Shown here piece after piece: positions 1-46,721 of a stretch of DNA of 46,721 bases (positions are counted from its first letter, which is position 1; every line of letters begins with the position of its first letter). Origin of the DNA: an uncultured Mucilaginibacter sp. (GTDB lineage: Bacteria; Bacteroidota; Bacteroidia; Sphingobacteriales; Sphingobacteriaceae); contig NZ_CALMAT010000118.1 of NCBI RefSeq assembly GCF_937859865.1, forward strand, positions 71,557 through 118,277. Reading direction: 5' to 3'. The notes beneath the pieces were generated by a model. That model was not told the DNA's origin. It ran no database searches and saw only the letters and a program-made list of their open reading frames with translations. The position numbers and the translations under genes were made by a program.

Positions 1-33
1 ACGCCACTTCCGCTTTTATAGAATTATTTTTTG

Positions 34-63
34 CAAAAGTAACTTAAAAATACAAATTACAAA
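34..63 (-). promoter_or_regulatory. Candidate Bacteroidetes promoter reading off the left edge
   Basis: Reading the minus strand, TTTG (60-63) is followed after 18 bases by TACTTTTG (34-41), which fits the Bacteroidetes -33 TTTG / -7 TAnnTTTG consensus. It would drive a gene lying to the left of the window. Nothing of that gene is visible. Confidence 0.45.
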
Positions 64-100
64 ATGTTAGGTTGATTTACTTTTAGGTTTAAATAAGTGA

Positions 101-129
101 TACCAATTTTTATGTGGTAAAAGAAGCAT
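101..129 (-). repeat. Dispersed ATGCTTCTTTTA element, copy 1
   Basis: The minus strand reads ATGCTTCTTTTA, then CCACA, then TAAAAATTGG. It is a near-consensus copy and forms an inverted pair with copy 2, separated by 15 bases, so the transcript can fold into a long hairpin downstream of bshA. Confidence 0.85.
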
Positions 130-144
130 CAAGCATAAAACCAA

Positions 145-169
145 ATGCTTCTTTTATCGCCTAAAAATC
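145..169 (+). repeat. Dispersed ATGCTTCTTTTA element, copy 2 (overlaps bshA stop)
   Basis: The plus strand reads ATGCTTCTTTTA, TCGCC, TAAAAATC. It is the inverted partner of copy 1. The bshA stop codon (168-170) lies in its last bases. Confidence 0.85.
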
Positions 170-1307
170 AGGCTGTTACCTTTGAGCGTTCGATGACTTC
201 GCGGTAATAGTCTTCATACAAAGGCAAGATCAGGCTCAGGTCGAACTCTTTGGCGCGTTCCAAAGCGTTCTCTTTAAATTGTTTCAAGCGTTCCTCATCC
301 TCCAAAATATAAACACACCTTTCGGCCAAAGCTTCCACATCGCCAACGGCTGTCATAAACCCGGTTACGCCTTCTACGTTCAATTCTGGTATTCCGCCCG
401 TATTAGAACTTACCACCGGCACTTTGCAGGCCATGGCTTCCAGCGCAGCTAAACCAAAACTTTCAGATTCGGAAGGCATCAAAAAAAGATCGGCAACGGA
501 TAAAATTTCTTCCACTGCTTCTTGCTTGCCCAAAAATCGCACATTGTCGCATACCTTTAAATCCCGGCAAAGCTGTTCGCACATCGAACGTTCCGGCCCA
601 TCGCCAACCATCAACAATTTAGAAGGCAGTTTTTTATTCACGATTGCAAACAGCTTGATCACATCTTCTGTCCGTTTTACTTTACGGAAATTAGAAGTGT
701 GCACCAATATTTTTTCGCCCGAAGGCGCAATGGCTTTTTTAAAATGGTCTTTGGCTTTTTTGCTGAAACGTTTTAAATCAATAAAATTGGGGATAACGCG
801 GATTTCGTTTTCAATATCAAAAAAATCCAACGTGTCTTGCTTTAAGTGATGAGAAACAGCCGTAACCCCGTCAGACATGTTGATAGAAAAAGTAACAACC
901 GGTTTAAACGTCCGGTCTTTGCCAACCAGCGTAATGTCCGTTCCGTGCAAAGTAGTTACAAAGGGAATATGGATGCCGTAAGTTTTTAAGATTTGCTTGG
1001 CCAGATAAGCCGCCGAAGCATGCGGGATTGCATAATGAACATGTAGCAAATCCAGCTTTTCAAAACGCGCTACGTCAACAATTTTACTTGTTAAAGCAAT
1101 TTCGTAAGGTGCGTAATCAAACAAAGGATATTTGGAAACGGCAACTTCGTGGTAATACAGGTTTTCTGAAAAAAAATCTAACCGCGCCGGCTGGTTATAG
1201 GTAATAAAGTGTACCTGATGGCCATGATCTGCTAAAGCTTTTCCTAATTCGGTGGCAACAACACCGCTGCCACCGAACGTTGGATAGCATACAATACCTA
1301 TTTTCAT
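168..1307 (-). CDS. bshA: N-acetyl-alpha-D-glucosaminyl L-malate synthase BshA
   Basis: This 379-residue GT4-family glycosyltransferase joins UDP-GlcNAc to L-malate in the first step of bacillithiol synthesis in the cytoplasm. The N-terminus (KIGIVCYPTFGGSGVVATEL) is the BshA signature for the GT-B Rossmann lobe. The retaining GT4 E-x7-E motif appears near residues 282-290 in ESFGLAALEAM, followed by KVPVVSSNTGG. Length matches the family. Bacteroidetes use bacillithiol instead of glutathione, so the gene is expected here. No other bsh gene is in the window. The ATG at 1307 is the family start; a TAnnTTTG box lies 16 bases upstream. The stop codon overlaps a dispersed repeat. Confidence 0.93.
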   Translation of the reverse strand: MKIGIVCYPTFGGSGVVATELGKALADHGHQVHFITYNQPARLDFFSENLYYHEVAVSKYPLFDYAPYEIALTSKIVDVARFEKLDLLHVHYAIPHASAAYLAKQILKTYGIHIPFVTTLHGTDITLVGKDRTFKPVVTFSINMSDGVTAVSHHLKQDTLDFFDIENEIRVIPNFIDLKRFSKKAKDHFKKAIAPSGEKILVHTSNFRKVKRTEDVIKLFAIVNKKLPSKLLMVGDGPERSMCEQLCRDLKVCDNVRFLGKQEAVEEILSVADLFLMPSESESFGLAALEAMACKVPVVSSNTGGIPELNVEGVTGFMTAVGDVEALAERCVYILEDEERLKQFKENALERAKEFDLSLILPLYEDYYREVIERSKVTA

Positions 1308-1323
1308 TAATCTGATTTATACA

Positions 1324-1331
1324 CAAATCTA
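1324..1331 (-). promoter_or_regulatory. Candidate -7 box of bshA
   Basis: The minus strand reads TAGATTTG, matching TAnnTTTG, 16 bases before the bshA ATG. No convincing -33 TTTG was found at the right distance, so the call is weak. Confidence 0.35.
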
Positions 1332-1370
1332 TATGTTTATAAATTGCAGAATCTGATTTTTATGTAATAA

Positions 1371-1856
1371 TTAAGGTGTAGTTGTAGCACTTGTACTTTG
1401 GGCAGATTGGCCGGAAGCTGACCGTGCAGCCGTAAGTTTAGCCTGTAGTTCCTGTTGCGTCTTTTGCTTTTTAGCGATTTCTTTGTTCAGGTCTTTAATT
1501 TTATTGTTCAAATCCTTTACATCAGCGTTTTCGCTTTTTGCATCTGATGATTTGCTTGCTGCACGCTTAGCTGCCTTTTGTGCTTTTTTGGTTTTGCTAT
1601 AATCCGCATCGGTAGCATTTTGTGCCTGACTGCTGCTTTGCTGTGCGGCCTGTTGTGCATCCTGGTATGCGCTTTGTGCTTTTGCCTGTTGAGTTGGCAG
1701 TTTGCCTTGCGCATCCTGCAGTTTCACCTGCAAATCAGCAATATCTTTGGTTACATCTGCGTATTGCTTACTCAATTTAACGGTGTCTGTTTGACAAAAA
1801 GCTTGCGTACTAAAACCTAATACCGCAATTACTAACACTAAAATAATTTTTTTCAT
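1371..1856 (-). CDS. Small secreted coiled-coil protein of unknown function
   Basis: I do not recognise a family. The chosen start at 1856 gives 161 residues beginning with MKKIILVLVIAVLGF, a typical Sec signal peptide with likely cleavage near AFCQ; an in-frame ATG 39 bases upstream would put a charged extension before it. The mature protein is almost entirely Ala, Gln, Lys, Asp and Ser with heptad-like spacing (VTKDIADLQVKLQDAQGKL, then Gln/Ala-rich runs and DLNNKIKDLNKEIAKKQ), so a long periplasmic coiled coil is expected. The tail is Ser/Thr/Ala-rich. The gene stands alone between bshA and an inverted repeat pair. Confidence 0.75.
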   Translation of the reverse strand: MKKIILVLVIAVLGFSTQAFCQTDTVKLSKQYADVTKDIADLQVKLQDAQGKLPTQQAKAQSAYQDAQQAAQQSSSQAQNATDADYSKTKKAQKAAKRAASKSSDAKSENADVKDLNNKIKDLNKEIAKKQKTQQELQAKLTAARSASGQSAQSTSATTTP

Positions 1857-1936
1857 GTTTAAGATTAATTTTTTCCCTTGAATTACAAAAACCATGCCTT
1901 TTAGAACCTATTTAAAGTTTTATAATGAAATTTATA

Positions 1937-1966
1937 GTACTTCTTTTATGCCCATAAATTTGTGCT
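1937..1966 (+). repeat. Dispersed element, copy 3
   Basis: It reads GTACTTCTTTTA, TGCCC, ATAAATTTGTG: a diverged copy in the intergenic space upstream of the coiled-coil gene. It is paired in inverted orientation with copy 4, 38 bases away. Confidence 0.75.
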
Positions 1967-2004
1967 TGGATATTTTTCCGGTACAGAAACCACAAAAAGA
2001 CAAT

Positions 2005-2029
2005 GATTTTTAGGTGGTAAAAGAAGCAT
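2005..2029 (-). repeat. Dispersed element, copy 4
   Basis: The minus strand reads ATGCTTCTTTTA, CCACC, TAAAAATC. It is the inverted partner of copy 3 and lies just downstream of the serine hydrolase stop at 2067. Confidence 0.85.
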
Positions 2030-2066
2030 AGAAAATAAATCGGATAAAATTTAAACAGCTTTTTTG

Positions 2067-3896
2067 TTATTGTACGCCTTTTTGTATGGCTTCATAAACA
2101 GCATCCTGTACCCTTCTGCGGATGCCCAACGAGGATAACTTTTCAGTAACTTTTGGGTTAACGCGGTTAGAAAGGAAGATATAAACCAAATTATATTTCG
2201 GGTCAACCCAAAAACAAGTTCCGGTATAACCTGTGTGGCCATAAGTTTGATCGGAAGCCAAAACCGAAGGATATTTAGTTTCGCGGTTTGGGTCCCAACG
2301 GTCAAAACCTAAACCGCGCCGGCTCACATCTGATTGTTTGGAAGTAAAAAGATCAATCGTTTCGGGCTTAAAATACTGCATGCCGCCATAAGTGCCGCGG
2401 TTTAAGATCATCTGGTACAAAATTGCCAAATCATTGGCGCTTGCAAACAAACCGGCATGACCGGAAACGCCGCCAAGCAAACCAGCTCCCTGATCGTGCA
2501 CATAACCGATCAGCAATTGATGGCGGAAACCAATATCGTTTTCTGTAGGCACGATCTGATTTTTTGGAAAACGGTTTAACGGCAAAAAACCGGCCGTTTG
2601 CATCCCCAACGGCGAATAGAAGTTTTGCTGCACATAAACATTTAAGGGCGTGCCGGAAATGGTTTCTACAATTTCCTTCATAAAATACATGCTCAAATCG
2701 CTGTACACATATTTGCCGCGTGTTCTAATTGGGGATTTCAGCATATCCGGCCAGATCACATTTTTAAAATAATCTTTTCTTAAATAAAAATGGTCGGCAA
2801 CTTTGGTTGGAAAAGTAGCTGAAGAATCTGTACTTCGGTCCACGGCTTTCAGTTTTTCCCAGGTGATGATATCCGGAACCATGCCTGTTTGGTGCGTTAA
2901 AAACTCGCGGATTTTCAGATCATCTTTGTTGGTGCCACGAGCTGAAACCAAATACGTACCCGCAGTAGAATCCAAATTCAGCTTTCCCTGATCGTACAAA
3001 CGCATTGTTTCCATCGTTGTGGCCGAAACTTTGGTTACCGATGCCAAATCAAAAATATCCGTGATTTTGTCCTTTAAAGTATCATTGTAATTATGGCTGC
3101 CGTAAGCTTTGTTAAAAATCACTTTTCCGTTTCTGGCCACCAAAACCACAGCGCCAGGCGTTGCCTGTGCGCGGATCGCTTCGGCAACAATTGCATCAAT
3201 CGCACTGTTTAAGTTATTGGCGTTGATGCCCGCTTCTTCGGGAACCGAATAAGCCAAGCGAGTTTGTGTTGTGGTAAACCCTGCCCCTTTTTTAAATTTT
3301 GCCGAAACATCTCCTGTTAGTTTTTGATTTGCTGCCACGCCGCCAAAAATCAATTGCGCTGCAAAGTTGGCTGCAATGGGCGAATTGGTTGCCGACCAGA
3401 TTAATACTCCTTTTAGCACATCAAATTGTGCGGGCAAAGTTGGCATGCCAAAACAAACCACGATAAGGTTTTTATGCTGATCTAAGTTGGTTAAAAAAGG
3501 CATCAAAGCCGGATTGCTCAAGTCGTTTCTGTTTAGCGGAACGATGACGGTTTGAAAAAATTTTAAATCAAACAACAGGTTGTTCAGCGTTTTGTCCGCA
3601 TCGTAAATGGCCGAATTGAAAGTTTGTACTTTGGTATATTTATTCAACAAACTATCAAAAACCGAAGCGTTTTCAAAACCAAAATGAACGCTGGCGAATT
3701 TTTGCTGATCCAAATTTTTGATTGGCACCAACTGGTTCGGGTTGTTCAGCAAAACGGTAGAAGCTTCAATGCTTCTTTTAGCGGCTAAAAATTGTTGGTT
3801 TTGCTGGTGCTGATCTTGTGCACACGCCGAACTTAGTACCATTATCATCCAAAAAAATCCGGCTAAACATTTACGGTTAAGGCTTTTTATATACAT
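2067..3896 (-). CDS. Secreted serine hydrolase (class C beta-lactamase/esterase fold) with GH3 C-domain remnant
   Basis: The protein has 609 residues. A Sec signal (to about residue 26, SSACAQ) is followed by residues 35-210 that resemble the C-terminal domain of Bacteroidetes GH3 beta-N-acetylglucosaminidases (EASTVLLNNPNQLVPIKNLD). The penicillin-binding-type serine hydrolase domain follows, with S286-V-T-K289 nucleophile motif, Y398-S-D400 in the YxN position and H554-T-G556 in the KTG position. In related Bacteroidetes proteins the GH3 TIM barrel precedes both parts; here it is missing. The likely role is peptidoglycan or ester hydrolysis in the periplasm; the substrate is unknown. The start overlaps the upstream amidohydrolase stop by 20 bases, which suggests translational coupling. 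A dispersed repeat encodes residues 33-43. Confidence 0.85.
   Translation of the reverse strand: MYIKSLNRKCLAGFFWMIMVLSSACAQDQHQQNQQFLAAKRSIEASTVLLNNPNQLVPIKNLDQQKFASVHFGFENASVFDSLLNKYTKVQTFNSAIYDADKTLNNLLFDLKFFQTVIVPLNRNDLSNPALMPFLTNLDQHKNLIVVCFGMPTLPAQFDVLKGVLIWSATNSPIAANFAAQLIFGGVAANQKLTGDVSAKFKKGAGFTTTQTRLAYSVPEEAGINANNLNSAIDAIVAEAIRAQATPGAVVLVARNGKVIFNKAYGSHNYNDTLKDKITDIFDLASVTKVSATTMETMRLYDQGKLNLDSTAGTYLVSARGTNKDDLKIREFLTHQTGMVPDIITWEKLKAVDRSTDSSATFPTKVADHFYLRKDYFKNVIWPDMLKSPIRTRGKYVYSDLSMYFMKEIVETISGTPLNVYVQQNFYSPLGMQTAGFLPLNRFPKNQIVPTENDIGFRHQLLIGYVHDQGAGLLGGVSGHAGLFASANDLAILYQMILNRGTYGGMQYFKPETIDLFTSKQSDVSRRGLGFDRWDPNRETKYPSVLASDQTYGHTGYTGTCFWVDPKYNLVYIFLSNRVNPKVTEKLSSLGIRRRVQDAVYEAIQKGVQ
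3769..3800 (+). repeat. Dispersed element, copy 5 (inside serine hydrolase gene)
   Basis: The plus strand reads ATGCTTCTTTTA, GCGGC, TAAAAATTGTTGGTT, close to the consensus over its full length. On the coding (minus) strand it encodes NQQFLAAKRSI, just after the signal peptide. Confidence 0.8.
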
Positions 3897-5556
3897 TTTC
3901 TCCGTTGATATAAGTTTGCAATACTTTCACTTTTGGCAGTTCGCTGCCTTTTACGCGCATCAGGTCCTGGTCTAAAATCACAAAATCGGCAAATTTGCCT
4001 GGTTCTAAACTTCCTTTTTCATTTTCCTGGAAATTGGCTTTTGCGGCCCAAATCGTCATTCCTTTAATTGCTTGCTCTCTTGTTAACGCATTTTCTTTTT
4101 GAAAACCGCCTTCGGGCAATCCTTTTAAATCCTTCCGTTCTACAGCGGCATAAAACGTGTAAAACGGACTGATGTTTTCTACCGGAAAATCCGTCCCCAA
4201 CGGCAGCCAGCCGTTTTGCTGCAGCAATTGCTGGTAAGCGTATGCTGTTTTTAGCCGTATTTTTCCTAAGCGCTGAACGGCCCAGTTCATATCCGAAGTT
4301 GCGTGGGTTGGCTGGACGGAAGGCACGATGTTGTTCTCCCCAAAATATTTAAAATCAGCCGGATCAATAATCTGACTGTGTTCAATCCGCCAGCGGCGGT
4401 CATTTTTTCCTTTTAAAACCGAAGCATAAATCTTCAGCATCACGCGGTTGGCCGAATCGCCGATGGCGTGCGTACACATTTGGAAACCTTTTTTTGCCAG
4501 AAGCGCTGCTATTTCCTGAAAATGCTTTTGCGGGCTTCGTAAAAACCCGTTCCATTTAGGCTGGTCGGAATACGGTTTCAGCAAACAAGCGCCTCTCGAA
4601 CCCAAAGCGCCATCTGCATAAACTTTAACCGAACTTACATTTAAACGCGGCGTTTTGACGGCACCGTTTCGAAACAATAAATCCAAATTCTTCTGATTAT
4701 CGGACAGCATCACAAACATTCGCATCTTTAAATCGCCGCGGTTTTGCAACTGCCGGATGGTGTTGACCAAAGGATAATCCAAACCGCAATCATCAACCGT
4801 AGTCAGGCCAACCGCAAAACAATTACGCTGCGCCTGTAATAAGGCATTTTGAGTTTGTTCTTCGGTTGGTTCCGGGATTTTATGTGTAACCAGATTCACG
4901 GCGTTGTCCAGCAAAATCCCGGTCAGTTTTCCTTTCACCGTTTCAATTGCTCCGCCGGCCACTTTTTGGTTTGGTTTGATGCCGGCGATGTTTAATGCCG
5001 CCTGGTTTGCGATGGCCGCATGGCCGTCAACACGCGTTAAAACAACCGGCCTTTCGGGGAACAAGCTGTCCAACTTCAGCTTGTTTGGAAATTGCTTCGT
5101 TTTCCAGCGGTTTTGGTCCCAGCCATTGCCGATGATCCAGCCTTCGGTATTGTTTTTAGCGTAACTTTTAACCGAATCAACGGCGACATTCCAACTGGGC
5201 AAATCCTTTAAATTCACGGTTTGCAAACCCATTCCATATTCGTAAAAGTGCGTATGTGCATCAATAAAACCCGGAAAAACAGCTTTTCCGTGCGCATCTA
5301 CTACTTCTTTTACCGTATATTTTTTTTCCAGGTCGGCCGTTTTTCCAACTTCCAGGATTTTTCCGTCTCGCACCGCAAAAGCTTCGGCAATGGCAAAACG
5401 GTTATCAATGGTATAAACACGGGCGTTTTTGACCAGCAGATCGGCGTTGTTTTCTTTTTTTTGCTGACAAGAAAACACCGATAAAAGAAGCATCAGGCAG
5501 CATACTGTTTTTATGCCTATAAATTTGGTAAAAGGTTTTGCAGAAATAGCCATCAA
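3877..5556 (-). CDS. Amidohydrolase family 3 (YtcJ-like) lipoprotein
   Basis: The protein has 559 residues. It begins with a lipoprotein signal ending in LLSVFSC (Cys30), so it is probably anchored to a membrane facing the periplasm. The body is a metal-dependent amidohydrolase of the YtcJ type: the beta-sandwich start (ADLLVKNARVYTIDNRFAIAEAFAVRDGKI), the metal-binding HxH in FPGFIDAHTHFYEYG, the conserved RVDGHA, THAIGDSAN and RIEHSQI segments, and the closing LEPGKFADFVILDQDLM. The substrate cannot be told from sequence; members act on amides or cyclic ureas. It is the first gene of a two-gene unit with the serine hydrolase. The hydrophobic part of its signal peptide is encoded by two copies of the dispersed repeat. 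Confidence 0.88.
   Translation of the reverse strand: MMAISAKPFTKFIGIKTVCCLMLLLSVFSCQQKKENNADLLVKNARVYTIDNRFAIAEAFAVRDGKILEVGKTADLEKKYTVKEVVDAHGKAVFPGFIDAHTHFYEYGMGLQTVNLKDLPSWNVAVDSVKSYAKNNTEGWIIGNGWDQNRWKTKQFPNKLKLDSLFPERPVVLTRVDGHAAIANQAALNIAGIKPNQKVAGGAIETVKGKLTGILLDNAVNLVTHKIPEPTEEQTQNALLQAQRNCFAVGLTTVDDCGLDYPLVNTIRQLQNRGDLKMRMFVMLSDNQKNLDLLFRNGAVKTPRLNVSSVKVYADGALGSRGACLLKPYSDQPKWNGFLRSPQKHFQEIAALLAKKGFQMCTHAIGDSANRVMLKIYASVLKGKNDRRWRIEHSQIIDPADFKYFGENNIVPSVQPTHATSDMNWAVQRLGKIRLKTAYAYQQLLQQNGWLPLGTDFPVENISPFYTFYAAVERKDLKGLPEGGFQKENALTREQAIKGMTIWAAKANFQENEKGSLEPGKFADFVILDQDLMRVKGSELPKVKVLQTYINGENVYKKP
5472..5493 (-). repeat. Dispersed element, copy 6 (in amidohydrolase signal peptide)
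   Basis: The minus strand reads ATGCTTCTTTTATC followed directly by GGTGTT, as if the AT-rich middle had been deleted. It encodes M22-LLLSVF-28 of the signal peptide. Confidence 0.7.
5502..5528 (+). repeat. Dispersed element, copy 7 (ACTG variant, same signal peptide)
   Basis: The plus strand reads ATACTGTTTTTA, TGCC, TATAAATTTGG. This is the variant core (ACTGT in place of GCTTC). On the coding strand it encodes KFIGIKTV, residues 11-18. It is inverted relative to copy 6, eight bases away. Confidence 0.65.
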
Positions 5557-5726
5557 AATTTTATCGTGTTGTTTAGTTCAAATTGTTGTTCTTTCATCCG
5601 AATCTGCAAAAATATTATCAGTAAACAATCATTTTAAATTTCGCAAAGCTACATCGGCCCGGTAAAACTGCGAAGTTATGCGATCAATTTTTTAATTTAG
5701 CATCGAAATAGAACTGAGGAAGATTA

Positions 5727-7586
5727 ATGTCTGATATTATCCACCTTTTGCCTGATGCTGTTGCCAACCAGATTGCCGCAGGAGAAGTGGTACAACGCCC
5801 TGCATCGGCCGTAAAAGAATTGTTGGAGAACGCGATTGATTCGGGCGCCGATAAAATCCAACTGATTGTAAAAGAGGCTGGTAAAGCTTTGATCCAGGTG
5901 ATTGACAATGGTTGCGGCATGAGTTTTACCGATGCGCGGATGTGTTTTGAACGCCATGCCACTTCCAAAATCCGAAAAGCCGATGACCTTTTTGCCATCC
6001 GCACGATGGGTTTTCGCGGCGAAGCCATGGCTTCCATCGCTGCTATTGCCCAGGTGGAATTGAAGACGAGGCGGCACGAAGACGAATTAGGAACCAAGAT
6101 TTGCATTGAAGCCTCAACCGTTGTAAGCCAGGAAGCTTGCGCCACCGCTGCCGGAACTTCGGTTTGCATTAAAAACCTTTTTTACAACACACCTGCGCGC
6201 CGAAATTTTTTGAAAGGGAATTCGATAGAAATGCGCCACATTATTGACGAATTTCAACGCGTGGCGCTGGCTTATCCGCAGGTATTTTTTACGCTGCACC
6301 ATGATGGGCAGGAAGTTTTTCATCTGCCTTCGGCTTCTTTAAAACAGCGCATTGTGCATCTTTTCGGCAATAATTACAACCAGAAATTAGTGCCGGTAAA
6401 AGAAGACACCTCAATTATTAAGTTGGACGGTTTTGTAGGCAAACCAGAATTTGCACGCAAAACACGCGGCGAGCAGTTTTTTTTTGTGAACAACCGTTTT
6501 ATCCGCGATAATTATTTAAACCACGCCGTTTCTTCGGCTTTTGAAGAATTGTTGCAGGACGACAGTTTTCCGCTTTATGTTCTTTTTATTTCGATTGATC
6601 CGGCCAAAATTGACATCAACGTCCATCCAACAAAAACCGAAATAAAATACCAGGACGAAAAAGCAATTTATGCCATTATCCGTTCGGCTGTAAAACGGTC
6701 TTTAGGCCAATACAACATTACGCCTTCATTGGATTTTAACCAGGAAACTGGTTTTGACCAGATGATCACCCATAAACCATTAGATCAGATTGTTCCGCCG
6801 GGAATCAATTTTAACCCGGATTTCAATCCTTTTTTTAATGAGGTAAAAACAGCATCCGATACTTCAGTTTTGCGACAATCGGCTGAAAGGCGCAAACCCG
6901 ATTTTGTGCAAAACTGGGACACATTGTACGAAATAACACAGGAAAAAATCGCGCAGCAGCACCAAATCGAGATGCAGCAGCGCGAAATTGCGGTGGATAA
7001 CCAACAGCTAACAAAATCAAGCGAACGGCAATTGTTCCAGATCCATAACCGTTTTATTTTATCGCAAATAAAATCCGGTTTTATGCTGATTGACCAGCAG
7101 GCCGCACACGAACGGATTTTGTACGAGCGTTTTTTGGTGCAGTTAGAAAACCATACCGGTGTTAGTCAGCAAACTTTATTTCCGCAAAGCATCACATTAA
7201 GCACGCCGGATTTTGAGCTGTTAAAAAGCTTGTTTAACGATGTTCGTGCTTTAGGTTTTGATATTAGAGAATTTGGAAAAAACACGGTGATTGTAGAAGG
7301 TGTTCCGGCAGAATTGACTAATGCCATCGAAAGCGAAATGCTGGAAAAATTGCTGGAAGGTTTCAAAAACAACCAATCTGCTTTAAAACTGAGCAAGCAC
7401 GACAATTTGGCCCGAACGCTGGCGCGAAATGCAGCCGTAAAACCAGGAACCCGTTTTTCGCTGGAGGAAATGAACCAATTGATTGACCAACTGTTTGCCT
7501 GCCAGCTGCCCAATGTTTCTTTAAGCAGCAAACCCGTAATCATTACTTATACTTTAGAAGAGCTTTTACAAAAATTTGATCGATAA
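5727..7586 (+). CDS. mutL: DNA mismatch repair protein MutL
   Basis: The 619-residue MutL couples MutS mismatch recognition to strand incision. The N-terminal GHKL ATPase is clear: ANQIAAGEVVQRPASAVKELLENAIDSGA (motif I), IDNGCGM (motif II) and TMGFRGEAMASI (motif III) within the first 105 residues, then the transducer domain with VDINVHPTK-like DINVHPTKTEIKY near 295-305. The C-terminal domain has D456-QQAAHERILYE, which aligns with the endonuclease motif DQHA(x)2E(x)4E but has Gln for His. The CPHGRP zinc motif is not present; SLSSKP stands there. It is divergent from the amidohydrolase gene. The stop TAA (7584-7586) lies inside a dispersed repeat, and a rhomboid gene follows 30 bases later. 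Confidence 0.97.
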   Translation: MSDIIHLLPDAVANQIAAGEVVQRPASAVKELLENAIDSGADKIQLIVKEAGKALIQVIDNGCGMSFTDARMCFERHATSKIRKADDLFAIRTMGFRGEAMASIAAIAQVELKTRRHEDELGTKICIEASTVVSQEACATAAGTSVCIKNLFYNTPARRNFLKGNSIEMRHIIDEFQRVALAYPQVFFTLHHDGQEVFHLPSASLKQRIVHLFGNNYNQKLVPVKEDTSIIKLDGFVGKPEFARKTRGEQFFFVNNRFIRDNYLNHAVSSAFEELLQDDSFPLYVLFISIDPAKIDINVHPTKTEIKYQDEKAIYAIIRSAVKRSLGQYNITPSLDFNQETGFDQMITHKPLDQIVPPGINFNPDFNPFFNEVKTASDTSVLRQSAERRKPDFVQNWDTLYEITQEKIAQQHQIEMQQREIAVDNQQLTKSSERQLFQIHNRFILSQIKSGFMLIDQQAAHERILYERFLVQLENHTGVSQQTLFPQSITLSTPDFELLKSLFNDVRALGFDIREFGKNTVIVEGVPAELTNAIESEMLEKLLEGFKNNQSALKLSKHDNLARTLARNAAVKPGTRFSLEEMNQLIDQLFACQLPNVSLSSKPVIITYTLEELLQKFDR

Positions 7587-7595
7587 AAGAAGCAT
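7569..7595 (-). repeat. Dispersed element, copy 8 (contains mutL stop)
   Basis: The minus strand reads ATGCTTCTTTTA, TCGATC, AAATTTTTG. The mutL TAA is the complement of its TTA core, so the gene ends inside the element. Confidence 0.75.
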
Positions 7596-7616
7596 CGAAC
7601 CGCTTCTGCCAAAACC

Positions 7617-8330
7617 ATGAATTTATTCGGACAATCGCCTTTAGCCAACCTTACGCCCGTTGTAAAAAACCTGCTGATCATCAATATTATTTTCTTTATC
7701 GCCACTTTGGTTTTTCAAAGTATGGGCATCGAACTGGCCTTTCACCTTGGTGCTTTTTACTTTAATTCGCCTCATTTTCGGGTTTGGCAAATTATTACAT
7801 ACATGTTTATGCATGGCGGTTGGGCGCATATCTTTTTCAATATGTTTGCTTTGTACATGTTTGGTCCCGCTATTGAAAATTACATGGGTTCAAAGCGTTT
7901 TTTTAACTATTATTTCATTACAGGTTTAGGCGCTTTAGCTTTGCAAATGCTGGTGCAGGCAATTGAAGTGCATGGCATTTTGGGCAGCTTTACTTTTGAC
8001 CCGGCTATGAATTATAATATCTCGCCAGAAGATGTAGGAAGGCTTCGGGCCATTTATGCTGAACCGATGGTTGGCGCATCCGGGGCTTTGTTTGGAATTT
8101 TAGTTGCCTTTGGTGTTTTATACGCCGAAACCAGTCTATATATTATGCTAATTCCGATCCCGGTAAAAGCAAAATATGCCGTAATTGGTTATATTGTGGT
8201 AGAATTATATTTGGGTTTGAGCCAGCACCAGGGCGATTCGGTTGCGCATTTTGCTCATTTGGGCGGTGCGCTTTTTGGTTATATTTTATTAAAAATTTGG
8301 GGCATGCACAAAACAAACGATTTTTATTAA
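7617..8330 (+). CDS. Rhomboid family intramembrane serine protease
   Basis: This 237-residue protein has six or so hydrophobic segments. The rhomboid hallmarks are present: WRxxT-like WQIITYMFMHGGWAHIFFNMFALYMFG (loop 1 and helix 2), the catalytic serine in VGASGALFGIL (helix 4) and the catalytic histidine in AHFAHLGGALFGY (helix 6). It should cleave transmembrane substrates in the inner membrane; substrates are unknown. An insert of about 35 residues (LVQAIEVHGIL...SPEDVGRLRAIYAEP) precedes the catalytic helix. It is followed by an inverted repeat pair and a second rhomboid gene. Confidence 0.92.
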   Translation: MNLFGQSPLANLTPVVKNLLIINIIFFIATLVFQSMGIELAFHLGAFYFNSPHFRVWQIITYMFMHGGWAHIFFNMFALYMFGPAIENYMGSKRFFNYYFITGLGALALQMLVQAIEVHGILGSFTFDPAMNYNISPEDVGRLRAIYAEPMVGASGALFGILVAFGVLYAETSLYIMLIPIPVKAKYAVIGYIVVELYLGLSQHQGDSVAHFAHLGGALFGYILLKIWGMHKTNDFY

Positions 8331-8374
8331 TGTGCCGTTATTACAATGAAATTGTTTAAACTTTTTTTCGGCTG

Positions 8375-8405
8375 ATGCTTCTTTTACCCTATAAAAATTG
8401 GTGTT
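8375..8405 (+). repeat. Dispersed element, copy 9 (full-length)
   Basis: It reads ATGCTTCTTTTA, CCCTA, TAAAAATTGGTGTT, the consensus over its whole length. It forms an inverted pair with copy 10 across 37 bases in the gap between the two rhomboid genes. Confidence 0.9.
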
Positions 8406-8442
8406 TGTATCAACCTAAACAAATCAAAACAAATAGCCTACT

Positions 8443-8467
8443 GATTTTTGGGCGGTAAAAGAAGCAT
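8443..8467 (-). repeat. Dispersed element, copy 10
   Basis: The minus strand reads ATGCTTCTTTTA, CCGCCC, AAAAATC. It is the inverted partner of copy 9. Confidence 0.85.
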
Positions 8468-8532
8468 GGTATAAAGCACAAAAGAATAAGTTTGAACAAG
8501 TTCAATGAAAATCTTTTAAACTGATAATTTTT

Positions 8533-9387
8533 ATGTGGGAAGAAATTCGTACACAAGTGTTTCGTTCAGGAAACCGGTTAAATATGCTGATCGGTATTAA
8601 CGTTATTGTTTTTTTATTTCTGAGCCTGCTTGGCGTGGTAGAAATGCTGACGACGCGGAACGCAATCATTTCGGCAACGATAAATGATTATTTGGCAGTT
8701 CCCTCGTATCTGCCAAAATTATTGATCCGTTTTTGGACACCTTTAACCTACATGTTTTTACACAGCGGGTTTTTCCATATCCTGTTCAACATGTTGTGGT
8801 TTTACTGGATGGGCGGAATTTTTCAGGAATATTTGGGCGGAAAAAAGCTGGTTGATCTGTACATTATCGGCGGCTTGGCGGGCGCATTTTTGTACGTGCT
8901 ATTTTATAACGTCTTCCCGCTTTTTGCTGATGTAAAAACAGTATCTACAACCGTTGGCGCTTCGGCTGCAGTCATGGCCATCATCGTGGCAACGGCAACT
9001 TTACTGCCCGATTATACCATCCAACTGCTGTTTCTCGGTTCGGTAAAATTAAAGTGGATAGCCTTGTTTTATGTTTTGTTTGACCTCATCAGCATCACCG
9101 GGCCAAATGCCGGCGGCGAAATTTCGCATATCGGCGGTGCTATTGCAGGCTTCTTTTATATCAAACATTTGCAGGGAAATACTGCACTTGGCCGCGCTTT
9201 CGAACGTTTTTCAAAACCTAAAACGCTGCATGTCGTATCAAAGAACTATGCTAAAAACAGTACGGTCAGGCCAAAAGAAGAAGAAATAGATTCTATATTA
9301 GACAAAATTTCGCAATCCGGCTATGCAAGCCTCAGCAAAAAAGAAAAAGAAATCCTGTTCAATGCCAGTAAAGACGAGACCAGTTAA
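8533..9387 (+). CDS. Second rhomboid family intramembrane serine protease
   Basis: The protein has 284 residues. Rhomboid motifs are FWTPLTYMFLHSGFFHILFNMLWFYWMGG, the catalytic serine in TVGASAAVMAIIVATATLLP and the catalytic histidine in EISHIGGAIAGFFY. It is only distantly similar to the preceding rhomboid: this one lacks the long insert and carries a charged cytoplasmic tail of about 70 residues (RPKEEEIDSILDKISQSGYASLSKKEKEILFNASKD), a helical segment also found at the end of other Bacteroidetes rhomboids. The end overlaps the next gene by 26 bases, which suggests coexpression. Confidence 0.92.
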   Translation: MWEEIRTQVFRSGNRLNMLIGINVIVFLFLSLLGVVEMLTTRNAIISATINDYLAVPSYLPKLLIRFWTPLTYMFLHSGFFHILFNMLWFYWMGGIFQEYLGGKKLVDLYIIGGLAGAFLYVLFYNVFPLFADVKTVSTTVGASAAVMAIIVATATLLPDYTIQLLFLGSVKLKWIALFYVLFDLISITGPNAGGEISHIGGAIAGFFYIKHLQGNTALGRAFERFSKPKTLHVVSKNYAKNSTVRPKEEEIDSILDKISQSGYASLSKKEKEILFNASKDETS

Positions 9388-10489
9388 AAAGAAGAAGCTT
9401 CACTTTTTTGATTATGTGGTTTTAGTTTTTACCATTATAGCTTCCGTTTCTATTCTGTTAAGCCTGCTGGCCAGTTTAATTGACCCGCGTACCTGTTGGC
9501 CGCTTGTTTTTTTTGGCCTGGCTTATCCGCCGCTTTTAATTGCCAACATCATTCTGGCTTTGTATTGGCTGCTCCGTTTCAGCAGGTTTATTTTCATTTC
9601 ACTGCTGAGTATTTTAATTGGCTGGAGCATTTTTGCCAAGAGTTTTAATTTTAGTTCCACTACTGCTGACGGGCCAAAAAAATCCGCCAATTATTTAAGG
9701 TTAATGACTTACAATGTGCACAGTTTTCAAGGTGTTGGCGCCAATGCTTCAAAACCAACGCGCACAGAAATTTTGCAGCTAATCAAAACCGAACAGCCCG
9801 ACGTACTTTGCATCCAGGAATTTTACAGCCGCAAAAAAGGGGAAGCCGCCATGGTTGATTCGATCAAAAAAGCTTTGCACACGCCTTATTTCTACCGTTT
9901 TGTGGTGAACAATATTGATTACGAAGGCAACGGCATTGCAGCTTTTTCAAAATTCCCAATCATCAATAAAGGTTTGATCCCGCTTGCAGATAACAACAGT
10001 ACCAACCAGTGTATTTATATTGATATAAAAAAAGCAGATAAAATTATCCGCGTTTATGCCGTGCATTTGCAGTCTATCCAATTTATGCCCGAAGATTACC
10101 AAACGATTGACAGCGTTAAAAAAGTAGAAGAAACCAACGTGCATTCTTACAAACGCATTTTAAGCAAGCTAAAAAAAGCATTTTTAAAACGCAGCGAGCA
10201 GGTTTATTTAGTAAAAAACCATGCCGCCACCTCGCCTTATCCTTTTATTATTGCCGGCGATTTTAACGATACGCCTGCTTCTTTTGCCTTAAACAAAATG
10301 TCAGAAGGATTGGTCAATGCTTTCCGCGAAAAAGGGAACGGTTTTGGCGCCACTTATAACGGTGATTTCCCCAATTATCAGATTGATTATATCCTGGCAC
10401 AGCCCAAATTTGAGGTGATCAATTACCTGGTGCTCAAGAAAAAGCTTTCCGACCATTACGGCATCCGTGCCGATTTGCGTTTGAAGTAA
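9362..10489 (+). CDS. Membrane-anchored endonuclease/exonuclease/phosphatase family protein
   Basis: The start at 9362 (MPVKTRPVKKKKLHFFDY) is preferred over an upstream ATG at 9323 deep in the rhomboid gene; it gives 375 residues. A basic N-terminus is followed by three hydrophobic helices (to about residue 100). The DNase I-like fold follows: MTYNVHSFQG (metal-binding Asn), PDVLCIQEF (catalytic Glu), PFIIAGDFNDTP (Asp/Asn) and YQIDYILAQ...LSDHYGIRADL (catalytic His). The active site should lie on one face of the inner membrane. The family covers phosphodiesterases and nucleases, so the substrate is open. Confidence 0.88.
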   Translation: MPVKTRPVKKKKLHFFDYVVLVFTIIASVSILLSLLASLIDPRTCWPLVFFGLAYPPLLIANIILALYWLLRFSRFIFISLLSILIGWSIFAKSFNFSSTTADGPKKSANYLRLMTYNVHSFQGVGANASKPTRTEILQLIKTEQPDVLCIQEFYSRKKGEAAMVDSIKKALHTPYFYRFVVNNIDYEGNGIAAFSKFPIINKGLIPLADNNSTNQCIYIDIKKADKIIRVYAVHLQSIQFMPEDYQTIDSVKKVEETNVHSYKRILSKLKKAFLKRSEQVYLVKNHAATSPYPFIIAGDFNDTPASFALNKMSEGLVNAFREKGNGFGATYNGDFPNYQIDYILAQPKFEVINYLVLKKKLSDHYGIRADLRLK

Positions 10490-10509
10490 CAAAAAACCGC
10501 CTTTTTGTC

Positions 10510-10517
10510 TAAATTTG
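10510..10517 (+). promoter_or_regulatory. -7 box of cysS, almost abutting the start codon
   Basis: TAAATTTG fits TAnnTTTG exactly and ends five bases before the cysS ATG at 10522. A TTTG lies 22 bases upstream (10484-10487). Transcription would begin at or next to the ATG, which implies a leaderless or nearly leaderless mRNA. Confidence 0.5.
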
Positions 10518-10521
10518 CCCG

Positions 10522-11982
10522 ATGCAGCAAAAGCTTTTTATTTACAACACTTTATCGCGCAAAAAAGAAGAATTTAAAGCCATTAACCCACCGTTTGTGG
10601 GCATATATGTTTGCGGCCCAACCGTTTACAGCGATGTGCATTTGGGCAACTGCCGCACGTTTATTTCTTTCGATCTTATTTTTCGATACCTTACGCATTT
10701 GGGTTATAAAGTCCGCTACGTACGAAATATTACCGATGCCGGCCATTTAGAAGGTGATACCGATGAAGGCGAAGATAAAATCTCCAAAAAAGCAAAACTG
10801 GCGCAGTTGGAGCCGATGGAAATCGTGCAAAAATATTCGGTTGATTTTCACGACGTAATGCAGATTTTCAATGTAAAACCACCCAGCATTGAACCAACGG
10901 CAACTGGCCACATCATCGAACAAATTGAACTGGTAAAAACAGTATTGGAAAAAGGTTTTGCTTACGAAGTAAACGGTTCGGTTTATTTTGATGTGGAGAA
11001 ATACAACCAGCACCACAATTACGGCATTTTAAGCAACCGCAATTTGGAAGACATGCTGAACAATACACGCAATTTAGGCGGCCAGGAAGAAAAACGCGGC
11101 AAGCTGGATTTTGCGCTGTGGATCAAAGCAAAACCAGAACATCTGATGAAATGGCCTTCGCCCTGGAGCATTGGTTTTCCGGGCTGGCATTTAGAATGCT
11201 CGGCCATGAGCCATAAATATCTGGGCGAACAGTTTGATATCCACGGCGGCGGAATGGATTTGGCGCCAACGCATCACACCAACGAAATTGCACAAAACGA
11301 AGCTGCTTGCGGAAAGATGCCTGCCAATTATTGGATCCATACCAACATGTTGACGGTTAACGGACAAAAAATGTCAAAATCTTTAGGCAACAGTTTTTTA
11401 CCTCAGGAATTGTTTAGCGGCAACCATTCTTTGTTGAACAAAGGTTTTAGTCCGATGACTGTCCGTTTTTTTATGTTGCAGGCCCATTACCGCAGCACAT
11501 TGGATTTTTCGAACGAAGCTTTGGATGCATCAGAAAAAGGCTTTAAAAGGATGATGAACGCTTTTGCTTTGGCACCAAACTTAAAAGTAAATGCAACAGG
11601 AGAAATAGAAATCGAACCTTTGCAGCAACGGTGTTATGAGGCGATGAACGACGATTTTAACAGCCCGGTTTTGATAGCCGAATTGTTTGAAGTTTGCCGT
11701 TTAGTCAATTCTATCCAAAATCAAAAGTTGAAAATTGATAAGCCAAACCTGGAACTTTTACAGCAATTGTTACAGCATTTTATCATTGATGTACTGGGTT
11801 TAAAAGATGAATCCGCTGCATCAGATGAACTGCCAAAAGTGCTGGATTTTGTAATCAACCTACGCAGCGAGGCGAAAACGAACCAGGATTATGCCACATC
11901 GGACAAAATCAGGCATGGTTTGCAAAAGATTGGTTATCAGCTTAAAGACAGCAAGGAAGGCACAAGCTGGACAAAAATTTAG
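10522..11982 (+). CDS. cysS: Cysteine--tRNA ligase
   Basis: The 486-residue class I aminoacyl-tRNA synthetase charges tRNA-Cys. The zinc-binding Cys31 in [11 protein letters not shown], the HIGH-like H40-LGN and the KMSKS loop (K283-MSKS) are intact, as is [12 protein letters not shown] with the second zinc ligand and [18 protein letters not shown]. The C-terminal DALR and anticodon-binding helices follow. Length fits the Bacteroidetes form. The start [18 protein letters not shown] is the expected one. The stop TAG (11980-11982) lies inside a dispersed repeat. Confidence 0.97.
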
Positions 11983-11998
11983 GTGCTAAAAGAAGTAT
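11973..11998 (-). repeat. Dispersed element, copy 11 (contains cysS stop)
   Basis: The minus strand reads ATACTTCTTTTA, GCACC, TAAATTTTT. The cysS stop codon is formed from its AT-rich half. Confidence 0.8.
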
Positions 11999-12225
11999 TG
12001 TTTAAAACCTTAATACTGCAACTTCATCCTTCATTTGGATAATAAAGCTGAACGAATACAGTTAAGCTTGAGCAGAAGCATTTTTTGCTGCTGCTTTGTG
12101 ATTAGTTGTATCAGCAGAAAAAACAATAACTTGCAGCCAGATTTTTCTTTGATCAAAAATCATAAAAGTTAAACTTTAACTCAACAAAACCTTATTCTAA
12201 ATTCATAATAAAACCAAGAATACCA
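11999..12225. other. Intergenic stretch between cysS and the NTF2-like gene
   Basis: Apart from copy 11 of the dispersed repeat at its left end, this AT-rich stretch shows no open reading frame of note, no strong terminator and no clear TAnnTTTG promoter. Confidence 0.5.
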
Positions 12226-13080
12226 ATGAAAAAAATATGTACTGCTTTTGTAGCTTTTTTATGCTTTAACGGTTTGGCTTCGGCACAAAAAATTACACAG
12301 GTAAAAGAAGTATTGGATGCAGAAAAAGAATACAACCGTGTAACTGCCCAAAAAGGGATACGCGATGGCATGCTGGCAGTTGCAGACCCGGAAGCAATGG
12401 TTTTTAAACCAGAGCCTGTTTTGGCTAAAACGTATTATGCCGAAAGCGGAAAAATAGCAGGCAAATTAACTTCGGCCCCAAAAATTGCACGTATCTCTGC
12501 CAACGGCGACCTCGCATTTACGGCCGGTCCTTATACCATTAAAAATGGTACAGACGATGCCAGTTTTGGCGAATACCTTTCCATCTGGCGTACAGATTTA
12601 TCGGGTAAGTTGAAGCTGCTTTTCAACATCAATATGGAACACCCGGAACCGAAACAGGAGCAAACTGTTGATTTTAAAGATGCTGCCACTTCGCCCCGCA
12701 TCCAAAGCAAAGACCCTTTTAACGGCCGTACTATCATTACCACTACCGATAAACTGTTTAATACTTCGCTGGGTTTTTCGGCCCTTTCTGCCTACAAAGA
12801 GTTTTTAGCTTTGGATGGCCGCTATTATTTCCCAGGGTTTGAACCAATGGTTGGCCAGGACAAAATCTTACAGTTTATTAATAACCAGGCCATTTCAATC
12901 GAAGCCTTAAATACCGGTTCTGGCCGTGCCGTTAGCGGGGATTTAGCCTACAGTTATGGCAAAGCAAAAATTAAGAAAGGCACCATCACCAACAATTACA
13001 ACTACATCCGCATTTGGGAGCCGGACAAATCCCACAAATGGAATATTTTGGTAGAGATATTTTCGCCCATTGAAAAATAG
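12226..13080 (+). CDS. Secreted protein with two tandem NTF2/DUF4440-like domains
   Basis: The protein has 284 residues. It has a Sec signal (MKKICTAFVAFLCFNGLASAQ). The mature part looks like two SnoaL/NTF2-like folds in tandem. The first spans about residues 25-145 (LDAEKEYNRVTAQKGIRDGML, then GDLAFTAGPYTIK and YLSIWR). The second spans about 180-284 (SAYKEFLALDGRYYFPGFEP, then GDLAYSYGKAKIKKG and YIRIWEPDKSHKWNILVEIFSP). The repeated GDLA(F/Y)..G...IK and WR/WE strands support the duplication. Function is unknown; such domains are non-catalytic or bind small ligands. The stop codon lies inside a variant dispersed repeat and a strong terminator follows. Confidence 0.8.
   Translation: MKKICTAFVAFLCFNGLASAQKITQVKEVLDAEKEYNRVTAQKGIRDGMLAVADPEAMVFKPEPVLAKTYYAESGKIAGKLTSAPKIARISANGDLAFTAGPYTIKNGTDDASFGEYLSIWRTDLSGKLKLLFNINMEHPEPKQEQTVDFKDAATSPRIQSKDPFNGRTIITTTDKLFNTSLGFSALSAYKEFLALDGRYYFPGFEPMVGQDKILQFINNQAISIEALNTGSGRAVSGDLAYSYGKAKIKKGTITNNYNYIRIWEPDKSHKWNILVEIFSPIEK
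12287..12313 (-). repeat. Possible dispersed element, copy 12 (weak, inside NTF2-like gene)
   Basis: The minus strand reads ATACTTCTTTTACC and then a diverged AT-rich half. It encodes part of KITQVKEVL right after the signal peptide. Only the core matches well, so chance cannot be excluded. Confidence 0.4.
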
Positions 13081-13096
13081 GTGGTAAAAACAGTAT
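13072..13096 (-). repeat. Dispersed element, copy 13 (ACTG variant, contains stop codon)
   Basis: The minus strand reads ATACTGTTTTTA, CCACC, TATTTTTC. It overlaps the stop (13078-13080) of the NTF2-like gene. Confidence 0.65.
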
Positions 13097-13100
13097 CAAC

Positions 13101-13132
13101 AAGAAAGGCCGCTCAAATGAGCGGCCTTTCTT
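13101..13132. terminator. Bidirectional terminator between convergent genes
   Basis: A perfect 14-bp stem (AAGAAAGGCCGCTC with its complement) closes a four-base AAAT loop. The core is GC-rich and both sides end in T-rich tracts. It separates the NTF2-like gene from the convergent MoxR gene. Confidence 0.9.
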
Positions 13133-13151
13133 GTTTAAAAATGCAATTTCC

Positions 13152-14114
13152 TTAAAACAACTGTTCGATAATCTGGTCGGCAGACAAACCTTCTGCTTCT
13201 GCACGATAATTGCGCACAATGCGGTGCCGTAAAATGGCTTTGGCCACGGCTTGTACATCTTCTATATCCGGCGAATATTTTCCAGAGATAACGGCATGGC
13301 ATTTCGCCCCTAAAACCAAAAACTGCGATGCCCTTGGCCCTGCGCCCCAGCTTAACAACTGGTTTACTTTCGGCGTGGCCAAAGCTGTGTTTGGACGTGT
13401 TTTCGCTGCCAATTTTACCGCATATTCCAGCACATGGTCTGTAATCGGGATGTTCCGTACCAATTGCTGAAAGTAGCGTATCTGTTCGGCGTTCAATAGT
13501 TTTTTAATGGTATTGATTTGGTTGCCCGTTGTATTTTTAACAATGTTCAATTCTTCCTGCCAGGAAGGATAATCCAAAGAAATGTTAAACATAAACCTGT
13601 CCAACTGCGCTTCCGGCAGCGGATAGGTTCCCTCCTGCTCAATTGGGTTTTGCGTTGCTAATACAAAAAAAGGTTTATCCAATTGGTGTGTTACACCGGC
13701 AGCCGTAACCGCTTTTTCCTGCATGGCTTCCAGTAAAGCAGCTTGCGTTTTTGGCGGTGTGCGATTAATTTCATCTGCCAAAATAATGTTAGAAAAAACC
13801 GGCCCTTTAATAAATTTAAAGTTTCGGTCTTCGCCTAAAATCTCAGAACCAATAATATCAGAAGGCATTAAATCCGGCGTAAACTGGATGCGGTTGAAGC
13901 TTAAATCCAAAACCCGCGCCACTGTTTGAACCAGTAAAGTTTTAGCCAGTCCGGGAACGCCAACCAGCAAGCAATGGCCGTTGCTAAAAATAGCGATCAA
14001 AACGGATTTTACTACCTCATCCTGGCCGATGATGGTTTTGCCAATCTCTGCTTTAACTTCACGGTACGATGCAAACAAGGCATCAGCAGCTTCTACTTCC
14101 GAAGTATGTTGCAT
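13152..14114 (-). CDS. MoxR family AAA+ ATPase
   Basis: The 320-residue protein has Walker A G52-VPGLAKT-59 and Walker B ILADEINR (about 111-118), then sensor 1 ATQNPIEQEGTYPLPEAQLDRF, as in MoxR proteins. The C-terminal lid contains RASQFLVLGAKCHAV. MoxR ATPases act as chaperones, often with von Willebrand A-domain and DUF58 partners encoded downstream. No such partner lies beside it here: downstream is a terminator and a convergent gene. It starts one base after the stop of the SurA-like gene, so the two are probably cotranscribed. Confidence 0.93.
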   Translation of the reverse strand: MQHTSEVEAADALFASYREVKAEIGKTIIGQDEVVKSVLIAIFSNGHCLLVGVPGLAKTLLVQTVARVLDLSFNRIQFTPDLMPSDIIGSEILGEDRNFKFIKGPVFSNIILADEINRTPPKTQAALLEAMQEKAVTAAGVTHQLDKPFFVLATQNPIEQEGTYPLPEAQLDRFMFNISLDYPSWQEELNIVKNTTGNQINTIKKLLNAEQIRYFQQLVRNIPITDHVLEYAVKLAAKTRPNTALATPKVNQLLSWGAGPRASQFLVLGAKCHAVISGKYSPDIEDVQAVAKAILRHRIVRNYRAEAEGLSADQIIEQLF

Positions 14115-14115
14115 A

Positions 14116-15480
14116 TTATTTTGCCTGTGCTATGTTAACAACCCAAGATTTAAGCTGGTCGCAGGTTTGATACTCCGGATCAATATTGATGTAAGTTTCT
14201 TTGCGGCGTTTTTCAAACCAGTCGCTTACTGTTTTATTGATTTTAGTTTCAGAGGCAGCATCCTTTAACTTCGGAAAATCCTGCGCCAAATTCGCTTTGT
14301 GTGCATCTGTTTTTGATTTCAGGTACAATATCTTATAAACCTTGGCATTTTTTTGAGTGGTAAACAAAGCAGGCGGCGCCATGCTTCCAACTTTCATAGT
14401 ATCTACCACCAAGGCAACTTGCGGGTCTAATTTATCTGTCGGGATAAAAGTTGAACGGTTTTGTACATCTTCTGCGTTCAGCAGCATGCCGCCATTATAC
14501 TTGGTTTCATTATCATCAGAAAACGCAGAAGCAGCCGCTGAAAAGTCAATTTTATTGGTTTTGATTACTTTGTAAATACTATCAGCTTTAATTTTGGCGC
14601 GGTCCAAACTGGCTTGTGTTATTTCCGGTATAATCAAAATATGTCTCGCATGCACTTGTTCGCCGCGGCGTTCAATCACTTGCAAAAAGTGAAAACCAAA
14701 CTCTGTTTCAAAAACCGACGAAATTTCTCCTGCTTTTAGTTTGAAAGACATAGCCGTAAATTCTTTAGCCATCATATTCCGATCAAAAAAGCCCAAATCG
14801 CCGCCTGCCGGTGCCGATCCCGGATCTTGGGAATATAAAGTGGCCAGCGTGCCAAAATCTTCTCCGTTTTTAACCCGTGTACGCAGCGCTTCTGCTTTTT
14901 CGCGCGAAAGTTGTTTTTCTTCTTTCGTCAGTTTTGGGTTAAAAACAATTTGTGCAATTTCTACCTCTTTGTTGATGGAAGGTAAACTGTCTTTCGGGAT
15001 TGAGTTGAAATAGTTTTTTACATCCTGCGGCGTAACACTAACTTTCTCAGTAATTTTTTGCTGCATCCGTTGCGCAGTCAGCAACTCCCGGATGTCCGGC
15101 CGGATTTCATCTTTGTATTGAATTATAGATTTTCCAAGGAATGCTTCCAGCTTGTCCTGCCCGCCTGCATTTTGGATAAACCTTCGCATCCGCCGGTCCA
15201 CCTCGTTGTCCACTTCATCGTCTTTTACAATCACACTATCTATAACGGCTTGCTGCGTCAGCAACTTTTGAGTTAACAATTGCTGCAAAACCTGACATTT
15301 TATTGTCGGGTTTGGTTGATTGCCCTGAAGTAAATAATTATCGTATTCGTGTTCAATATCAGAATTTAAAATAATGCTGTTTCCAACTACGGCCGCAACT
15401 TTATCTAATGATTTTTTTTGACCCAAAGCTGTAAAAACACTCATCACAAAACACAGGATCAAAACGGTAAATTTTCTCAT
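14116..15480 (-). CDS. SurA-like periplasmic peptidyl-prolyl cis-trans isomerase
   Basis: The protein has 454 residues. A signal peptide (MRKFTVLILCFVMSVFTALGQ) leads into a SurA_N-type helical domain (LDKVAAVVGNSIILNSDIEHEYD; LTQKLLTQQAVIDS). Two parvulin (PPIC) domains follow: about residues 170-270 (EVEIAQIVFNPKLTKEEKQ to FGFHFLQVIERRG) and 275-385 (HARHILIIPEITQ to the C-terminal region). It should escort outer-membrane proteins through the periplasm. Conserved parvulin segments such as GGDLGFFDRNMMAKEF and FGFHFLQV are intact in the first domain; the second is more diverged. The downstream gene is the MoxR ATPase. Confidence 0.88.
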   Translation of the reverse strand: MRKFTVLILCFVMSVFTALGQKKSLDKVAAVVGNSIILNSDIEHEYDNYLLQGNQPNPTIKCQVLQQLLTQKLLTQQAVIDSVIVKDDEVDNEVDRRMRRFIQNAGGQDKLEAFLGKSIIQYKDEIRPDIRELLTAQRMQQKITEKVSVTPQDVKNYFNSIPKDSLPSINKEVEIAQIVFNPKLTKEEKQLSREKAEALRTRVKNGEDFGTLATLYSQDPGSAPAGGDLGFFDRNMMAKEFTAMSFKLKAGEISSVFETEFGFHFLQVIERRGEQVHARHILIIPEITQASLDRAKIKADSIYKVIKTNKIDFSAAASAFSDDNETKYNGGMLLNAEDVQNRSTFIPTDKLDPQVALVVDTMKVGSMAPPALFTTQKNAKVYKILYLKSKTDAHKANLAQDFPKLKDAASETKINKTVSDWFEKRRKETYINIDPEYQTCDQLKSWVVNIAQAK

Positions 15481-15507
15481 ATAAAAATTATTCTTTTAAA
15501 AATACAC

Positions 15508-15537
15508 ATGCTGTTTTTATCGTGTATAATTTGGTTA
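15508..15537 (+). repeat. Dispersed element, copy 14 (CTGT variant)
   Basis: It reads ATGCTGTTTTTA, TCGTG, TATAATTTGGTTA, in the divergent intergenic region upstream of the SurA-like gene. It keeps the TTTTA...TA dyad and the TTGGT end. Confidence 0.6.
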
Positions 15538-15652
15538 AATTTCGGAAAAATTATCCGTACCTGCACAAATTACACAACATAACTTAACGGCAATATTCTC
15601 GAAATTATATGGAAGCCGGAAACAGTTTAACTAATTTTAACCAAAATTGATT

Positions 15653-16165
15653 ATGTTAACCGAAGAAGCAGCCGCATTGCAGATTTTAATGAACGAAGAT
15701 TTATACCTTACCAAAAATGATTTATTGTGGGAAGAAAAGCCCGTGAAATTTATTTTTTCTGAAAAACCGGTTGCAGAATTACCAAAAAAGACAAAAACAG
15801 AATTTATTTCAATCGGAAAAAACTTGAAACACTTTTTGATTTTGACCGATCAGAAACTGAATGACAACCAGTTAAAAGCTTTAGAAAATACGTTGGCACG
15901 AAAGCAAATGGATTTTGATGATGTGGCTATTGTTGATTTCTCGGCCTATCAAAACATTAGTTTCAAAGAATTGCATGCTTCTTTTATGCCACTAAAATTG
16001 GTGTGTTTTGGGTTGAAGCCGAAAGATTTAAGTTTGCCGGAAGCAATGTTGAACGAGATCCATCAAGAACCAAATTATCAGATTTTATATACCTACAGTT
16101 TTACCGAAATGCTGGGCAATAAAGATAAAACCAAAGCTTTTTGGGATGCGATGAAAACTTTGTAA
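15653..16165 (+). CDS. Conserved hypothetical protein upstream of rdgB
   Basis: The ATG at 15653 gives 170 residues; an in-frame TTG lies two codons earlier. There is no signal peptide or membrane segment. The layout (HFLILTDQKLNDNQLKALENTLARKQMDFDDVAIVDFS, then LVCFGLKP, a YSFTEMLGNKDKTKAFWDAMK end) loosely recalls HolD, the psi subunit of DNA polymerase III, whose C-terminus is also a short helix with Lys and Trp. I offer that only as a guess. It ends two bases before rdgB. A near-perfect dispersed repeat encodes residues 108-118 (HASFMPLKLVC). Confidence 0.7.
   Translation: MLTEEAAALQILMNEDLYLTKNDLLWEEKPVKFIFSEKPVAELPKKTKTEFISIGKNLKHFLILTDQKLNDNQLKALENTLARKQMDFDDVAIVDFSAYQNISFKELHASFMPLKLVCFGLKPKDLSLPEAMLNEIHQEPNYQILYTYSFTEMLGNKDKTKAFWDAMKTL
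15975..16005 (+). repeat. Dispersed element, copy 15 (inside a coding region)
   Basis: It reads ATGCTTCTTTTA, TGCCAC, TAAAATTGGTGT: nearly full consensus in the middle of a conserved hypothetical gene, encoding HASFMPLKLVC in frame. Confidence 0.85.
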
Positions 16166-16167
16166 CC

Positions 16168-16749
16168 ATGATGAAAGAACTTGTTTTTGTAACCAACAAT
16201 GCGCATAAAGTTGAAGAAGTTGCACACGCGGTTGGCAATCGGTTTAAAATATTAAGCCTGAAAGATTTGGGTTTTGAAGAAGAAATTGAAGAAACCGGAA
16301 CCACTTTTAAAGAAAATGCTTCGATCAAAACACAACGGATTTATCAGCAATACAACCTGGATTGCTTCGCAGATGACAGCGGTTTGGAAATTGCAGCTTT
16401 AAATGGCGATCCCGGCGTTTTTTCTGCACGATATGCCGGCGAACATGGAAACCATCAGGCCAATATTGAGCGTGTTTTGGAGCAATTGGAAGATGAGAAA
16501 AACCGTAAAGCACAATTTAAAACCGTTGTTTCTTTGATTTGGAAAGGACAGGAACACTGGTTTGAAGGCGTAGTTACCGGCACCATTCGTACAAAAATCT
16601 CCGGGAATGGTGGTTTTGGTTATGATCCGATTTTTCAGCCTGATGGTTATCCGATCTCTTTTGCTGAAATGCCTTTGGAAGAAAAAAACAAAATCAGCCA
16701 TCGCGGAAAAGCCATGGTGCAACTGATTGCGTTTCTGCAACAACAATAA
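16168..16749 (+). CDS. rdgB: Non-canonical purine NTP pyrophosphatase (ITPase/RdgB)
   Basis: The Ham1/RdgB family protein, 193 residues from the ATG at 16168 (an ATG at 16171 is equally possible), hydrolyses dITP, XTP and ITP to monophosphates and so cleans the nucleotide pool. Family motifs are LVFVTNNAHKVEEV (the usual TxNxxK), EIEETGTTFKENASIKT, CFADDSGLEIAALNGDPGVFSARYAG and GNGGFGYDPIFQPDG...SHRGKAM. The genes start two bases after the preceding stop, so it is in an operon with the hypothetical gene. A dispersed repeat and a strong terminator follow. Confidence 0.95.
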   Translation: MMKELVFVTNNAHKVEEVAHAVGNRFKILSLKDLGFEEEIEETGTTFKENASIKTQRIYQQYNLDCFADDSGLEIAALNGDPGVFSARYAGEHGNHQANIERVLEQLEDEKNRKAQFKTVVSLIWKGQEHWFEGVVTGTIRTKISGNGGFGYDPIFQPDGYPISFAEMPLEEKNKISHRGKAMVQLIAFLQQQ

Positions 16750-16755
16750 AACCCA

Positions 16756-16781
16756 ATGCTTCTTTTACCGGCATAAAAAAA
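16756..16781 (+). repeat. Dispersed element, copy 16
   Basis: It reads ATGCTTCTTTTA, CCGGCA, TAAAAAAA, seven bases after the rdgB stop, and runs straight into the terminator stem. Confidence 0.85.
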
Positions 16782-16814
16782 GCGCTTTCGGGATTTTCTC
16801 CCAAAAGCGCTTTT
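16775..16814. terminator. Bidirectional terminator between rdgB and dnaK
   Basis: AAAAGCGCTTT (16778-16788) pairs with AAAGCGCTTTT (16804-16814). An inner GGGA/TCCC extends the stem. It serves both convergent genes. Confidence 0.85.
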
Positions 16815-16834
16815 CAATTTATATCAGTTTAAAC

Positions 16835-18754
16835 TTATTTTACTTCTTCAAAGTCAACATCAGTTACAGAATCGGCTTCGCTTCCTGCTGCTTGGCCGGC
16901 GTTTGCGCTACCATCAGCAGTTGGCCCGCCTTGTGTACCTGCGCCGCCATCTTGCGTAGCTTTATACATTTCTTCTGATGCTGCATTCCATGCGGTTTGC
17001 AGTTCTGTTTGGGCTGCGTCCATATCAGCTACGTTTTTAGCGGCATAAGCTGTTTTTAGCTTGGCCAAACCAGCTTCAATCGGTGCTTTTTTATCAGCAG
17101 AAATTTTATCGCCGTATTCCTTCAATTGTTTTTCTGTCGAGAAGATCAAAGCATCGGCAGCGTTCAATTTTTCAACTTCTTCTTTTGCTTTTTTATCGGC
17201 TTCGGCATTGGCTTCGGCTTCGTCTTTCATTTTCTTAATATCAGCATCAGTTAAGCCGGAAGAAGCTTCGATACGGATTTTTTGCTCTTTGCCGGTTGCT
17301 TTATCTTTTGCAGATACATTTAGGATACCGTTTGCATCAATATCAAAAGTAACTTCAACTTGCGGAATGCCGCGAGGTGCAGCAGGAATTCCGTCTAAGT
17401 GAAAACGGCCGATGGTGCGGTTTTGGGCAGCCATTGGGCGTTCGCCTTGCAAAATATGGATTTCTACCGAAGGCTGGTTATCAGAAGCCGTAGAAAAAGT
17501 TTCTGATTTTTTAGACGGGATTGTTGTGTTTGCATCAATCAGCTTCGTCATCACGCCACCCATTGTTTCGATACCTAAAGAAAGCGGAGTAACATCCAGC
17601 AACAACACATCTTTTACTTCTCCGGTTAACACACCACCTTGGATTGCAGCGCCAATAGCCACCACTTCATCCGGGTTTACACCTTTTGAAGGTGCTTTTC
17701 CAAAAAACTTTTCAACAGCTTCCTGGATTGCAGGGATACGGGTTGAACCACCAACCAGGATAATTTCGTCAATATCTGAAGTACTGTAACCGGCATTTTT
17801 TAATGCAGTACGGCAAGGTTCGATAGTACGTTTAATCAAACTATCAGCCAATTGCTCAAATTTTGCACGAGTCAAAGTTTTTACCAGGTGCTTTGGCATA
17901 CCATCAGCAGCGGTAATATAAGGCAAGTTGATTTCGGTTTGCGCAGTGCTTGATAACTCAACTTTGGCTTTTTCGGCTGCTTCTTTTAAGCGTTGCAAAG
18001 CCATCGGGTCTTTACGCAGATCTATGCCTTCGTCGCTTTTAAATTCATCGGCAAGCCAGTCTATGATTACCTGGTCAAAGTCATCTCCGCCCAAATGTGT
18101 ATCGCCATCGGTTGATTTTACTTCGAATACGCCATCGCCTAACTCTAACACAGAAACGTCATGTGTACCGCCACCGCAGTCAAACACCACGATTTTCATG
18201 TCTTTGTGCGCTTTGTCCAAACCATAAGCCAAAGCAGCAGCAGTTGGCTCGTTGATGATACGACGAACTTTTAAACCGGCAATTTCGCCTGCTTCTTTCG
18301 TAGCTTGGCGTTGTGCATCATTAAAATATGCAGGAACGGTAATAACCGCTTCTGTTACTTCGGTCCCTAAAAAATCTTCAGCCGTTTTCTTCATTTTCTG
18401 AAGGATCATTGCTGAAATTTCCTGTGGGGTATAATTACGGTCTCCGATAACGATCCTTGGTGTGTTGCCATCACCTTTAACCACTTTATACGGAACGCGT
18501 TCAATTTCTTTGGTAACTTCGTTAAACTGGTTTCCCATAAAGCGTTTAATCGAAGAAATGGTTTTTGTAGGGTTTGTAATTGCCTGGCGTTTAGCAGGAT
18601 CGCCTACTTTGCGTTCGCCATTATCTACAAATGCCACAACGGAAGGAGTGGTGCGTTTACCTTCGCTATTAGCAATAACAACAGGTTCGTTACCTTCCAT
18701 TACTGCCACGCAGGAATTTGTTGTTCCTAAGTCAATTCCAATAATTTTAGCCAT
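16835..18754 (-). CDS. dnaK: Molecular chaperone DnaK (Hsp70)
   Basis: The 639-residue Hsp70 folds and protects proteins using ATP. The nucleotide-binding domain starts with [16 protein letters not shown] and contains [17 protein letters not shown], the linker-adjacent [22 protein letters not shown] and [10 protein letters not shown]. The substrate-binding domain and helical lid follow. The C-terminus is Gly/Gln/Ala-rich and ends DVDFEEVK, the EEVD-like tail of bacterial DnaK. No dnaJ or grpE is in the window. Upstream are a candidate sigma-54 promoter and a TGACA dyad. Confidence 0.98.
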
Positions 18755-18806
18755 AATATGATTGATTTTTATTTTAATTTTCGCTTAATAATTCTAATCT
18801 TATTGA

Positions 18807-18822
18807 ACAAGCTATGTGCCAA
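18807..18822 (-). promoter_or_regulatory. Candidate sigma-54 promoter of dnaK
   Basis: The minus strand reads TTGGCAC, ATAGC, TTGT. The -24 GG and the -12 G are ten bases apart, as in sigma-54 promoters (TGGCAC-N5-TTGC), although the -12 dinucleotide is GT instead of GC. Transcription would start about 40 bases before the dnaK ATG. No good TAnnTTTG promoter is visible in the same gap. Confidence 0.5.
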
Positions 18823-18855
18823 GCAGCACAATTATTCTTATTAAGTATTTGCTGA

Positions 18856-18869
18856 CAGGTTTTTACCTG
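18856..18869. promoter_or_regulatory. Small dyad upstream of dnaK
   Basis: CAGGT and ACCTG flank four T residues. It lies between the candidate sigma-54 promoter and the TGACA palindrome. It could be an activator site, but it is short. Confidence 0.25.
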
Positions 18870-18898
18870 GATTTAACACATAAGAAGGATTTTTAGAA

Positions 18899-18911
18899 TG
18901 ACATCCTGTCA
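18899..18911. promoter_or_regulatory. TGACA-TCC-TGTCA palindrome, candidate activator site for dnaK
   Basis: This perfect 5-3-5 inverted repeat lies about 80 bases upstream of the -24 element, a normal place for a sigma-54 enhancer-binding protein. It may control heat-shock expression of dnaK; that is inference. Confidence 0.45.
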
Positions 18912-18950
18912 TATTTATTACAACCTTTGGTTAAATACATACTATAACAT

Positions 18951-18976
18951 CAATTTTATGGGGGTAAAAGAAGCAT
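18951..18976 (-). repeat. Dispersed element, copy 17 (left arm of perfect hairpin)
   Basis: The minus strand reads ATGCTTCTTTTA, CCCCCA, TAAAATTG. Together with copy 18 it makes a perfect 24-bp stem with a three-base loop. Confidence 0.9.
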
Positions 18977-18981
18977 CGTTG

Positions 18982-19007
18982 ATGCTTCTTTTACCCCCAT
19001 AAAAAAA
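18982..19007 (+). repeat. Dispersed element, copy 18 (right arm of perfect hairpin)
   Basis: It reads ATGCTTCTTTTA, CCCCCA, TAAAAAAA. The variable middle is the exact complement of that of copy 17, so the pair probably arose by gene conversion or inverted duplication. Confidence 0.9.
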
Positions 19008-19033
19008 GCCCTGATTAAAACCAGGGCTTTTTT
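19001..19033. terminator. Terminator of the alpha (rplQ) operon
   Basis: GCCCTG and CAGGGC with flanking A and T runs form an 11-bp stem over an eight-base loop, 26 bases after the rplQ stop. It ends the S10-spc-alpha transcript and also points back at dnaK. Confidence 0.9.
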
Positions 19034-19058
19034 ATCCTTTAATCAGGACAAATTTTAT

Positions 19059-19619
19059 TTACAATTCTTCGTCTGGCGCTAAGGGTTCACCTGCTGATGA
19101 AGGATCAGGAATTGGTGTAGCCGGCGTGCTTTGATCTACTGGAGAATCAATGCCGCCTTCCGGCGAATTTACATTGCCATCAGCTTTGTTGCCACGGCCA
19201 GAACCACGACGACGGGTTGATTTCTTTTCTGTTGCTGCTGCATTTCCTTTGGTATAAACGGTATTGTAATCTACCAATTCGATGATAGCCATTTCAGCAT
19301 TATCGCCTAAACGGTTTTCCATTTTTACGATACGCGTGTAACCGCCTGGGCGCGTAGCAATTTTTTCGGCTACTTCGCGAAATAAAATGGTTAACGTTTC
19401 TTTATCTTTTAAGTAACTAAAAACAGTACGACGGGAATGTGTAGTATCATTTTTAGATTTGGTCAATAAAGGCTCAACATACATACGCAAAGCTTTTGCT
19501 TTAGCCAATGTTGTAGTGATGCGCTTATGCAAAATAAGCGAAGAAGCCATGTTTGCCAGCATCGCTTTGCGATGGCTGTCGGTGCGGCCTAAATGGTTTA
19601 CTTTTTTTCCGTGTCTCAT
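19059..19619 (-). CDS. rplQ: 50S ribosomal protein L17
   Basis: This 186-residue large-subunit protein is the last gene of the ribosomal run. The core ([42 protein letters not shown]) is standard. The C-terminal extension of about 55 residues contains a basic [15 protein letters not shown] stretch followed by an acidic Pro/Ser/Asp tail; long L17 tails are normal in Bacteroidetes. About 100 bases separate it from rpoA. Confidence 0.97.
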
Positions 19620-19720
19620 TGTTTATTTGTTTTTGCACGTGCATACCGTTGGGTGATGGTTCAAACCCTCGGAATTATGCCAATGGATTAATTTAATCCG
19701 TTCCTTTTCAGGCACCGGTT

Positions 19721-20713
19721 TTATTCTTCGTCTAATTTGTATTTTGAAAGGTTCATGCCAAAAGATAAGCCTTTTGATTTCACCAGATCCTGAATTTCGG
19801 TCAACGATTTTTTACCGAAGTTTCTAAATTTCAACATATCGGCAACATCATAAGAAACCAATTCTGCCAAAGTGCGGATGTCGGCTGCTTTTAAGCAATT
19901 TAAAGCCCTTACAGAAAGGTCAAGATCAACCAATTCCGTTTTCAGAATTTTGCGCATATGCAGAATTTCCTCGTCAACTTCTTTGGTTTCTTCTTTGGTT
20001 TGCGCTTCCAGCATCATGTTTTCATCCGAGAACAACATAAAATGTTGGATCAAAATTTTTGCAGCTTCTTTTAAAGCATCCTCCGGATGGATCGAACCAT
20101 CAGTTGCAATATCCAAAACCAATTTTTCGTAATCGGTTTTTTGTTCAACACGGTAGTTTTCGATCACGTATTTTACGTTTTTTATCGGGGTAAAAATAGA
20201 ATCTACTGCGATAACACCTACAACAGCATCTGCATTTTTATTCTCTTCACTTGGAACGTAACCTCTACCTTTGGCAACTGTAAATTCAATTTCTAAAGTT
20301 ACAGAAGAATCCATGTTGCAGATCACCAACTCTGGGTTTAAAACACTGAAGTTATTGGAAAACTTGGTAATATCACCGGCTTTAAAACTATCCTGACCAT
20401 TGATGATGACAAATATCTTTTCATTATCACCAGAATCACCTGTTTTTTTGAAACGAACCTGCTTTAAGTTTAGGATGATTTCGGTAACATCTTCAACAAC
20501 GCCTTTCATTGTTGAAAACTCGTGGGTAACCCCGGAAAAACGAACGGAGGTAATTGCATAACCTTCTAACGAAGAAAGCAAAATACGACGTAAAGCATTA
20601 CCGATAGTGATACCGAAACCTGGTTCTAAAGGACGAAATTCAAACGTGCCGTCAGAATCATTTGATTTCTGCATGATCACCTTATCTGGTTTTTGAAATG
20701 CTAATATGGCCAT
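19721..20713 (-). CDS. rpoA: DNA-directed RNA polymerase subunit alpha
   Basis: The 330-residue alpha subunit dimerises to start polymerase assembly. The N-terminal domain ([30 protein letters not shown]) spans residues 1 to about 230. The linker and C-terminal domain ([45 protein letters not shown]) end the protein. A small hairpin sits in the gap to rpsD. Confidence 0.98.
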
Positions 20714-20759
20714 TTATATACTATTAGTTATGTTTGAATGATTAAATTGAAAACGTAAA

Positions 20760-20778
20760 AACCGGCTGTTTGCCGGTT
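20760..20778. other. Hairpin between rpsD and rpoA
   Basis: AACCGGC and GCCGGTT form a 7-bp GC-rich stem with a five-base loop. It lacks a following T tract on the minus strand, so it is more likely an RNA-processing or stability element than a terminator. Confidence 0.45.
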
Positions 20779-20797
20779 ATATTACATCATCATAATA

Positions 20798-21406
20798 TTA
20801 TTTAGAGTAAAGCTCGACGATGAGGTTTTCCTTGATATTTTCAGGAATTTCATCGCGCTGCGGATAGTTCAGAAATTTACCCGACAAGTTATTCGGGTCC
20901 CATTCCAACCAGCTAAACTTATTGATCCTTCTTCCGGATACCGTATTGGTAATAGCCTCTAAAGATTTAGATTTTTCGCGGACAGAAATAACGTCGCCAG
21001 CTTTTAAAGAGTAAGACGGAATGTTAACCACCATATTATTAACATTGATATGTTTGTGGCTAACTAATTGGCGTGCTGCTGAACGTGTTGGTGCCATGCC
21101 TAAACGATACACCGCATTGTCCAAACGAGCTTCTAATAATTTCAAAAGCATTTCTCCCGTAACGCCTACGCTACTAGAGGCTTTATGAAATAAATTTTCA
21201 AACTGGCGCTCTAATACACCATAAGTGTATTTAACTTTTTGCTTTTCCATCAACTGTACTGCATACTCGGATTGCTTACCTCTTCTTTTAGAGGTTCCAT
21301 GCATGCCAGGAGGATAATTCTTTTTTTCTAATGCTTTGTCAGGACCAAAAATTGGTTCTCTAAATCTTCTTGCAATTTTGGACTTGGGTCCGGTGTATCT
21401 GGCCAT
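20798..21406 (-). CDS. rpsD: 30S ribosomal protein S4
   Basis: The 202-residue S4 is a primary 16S rRNA binder and small-subunit assembly protein. It has the S4 RNA-binding domain ([33 protein letters not shown]). The N-terminal zinc cysteines found in some lineages are absent. It lies between rpsK and rpoA as in most bacteria. Confidence 0.98.
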
Positions 21407-21468
21407 TTTTGTTTTTTTAAAGTATCAGTATAAAAACAGTACTGAATCTTAGCTTTAAAATCGGTTAA

Positions 21469-21858
21469 TTAAACTCTTCTTCTTTTAGATGGGCGGCATC
21501 CATTGTGCGGCATAGGCGTAATATCGCGGATGGTAGTTACTTCAATACCTGAAGTTTGCAAAGTACGAATAGCAGACTCACGCCCTGCGCCCGGCCCTTT
21601 TACAAAAACTTCAACTTTGCGTAAACCTAAATCATGCGCTGTTTTGGCACAGTCAGCGGCAGCTTGTCCGGCTGCGTAAGGAGTGTTCTTTTTAGAGCCT
21701 TTAAAACCCATCTTTCCTGCCGAAGACCAAGAAATAGCTTGTCCGTTATTGTTGGTTAACGTAACAATAATATTGTTGAAAGTAGCATTGATATGTGCTT
21801 GGCCAACTGGCTCGATCACAACAATGCGCTTTTTGGTAACTTTTTTAGCTTTAGCCAT
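21469..21858 (-). CDS. rpsK: 30S ribosomal protein S11
   Basis: The 129-residue platform protein of the small subunit has the conserved [15 protein letters not shown] and [14 protein letters not shown]...[19 protein letters not shown] lysine-rich N-terminus precedes the core. Confidence 0.98.
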
Positions 21859-21918
21859 TTTATTGATTGAAAATTAACAGCTTATTTACTAAACCAAAAA
21901 GCTGTTAACAATTAATGA

Positions 21919-22296
21919 TTACTTAGTAACTTTTTTCTTGTTAGCTACAGTCTTACGTTTTCCTTTTCGTGTACGTGAATTGTTTTTGGTACGTTGTCCC
22001 CTTAAAGGTAAACCTTTACGATGACGAGTTCCTCTGTAGCAGCCGATGTCCATTAAACGCTTAATGTTTAATTGAACTTCAGAACGCAATGATCCTTCGA
22101 CCTTGATTTGGTCATTGATAATCCCTCGGATAGCTGTTAGCTGTTCGTCAGACCAATCCTGAACTTTCACACTAAAATCAATGCCAGCCTGGGTCAAAAT
22201 ATTTTGAGCGGTAGATCTGCCGATTCCAAAAATATAAGTTAAACCAATCTCGCCTCTTTTGTTTCTTGGTAAATCAATACCTGCAATCCTTGCCAT
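21919..22296 (-). CDS. rpsM: 30S ribosomal protein S13
   Basis: The 125-residue head protein contacts the P-site tRNA. It shows [25 protein letters not shown] and the [25 protein letters not shown] tail. Its basic C-terminus is typical. A dispersed repeat lies directly upstream, between it and rpmJ. Confidence 0.98.
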
Positions 22297-22305
22297 ATTT
22301 TATTT

Positions 22306-22331
22306 AATATTTAGCCTGTTAAAAGAAGTAT
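22306..22331 (-). repeat. Dispersed element, copy 19 (between rpmJ and rpsM)
   Basis: The minus strand reads ATACTTCTTTTA, ACAGGC, TAAATATT. It lies ten bases upstream of the rpsM start, one of only two clear copies inside the ribosomal operon. Confidence 0.65.
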
Positions 22332-22359
22332 CTTGACTATTCTTTACAGGAAACCTAAT

Positions 22360-22476
22360 TTATCCCTGACGTTGTTTAAACTTTGGGTTTTTCTTGTTGA
22401 TTACGTAAAGCTTTCCTTTACGGCGTATGATCTTACAATCTGCGCTTCTCTTTTTAATAGATGCCCTAACTTTCAT
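22360..22476 (-). CDS. rpmJ: 50S ribosomal protein L36
   Basis: This small gene encodes 38 residues, [20 protein letters not shown] to KQRQG. It has only one cysteine (Cys14), so it is the C-minus, zinc-free form. It sits in its usual place between infA and rpsM, and starts two bases before the infA stop codon ends upstream. Confidence 0.95.
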
Positions 22477-22477
22477 T

Positions 22478-22696
22478 TTATTTGTATCTATAAGTGATCC
22501 TACCTTTTGTTAAATCATAAGGACTCATCTCTAATTTCACCCGGTCTCCAGGCAAAATTTTGATATAATGCATCCGCATTTTACCAGATATGTGAGCAAT
22601 TATTTCATGCCCATTCTCTAATTCTACACGAAACATAGCATTAGATAATGCCTCTTTTATTACACCGTCTTGTTCAATTGAGGCTTGTTTAGCCAT
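22478..22696 (-). CDS. infA: Translation initiation factor IF-1
   Basis: The 72-residue OB-fold factor binds the ribosomal A site during initiation. The sequence ([20 protein letters not shown], then [41 protein letters not shown]-like end) is standard apart from family-level variation. Confidence 0.98.
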
Positions 22697-22759
22697 ATTT
22701 TATTGATTTCTACTTCGTTGTCTATTTTTGAAGCGGGATGCAAAATTAACAATTTTTTG

Positions 22760-23551
22760 TTAAGTATTATTTTTTTCTTTTAAAACTTTTTCAATGTAAT
22801 CGAAGGAGGTTAAAATATCTGCTTTCCCCTTTTTTACAGCAACCGTATGCTCATAATGGGCAGAAGGTTTACCGTCAGAAGTAGAAATTGTCCAGCCATC
22901 ATCCCAAAATCTTACACTGGCACGTCCGGCGTTTATCATAGGTTCAATGGCAATCACCATTCCTTCTTCCAGTTTGATTCCCGAACCTCTTTTGCCATAA
23001 TTAGGAACATCCGGCTTTTCATGCAATTTAGTACCAACACCATGGCCAACTAATTCTTTTACCACACCAAAATGAAATTTCTCAGCATGTTCCTGAACTG
23101 CATAACTAACATCACCGATCCGCATTCCGGGTACTGCTTTTGATATGCCCAATTCCAAACATTCCATCGTAACCTGCATCAATTTCCTGATCTCTTCACT
23201 CGGTTCACCAACTGAAAAAGTATAAGCGGAATCACCATAATATTTATTCATAACAACACCACAATCAACAGAAATAATATCGCCTGGAACCAACTCATAT
23301 TTCCCAGGAAAACCATGCACCACTTGGTTGTTTGGAGAAATACATAAAGAAAAAGGGAAACCATTGTAATTCAAAAAAGCAGGAACACCGCCATGATCAC
23401 GAATGAAAGTTTCAGCCGCTTTATTCAGTTCTATTGTCTTAATTCCCGGTCTGATTAATTTTGCAATTTCTCCAAGGGTTTTAGAAACCAGTTGACAGCT
23501 TAACCGTATTAGTTCAATTTCTTCTGGTGTTCTATAATTAATCTTGGGCAT
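22760..23551 (-). CDS. map: Type I methionine aminopeptidase
   Basis: The 263-residue metalloenzyme removes the initiator methionine from nascent proteins. Metal ligands are seen in DIISVDCGVVMNKYYGDSAYTF, GHGVGTKLHEKPDVPNYG and VIAIEPMINAG, with a final ...HYEHTVAV. It lies between secY and infA, the usual order in this phylum. Confidence 0.97.
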   Translation of the reverse strand: MPKINYRTPEEIELIRLSCQLVSKTLGEIAKLIRPGIKTIELNKAAETFIRDHGGVPAFLNYNGFPFSLCISPNNQVVHGFPGKYELVPGDIISVDCGVVMNKYYGDSAYTFSVGEPSEEIRKLMQVTMECLELGISKAVPGMRIGDVSYAVQEHAEKFHFGVVKELVGHGVGTKLHEKPDVPNYGKRGSGIKLEEGMVIAIEPMINAGRASVRFWDDGWTISTSDGKPSAHYEHTVAVKKGKADILTSFDYIEKVLKEKNNT

Positions 23552-23567
23552 TCTTTCCTACCAAAAA

Positions 23568-24911
23568 TTAAATTGCAGGAGGTGTTGTCCCAGCAGCAAC
23601 AGGAATAGCAGTACGTCCTTTGATCCGGCCTGTTTTCATCAAGCCATCATAATGACGCATCAATAAATGACTTTCAATTTGTTGCAAAGTATCTAAAACC
23701 ACACCAACTAAGATGATTAAGGAAGTTCCACCGAAAAACCTGGAAAACTGGCTATTTACACCTAATTTTGATGCTATTGCAGGTATGATTGCTACGATGG
23801 CAAGAAAAATTGACCCAGGTAAAGTTATTCTGGAAATTACTGCGTCAATGTACTCTGAAGTTGTAATACCTGGTTTTACACCCGGAATAAAGCCCTGGTT
23901 CTTTTTCATATCGTCAGCCATTTGGTTAGGGTTAACCGTAATTGCTGTGTAGAAATAAGTAAAAAGGATAATCAGAATGGCAAAAATAATATTGTGCGTA
24001 AAAGAAGTATAGTCAGAAACTGCCATTAAAAAACCATTAGATGCAGCGTTTGGAAAAAACGAAGCAACGGTAGCCGGAATAAACATCAAAGCCTGCGCAA
24101 AAATAATTGGCATAACACCTGCCGCAGTAACTTTAAGCGGGATATATTGTCGAACACCACCATATTGTTTGTTGCCCACAATTCGCTTAGCATATTGAAC
24201 AGCAATTTTTCGTGTTCCCTGAACGATTAAAATTGTAAACATCACTACGGCAACCAAAGCCACAATTTCAATTAAAAACGCTATTGGACCGCCGTTTCCG
24301 CTAATGCGGGAAGTAAATTCTGACAGGATACCAAAAGGAAGCTGTGCAATAATACCAACCATAATGATTAGTGAAATTCCGTTTCCAATTCCTTTATCTG
24401 TAATTTTTTCGCCTAACCACATTACAAACAACGTACCGGCAGTCAATACAAAAACTGAAGAAATGGTAAACAAAGGCTCTCCAAATAATTTAGCTTCAGA
24501 CGGGATCTGTGATTTAACATAACCGATTGCCTGAAGTGCAGTAATAAATATAGTTAAATAACGTGTCCACTGGTTAATCTTGTTTCGGCCGCTTTCCCCC
24601 TCCTTTTGCAATTTTTGGAAATAAGGAACAGCTATACCCAACAGTTGCATTACGATTGATGCAGAAATATAAGGCATTACGCCTAAGGCAAAAATAGAAG
24701 ACCTTGAAAAAGAGCCTCCAGCAAACATATTTAATAAACCTAAAACCCCTTCTCTTGCCTTTTGTGAATCAATTGCATTAGCATCAACCCCTGGGATAGT
24801 GATAAAAGAACCAATACGGTATATTAAAAGAAATAAGAGTGTGTTGATGATACGCACTCTTAAATCGTCAATTTTCCAAATGTTGGAAAGCGTGTTGAAG
24901 AATTTCTTCAT
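23568..24911 (-). CDS. secY: Protein translocase subunit SecY
   Basis: The 447-residue protein has ten transmembrane helices and forms the Sec channel. Characteristic segments are RIGSFITIPGVDA, GVMPYISASIVMQLL, GIGNGISLIIMVGI and KKNQGFIPGVKPG. An unusual stretch, SDYTSFTHNIIFA, is encoded around 23985-24010 where the DNA carries the core of the dispersed repeat; this match is weak. Confidence 0.98.
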   Translation of the reverse strand: MKKFFNTLSNIWKIDDLRVRIINTLLFLLIYRIGSFITIPGVDANAIDSQKAREGVLGLLNMFAGGSFSRSSIFALGVMPYISASIVMQLLGIAVPYFQKLQKEGESGRNKINQWTRYLTIFITALQAIGYVKSQIPSEAKLFGEPLFTISSVFVLTAGTLFVMWLGEKITDKGIGNGISLIIMVGIIAQLPFGILSEFTSRISGNGGPIAFLIEIVALVAVVMFTILIVQGTRKIAVQYAKRIVGNKQYGGVRQYIPLKVTAAGVMPIIFAQALMFIPATVASFFPNAASNGFLMAVSDYTSFTHNIIFAILIILFTYFYTAITVNPNQMADDMKKNQGFIPGVKPGITTSEYIDAVISRITLPGSIFLAIVAIIPAIASKLGVNSQFSRFFGGTSLIILVGVVLDTLQQIESHLLMRHYDGLMKTGRIKGRTAIPVAAGTTPPAI

Positions 24912-24917
24912 TGAAAT

Positions 24918-25364
24918 TTATAACTTAACGGTAGATCCACCCGCAGATTCTATTGCTTTTTGTGCTATAGCTGTAAAAGCATGTGCTTTCACTTCTAACT
25001 TAGCTTTTAATTCGCCACGTCCTAATATTTTTACCAGGTCGTTCCGGGATACCAAACCATGCGTTTTTAAAGCATCGAAATCTATTGCAGATAAATTAAA
25101 TTTTTCTACTAGTTCCTGCAAAACGTCTAAGTTAATCCCGATGTATTCTTTACGGTTAGGGTTTTTAAATCCTACCTTCGGAACCCGACGTTGCAAAGGC
25201 ATTTGTCCGCCTTCGAAACCTACTTTTGATGAAGTACCGGAACGTGAACCTGCACCTTTATGTCCGCGGGTCGAAGTTCCGCCACGTCCGGAACCCGTAC
25301 CTCTACCAATACGTTTTCTTGTTTTCGTAGAGCCTACTGCTGGTTTTAAGTTACTTAAATTCAT
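24918..25364 (-). CDS. rplO: 50S ribosomal protein L15
   Basis: The 148-residue protein begins MNLSNLKPAVGSTKTRKRIG with the glycine/arginine-rich RGTGSGRGGTSTRGHKGAGSRSG. It ends six bases before secY. Confidence 0.98.
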   Translation of the reverse strand: MNLSNLKPAVGSTKTRKRIGRGTGSGRGGTSTRGHKGAGSRSGTSSKVGFEGGQMPLQRRVPKVGFKNPNRKEYIGINLDVLQELVEKFNLSAIDFDALKTHGLVSRNDLVKILGRGELKAKLEVKAHAFTAIAQKAIESAGGSTVKL

Positions 25365-25368
25365 AATA

Positions 25369-25548
25369 TTAAATATTTTCTACGGCTACCAAATGATTTA
25401 CTGTGCGAACCATGCCAATAATGGCACTGTTGGCTTCTACCTCAACGCTTTGGCTGATTTTTCTTAGACCTAAAGCTTTCATGGTTAGTTTTTGGCGTTC
25501 GCTTCTATCGATAACGCTTTTTACCTGTGTTATTTTTATCTTAGCCAT
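25369..25548 (-). CDS. rpmD: 50S ribosomal protein L30
   Basis: The protein has 59 residues, MAKIKITQVKSVIDRSERQK to HLVAVENI. The pattern of KITQVKS, QKLTMKALGLRKI and GMVRTVNHLV is the L30 signature. It lies in its conserved place between rpsE and rplO. Confidence 0.96.
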   Translation of the reverse strand: MAKIKITQVKSVIDRSERQKLTMKALGLRKISQSVEVEANSAIIGMVRTVNHLVAVENI

Positions 25549-25554
25549 GTTGTA

Positions 25555-26073
25555 TTAACCGTTAAAAACTTTTCCTAAATTAATTCCGCGTTGTTGTGCC
25601 ACGGTATGCGCATCACGCAATTGTGATAATGCCGAAACAGTAGCCTTCACCACATTATGCGGGTTTGATGACCCTTTTGATTTTGCCAAAACGTTGTGTA
25701 CACCTGCTGATTCTAACACGGCACGCATTGCACCACCAGCAATTACACCCGTACCAACAGCAGCAGGTTTAATAAACACAAAGCCACCGGAAAATTTACC
25801 AATTTGCTCATGCGGAATGGTACTGTTGATGATTGGAACTTTTACCAAATTCTTTTTAGCGTCGTCAATGCCTTTGGCAATTGCTTCGGTTACTTCTTTT
25901 GCCTTACCTAAGCCATAACCAACTACGCCGTTTTCATCTCCAACCACAACAATGGCCGAAAAACTGAAAGTACGTCCACCTTTGGTTACTTTGGCCACAC
26001 GTTGGATACTTACCAAACGATCTTTTAATTCAATCTCGCTTGATTTAACTCTTTTTATATTGATAGTTGACAT
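25555..26073 (-). CDS. rpsE: 30S ribosomal protein S5
   Basis: The 172-residue protein affects decoding accuracy. It carries the dsRNA-binding-like N-domain ([31 protein letters not shown]) and the C-terminal [22 protein letters not shown]. Confidence 0.98.
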
Positions 26074-26086
26074 TTTGCTAATTGAA

Positions 26087-26437
26087 TTAAAATATTAAAC
26101 CGCCTTCACGTGCACCTTCTGCCAAAGATTTGATCCTTCCATGGTATAAATAACCGTTACGATCAAAAACTACTTCTTTGATACCGGCAGCAATTGCTTT
26201 TTCTGCAACCAATTTTCCTACAGCAACTGACTGATCTGATTTTGATCCTTCAGCTGTAAATTCTTTGGACAAAGAGGAAGCAGAAACTAAGGTTTTTCCG
26301 GCCAGGTCATCAATAACTTGTGCATAGATTCCTTTATTGCTTCTGAAAACAGATAAACGCGGACGTTCTGAAGAACCTGTCAAACGTTTTCTGATGCCCT
26401 TTTTTATTCTTTCTCTTCTTGATAATTTACCTAACAT
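26087..26437 (-). CDS. rplR: 50S ribosomal protein L18
   Basis: The 116-residue 5S rRNA-binding protein has [18 protein letters not shown] and [28 protein letters not shown]. It is five bases after rplF. Confidence 0.98.
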
Positions 26438-26442
26438 AACAA

Positions 26443-27000
26443 TTATTTTTTTGATGCAGATTTACCCGCTTTTCTTCTTAATTGCTCACCAACAAACTTG
26501 ATACCTTTACCTTTATATGGCTCCGGTGCTCTTAATGAACGTATTTTCGCTGCAACCTGACCCAATAACTGCTTGTCTATAGATTCAAGAATAATTGTAG
26601 GGTTTTTTCCTTTTTCAGCAGTAGTAGTAACTTTAATTTCTTTCGGCAATTCAAACACATAATGGTGAGAGAAACCCAAAACCAAATCTAAAGTATTACC
26701 GGTATTGGTGGCTCTGTAACCAACACCAACCAACTCTTGCTCTAACTTGTATCCTTCGGTAACACCAATCACCATATTGTTAACCAAAGAACGGTACAAA
26801 CCGTGTAAAGCTTTATGACGTTTTTGTTCAGAAGGCCTTTTCACAACTAACTTACCTTCTTCTTGCTCAATCGTAATATCGCTGTCAACTTGTTGGGTTA
26901 AAGATCCCTTCGGTCCTTTAACGGTAACTAAATTATCTGGTGATACAGAAACGGTAACACTACCTGGTAATGCAACGGGCGCTTTTCCTATTCTCGACAT
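26443..27000 (-). CDS. rplF: 50S ribosomal protein L6
   Basis: The 185-residue protein has two L6 repeats and the C-terminal signature [27 protein letters not shown]. Confidence 0.98.
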
Positions 27001-27015
27001 TTTTAATTTCTCCGA

Positions 27016-27414
27016 TTAATAAATGTAACATAAAACTTCGCCACCAATATTTTGCTGCTTTGCTTCTTTATCGGTCATTACGCCTTTAGAAGTTGACAAT
27101 ATCGCGATACCTAAACCATTTAATACACGCGGCATGTTTTCTACGCCTGCGTATCTACGTAGCCCTGGTCTGCTTATACGTGACAAATTACGGATCGCAG
27201 AGATTTTGGTAACGGGATTGTATTTTAAAGCTACTTTAATGATGCCTTGTGTAGTGGTATCATCAAATTTGTAGTTGGCAATGTAGCCTTTATCAAAAAG
27301 TACTTTGGTAATTTCTTTTTTGATATTTGATGCTGGGATCTCAACAACACGGTGGTTTGCTTTGATCGCGTTTCTTACTCGTGTAAGATAATCTGCAATT
27401 GGGTCTGTATTCAT
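27016..27414 (-). CDS. rpsH: 30S ribosomal protein S8
   Basis: The 132-residue 16S rRNA-binding protein opens DPIADYLTRVRNAIKA and ends GIAILSTSKGVMTDKEAKQQNIGGEVLCYIY. Unlike its neighbours it is separated from the upstream rpsN by 125 bases that carry a dispersed repeat. Confidence 0.98.
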   Translation of the reverse strand: MNTDPIADYLTRVRNAIKANHRVVEIPASNIKKEITKVLFDKGYIANYKFDDTTTQGIIKVALKYNPVTKISAIRNLSRISRPGLRRYAGVENMPRVLNGLGIAILSTSKGVMTDKEAKQQNIGGEVLCYIY

Positions 27415-27476
27415 TTACTGTTATAGTTCTGATAGTGGTATCGGTCAGGGCTTTCCTGCCGACCTGTTATCAATTC

Positions 27477-27502
27477 AAAATTTTATGTGGTAAAAGAAGC
27501 AT
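27477..27502 (-). repeat. Dispersed element, copy 20 (in rpsN-rpsH gap)
   Basis: The minus strand reads ATGCTTCTTTTA, CCACA, TAAAATTTT. It sits in the only wide gap of the spc part of the operon, which also holds a weak GGTC...GACC hairpin (27450-27471). Confidence 0.85.
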
Positions 27503-27539
27503 GGTGTCAACTAACCCTGTTCCAAAGAACTTTTGTTAA

Positions 27540-27809
27540 CTACCAACTTGCTTTTTTTACCCCCGGAATTTTACCGGCCAAGGCCATTTCCCGGAAAGAA
27601 ACCCTGGAAATACCAAACTGGCGCATATAACCACGCGGGCGGCCAGTTAACTTATCCCGGTTGTGCTGACGTACCGGAGAAGCATTACGTGGAAGTTTAT
27701 CTAAACCTACATAATCCCCGGCAGCTTTTAAGGCAGCCCTTTTTTCAGCATATTTAGCAACAGCCTTTGCACGTTTTACATCCCGTGCTTTTACACCTTC
27801 TTTAGCCAT
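27540..27809 (-). CDS. rpsN: 30S ribosomal protein S14 (long, zinc-free form)
   Basis: The start at 27809 gives 89 residues ([20 protein letters not shown]); an ATG 39 bases upstream is not conserved. The RNHNR-like [30 protein letters not shown] segment identifies S14; there is no CxxC pair. The start overlaps the end of rplE by eight bases. Confidence 0.97.
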
Positions 27810-28374
27810 TATTGTTGTTGGTATTTTGGTTTTTAAATGGTAACCCAAATGATTTTAAAAGTTCTAACGCTTCCACATCATTTTTTGCAGAAGTAACAAA
27901 GGTAATATCCATACCCATGATCTTATTGATTTTGTCAATATTGATTTCAGGGAAGATAATTTGCTCGGTAATACCCAAAGTGTAATTACCTTTTCCATCA
28001 AAACCTTTATCGTTAATTCCTTTAAAATCTCGGATACGTGGTAAAGCTACGGAAATTAAACGATCTAAAAATTCATACATGTGATTATCACGTAAAGTAA
28101 CACGTACACCAACTGGCATACCTTTACGCAATTTAAAATTAGAGATATCCTTTTTTGATTTGGATGAAACCGCTTGCTGACCGGTAATCGTGGTTAATTC
28201 TGCAATTGCAGTGTCAATCAACTTCTTATCTGTAGTAGCAGCGCCAACGCCTTGGTTAATCGCAATTTTTTCCAGCTTCGGAACCTGCATAACGCTTTTG
28301 TATTGGAATTTATCCTTTAACGAAGTGCGGATATCGTCTTTATATTGTGATTTTAATCTTGGTACGTAAGCCAT
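27802..28374 (-). CDS. rplE: 50S ribosomal protein L5
   Basis: The 190-residue 5S rRNA-associated protein has [37 protein letters not shown] and [20 protein letters not shown]. The C-terminus has a short Asn-rich tail. It overlaps rplX by one base. Confidence 0.98.
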
Positions 28375-28715
28375 TATTTAATTTCCTCCCCAGATTTTTT
28401 AGACACCCTTACCAATTTACCCTGCTCGTCTCTTTTTCTTCCTGTACGGGTAGTGTTACCAGTTTTAGGATCAATTAAAGCTAAGTTTGAAATATGGATA
28501 GGTGCTTCTTTTTTAACTATTCCTCCGTTAGGGTTAGCTGCATTTGGTTTAGTGTGTTTTGTAACCATATTTACACCTTCAACCAAAGCCCTGCTTTCAC
28601 TCAATATTACCTCAGTTATTTTACCCTGAGATCCTTTTGAATCACCTGCTATTACTTTTACCAGATCACCTTTACGGAGTTTAAATTTGATCTGAGAATT
28701 ACTCTTCTTTTCCAT
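28374..28715 (-). CDS. rplX: 50S ribosomal protein L24
   Basis: The 113-residue protein has the KOW motif near its start ([21 protein letters not shown]) and the [20 protein letters not shown] segment. Confidence 0.98.
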
Positions 28716-28716
28716 G

Positions 28717-29085
28717 TTATAATACTTCTGGTGCTAATGATACAATCTTCATAAATTGTTTTTCCCGAAGTTCCCTGGCCACCGGACCAAATATACGGGT
28801 ACCTCTTGGCTCATCCTGATTATTCAAAAGAACAGCAGCATTATCATCGAAACGAATATAAGAACCGTCTTTTCTTCTAACTTCTTTACTGGTCCTCACT
28901 ACAACTGCTTTAGAAACTGTACCTTTTTTCACATTGCCAGATGGCAAAGCGCTTTTTACAGTTACCACAATTTTATCGCCTAAAGAAGCATACCTTTTGC
29001 CCGTGCCACCTAATACCCGAATTACAAGTACCTCTTTGGCCCCGCTGTTATCAGCGACGTTTAATCTTGATTCCTGCTGTACCAT
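28717..29085 (-). CDS. rplN: 50S ribosomal protein L14
   Basis: The 122-residue protein begins [20 protein letters not shown], the L14 signature, and ends [12 protein letters not shown]. It overlaps rpsQ by one base. Confidence 0.98.
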
Positions 29086-29339
29086 TACTTAGCTTTTTCT
29101 ACAATTTGAACTAATCTCCAATTCTTGTTCTTGCTAAGAGGGCGGGTTTCCATAATGGTAACTGTATCTCCTATACCGCAAGTGTTTGCTTCATCATGAG
29201 CCATGAACTTTGTCGTTTTTTTTACGAACTTACCATAAATCGGGTGTTTCACCTTACGCTCAACTGAAACCACAATTGATTTATCCATCTTATTGGATAC
29301 CACCAATCCTGTTCTTGTTTTTCTTAAATTTCTTTCCAT
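29085..29339 (-). CDS. rpsQ: 30S ribosomal protein S17
   Basis: The 84-residue OB-fold protein has [19 protein letters not shown] and [21 protein letters not shown]. Confidence 0.98.
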
Positions 29340-29353
29340 TTTAATTCGAGTGA

Positions 29354-29563
29354 TTAAATTGTTTCAGAAGTTGGAACCGCTTTGCGTTTGGTAATTTCAG
29401 TATTTAAACGAGCTATATCTTTCTTGATTTTTGTAATACGGGAAGGATTTTCAATAGCAGAAACGGTGTGCGCAAATTTTAATTTAGTCAGGGTAGATCT
29501 TTCTTCTGCCAAGCGGGCAGTAAGTTCTTCTGTTGACAGTTCTAAAATTTCTGAATTCTTCAT
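29354..29563 (-). CDS. rpmC: 50S ribosomal protein L29
   Basis: The 69-residue two-helix protein near the exit tunnel has [31 protein letters not shown] and a C-terminal basic helix. Confidence 0.97.
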
Positions 29564-29619
29564 CTTGTTTTTATTTCGCTCGAAGAGCCTGTGCTTTCAG
29601 GATTCGATTTGTTAACTAA

Positions 29620-30045
29620 TTATTCTGCTTCTACGTAATCCCGTCTTACCACAAACTTGGTTTGTATCGGTAATTTTTGGGCTGCAAGGCGCATGGCTTC
29701 TTTAGCTGTTTCCAGGGATACACCTTCTGCTTCGAAAATGATCCTTCCGGGGTTAACAACAGCCACCCAATACTCCGGTGCACCTTTACCTTTACCCATA
29801 CGCACTTCGGCTGGTTTTTTGGTTACGGGCTTATCAGGAAAAATCCGGATCCAAACCTGTCCTTCACGTTTCATAAAACGGGTAACAGCGATACGGGCAG
29901 ATTCTATTTGACGACTGGTGATCCAGGCAGGCTCCAAAGACTTGATTCCGAATGAACCGAATGAAAGTTCGGCGCCACGGGTGGCAACACCTTTCATTCT
30001 GCCTTTTTGCATTTTCCTAAATTTCGTTCTTTTGGGCTGTAGCAT
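29620..30045 (-). CDS. rplP: 50S ribosomal protein L16
   Basis: The 141-residue protein begins [19 protein letters not shown]. It carries the [12 protein letters not shown] and [19 protein letters not shown] motifs. Confidence 0.98.
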
Positions 30046-30094
30046 TACTTTAAACTTTTACTGTGATACAAAACTTATTTCGTTTTGAATATAA

Positions 30095-30970
30095 TTATCT
30101 TCTTTTTGCGCCAGGTGCACCAGCGCCGCCTCTTTGATTGGAGTTATTACCACCGCCTCTTGGGCCGTTGCTGTTTCCTCCGCCAGATCTTCTGTCGTTG
30201 TTATTGTTGTTTCTGCGATCGCCGCCTCCTGCATTCCTTCTGTCACCACCACGCTCACGGTCACCATAAGCAGCAGCACCTTCCGGACGTCCGCCTTTGC
30301 TGTTCGTGTTGGTGTTGGCACCGATGTTGGGAGAAAGATCACGTTTGCCGTAAACCTCGCCTTTGCAAATCCAAACTTTGACGCCTATTTTACCATAAGT
30401 AGTTAAAGCTTCTGCCAGTGCATAATCAATATCAGCACGGAAAGTGTGCAACGGGATTCTTCCTTCTTTATATTGTTCGGTACGTGCCATTTCAGCACCA
30501 CCTAAACGACCGGAACACATAATTTTGATACCTTCTGCTCCCATTCGCATGGTAGAAGCAATGGTCGTTTTCATGGCCCGACGGAAAGAGATACGTGCTT
30601 CTAATTGCTTGGCTACACCTTCTGCCACTAATTGTGCATCCAGCTCAGGACGTTTAATCTCAAAAATATTGATTTGAATGTCCTTTTTAGTCAGCTTTTT
30701 AAGCTCTTCTTTGATTTTGTCAACTTCCTGTCCGCCTTTACCAATTACGATACCCGGACGGGCAGTGTGAATAGTAACTGTGATCCGTTTTAAAGTACGT
30801 TCAATTACTACTTTGGCAACGCCGCCTTTCGCAATACGTACAGAAAGATATTTACGGATTTTTTCATCTTCCACTAATTTGTCGGAGTAATTATTGCCAC
30901 CGAACCAGTTAGAATCCCATCCTCTGATGATCCCTAACCTGTTGCCTATTGGATGTGCTTTTTGTCCCAT
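30095..30970 (-). CDS. rpsC: 30S ribosomal protein S3 with long Gly/Asn/Arg tail
   Basis: The protein has 291 residues. The KH domain ([21 protein letters not shown]) and the S3 C-terminal domain ([22 protein letters not shown]) fill about the first 225 residues. The last 60 or so are a low-complexity tail of Gly, Asn, Arg and Asp (runs like [11 protein letters not shown]), much longer than in E. coli. Such tails are known in Sphingobacteria-type S3 proteins; they are probably disordered and RNA-binding. The coding DNA of the tail is repetitive. Confidence 0.97.
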
Positions 30971-30976
30971 TACAAA

Positions 30977-31405
30977 TTATATGTTATCATTTTTTGAATC
31001 TACTATTAACGTTACATGGTTAGAACGTTTTCTAATCCGGTAACCTCTGCCTTGCGGAGCCGGGCGTAACCTTTTTAACTGGCGACCGCCACCCACTGAA
31101 ATTTCCTTTATAAAAAGAGTACTTTCCTCAACACGTTTGCCTTCGTTTTTTAACTCCCAGTTTTTAATAGCAGATAATAATAGTTTCTCAACTCTAATCG
31201 CTGCTTCCTTATTGGTATATTTTAAAATGTACAAAGCTTTTTCCACATTTTCTCCTCTAATCAGATCAACTACCAAACGCATTTTACGCGGTGAGGTTGG
31301 ACAGTTTTGTAACTTAGCAGCAGAAGCTCCGCCTTGTTGAGCTTTCTCTTGCTCTTTGCGTTGTCTGACTAATACAGACTTTTTAATTTTTGTTGTTGCT
31401 TCCAT
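30977..31405 (-). CDS. rplV: 50S ribosomal protein L22
   Basis: The 142-residue protein lines the exit tunnel. The core ([30 protein letters not shown], then [26 protein letters not shown]) is standard; about 30 charged residues precede it. Confidence 0.97.
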
Positions 31406-31411
31406 TACCGG

Positions 31412-31678
31412 TTATTTTTTCTTTTCAGAGTGACCTCTGAAGGTACGTGTCGGAGAAAATTCCCCTAACTTGTGTCCAACCATATTTTCTGTTACATAAA
31501 CCGGTATAAATTTATTACCGTTATGAACTGCGAACGTGTGACCAACGAAATCCGGAGAAATCATGGAACGACGTGACCAGGTTTTAACTACTGATTTTTT
31601 GTTTGAATCATTCAAGGTAAGAACTTTTCTTTCCAAATTATGATCAATATAAGGTCCTTTTTTAATTGAACGTGCCAT
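31412..31678 (-). CDS. rpsS: 30S ribosomal protein S19
   Basis: The 88-residue head protein has [18 protein letters not shown] and [21 protein letters not shown]. It overlaps rplB by one base. Confidence 0.98.
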
Positions 31679-32502
31679 TATTTTTTCTTTCTTTCGATGA
31701 TGTAACGATCAGACGATTTCTTTTTATCACGGGTTTTAAAGCCTTTAGCCAATAAACCTTTACGAGAGCGCGGATGACCACCGGAAGCCCGGCCTTCACC
31801 ACCACCCATCGGGTGATCCACCGGGTTCATGGCAACACCACGAACTCTTGGCCTGCGGCCTAACCAACGTTTACGGCCGGCTTTTCCCAATACTTCGTTT
31901 GCCTTTTCAGAATTGGAAACCGTTCCAATGGTAGCTAAGCAAGTAGCCAAAATCATCCTAGTTTCTCCTGAAGGTAATTTAATAATTGCATATTTACCAT
32001 CACGTGCAGATAATTGTGCATACGTTCCGGCTGATCTTGCAATGATGCCACCTTGTCCAGGGTTCATTTCAATATTATGGATGATAGAACCTAAAGGGAT
32101 ACTCTTTAAAGGTAAAGTATTGCCAACTTCTGGCGGAACCGCATCTCCTGAAAGAACAGTTTGTCCAACTTTGATGCCTTCCGGTGCAAGCATATATCTT
32201 TTCTCACCGTCAACATAATTCAACAATACAATGCGCGCCGATCTGTTTGGATCGTATTCGATAGTAGCTACTATAGCCGGAATATCAAATTTATTACGTT
32301 TGAAATCGATTAATCTATAAGACTTTTTGTGTCCTCCACCAACATTTCTGATGGTCATTTTACCATCGTGGTTACGACCACCTGATCTTTTGTGAGAAAC
32401 AACCAATGATTTTTCAGGAACATTAGTAGTAACATCCGAAAAATCGCCTCCAACTCTGAAACGGGTACCAGGGGTAACCGGTTTAAATCTTTTAACTGCC
32501 AT
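31678..32502 (-). CDS. rplB: 50S ribosomal protein L2
   Basis: The 274-residue protein is near the peptidyl transferase centre. It contains [32 protein letters not shown] and the conserved [18 protein letters not shown], with the key His. Confidence 0.98.
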
Positions 32503-32510
32503 TTTCTTAA

Positions 32511-32804
32511 TTAGATATTATTACTGTAAAAATCAATTGTTTCACCGTCTTTCAAGGTAATAACAGCTTTCTTGTATTTTGAAGGTCTGCCGGAAACAGA
32601 ACCAGCTTTAGTATTCCGACTTTTCAATTTACCTTCATACCGCATGGTATTTACAGCCTCTACATTAACGCCATACATAGCTTCAATTGCTCCTTTTATC
32701 TGTATTTTATTGGCTTTAGGGTCAACAATGAAAGCATAACGGTTTAACTTTTCTGTTAACTTGGTTACTTTTTCTGTAAGCAAGGGTTTCTTTAGGATTT
32801 CCAT
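32511..32804 (-). CDS. rplW: 50S ribosomal protein L23
   Basis: The 97-residue protein at the tunnel exit has [31 protein letters not shown] and the end of the family domain. It is one base from rplD. Confidence 0.97.
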
Positions 32805-32805
32805 A

Positions 32806-33435
32806 TTACTTAGCTAATGCTTCCTCCAAAGTTTTAACAGAACTTGCAGTCAACAAAAGCCTACCTGCGTTCAACACATCATAAGTGTTTAACTGATCGG
32901 CCGTGATTACTTTTGCTTTTTTGATATTTCTGCTTGATAAATAAATGTTGTTATTTGCTGCCGGAAGAACCAATAAGGTTTTCTCATTGGTAAAATTTAA
33001 ACCAGCTACTAAATTGATGTAGTTTTTGGTTTTGATTGAATCAAAGCTGAAATCTTCCAACACCACGATGTGGTTGTCTTGTGCTTTGTATGACAAAGCT
33101 GATTTACGGGCCAGTGATTTCAATTTCTTATTCAGCTTAAAACTGTAATCACGAGGTTGCGGACCAAAAACACGGCCACCACCATTAAACAAAGGGGACT
33201 TAACACTACCGGCACGGGCGCCGCCAGTTCCTTTTTGTTTGTGCAATTTGCGGGTAGAACCAGCAATTTCGTTACGCTGTTTAGATTTATGTGTTCCCTG
33301 GCGTTGGTTGGCCAAGTATTGTTTTACATCTAAATAGATGGCATGATCGTTAGGTTCAACGCCAAATACCGAATCAGGAAGCTGCACCCGGGCACCAGTT
33401 TCTTGTCCTGAAACATTTAATACAACTACTTCCAT
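32806..33435 (-). CDS. rplD: 50S ribosomal protein L4
   Basis: The 209-residue protein has an extended tunnel loop with [40 protein letters not shown]. In E. coli L4 represses its own operon; whether that holds here is unknown. Its start overlaps the rplC stop by one base. Confidence 0.98.
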
Positions 33436-34052
33436 TATTTGTCGATAATTACAAATGAACCCTTAGCGCCAGGTATAGAACCTTTTACCACCAATAAATT
33501 CTGCTCGTTATAAACCTTTAATACTTCCAGATTTTGAACTTTTACCCGGCTGTTACCGGTTTGGCCGGCCATACGCATGCCTTTAAATACACGTGACGGC
33601 CATGAAGACGCACCCAAAGAACCAGGCGCCCTTAAACGGTTGTGCTGGCCGTGTGTTGCCATACCTACACCACCGAAACCATGACGCTTTACAACCCCTT
33701 GAAAACCTTTACCTTTGGATGTTCCTACAACATCTACAAAGTCTCCGGCTGCAAAAAGCTCAACAGTAACGGTGTCGCCTAATGATTTTTGATCTTGGAA
33801 AGTTGTAAATTCAACCAATTTTTTCTTTGGCGTGGTTCCTGCCTTAGCAAAGTGGCCTTTTAACGGGCCGGAAGTATTTTTTTCCTTCTTTTCGTCATAT
33901 GCCAACTGAACAGCAGCATATCCGTCTGTTTCTACAGACTTAACCTGTGTAACTACACAGGGGCCAGCTTCGATTACGGTACAAGGAATATTTTTCCCTG
34001 TTTCATCGAAAATGCTGGTCATTCCTACTTTTTTACCAATAATTCCTGACAT
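33435..34052 (-). CDS. rplC: 50S ribosomal protein L3
   Basis: The start at 34052 gives 205 residues beginning [19 protein letters not shown], the family start; an upstream in-frame ATG at 34157 would extend into the promoter and leader. The [46 protein letters not shown] region is conserved. It is the first gene of the S10 operon here, since rpsJ lies more than 3 kb away and ends with its own terminator. Confidence 0.97.
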
Positions 34053-34079
34053 TTTCTTAATTAATTTGTAACTGTCCAT

Positions 34080-34097
34080 CGAAGCAGTAGGGCTTCG
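34080..34097. promoter_or_regulatory. Small hairpin in the rplC leader
   Basis: CGAAGC and GCTTCG pair over a six-base loop in the 70-base untranslated leader of the S10 operon. It could be a ribosomal-protein feedback site; nothing more can be said from sequence. Confidence 0.35.
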
Positions 34098-34127
34098 TTC
34101 AAGACATTCTTCCCCTTTTCGGGACGG

Positions 34128-34158
34128 CAAAGATAGGAATGTTTGATTAATTATCAAA
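34128..34158 (-). promoter_or_regulatory. Promoter of the S10-spc-alpha operon
   Basis: The minus strand has TTTG (34155-34158), 19 bases, then TATCTTTG (34128-34135): an exact fit to the Bacteroidetes -33/-7 consensus. Transcription should start near 34121, leaving about 70 bases of leader before rplC. The rest of the 335-base gap up to yoeB holds the repeat pair described below. Confidence 0.8.
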
Positions 34159-34257
34159 TAGTTACGGGAAAATATTTTTTTTAAAAAAGCAGTAATTAAT
34201 TGCTCATCTTTTTGACTGCTTTTAAAGCTAATTTTTACTGAAATTAAGATAAGTTCA

Positions 34258-34284
34258 ATGCTTCTTTTATCAGTATAAATTTAG
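34258..34284 (+). repeat. Dispersed element, copy 21
   Basis: It reads ATGCTTCTTTTA, TCAG, TATAAATTTAGTG. It forms an inverted pair with copy 22 across 30 bases, between yoeB and the S10 promoter. Confidence 0.8.
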
Positions 34285-34314
34285 TGACTGTAAATTTCAA
34301 TTTCTGTTAAACGG

Positions 34315-34344
34315 ACACCAAATTTTGCATGGTAAAAGAAGCAT
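34315..34344 (-). repeat. Dispersed element, copy 22
   Basis: The minus strand reads ATGCTTCTTTTA, CCATGC, AAAATTTGGTGT. It is the inverted partner of copy 21 and may act in ending the yefM-yoeB transcript. Confidence 0.8.
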
Positions 34345-34388
34345 CAGCTTAAATTTTACAGCTTTTATTAAGAAAACCCAACCTTTTG

Positions 34389-34646
34389 TTATTGATAATG
34401 ATAACGGCATTGCAATATATGCAACCGGTGTTCCTTTACCTGATAAATCAACCGGTGTTCTCCGGTAATCCGCCGGCTCCAGCAACCACTGTAATTTCCT
34501 TTTAATGGTTCAGGTTTTCCTATTCCTTTAAAAGCATTTCGTAAAGTATCTTTTATCAGTTCATTAATTCGTTGCAGTACCTTTTTATCGGTTTGTTGCC
34601 AGTACAAATAATCTTCCCACGATTGTGTTTGCCAAACCAATTCCAT
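34389..34646 (-). CDS. yoeB: Toxin YoeB (RelE-fold mRNA interferase)
   Basis: The 85-residue YoeB toxin cleaves mRNA on the ribosome. The catalytic residues occupy the same numbers as in E. coli YoeB: E46, R65, H83 and Y84 (C-terminal RYHYQ). The core WSRRITGEHRLIYQV is highly conserved. It starts one base after the antitoxin stop. It appears intact and active. Confidence 0.95.
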   Translation of the reverse strand: MELVWQTQSWEDYLYWQQTDKKVLQRINELIKDTLRNAFKGIGKPEPLKGNYSGCWSRRITGEHRLIYQVKEHRLHILQCRYHYQ

Positions 34647-34647
34647 T

Positions 34648-34902
34648 TCAATCTTCTATCAATTTGTGCTGCTGAAATTCTCCTTTATTCATTTCATCAA
34701 TAGCTTGTTGCAAACGTTTTCTATTTGGTTCACTTTTAATTAAATGCATCGTTTCTAACAACGAATTGTATTCTTCTAAAGACATCACGACCACATTCTT
34801 CCCTTTGCTTCGCGATACAATTACGATTTCGGCATTATCATTTACTTTATCTAAGTTTTTGGCCAGATTCTGACGGAAATCTGTAAAATTTAAAACATCC
34901 AT
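34648..34902 (-). CDS. yefM: Antitoxin YefM (Phd/YefM family)
   Basis: The 84-residue antitoxin neutralises YoeB and represses the operon. The Phd/YefM N-terminal DNA-binding fold is clear (LNFTDFRQNLAKNLDKVNDNAEIVIVSRSKGKNVVVMSLEEYNSLLETMHLI), followed by the toxin-wrapping tail. A palindrome covering the presumed transcription start lies five bases upstream of its ATG. Confidence 0.95.
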   Translation of the reverse strand: MDVLNFTDFRQNLAKNLDKVNDNAEIVIVSRSKGKNVVVMSLEEYNSLLETMHLIKSEPNRKRLQQAIDEMNKGEFQQHKLIED

Positions 34903-34906
34903 ACAC

Positions 34907-34922
34907 GTACTTATTTAAGTAC
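34907..34922. promoter_or_regulatory. Operator palindrome of yefM-yoeB
   Basis: GTACTTA and TAAGTAC flank two bases, five bases from the yefM ATG and abutting a TATTTTTG -7 box. The GTAC ends resemble the TGTACA elements bound by E. coli YefM. It is the likely autorepression site. Confidence 0.65.
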
Positions 34923-34929
34923 AAAAATA
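34922..34929 (-). promoter_or_regulatory. -7 box of yefM-yoeB
   Basis: The minus strand reads TATTTTTG (TAnnTTTG). No matching -33 TTTG was found; the promoter lies in the 37-base gap after the tyrA stop. Confidence 0.45.
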
Positions 34930-34939
34930 AGGAATAATA

Positions 34940-36199
34940 TCAATCGCCCATTAATCTTTTTATCAATTCAGAACTTTGCTGGCGGCCATGCTCCAACCGG
35001 TCTTTAAAAAAATTTTGGGTATGGTTGAAATGCAACTTATAACCATCCATATCGCTGTAGTTTACTATAGCCGACCAATCACGGACAGCAGAATGAAACT
35101 CCAGGTCATCGCCGCGGATGCTTTTATCGTACAAAGCCGTTTCGATAGATTCTTCCAGCAATGCTTCGTTTTTGAATAAATATTCGGCTATGCCTAAACG
35201 CAAACGGAAAGGCGGAGTTTGGCAGATCAAATTATCGTAAGGGTTTACCTTTAGCTTGTTCCAAGCATCTACCATGCTTAACAAACTTAAATGGGAGTTG
35301 GGTTTCCGAAGATGGGAATTGACCGACAACGAAAATTCTTTCATAATGCTGTCGTCTAGTAAAATGGGTGTCCGGCTTTCGTGGAAAACAAAATCCCGTG
35401 CTTCGTACAATCGTCGGCGCAACTCCTTTTCATCTTCCTGAATCATCAGCTTAAACAATTCGGATTCAGAAACTGCATATTGCTTTACCTGCTGCTTGGC
35501 GTAAGGGTTTAAAATGGCCGCACCGGCATATACGTGCGCTTTGTAACTGAAAATTCGCAGCATAATTAGGATTTTTACATTGTCAATCCCGCCAATGTAA
35601 GCTGCGTTTTCCCAGGGATAAAAACCTGCCGTGGCACAAGCTGTTCCCATACTTTCAAAACCAACATGTGTAACAGCTTGTGTATCAGCAACAATTTTAT
35701 CATGCTGATGATAGTCCTCCATTTCTACCAAGTTTACTTCCAAAAGCAGCAGCACATCTACCAACGTTTGATATGCTTTTTGATCACAGCGGTGTGGGAT
35801 CACGACCAGCTTTTGTCCCTTCGGCATAAAACCTGGCCCATGCAAAGCGTGAATGGTAATGATTTGGGCATCGGAAGGCAAAAACTCTTCAAAAGCAGCA
35901 ATTTCCGGATGCTTTACCGAAGTTTGGCCGGCCACAATTGCACCTGGTTTTGCATAAGGCGCGTAACGCGCCACCACTTCTTTGATTTTTTCTGCTTCAA
36001 CCGAAAAGATCAGCAAATCACTTTTTTGTGCGGTTTCTCTTCCATCTGCAAGCACTTCAATTTGGTATGGGTTCAGTTCTTCGCACAAACGTTCGAAATT
36101 GTGTGGCAAATCGCTTCCGCAAACTTCCAAGCCTTGCTGCGCAAAAGCTTTTGCATAAAGCCTGCCCATATCGCCTAAACCTATAAATCCAATAACCAT
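34940..36199 (-). CDS. Prephenate dehydrogenase, fungal TYR1 type
   Basis: The 419-residue enzyme oxidises prephenate to 4-hydroxyphenylpyruvate for tyrosine. The NAD(P) fold begins VIGFIGLGDMGRLYAKAF. It shares long segments with yeast Tyr1p as I recall it: FSVEAEKIKEVVARY, GQTSVKHPEIAAFEEFLP, HALHGPGF, HDKIVADTQAVTHVGFESMG, AGAAILNPYAKQQVKQYAVS followed by ESELFKLMIQ, NSHLSLLSMVDAW, NPYDNLICQTPPFRLRLGIAEY and DDLEFHSAVRDWS. This is a different branch from the usual bacterial TyrA, which is shorter and lacks the long helical C-half. It is encoded in the gap between the str and S10 operons. Confidence 0.88.
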   Translation of the reverse strand: MVIGFIGLGDMGRLYAKAFAQQGLEVCGSDLPHNFERLCEELNPYQIEVLADGRETAQKSDLLIFSVEAEKIKEVVARYAPYAKPGAIVAGQTSVKHPEIAAFEEFLPSDAQIITIHALHGPGFMPKGQKLVVIPHRCDQKAYQTLVDVLLLLEVNLVEMEDYHQHDKIVADTQAVTHVGFESMGTACATAGFYPWENAAYIGGIDNVKILIMLRIFSYKAHVYAGAAILNPYAKQQVKQYAVSESELFKLMIQEDEKELRRRLYEARDFVFHESRTPILLDDSIMKEFSLSVNSHLRKPNSHLSLLSMVDAWNKLKVNPYDNLICQTPPFRLRLGIAEYLFKNEALLEESIETALYDKSIRGDDLEFHSAVRDWSAIVNYSDMDGYKLHFNHTQNFFKDRLEHGRQQSSELIKRLMGD

Positions 36200-36316
36200 G
36201 CGGCTAAGTTAATTACGTTTAAGTTATTTTAATGCTGATGTTCATATTCGTTTGCATCGAATACTATATTTTTGTTATAATGGCATTGTTTAATTTGAAA
36301 ATGTTTACCCAAACCA

Positions 36317-36346
36317 AAGCTTCTTTTATGCACCTAAAAACAGCAT
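36317..36346 (+). repeat. Dispersed element, copy 23 (holds the start codon of the next gene)
   Basis: It reads AAGCTTCTTTTA, TGCACC, TAAAAACAGCAT. Left and right halves carry the two alternative flanks (CTTC type and ACAG type) and so form an imperfect palindrome. The ATG at 36328 is inside it. Confidence 0.75.
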
Positions 36347-37068
36347 TCTGTTTATTGCAGGTAATTCTATTATCTACTATAATTTCAACTGGTTACGCGC
36401 AGGATTCTGTAAAAACGAAACCTCGCGCAACAACGGCAGCAAAACCGGTTGTAGGGAAAACGCTTCCGCCAAAAACCAATCCTACAAAAACTTATCCGGT
36501 AAATACCGGTCAAACTGCGCAACCACGGCCAACTGTTGCTGCGCCAATTGCAGTTAGCCCGGATAAAAGTTTAGGCGGACAGTATCAGTTTATTTTGGGC
36601 AAAACTTACAGTTACCAGCATCCAATGATTGATGCTTTTTATAAAAGTATGCAAGATAGTTTACGTACTTTACACAGTAGTTTAACTGCTATTAAAACCA
36701 AATTAGCAACACAAACCAAAACCCTGGCAGCTTTGCAAACTGATGTAAACAGCAAAGAACAAAGCTTGAATGAAACCAATGCGCAGGTAAACAACATCAG
36801 TTTTTTGGGGATGCCTGTTGCCAAAACCACTTACAACACCATGATGTGGGGTTTGGTGATTGCGTTGGGTTTAATCGCAGCAACGGTAATTTTCTTGTCG
36901 GCCAGTGCGAGGCGCGAAGCACATTACCGCACTAAATTGTACAACGAACTGGAGGAAGAATACAAAGGCTACAAAACCAAAGCCAACGACAAGGAGAAAA
37001 AACTATCGCGCGATTTGCAGACTGTTAGAAATAAATTGGAAGAAATTACCGGCAACCCTGAATATTAG
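36328..37068 (+). CDS. Membrane-anchored periplasmic coiled-coil protein, unknown function
   Basis: The ATG at 36328 gives 246 residues with a good signal peptide, MHLKTAFCLLQVILLSTIIS to GYAQ. Earlier in-frame ATGs (36232, 36280, 36301) would give a longer and less usual leader. A Pro/Thr/Lys-rich linker (about 27-75) leads to a segment with heptads (SLRTLHSSLTAIKTKLATQTKTLAALQTDVNSKEQSLNETNAQ). One transmembrane helix (MMWGLVIALGLIAATVIFLS) and a charged cytoplasmic coiled coil (ELEEEYKGYKTKANDKEKKLSRDLQTVRNKLEEI) follow. I do not recognise the family. It is the only plus-strand gene between rpsL and rplQ. Confidence 0.75.
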   Translation: MHLKTAFCLLQVILLSTIISTGYAQDSVKTKPRATTAAKPVVGKTLPPKTNPTKTYPVNTGQTAQPRPTVAAPIAVSPDKSLGGQYQFILGKTYSYQHPMIDAFYKSMQDSLRTLHSSLTAIKTKLATQTKTLAALQTDVNSKEQSLNETNAQVNNISFLGMPVAKTTYNTMMWGLVIALGLIAATVIFLSASARREAHYRTKLYNELEEEYKGYKTKANDKEKKLSRDLQTVRNKLEEITGNPEY

Positions 37069-37070
37069 GG

Positions 37071-37102
37071 ATGCTTCTTTTATCGGGTAAAAATTGGTGT
37101 TA
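37071..37102 (+). repeat. Dispersed element, copy 24 (full-length)
   Basis: It reads ATGCTTCTTTTA, TCGGG, TAAAAATTGGTGTTAA: full consensus, beginning two bases after the stop of the coiled-coil gene. Confidence 0.92.
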
Positions 37103-37114
37103 AAAAGATGATTC

Positions 37115-37379
37115 CTACCGGTTGTCCCAGAAAAATAGAACCTCTATTGACGATTCTTTAACCTGATAAAACAAAGAACAGTTTTTGGGTACGAAGCCTT
37201 TACGCACATCAGAATTATTAATTACGGCTTCAAAACTTTGAAATTAAAGTTAGGGTTTTAAGAACGCGTTTTTCAAATTTTTGAACTTCTCTTTGTCCAA
37301 ACCTATCCTCTTATTTGTTTTTAAGAGCTTCGAAAGAAACAATTGCTTCCTGAGAAAAGACAATTGTATATTCCTTCAT
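37115..37379 (-). pseudogene. Decayed ParE/RelE-type toxin
   Basis: Reading from the ATG at 37379 gives MKEYTIVFSQEAIVSFEALK, then an in-frame TAA after KNK, then EDRFGQREVQKFEKRVLKTL...ISKF, then a frameshift, then DVRKGFVPKNCSLFYQVKES and VLFFWDNR before a TAG at 37115. The whole matches a RelE/ParE-fold toxin of about 90 residues with at least one nonsense mutation and one frameshift. The start overlaps the antitoxin stop by four bases (ATGA), as in intact modules. Confidence 0.8.
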
Positions 37380-37581
37380 TTCGAAATAGATAAACTTTTC
37401 TTGAATTCTTTCAACGAAACCGTTCGACCTGCTTTGATGTCTTCCTGGCCTCTTTTAATTCCTTTTAAAACATGGATAGGTAAAACATCTTCTTTTTTTC
37501 GTAGGCAATATTTAACGATTTGAAAAAATCCAACACGATTTTTTCTTGTTCTGCTGTTGGATGTACAAGGTAAGTTTCCAT
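37376..37581 (-). pseudogene. Decayed cognate antitoxin (DUF2683-like)
   Basis: The ATG at 37581 gives METYLVHPTAEQEKIVLDFF and KSLNIAYEKK, then the frame breaks in a run of seven A. Restoring one A gives EDVLPIHVLKGIKRGQEDIK and AGRTVSLKEFKKSLSISK to a TGA at 37376. This is the small antitoxin type that precedes RelE/ParE toxins in Bacteroidetes. A TATATTTG box (37587-37594) remains just upstream. Confidence 0.75.
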
Positions 37582-37586
37582 TTAAA

Positions 37587-37594
37587 CAAATATA
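37587..37594 (-). promoter_or_regulatory. -7 box of the decayed toxin-antitoxin pair
   Basis: The minus strand reads TATATTTG (TAnnTTTG), five bases before the antitoxin ATG. It may still be functional although the genes are broken. Confidence 0.4.
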
Positions 37595-37616
37595 TCAAAA
37601 TCACGATACAAAGTAA

Positions 37617-37648
37617 ATACTTCTTTTATCACGTAAAAATTGGTGTTA
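37617..37648 (+). repeat. Dispersed element, copy 25 (full-length)
   Basis: It reads ATACTTCTTTTA, TCACG, TAAAAATTGGTGTTA. It is paired with copy 26 on the other side of the rpsJ terminator. Confidence 0.9.
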
Positions 37649-37652
37649 AAAC

Positions 37653-37688
37653 AAAAAAGATCGTTCTTTTTCAAAACGATCTTTTTTA
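37653..37688. terminator. Terminator of the str operon, after rpsJ
   Basis: AAAAAAGATCGTT and AACGATCTTTTTT form a 13-bp stem with T tracts on both strands, 20 bases past the rpsJ stop. It separates rpsJ from rplC transcription. Confidence 0.9.
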
Positions 37689-37708
37689 TTTATGGATAAA
37701 AGAAGTAC
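37682..37708 (-). repeat. Dispersed element, copy 26 (abuts rpsJ stop)
   Basis: The minus strand reads GTACTTCTTTTA, TCCA, TAAATAAAAAA. It directly follows the rpsJ stop codon and merges with the terminator. Confidence 0.75.
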
Positions 37709-38014
37709 TTACACTTTGATTTCTACTTCAACGCCGCTTGGCAATTCTAACTTCATCAAAGCATCTACAGTTTTTGAGTTGGAGCTGTAAATGTCAAGCA
37801 AGCGTTTGTAAGAACACAATTGAAATTGCTCTCTTGCTTTTTTGTTTACGTGCGGTGAACGCAAAACGGTAAAAATTCTTTTTTCAGTTGGTAAAGGAAG
37901 CGGTCCGCTAACTACAGCGCCGGTTGGCTTTACAGTTTTAACGATTTTCTCGGCAGATTTATCTACCAAATTGTAATCGTAAGATTTTAATTTGATTCTG
38001 ATTCTTTGGCTCAT
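37709..38014 (-). CDS. rpsJ: 30S ribosomal protein S10
   Basis: The 101-residue S10 (NusE) has the signature [30 protein letters not shown]. It is usually the first gene of the S10 operon with rplC next; here it is the last gene of the str operon and is followed by a terminator. It starts 91 bases after fusA. Confidence 0.98.
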
Positions 38015-38031
38015 TTTGTTTTTTTGTAAAG

Positions 38032-38063
38032 TATAACCGTAAGAGCTATTAGTTACGGTTATA
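38032..38063. other. Perfect hairpin between fusA and rpsJ
   Basis: TATAACCGTAA and TTACGGTTATA form an 11-bp stem around a ten-base loop, 17 bases upstream of the rpsJ start. It has no T tract towards rpsJ, so it may be a regulatory or processing hairpin. Confidence 0.55.
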
Positions 38064-38083
38064 CAATTAGTTTAATTATACCG

Positions 38084-38110
38084 ATGCTTCTTTTAGCACC
38101 TAAATTTAAG
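38084..38110 (+). repeat. Dispersed element, copy 27 (contains fusA stop)
   Basis: It reads ATGCTTCTTTTA, GCACC, TAAATTTAAG. The fusA stop codon (38106-38108) lies in its AT-rich half. Confidence 0.8.
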
Positions 38111-40208
38111 CGTGTGCTTTTCCTTTTGATTTGGCTACTACTTCTTCTTGTACGTTACGTGGGGCTGGTTCGTAGTGATCAAACTCCATGGTAGAAGTTG
38201 CACGGCCGGAAGTGATGGTACGCAATTGTGTTACGTAACCAAACATTTCTGACAATGGCACAGTAGCTTTGATTACTTGTGCACCTGCACGAGAATCCAT
38301 ACCTAAAAGCTGGCCACGACGACGGTTCATATCACCGATTACATCGCCCATGTTTTCTTCAGGAGTCAGGATTTCAATCTTCATGATTGGCTCTAACAAT
38401 ACTGGTTTACATTTTGGTAATGCTTCGCGGTAAGCAGAACGTGCGCAAATCTCAAAAGATAAAGCATCCGAATCGACTGCGTGGAAAGAGCCGTCAATTA
38501 AACGAACTTTCATGTTTTGTAATGGATAACCGGCCAATACACCGTTTGCCATTGCTGCAGCAAAACCTTTTTCTATAGATGGAATAAATTCCCGTGGGAT
38601 AGAACCACCAGAAATTTCATTGACAAACTGTAAACCTGTTTTGTCTTCGTCATTTGGAGAAATGATGATTTGAATATCAGCAAATTTACCACGACCACCC
38701 GTTTGTTTCTTGTAAGTTTCGCGGTGTTGTGTTGTACCGGTAATTGCTTCTTTGTAAGAAACTTGTGGCGCGCCCTGGTTAACTTCAACTTTGAATTCAC
38801 GTTTCAAACGATCCATGATAATATCTAAGTGAAGCTCGCCCATACCTGAGATCACAGTTTGGCCGGTTTCTTCATCTGTATTTACACGGAAAGTTGGATC
38901 TTCTTCAGTCAATTTACCTAAAGCCATACCTAGTTTATCTACGTCAGCTTGAGTTTTAGGCTCGATAGCTAAACCGATAACCGGCTCAGGGAAATTCATA
39001 GACTCCAGAATAATCGGAAATTTCTCATCACAAAGTGTATCACCAGTTTTAATATCCTTAAAACCAACTACCGCAGCAATATCTCCTGCTCCAACATTAG
39101 GAATAGGGTTTTGCTTGTTTGCGTGCATTTGGAAAATACGGGAAATACGTTCTTTATTATCAGAACGCATATTATGCACATAAGAACCAGCTTCTAAATT
39201 ACCAGAATACACACGTATAAAACACAAACGACCAACAAATGGGTCAGTTGCAATTTTAAACGCTAATGCCGCAAATGGTTCTTTAACATCCGGTTTACGC
39301 ATTACTTCTTCGCCAGTGTCTGGGTTTGTACCGATAATACCTTCTACGTCCATTGGCGATGGCAATAATTCCATCACATAATCCAACATGGTTTGTACAC
39401 CTTTATTTTTGAAAGATGAACCACAAATCATCGGAACAATTTTGGCATCTAAAACAGCTTTACGCAAAGCATCTAAAACTTCGCGTTCTGTAATGGTATC
39501 CGGGGCATCAAAAAACTTCTCCATCAGGCTTTCATCATAGTCAGCTACTGATTCCAATAATTTTTCTCTCCACTCAGTTGCTTCTTCAACCATATCTTCC
39601 GGAATAGGCACTTCGGTAAAGGTCATCCCTTTATCATGCTCATTCCAAACAATACCGCGGAAGTTGATTAAATCAATTACTCCTTTAAAACCTTCTTCAG
39701 CGCCAATTGGTAACTGCAATGGCACAGCATTACTGCCTAACATTGTTTTTACCTGTTTAACAACTTTTAAAAAGTCTGCACCAGAACGGTCCATTTTATT
39801 AACGAAACCGATACGAGCAACGTTGTAATTATTAGCTAATCTCCAGTTGGTTTCTGATTGTGGCTCAACACCATCAACAGCAGAAAACAAGAAAACCAAA
39901 CCATCTAATACCCGTAATGAACGATTTACTTCAACCGTAAAATCTACGTGTCCTGGTGTATCAATAATATTGATATGATAAGTTTGTCCTCTGTATTTCC
40001 AATCTACCGTAGTAGCAGCCGAAGTAATGGTGATACCACGCTCCTGCTCTTGTGCCATCCAGTCCATCGTTGCCGCACCTTCATGCACTTCTCCGATTTT
40101 GTGGCTTACGCCCGAGTAGTACAGGATACGCTCGGTAGTAGTGGTTTTACCGGCATCAATGTGGGCGGCAATACCAATGTTTCTTGTATATTTAAGATCT
40201 CTTGACAT
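38106..40208 (-). CDS. fusA: Translation elongation factor G
   Basis: The 700-residue GTPase drives translocation. G1 is [20 protein letters not shown], switch II follows as [21 protein letters not shown], and NKMDRSGAD is G4. Domains II-V follow to the C-terminal [14 protein letters not shown]-like end. It lies between rpsG and rpsJ. Confidence 0.98.
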
Positions 40209-40242
40209 TATTTTTTTGTTTGATTTCTCTGATTTTATAAAT

Positions 40243-40282
40243 GATTACACCGATTATTCTAAATCAAACAATCGGTGTAATC
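40243..40282. other. 13-bp perfect hairpin between rpsG and fusA
   Basis: GATTACACCGATT (40243-40255) pairs with AATCGGTGTAATC (40270-40282). A near-copy of the right arm, AATCTGTGTAATC, follows at 40291-40303. The unit could be an RNA regulatory hairpin in the str operon, or a copy of the ATTACAC-type dispersed sequences common in Bacteroidetes genomes. Confidence 0.65.
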
Positions 40283-40310
40283 CTCTAATAATCTGTGTAA
40301 TCTTCTTTAA

Positions 40311-40778
40311 TTAGAAACGGAAATGGGAGAACGCTTTGTTGGCTTCGGCCATTTTGTGCGTATCTTCTTTCTTTTTCACGGCTGCGCCTTCGCCTTTTGC
40401 GGCCGAAATGATTTCGCCGGCTAATTTCTCCATCATGGTTTTTTCTCCGCGACGGCGAGAGTAGCTAATCAGCCATTTCATGCCCAAAGCAATTTTACGC
40501 TCCGGCCGAACTTCTGTAGGCACCTGGAAGTTGGCTCCACCAACACGGCGCGATTTCACTTCTACAGCTGGCATTACATTGTTCAATGCTTTTTTCCAGG
40601 TATCCAAACCGCTTTCGCTTGTGCGTTTTTCTACCAATTCAACGGCATCATAAAAAATAGTATAAGCGGTAGATTTTTTACCGTCATACATCATGTTATT
40701 TACAAACCTGGTAACCAAAGTATCATTGAACTTTGGATCAGGAAGGATAATTCTCTTTTTTGGTTTTGACTTTCTCAT
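40311..40778 (-). CDS. rpsG: 30S ribosomal protein S7
   Basis: The 155-residue 16S rRNA-binding protein has [58 protein letters not shown] and [15 protein letters not shown]. Confidence 0.98.
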
Positions 40779-40798
40779 TGCTTGCTATCCTCCTTGAA

Positions 40799-41221
40799 TT
40801 ATTTCTTTTTCTTAGCTGGTGCACCTTTTGCCGCTACAGCCGGTTGTCCTGGTTTAGGCCGTTTTGTTCCGTATTTAGAACGACGCTGGTTACGACCTGC
40901 AACACCTGAAGTATCCAATGCACCACGGATGATGTGATAACGAACACCTGGTAAATCTTTTACCCGGCCACCACGAATCAATACAATCGAGTGTTCCTGT
41001 AAATTGTGGCCTTCGCCGGGGATGTATGCGTTCACCTCTTTGCCGTTGGTTAAACGGACACGGGCAACTTTACGCATGGCTGAGTTTGGTTTTTTAGGGG
41101 TAGTGGTATACACACGTGTGCACACACCTCTTCGCTGTGGACAACTGTCCAACGCTGGCGACTTACTCTTGTCAACCATAGCTACTCTACCTTTTCTAAC
41201 TAATTGCTGAATAGTAGGCAT
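40799..41221 (-). CDS. rpsL: 30S ribosomal protein S12
   Basis: The 140-residue decoding-centre protein has [21 protein letters not shown] and [18 protein letters not shown]. Both lysine regions where streptomycin-resistance changes usually arise look wild type. A Lys/Ala/Pro-rich tail extends the family core. It is the first gene of the str operon. Confidence 0.98.
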
Positions 41222-41268
41222 TTTTGTTTTTAAATGTTTACAGTTTTTTCCTTATATCAAAAGGACTG

Positions 41269-41299
41269 CAAAAGTAGTGAGTTTATTTTTGATAATCAA
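41269..41299 (-). promoter_or_regulatory. Promoter of the str operon (rpsL)
   Basis: The minus strand has TTG (41297-41299), 20 bases, then TACTTTTG (41269-41276), a good Bacteroidetes promoter. The transcript would start about 40 bases before the rpsL ATG. The remaining gap up to the endonuclease gene holds two dispersed repeats. Confidence 0.75.
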
Positions 41300-41315
41300 G
41301 CGGTTGGCGGAAAAA

Positions 41316-41341
41316 GAATTTTTGGGTGGTAAAAGAAGTAT
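41316..41341 (-). repeat. Dispersed element, copy 28
   Basis: The minus strand reads ATACTTCTTTTA, CCACCC, AAAAATTC, just upstream of the str promoter. Its inverted partner (copy 29) is 144 bases away. Confidence 0.8.
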
Positions 41342-41485
41342 ATTTAATTATTGAAGTCTTTTATACGTCATCGCTGCTACAACAACCAATTAAAGTATAA
41401 GTTAAAAGAGTTGGCAAATACTCAAAACAGGATCGAGCATCACCTTGTTAATTTAGCGATTATACAAAAGAAGCCTTTTTCCAGA

Positions 41486-41511
41486 ATGCTTCTTTTACCA
41501 TACAATTTTTG
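41486..41511 (+). repeat. Dispersed element, copy 29 (just before nth)
   Basis: It reads ATGCTTCTTTTA, CCATA, CAATTTTTGC. It ends ten bases before the endonuclease ATG. Confidence 0.8.
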
Positions 41512-41520
41512 CTAAACCTC

Positions 41521-42231
41521 ATGCTAACCATCATCCCCAACAAAGAAGAATTTGTATTAGAAATCCACCGCCGCTTATCAGAAGTTTATGGCAGCCAAAT
41601 CAAATACTTTCATGATCTGGATCCGTTAAGTGAACTGGTTTCAGCATTATTATCACACCGGACTAAAAACCGCGATTCGGGATTAGCCTTTTCTAATTTA
41701 CGCAACCTCTTTGGCACTTGGGAAAATGTACGTGATGCAGCAACAGACGAGATACAAACAGCCATAAAACCTTGCACCTGGCCAGAGCAAAAGGCACCAC
41801 GGTTACAACAAATTTTGGGTTTAATAACCGAACGTCTCGGCACGCTATCTTTAGATTTTTTAATTGAAATGGACGTTACCGCTGCACGGAAATGGTTGGA
41901 AGAACTGCCCGGCGTCGGCCCGAAAACCAGCGCTGCAGTATTATCTTTCAGTAATTTGCGTGCGAAAGCTTTGCCAGTTGATTCGCACCATTTTCGTGTT
42001 GCCGTACGCTTGGGTATTATTGATGCTAAAATTGGGGAAGCAAAAGCAAACCGGGTATTGGAAAACCTGTTGCCGCCAGATTTTACCGCCCAGGAAATGT
42101 ATGATAACCACCAGGTAATGATGCGGCATGGGCAAAAAGTTTGCTTTCATTTTAAACCGAATTGCAAAGATTGCGTATTGTTGGATCTTTGCCCAACCGG
42201 ACAAAGTTTGGTTGATCAACAAACTGGCTAA
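41521..42231 (+). CDS. nth: Endonuclease III-like DNA glycosylase/AP lyase
   Basis: The start at 41521 gives 236 residues (an in-frame TTG at 41509 is less likely). The helix-hairpin-helix (LEELPGVGPKTSAAV) holds the catalytic Lys135, and Asp154 sits in LPVDSHHFRV. The [4Fe-4S] cluster ligands Cys208, Cys215, Cys218 and Cys224 keep the C-x6-C-x2-C-x5-C spacing. It should excise oxidised pyrimidines or nick AP sites. The HxTKN-like ALLSHRTKNRDSG replaces the usual LSAQATD, so it is a sub-branch of the family; the precise lesion range is not predictable. Confidence 0.9.
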   Translation: MLTIIPNKEEFVLEIHRRLSEVYGSQIKYFHDLDPLSELVSALLSHRTKNRDSGLAFSNLRNLFGTWENVRDAATDEIQTAIKPCTWPEQKAPRLQQILGLITERLGTLSLDFLIEMDVTAARKWLEELPGVGPKTSAAVLSFSNLRAKALPVDSHHFRVAVRLGIIDAKIGEAKANRVLENLLPPDFTAQEMYDNHQVMMRHGQKVCFHFKPNCKDCVLLDLCPTGQSLVDQQTG

Positions 42232-42240
42232 GCCTTTGCC

Positions 42241-42267
42241 ATACTTCTTTTACCGGTTAAATTTAAG
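42241..42267 (+). repeat. Dispersed element, copy 30
   Basis: It reads ATACTTCTTTTA, CCGG, TTAAATTTAAG, nine bases after the nth stop. Confidence 0.75.
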
Positions 42268-42434
42268 CGAAAGTATTTAACAAGCTTAAAAAAACATTTG
42301 CTAATTGGGATACCTATAATTCTACTAACAATTATTGATAAACAACCGTACAAATGGCAGCTATCCTGTGCAACAAAACATTTTTGTAGTTTAGCAAGTT
42401 GAAACACCATTTTAAAAACTTAAATTATTAGCCC

Positions 42435-43295
42435 ATGAAATTTAAACGATCAATACCGGCACTGCTTTTGGTTGCCGTATTGGCCCAAAGCTGTGTCAGC
42501 ACCAAAAAGTACCAGCAATTGCAAACCAGTTATAATCAATTGGACAGCAACACGCGCAACCTGAACGGTAAATATTTATTAAGCGAACGCAATGTTGCCG
42601 TTTTAACCAACCGGGTTGCAAGTTTGGAAGAGCAGTTGGCTTCTGAAAGAGCCAATTCAAAATCATTACAAGATGCGCTAAACAAAGCCTTAAACGCCAG
42701 CAGCCAGGGCAACGTAAACGTTTCAAAACTGGTTGATGAGATCAACAGTTCGAACAAATATATTCAGCAATTAATCAACACTAAAAACAAAAGCGACTCG
42801 CTGAATTTGGTTTTGACCAACAATTTAACACGCTCTTTAAGTCAGCAGGAAATGAAAGATGTTGACGTGCAGGTGTTAAAAGGTGTTGTTTACATTTCGC
42901 TTTCGGATAACATGTTGTACAAATCCGGCAGTTACGAAATTTCGGATAAATCAGGCGAAACGCTAAGTAAGATTGCTAAGATCATTATGGATTATAACAA
43001 CTACGATGTGCTGATTGAAGGCAATACCGACAATGTTCCAATTACGTCAAAGAATATCCGTAACAATTGGGATTTAAGTACCTTGAGGGCATCATCTGTT
43101 GTACAAGCTTTACAAAACATTTATCATGTTGACCCAAAACGCTTAACTGCCGGTGGCCGTGGCGAATACAACCCAATTGCAGACAACAGCACCGAAGCCG
43201 GTAAAATTAAAAACAGGCGCACCCAAATTATCATTACGCCAAAGTTGGACCAGTTTATGGATTTGATTGGCAAGGCGCCAGAGAAAACGAAATAA
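42435..43295 (+). CDS. OmpA-family lipoprotein
   Basis: The protein has 286 residues. The lipoprotein signal ends LAQSC (Cys20), then VSTKKYQQLQ begins a coiled coil (to about residue 125) that should span the periplasm. The OmpA C-terminal peptidoglycan-binding domain follows: VLIEGNTDNVPITSK, NNWDLSTLRASSVVQAL and GGRGEYNPIADNSTEAGKIKNRRTQIII, with the Asp and Arg that hold diaminopimelate. It anchors the outer membrane to the cell wall. A strong terminator follows. Confidence 0.92.
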   Translation: MKFKRSIPALLLVAVLAQSCVSTKKYQQLQTSYNQLDSNTRNLNGKYLLSERNVAVLTNRVASLEEQLASERANSKSLQDALNKALNASSQGNVNVSKLVDEINSSNKYIQQLINTKNKSDSLNLVLTNNLTRSLSQQEMKDVDVQVLKGVVYISLSDNMLYKSGSYEISDKSGETLSKIAKIIMDYNNYDVLIEGNTDNVPITSKNIRNNWDLSTLRASSVVQALQNIYHVDPKRLTAGGRGEYNPIADNSTEAGKIKNRRTQIIITPKLDQFMDLIGKAPEKTK

Positions 43296-43315
43296 AAGCA
43301 AATCGTTTTTGCATA

Positions 43316-43349
43316 AAAAGCTGCCTTTTATTTAGAGGCAGCTTTTTTT
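43316..43349. terminator. Terminator after the OmpA-family gene
   Basis: AAAAAGCTGCCT and AGGCAGCTTTTT form a 12-bp stem over a nine-base loop followed by T residues. It separates the convergent cupin gene. Confidence 0.9.
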
Positions 43350-43413
43350 ATGACTTAAAATCTGATACAGGTCTAACAATCAAAATATCCGTAAAAAAGG
43401 AATTTATTGGAGT

Positions 43414-43773
43414 TTAAACATCTGCTACAAAACCAATATTTTCCCCTTCTTCAAAAACCACATAAGCACGTTTCCAGGGTTCATCGCCCAGCATTTGCCA
43501 GGTGTGGCCGCTGCCGGTGGTGTCCATCGCGATCAAAACTTCGCCTGCTTTTAACACAAATTTTTCACCGCTAAAAACAGTAAATTCTAAGGTGCCGGTT
43601 AAGGTAAGTACGAATTGGGTAGTGGGTGCTGTGTGCCAGCTATCAAAAGTACCGGCCGGGGTTTCTTTAAAATGAACAGAAACAGCTTTTGTAATAAAGT
43701 GTTCTGGTACATTGCCGATAACAATATGCGAATGCCCATCGGCACCTGTTATCATCTGGTAAGCTTTAATCAT
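43414..43773 (-). CDS. Small cupin-domain protein
   Basis: The 119-residue single-domain beta-barrel has the cupin motif 1 region (FDSWHTAPTTQFVLTLTGTLEF) and motif 2 (GEVLIAMDTTGSGHTWQML). It keeps His residues suited to metal binding (HTAP and GHTW), although a glutamate in motif 1 is not obvious. The function, enzyme or sensor, is not predictable. A dispersed repeat begins eight bases upstream of its start. Confidence 0.8.
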   Translation of the reverse strand: MIKAYQMITGADGHSHIVIGNVPEHFITKAVSVHFKETPAGTFDSWHTAPTTQFVLTLTGTLEFTVFSGEKFVLKAGEVLIAMDTTGSGHTWQMLGDEPWKRAYVVFEEGENIGFVADV

Positions 43774-43780
43774 GGAATGT

Positions 43781-43806
43781 CAATTTTATGCCGATAAAAG
43801 AAGCAT
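43781..43806 (-). repeat. Dispersed element, copy 31
   Basis: The minus strand reads ATGCTTCTTTTA, TCGGCA, TAAAATTG, between the DUF2147 stop and the cupin start. Confidence 0.85.
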
Positions 43807-43811
43807 TATGC

Positions 43812-44312
43812 TTATGCCCTTTTAAAAGTCATGGTTTTACCAATGAATTTAAAATGCCAGTAGCCGGTAACTTTCAAAACGCCTTCGTTGGTGATGCTGG
43901 CTGCCGAACTCCAGGTGCGGCCGTTTTTGGCATCATAGATCATGCCGTTTTCCCAGGAATTGGTTTGCGGGTTGTACGATAAGTTGTCCACCACTTCCAT
44001 TCCAACTAGTTTCCGGTTCCGCAATGTTGGATCCGGGTTTTTGTAATCCAGTCTCGTGTTCATCGGTTTGGTTTTATCGTCCGAATCATCAAACCAAACC
44101 AGCTTGGCCGCATACTTATCGCCATTTTTATAAACCTGCACCATTACGTTTTTTTCTTCAGACAACCATTTGCCCAAAATCCTGTCTTGTACAGCAACGC
44201 CGGTAGTTAATATTTGTGCCGAAGACTGGTTTGCCGTGCCAAAATTAAAGAGCAACATAAAACAGTAAAAAATAACTGGCCGGATCAAAATTTGCAATGC
44301 TTCTTTTATCAT
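43812..44312 (-). CDS. Secreted DUF2147 (lipocalin-like) protein
   Basis: The ATG at 44312 gives 166 residues; an ATG seven codons upstream (44333) is the alternative. The signal peptide is MIKEALQILIRPVIFYCFML to SSAQ. The DUF2147 domain is clear: DRILGKWLSEEKNVMVQVYK, GDKYAAKLVWFDDSDD, LRNRKLVGMEVVDNL, WENGMIYDAKNGRTWSSAAS and VLKVTGYWHFKFIGKTMTF. The family's function is unknown. A dispersed repeat encodes the N-terminus and holds this start codon. Confidence 0.85.
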   Translation of the reverse strand: MIKEALQILIRPVIFYCFMLLFNFGTANQSSAQILTTGVAVQDRILGKWLSEEKNVMVQVYKNGDKYAAKLVWFDDSDDKTKPMNTRLDYKNPDPTLRNRKLVGMEVVDNLSYNPQTNSWENGMIYDAKNGRTWSSAASITNEGVLKVTGYWHFKFIGKTMTFKRA

Positions 44313-44327
44313 ATAAAATTTTGTGTT
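44297..44327 (+). repeat. Dispersed element, copy 32 (holds the DUF2147 start codon)
   Basis: It reads ATGCTTCTTTTA, TCATA, TAAAATTTTGTGTTT. On the coding strand it encodes TKFYMIKEAL, and the likely start ATG (44310-44312) comes from its variable middle. Confidence 0.85.
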
Positions 44328-44370
44328 TCGCACTATAACGACGTACAGCGTGTTACCTTATCCGTTATTT

Positions 44371-45048
44371 TTATTGGGCAGATAATTTTTGCAGGCCACG
44401 CTTTTCGGGCGGTAAGGCCATAAACTTTTTATACGAGTCGTTAAGGTATAAAGTAAGCGAAGAACGAGGTGTTTTTTTCAAAAAGGCAAGTGTTGGGCGG
44501 TACAGCGTCATAAAATTTTCCAAATCCTGGCCTTTTAGCGGCACCACACTGCTTACGTAGGCTGCATTAAAAATGGAATCTATTTGCCGTTCATCTGTTT
44601 CGCGGTCAAAATAATGTTTTAAACGACGTGCATTTTTGGCTTCTTTTCCAAAGATACGCGAAGGCGACAGGGCAAATTTGCTTTTTTCGTACACATCCGG
44701 ATATTCCTCGCGCGGGTTAAAGGAACGCGTGGAAGTAACATTGACCGTATTTAAAGTGATGTTACGGAAAGAAAGTTCAATGTGTTTTGGGTTCAGATCA
44801 ACCAAATACAAGGTATCAGAAACATAACCTGGCGAAGAAAAAATCAGCGTATGGTTGATTACGGTCCGAATGCTAAAGTTGCCGGAATTATCGGTCAGCG
44901 AAACTTCTTTTGAATTGATGTCGCGCACAAAAACATTCGACAGTTTTCGCGAAGATTTCCCTTCGTAAACTGTTCCCTTCAAAATAGTTTGGGCTTGTAC
45001 GCTTCCGGTGATCACCAAAAACAGGATTAAAAATAGGCGGCTGCTCAT
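44371..45048 (-). CDS. Secreted protein with CarboxypepD_reg-like domain
   Basis: The 225-residue protein has a signal peptide (MSSRLFLILFLVITGSVQAQ). The carboxypeptidase regulatory-like beta-sandwich spans about residues 22-110 (ILKGTVYEGKSSRKLSNVFVRD, LTDNSGNFSIRT, LIFSSPGYVSDTLYL). Usually this domain starts TonB-dependent receptors or precedes longer tails; here only about 110 helical residues follow (DVYEKSKFALSPSRIFG onwards). The function is unknown; a role at the cell envelope is likely. Confidence 0.82.
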   Translation of the reverse strand: MSSRLFLILFLVITGSVQAQTILKGTVYEGKSSRKLSNVFVRDINSKEVSLTDNSGNFSIRTVINHTLIFSSPGYVSDTLYLVDLNPKHIELSFRNITLNTVNVTSTRSFNPREEYPDVYEKSKFALSPSRIFGKEAKNARRLKHYFDRETDERQIDSIFNAAYVSSVVPLKGQDLENFMTLYRPTLAFLKKTPRSSLTLYLNDSYKKFMALPPEKRGLQKLSAQ

Positions 45049-45084
45049 GTTTAAGTAACCCAGATTTTTATTAAAAGTTGTGTT

Positions 45085-45110
45085 AAATTTTTTGCCGGTA
45101 AAAGAAGCAT
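45085..45110 (-). repeat. Dispersed element, copy 33
   Basis: The minus strand reads ATGCTTCTTTTA, CCGGC, AAAAAATTT. Sixteen bases are perfectly complementary to copy 34, 31 bases away; the pair can act as a terminator after the M1 peptidase gene. Confidence 0.85.
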
Positions 45111-45141
45111 CAACTGCATCAAAAAAAGCACTGGTTTCCCA

Positions 45142-45169
45142 ATGCTTCTTTTACCGGTATATTTTTTGG
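45142..45169 (+). repeat. Dispersed element, copy 34
   Basis: It reads ATGCTTCTTTTA, CCGG, TATATTTTTTGG, eleven bases past the peptidase stop. It is the inverted partner of copy 33 and shares the CCGG in the variable middle. Confidence 0.85.
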
Positions 45170-45179
45170 ATTGATAAGA

Positions 45180-46721
45180 TTATTTTTTCCAAACGTTGTT
45201 GTCCGGGTTAAAATCAGGCAAAACTTTATCAGGGTCAGAAGTTACCGATTCTATTTTTTCGGTGGATGGATAGCGGAAAGTCCAGGTGGTGTTGCGCATC
45301 CAAATCTCAACCGGCAATTTAATACGGTCGGTTTTGCCGCTTTCGGTTTTAACTTCCAAAATCATTGGCATCGGCATTTTTTCTAAATTATCTACCGTAA
45401 TCAATGCACCTTTTGCCGGGTCGTTATCTACATATTTTACATCGCGCACGGCCTGGTCTAAACGCCAGTTATACTGAAACCAGCTCCGCCAAAACCAATT
45501 TAAGCTTTCGCCCGAAACATTTTCCATCGTCCTGAAAAAATCATCAGGCTGCGGATGTTTAAAAGCCCAGCGATTGATGTAGGTTTGAAAAGCGCGGTCA
45601 AAACGTTCCGGGCCTAAAATCTGTTCGCGCAGCAAAACCAAACCGGCACTTGGTTTAGAATACAATAAAATCCCGTTGTTTCTTTCTTTTACGCCATCAA
45701 CCGGGCTTAAAATCGGCTCTAAAGCAGGAGCTGTAAAAATAGCGCCAATGCGGTGCATATCTGGTGGGTTGGCTGGCTTGTATTCGCCGTTGTTAAAGTT
45801 AGCGGTAGAAAGTGTGTTGATAAACGTATTAAAACCTTCGTCCATCCAACCGTACAAACGTTCGTTTGAGCCAACAATCATCGGGAACCAATTGTGGCCA
45901 AACTCATGGTCGTTTACGCCCCAAAGCGAACGGCCTTTTGCTTTGTACCCGCAGAAAACAATACCCGGATATTCCATGCCACCAACAATACCGGCAACGG
46001 TTGTGGCCGAAGGATAAGTAAACTCGTACCATTTGGCCGAGTTAAACTCGATGGATTTTTTAGTGTATTCGGTTGACCTTCCCCAGGCATCATCGCCCAC
46101 GCTTTCTACCGGATAAGCAGAAATAGACATTGCTTTACGGCCGCTTGGCAAGTTCATTTTGGCCGCATCCACTATAAAAGCTGCGGAAGAAGCCCAGGAA
46201 GCATCGCGTGCATTTTTGAGTTTAAAATGCCAGGTCAAGGTTTGTTTTCCAGCTGGGCGCGAAGCTTTGTTGGTTACTTCGTCCGCCGTGCGGATCATCA
46301 CCGTTTTATCGCTTTTTGCTGCTGCTGTCCAGCGTTTTAACTGCTCGGCCGTGTAAACTTCCTGCGGGTTTTGCAACTCGCCGGAGGAAACCACGATATG
46401 ATTTGCAGGCGCGGTAATGTTAATATCAAAATCGCCGTATTCTAAATAAAACTCGCCCGGGCCAGTGTAAGGCAACATGTTCCAGCCGGAAACATCGTCA
46501 TACACATACATCCGCGGATACCATTGTCCAATCGTATAAATTTTTCCGTTTTTGGTATCGAGATAACCTGTTCTGTCCGAGCCATAATTGGGTTCGATAA
46601 AACTGTATTCGATTTTTAACTTTACCTGGCCGCCATTGGCATTTAAGTTTTGCGGAAGAAAAACCTGCATCCGCGTATCGTTGATCATAAACTTAACGTC
46701 GGTTTCGGTGGCTTTTCCTTT
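45180..46721 (-). CDS. M1 family metallopeptidase (N-terminus beyond the window)
   Basis: The visible part has 513 residues and stays open to the right edge, reading [11 protein letters not shown] before the first internal Met, so the true start lies outside. The zinc site is intact: HEFGHNWF with Glu after 18 residues in [13 protein letters not shown] (HExxH-x18-E). The beta-sandwich before it contains [15 protein letters not shown], and the N-terminal saddle region is partly seen. It is a secreted-type M1 aminopeptidase as in Sphingobacteria. The catalytic Tyr region and the C-terminal [22 protein letters not shown]-type end are present. Confidence 0.9.

What the first reader, a model, noticed from the sequence alone, without database searches (positions are those of the whole stretch)
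34940..36199. Fungal-type prephenate dehydrogenase in a bacterium
Long shared segments (HDKIVADTQAVTH, NSHLSLL, LNPYAKQQ, ESELFKLMI, DDLEF) and the whole 419-residue architecture match the fungal TYR1 branch as I recall it, not the common bacterial TyrA. This suggests ancient exchange between the lineages, in either direction. No other aromatic-pathway gene is next to it.
Basis: established knowledge. Interest (0 to 1): 0.6.

Follow-up and report, generated by a model that had tools for sequence, protein, structure and literature searches.

The report
Yeast-type tyrosine enzyme in bacteria
This bacterium, and many of its relatives in one family, appear to make tyrosine with a dehydrogenase that looks like the yeast enzyme instead of the usual bacterial one; no sampled family genome carried both, which points to an old exchange of a housekeeping gene between fungi and bacteria whose direction is still open.

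Summary
The ORF is real (34940-36199, minus strand, 419 aa). A family member against E. coli TyrA gives 23% over 255 residues. With outgroups, the bacterial family plus yeast form one clade (100/100), apart from canonical TyrA of the same bacterial family. It is the only TyrA found in the genome: the other PF02153 match is ProC. In its family (Sphingobacteriaceae) 114 of 201 sampled genomes have this type, 63 the canonical one, 24 neither, none both. In samples of the class and phylum every strong match was a family member. In 9 of 21 loci it sits between rpsJ and rplC, in a break of the S10 operon. Three relatives keep the flanking genes there without it; two of these have no TyrA detected. 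Catalytic residues are conserved, so it is most likely the sole prephenate dehydrogenase, in place of canonical TyrA. Direction is unresolved: one recalled fungal sequence, other phyla not searchable, bacterial monophyly not rejected (p-AU 0.105).

The parts
34940..36199 (-). fungal-type (TYR1-like) prephenate dehydrogenase, 419 aa, ATG start
   Evidence: ORF; 47% to recalled yeast Tyr1 over 425 columns; relatives in 114 of 201 family genomes
35714..36199 (-). residues 1-162: Rossmann NAD(P)-binding domain, GLGDMG motif, Ser94 and His117
   Evidence: Pfam NAD-binding models; secondary structure of the model; residues mapped on E. coli S176 and H197
35363..35713 (-). residues 163-279: TyrA helical domain with His178, Arg215, Tyr219, Tyr224
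   Evidence: structural match to solved TyrA enzymes up to residue 257-279; residue mapping
34943..35362 (-). residues 280-419: C-terminal helical extension, shared with recalled yeast Tyr1 (NSHLSLL, DDLEF)
   Evidence: alignment; no Pfam match for residues 275-419
36232..37068 (+). divergent neighbour 'nbr1', no Pfam family over cut-off (coiled coil and one membrane helix by my own reading), near this tyrA in 16 of 21 loci
37709..38014 (-). rpsJ, one side of the break in the S10 operon
   Evidence: landmark
33435..34052 (-). rplC (the listed ORF starts at 34157; the 205-aa start seen in relatives lies inside), other side of the break

Best explanation
The gene encodes the only TyrA found in this Sphingobacteriaceae bacterium, a fungal-TYR1-type prephenate dehydrogenase. 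Inferred mechanism: NAD(P)-dependent oxidative decarboxylation of prephenate to 4-hydroxyphenylpyruvate, then transamination to tyrosine. The bacterial family and the fungal lineage share this gene through an old interdomain transfer (direction open). In many family members it stands in place of canonical TyrA; genomes without it carry canonical TyrA or have no TyrA detected. Shown here: sequence type, single copy in the genome, absence of both types together in the sample, conserved catalytic residues, shared locus in many relatives. Inferred: enzymatic activity, substrate and cofactor preference, the transfer.
For: Full-length 47% identity to recalled yeast Tyr1. Clade with yeast 100/100, canonical TyrA apart at 99/98. 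No second TyrA in the genome: the other PF02153 match is ProC (219 bits against a cut-off of 197) beside argB, and the protein finds no other place better than E 0.2. 114 of 201 genomes fungal type, 63 of 201 canonical, 0 both. Equivalents of E. coli S176, H197, H257, R294 and Y303 in 46 of 46 members read. TyrA fold over residues 1-279. The genome has prephenate dehydratase and a DAHP synthase with a chorismate mutase domain, so prephenate can be made. In PMC5681985 (passages) the characterised fungal enzymes are cited as preferring prephenate.
Against: Yeast Tyr1 was recalled, not fetched. The window protein is below the Pfam PDH_N cut-off (23 against 26.5 bits; among 13 genomes with this type 7 show a match over the cut-off) and NCBIfam TyrA models are far below theirs (85 against 464 bits). 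Structural Z to other Rossmann dehydrogenases (PYCR1, hydroxyisobutyrate dehydrogenase, KARI) is about 20, close to TyrA's 22, so the TyrA assignment rests on aligned length and rmsd. The E. coli Q298 position is Tyr in 46 of 46 members and Asn in recalled yeast. PMC1173090 (passages) doubts the old assignment of the yeast enzyme as prephenate-specific and reports a prediction as arogenate type. No expression or activity data.
Confidence: 0.82

Rival explanations
1. Transfer went from a fungus (or related eukaryote) into an ancestor of most of the Sphingobacteriaceae.
For: Within Bacteroidota the type was seen only in this family: all 11 matches among 395 class genomes and all 9 strong matches among 395 phylum genomes (4 further matches at 52-68 bits fall outside the clade). 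The lineages that branch first in the family tree (G008; G005 with G419) are canonical (a quick tree), and two of these three have rpsJ next to rplC. That Tyr1 is general in fungi is recalled.
Against: No fungal diversity sampled; with one fungal row no tree here could show bacteria inside fungi, and the outgroup tree put yeast inside the bacteria.
Confidence: 0.4
2. Transfer went from a Sphingobacteriaceae-like bacterium into an ancestor of fungi.
For: In the outgroup-rooted tree (295 columns) yeast sits inside the bacterial family, beside L109, at 98/87.
Against: Bacterial monophyly without yeast is not rejected (p-AU 0.105). The yeast branch is long, the tool warns of long branches, and in the full-length tree yeast attaches elsewhere, between g13 and the rest.
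Confidence: 0.27
3. Both fungi and this family received the gene from an unsampled third lineage.
For: Other phyla could not be surveyed. The one genome-contig scan used variable peptides and returned two close relatives only, so it says little about distant ones.
Against: No full-length relative in plasmids (only Ilyobacter, residues 1-121), phages or three viral scans; these are weak tests of other phyla.
Confidence: 0.25
4. The enzyme prefers arogenate and is not a prephenate dehydrogenase in vivo.
For: Tyr where Gln or Asn marks the prephenate clade; passage on yeast in PMC1173090.
Against: No acidic residue there, the mark of arogenate enzymes in PMC5681985 (passages).
Confidence: 0.15
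5. Fungal DNA contamination or a misassembly.
For: The assembly is a 177-contig draft.
Against: Open ORF between ribosomal genes on a 118-kb contig; same type in 114 of 201 family genomes, some listed with a single contig, often at the same place.
Confidence: 0.01

Closest known systems
Fungal Tyr1, S. cerevisiae TYR1 (listed as EC 1.3.1.13 in PMC8241756, one passage)
   Same: Full-length colinear match, 47% identity, same C-terminal extension with NSHLSLL and DDLEF, same catalytic residues (yeast sequence recalled).
   Different: The five bacterial members aligned lack the yeast N-terminal 13 residues and most of its C-terminal tail; Tyr instead of Asn at the E. coli Q298 position.
Canonical Bacteroidota TyrA (about 280 aa, PF02153)
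   Same: Same enzyme superfamily and, by inference, the same pathway step.
   Different: Separate clade at 99/98; 97-141 bits to PF02153 in 63 genomes against at most 33 for the fungal type; no C-terminal extension; Ser at the Q298 position in 8 of 8 aligned.
Bifunctional E. coli TyrA (chorismate mutase/prephenate dehydrogenase)
   Same: Catalytic residues; local spacing before Arg294 is like this type and unlike canonical Bacteroidota TyrA, which lacks four residues there.
   Different: 23% over 255 residues (member L012); fused chorismate mutase domain; no such C-terminal extension.

Membership tests
Fungal-type TYR1 prephenate dehydrogenase | end-to-end similarity to fungal Tyr1 including the C-terminal extension | tested here: met
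   380 bits, 425 columns, extension aligned; the reference sequence is recalled
Fungal-type TYR1 prephenate dehydrogenase | groups with a fungal sequence against other TyrA in a tree | tested here: met
   100/100 with one recalled fungal row, 22 of 44 family sequences and 21 other TyrA rows
Fungal-type TYR1 prephenate dehydrogenase | placed within or beside the diversity of database fungal sequences | not testable with these tools
   no eukaryote collection
TyrA superfamily | catalytic Ser, His, His, Arg | tested here: met
   S94, H117, H178, R215 in 46 of 46 members (44, L105 and L108)
TyrA superfamily | Rossmann plus helical dimerisation domain fold | tested here: met
   model pLDDT 88.2; Z 20.6-22.4 to nine solved TyrA entries, rmsd 2.3-3.7 over 241-271 residues; other Rossmann enzymes reach Z 20.5 but over about 165 residues or with rmsd near 5
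Pfam PDH_N (PF02153) | score over the curated cut-off | tested here: not met
   window protein 23 bits against 26.5; 7 of 13 genomes with this type have a match over it
NCBIfam prephenate dehydrogenase equivalogs | score over the curated cut-off | tested here: not met
   best 85 bits against 464
Prephenate-specific TyrA | Gln or Asn at the position-222 equivalent | tested here: inconclusive
   non-acidic, but Tyr in 46 of 46
Prephenate dehydrogenase | enzymatic activity on prephenate with NAD(P) | not tested
   needs purified enzyme

The most novel reading that the evidence does not exclude
An essential housekeeping enzyme of a bacterial family was displaced by a eukaryote-type one taken from fungi, landing in a ribosomal-protein operon, after which fungal-type and bacterial TyrA were swapped repeatedly within the family without lasting coexistence; the C-terminal half may be an internal duplicate of the TyrA helical domain.
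Probability: 0.3. Interest if true: 0.7.

Novelty: new member of a known kind. Interest (0 to 1): 0.5.

Why it matters
To my knowledge (recalled, not searched) full replacement of a core biosynthetic enzyme by transfer between fungi and bacteria is seldom documented. Here it can be followed across hundreds of genomes, with apparent losses, sites that kept the flanking genes, and one possible regain of canonical TyrA, so the direction and cost of such swaps become testable. The window protein is below the cut-offs of Pfam PDH_N and of the NCBIfam TyrA models, so automatic pathway calls may wrongly predict tyrosine auxotrophy for such bacteria.

Tried and rejected
Contamination was rejected on the conserved locus. 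A second TyrA in the genome was looked for and not found (the other PF02153 match is ProC). Carriage by viruses or plasmids: no relative in phages or in two viral scans; a third viral scan gave one match of 67 residues at 32%, in the N-terminal part, not followed; plasmids gave only Ilyobacter, residues 1-121. By sequence, the best solved structures are ordinary TyrA and other Rossmann enzymes; none named as fungal Tyr1 was listed.

Internal duplication of the helical domain: profile comparison of residues 163-275 with 276-419 gave score 24.6 over 22 columns, above 60 of 60 column shuffles (maximum 21.7), but the Rossmann part against the same C-terminal part gave 25.4 over 7 columns, so it is inconclusive. 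The C-terminal part folded alone reached pLDDT 50 and was not searched. In the viral structure library the 7 matches at E 0.001 or better are general NAD(P) enzymes.

Gain and loss on a species tree: a quick tree from fusA and ribosomal proteins needed 7 changes of the fungal-type label (starred branches force 6); 39 of 44 genomes had enough data, five fungal-type ones fell out, and many rows are under half filled. I use it only to say that the label is patchy and that the lineages branching first are canonical. The gene tree groups g18 with g6/g11/g20 (97/91), unlike that species tree, which hints at transfer within the family; not followed.

Rows dropped: the 44 family sequences passed a filter asking for the strings DTQA and DNVK; L105 and L108 fell out and were checked apart. 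Only loci that the searches had fetched were read, not all members listed. The outgroup tree used 22 of the 44, the AF2 alignment 42 sequences.

Regulation: no Rfam match at gathering score, no tRNA; promoter-like and terminator-like sites are 16 against 10.7 (sd 3.5) and 4 against 4.0 in shuffles.

Full report
What is there. The window belongs to a 3.98-Mb, 177-contig genome (G000). The one genome-contig scan returned two relatives, Mucilaginibacter arboris (87%) and a Sphingobacteriaceae MAG titled as from a lichen (86%). The 419-aa ORF at 34940-36199 on the minus strand is open and holds all five quoted segments. Pfam sees NAD-binding models and a sub-threshold PDH_N (23 against 26.5 bits); NCBIfam's best TyrA model scores 85 bits against a cut-off of 464.

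Fungal type. Match: 380 bits, 199/425 identical, over the whole length. Two checks speak against a memory bent towards the window, the only family sequence I had seen when typing. First, ranked by bits against yeast, the window protein is 36th of 44 family members. Second, at the 20 columns where the window departs from the 80% consensus of relatives outside its genus, yeast equals the consensus in 9, the window in 4, neither in 7. A literature search for its peptides found no paper. The sequence still needs replacing by the database entry.

Tree. With 22 of the 44 family sequences, yeast, 15 canonical Bacteroidota TyrA and 6 other TyrA (E. coli, Ilyobacter, the 4 weak phylum matches), on 295 columns, family plus yeast is one clade at 100/100 and canonical TyrA another at 99/98. 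The tool warns that several long branches meet, among them the one to the family. Yeast falls inside the bacterial family there (beside L109, 98/87), but bacterial monophyly is not rejected (p-AU 0.105). In the full-length tree without outgroup (44 family rows and yeast) yeast attaches between genus g13 and all others. So the type is settled as far as one fungal row can settle it; the direction is not.

Sole TyrA. In the own genome the second PF02153 match (21.7 bits) lies in an ORF that NCBIfam names ProC (219 bits, cut-off 197), beside argB. The protein itself finds its own place and one row at E 0.2. The genome has prephenate dehydratase, and next to it a DAHP synthase with a chorismate mutase domain; EPSP synthase and chorismate synthase follow in the same-genus genome G001, where they were scanned. 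No tyrA was seen in this cluster in 16 genomes of both types.

Distribution. Family sample: 114 of 201 fungal type, 63 of 201 canonical at 97-141 bits and E below 1e-15, overlap 0, neither 24 (the genomes are related, so the Fisher value there is no true probability). Order sample: 242 of 400, every listed match in this family; one genome, G1127, shows two matches, not looked into. Class sample: 11 of 395, all of them among the 15 family members listed; no match in any other family. Phylum sample: 13 of 395, of which 9 family members at 790-811 bits and 4 others at 52-68 bits that fall outside the clade. Other phyla could not be sampled. Thirteen genomes with no match of this type were searched again with PF02153: none had a match of canonical strength (best 25 bits, 27 with neighbouring stretches). 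Both of these tested, G006 and G011, also lack prephenate dehydratase, as expected of auxotrophs.

Place. In 9 of 21 loci read (window included) the gene lies between rpsJ and rplC with both in view; in 7 one of the two is in view; in 5 neither, with about 7 kb of flank. The neighbour nbr1 is in view in 16 of 21. Outside the family rpsJ is next to rplC in 5 of 6 genomes tested; inside, in 3 of 17 tested genomes without this tyrA (G419, G008, G011), rplC being beyond the 1.5-kb flank in the others. So the junction is broken in most family genomes, with or without this gene. In three g13 genomes without the gene (G549, G343, G401) nbr1 and the two genes before rplC are still there, as in the g13 loci that have it, which suggests loss. 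G549 has a canonical TyrA that groups with that of a g18 genome (97/91) and not with the main family group, perhaps a regain; G343 and G401 have none detected.

How it works. Equivalents of E. coli S176, H197, H257, R294 and Y303 are S94, H117, H178, R215 and Y224, kept in 46 of 46 members and in recalled yeast; roles of these positions in the H. influenzae enzyme are given in PMC2954222 (passages). The model (pLDDT 88.2) matches solved TyrA with Z 20.6-22.4 over up to residue 279; other Rossmann dehydrogenases come close in Z (about 20) with shorter or looser alignments. The equivalent of E. coli Q298, which I take for the position that PMC5681985 (passages) links to substrate choice, is Tyr219 in 46 of 46 and Asn in yeast. 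It is not acidic, which fits prephenate, but Tyr is not among the residues named in the passages. The most likely function is prephenate dehydrogenase; substrate and cofactor preference are inference.

Known or new. PMC1173090 (passages) describes yeast TyrA as a cohesive cluster, and PMC5681985 (passages) puts fungal TyrA in a clade with some archaea, gamma-proteobacteria and chloroflexi; neither mentions a Bacteroidota member of it in the passages seen. Nine searches of the held library listed no paper that, by title, abstract start or the passages looked at, reports a fungal-type TyrA in Bacteroidota; most subscription journals are not held, and two papers that I wanted were not. I file it as a new member of a known kind: a known enzyme type in an unexpected host lineage.

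Noticed in passing
34389-34902: A YefM-YoeB type toxin-antitoxin pair (PF06769 139 bits, PF02604 67 bits) sits between this gene and rplC on the minus strand.
   Followed up: partly
33435-38014: The S10 ribosomal operon is split between rpsJ and rplC; the junction is broken in 14 of 17 family genomes tested that lack this tyrA as well, so it may be a recurrent insertion site.
   Followed up: partly
36232-37068: nbr1, a protein without a Pfam family over cut-off, is near the fungal-type tyrA in 16 of 21 loci and remains at the site in three genomes that lack the tyrA.
   Followed up: partly
L171, L172, L173: Genomes G549, G343 and G401 keep nbr1 and the two genes before rplC but lack this tyrA; G549 has a canonical TyrA elsewhere, the other two none detected.
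   Followed up: yes
G1127: One genome of the order sample shows two matches to the fungal-type profile; a second copy or a split gene.
   Followed up: no
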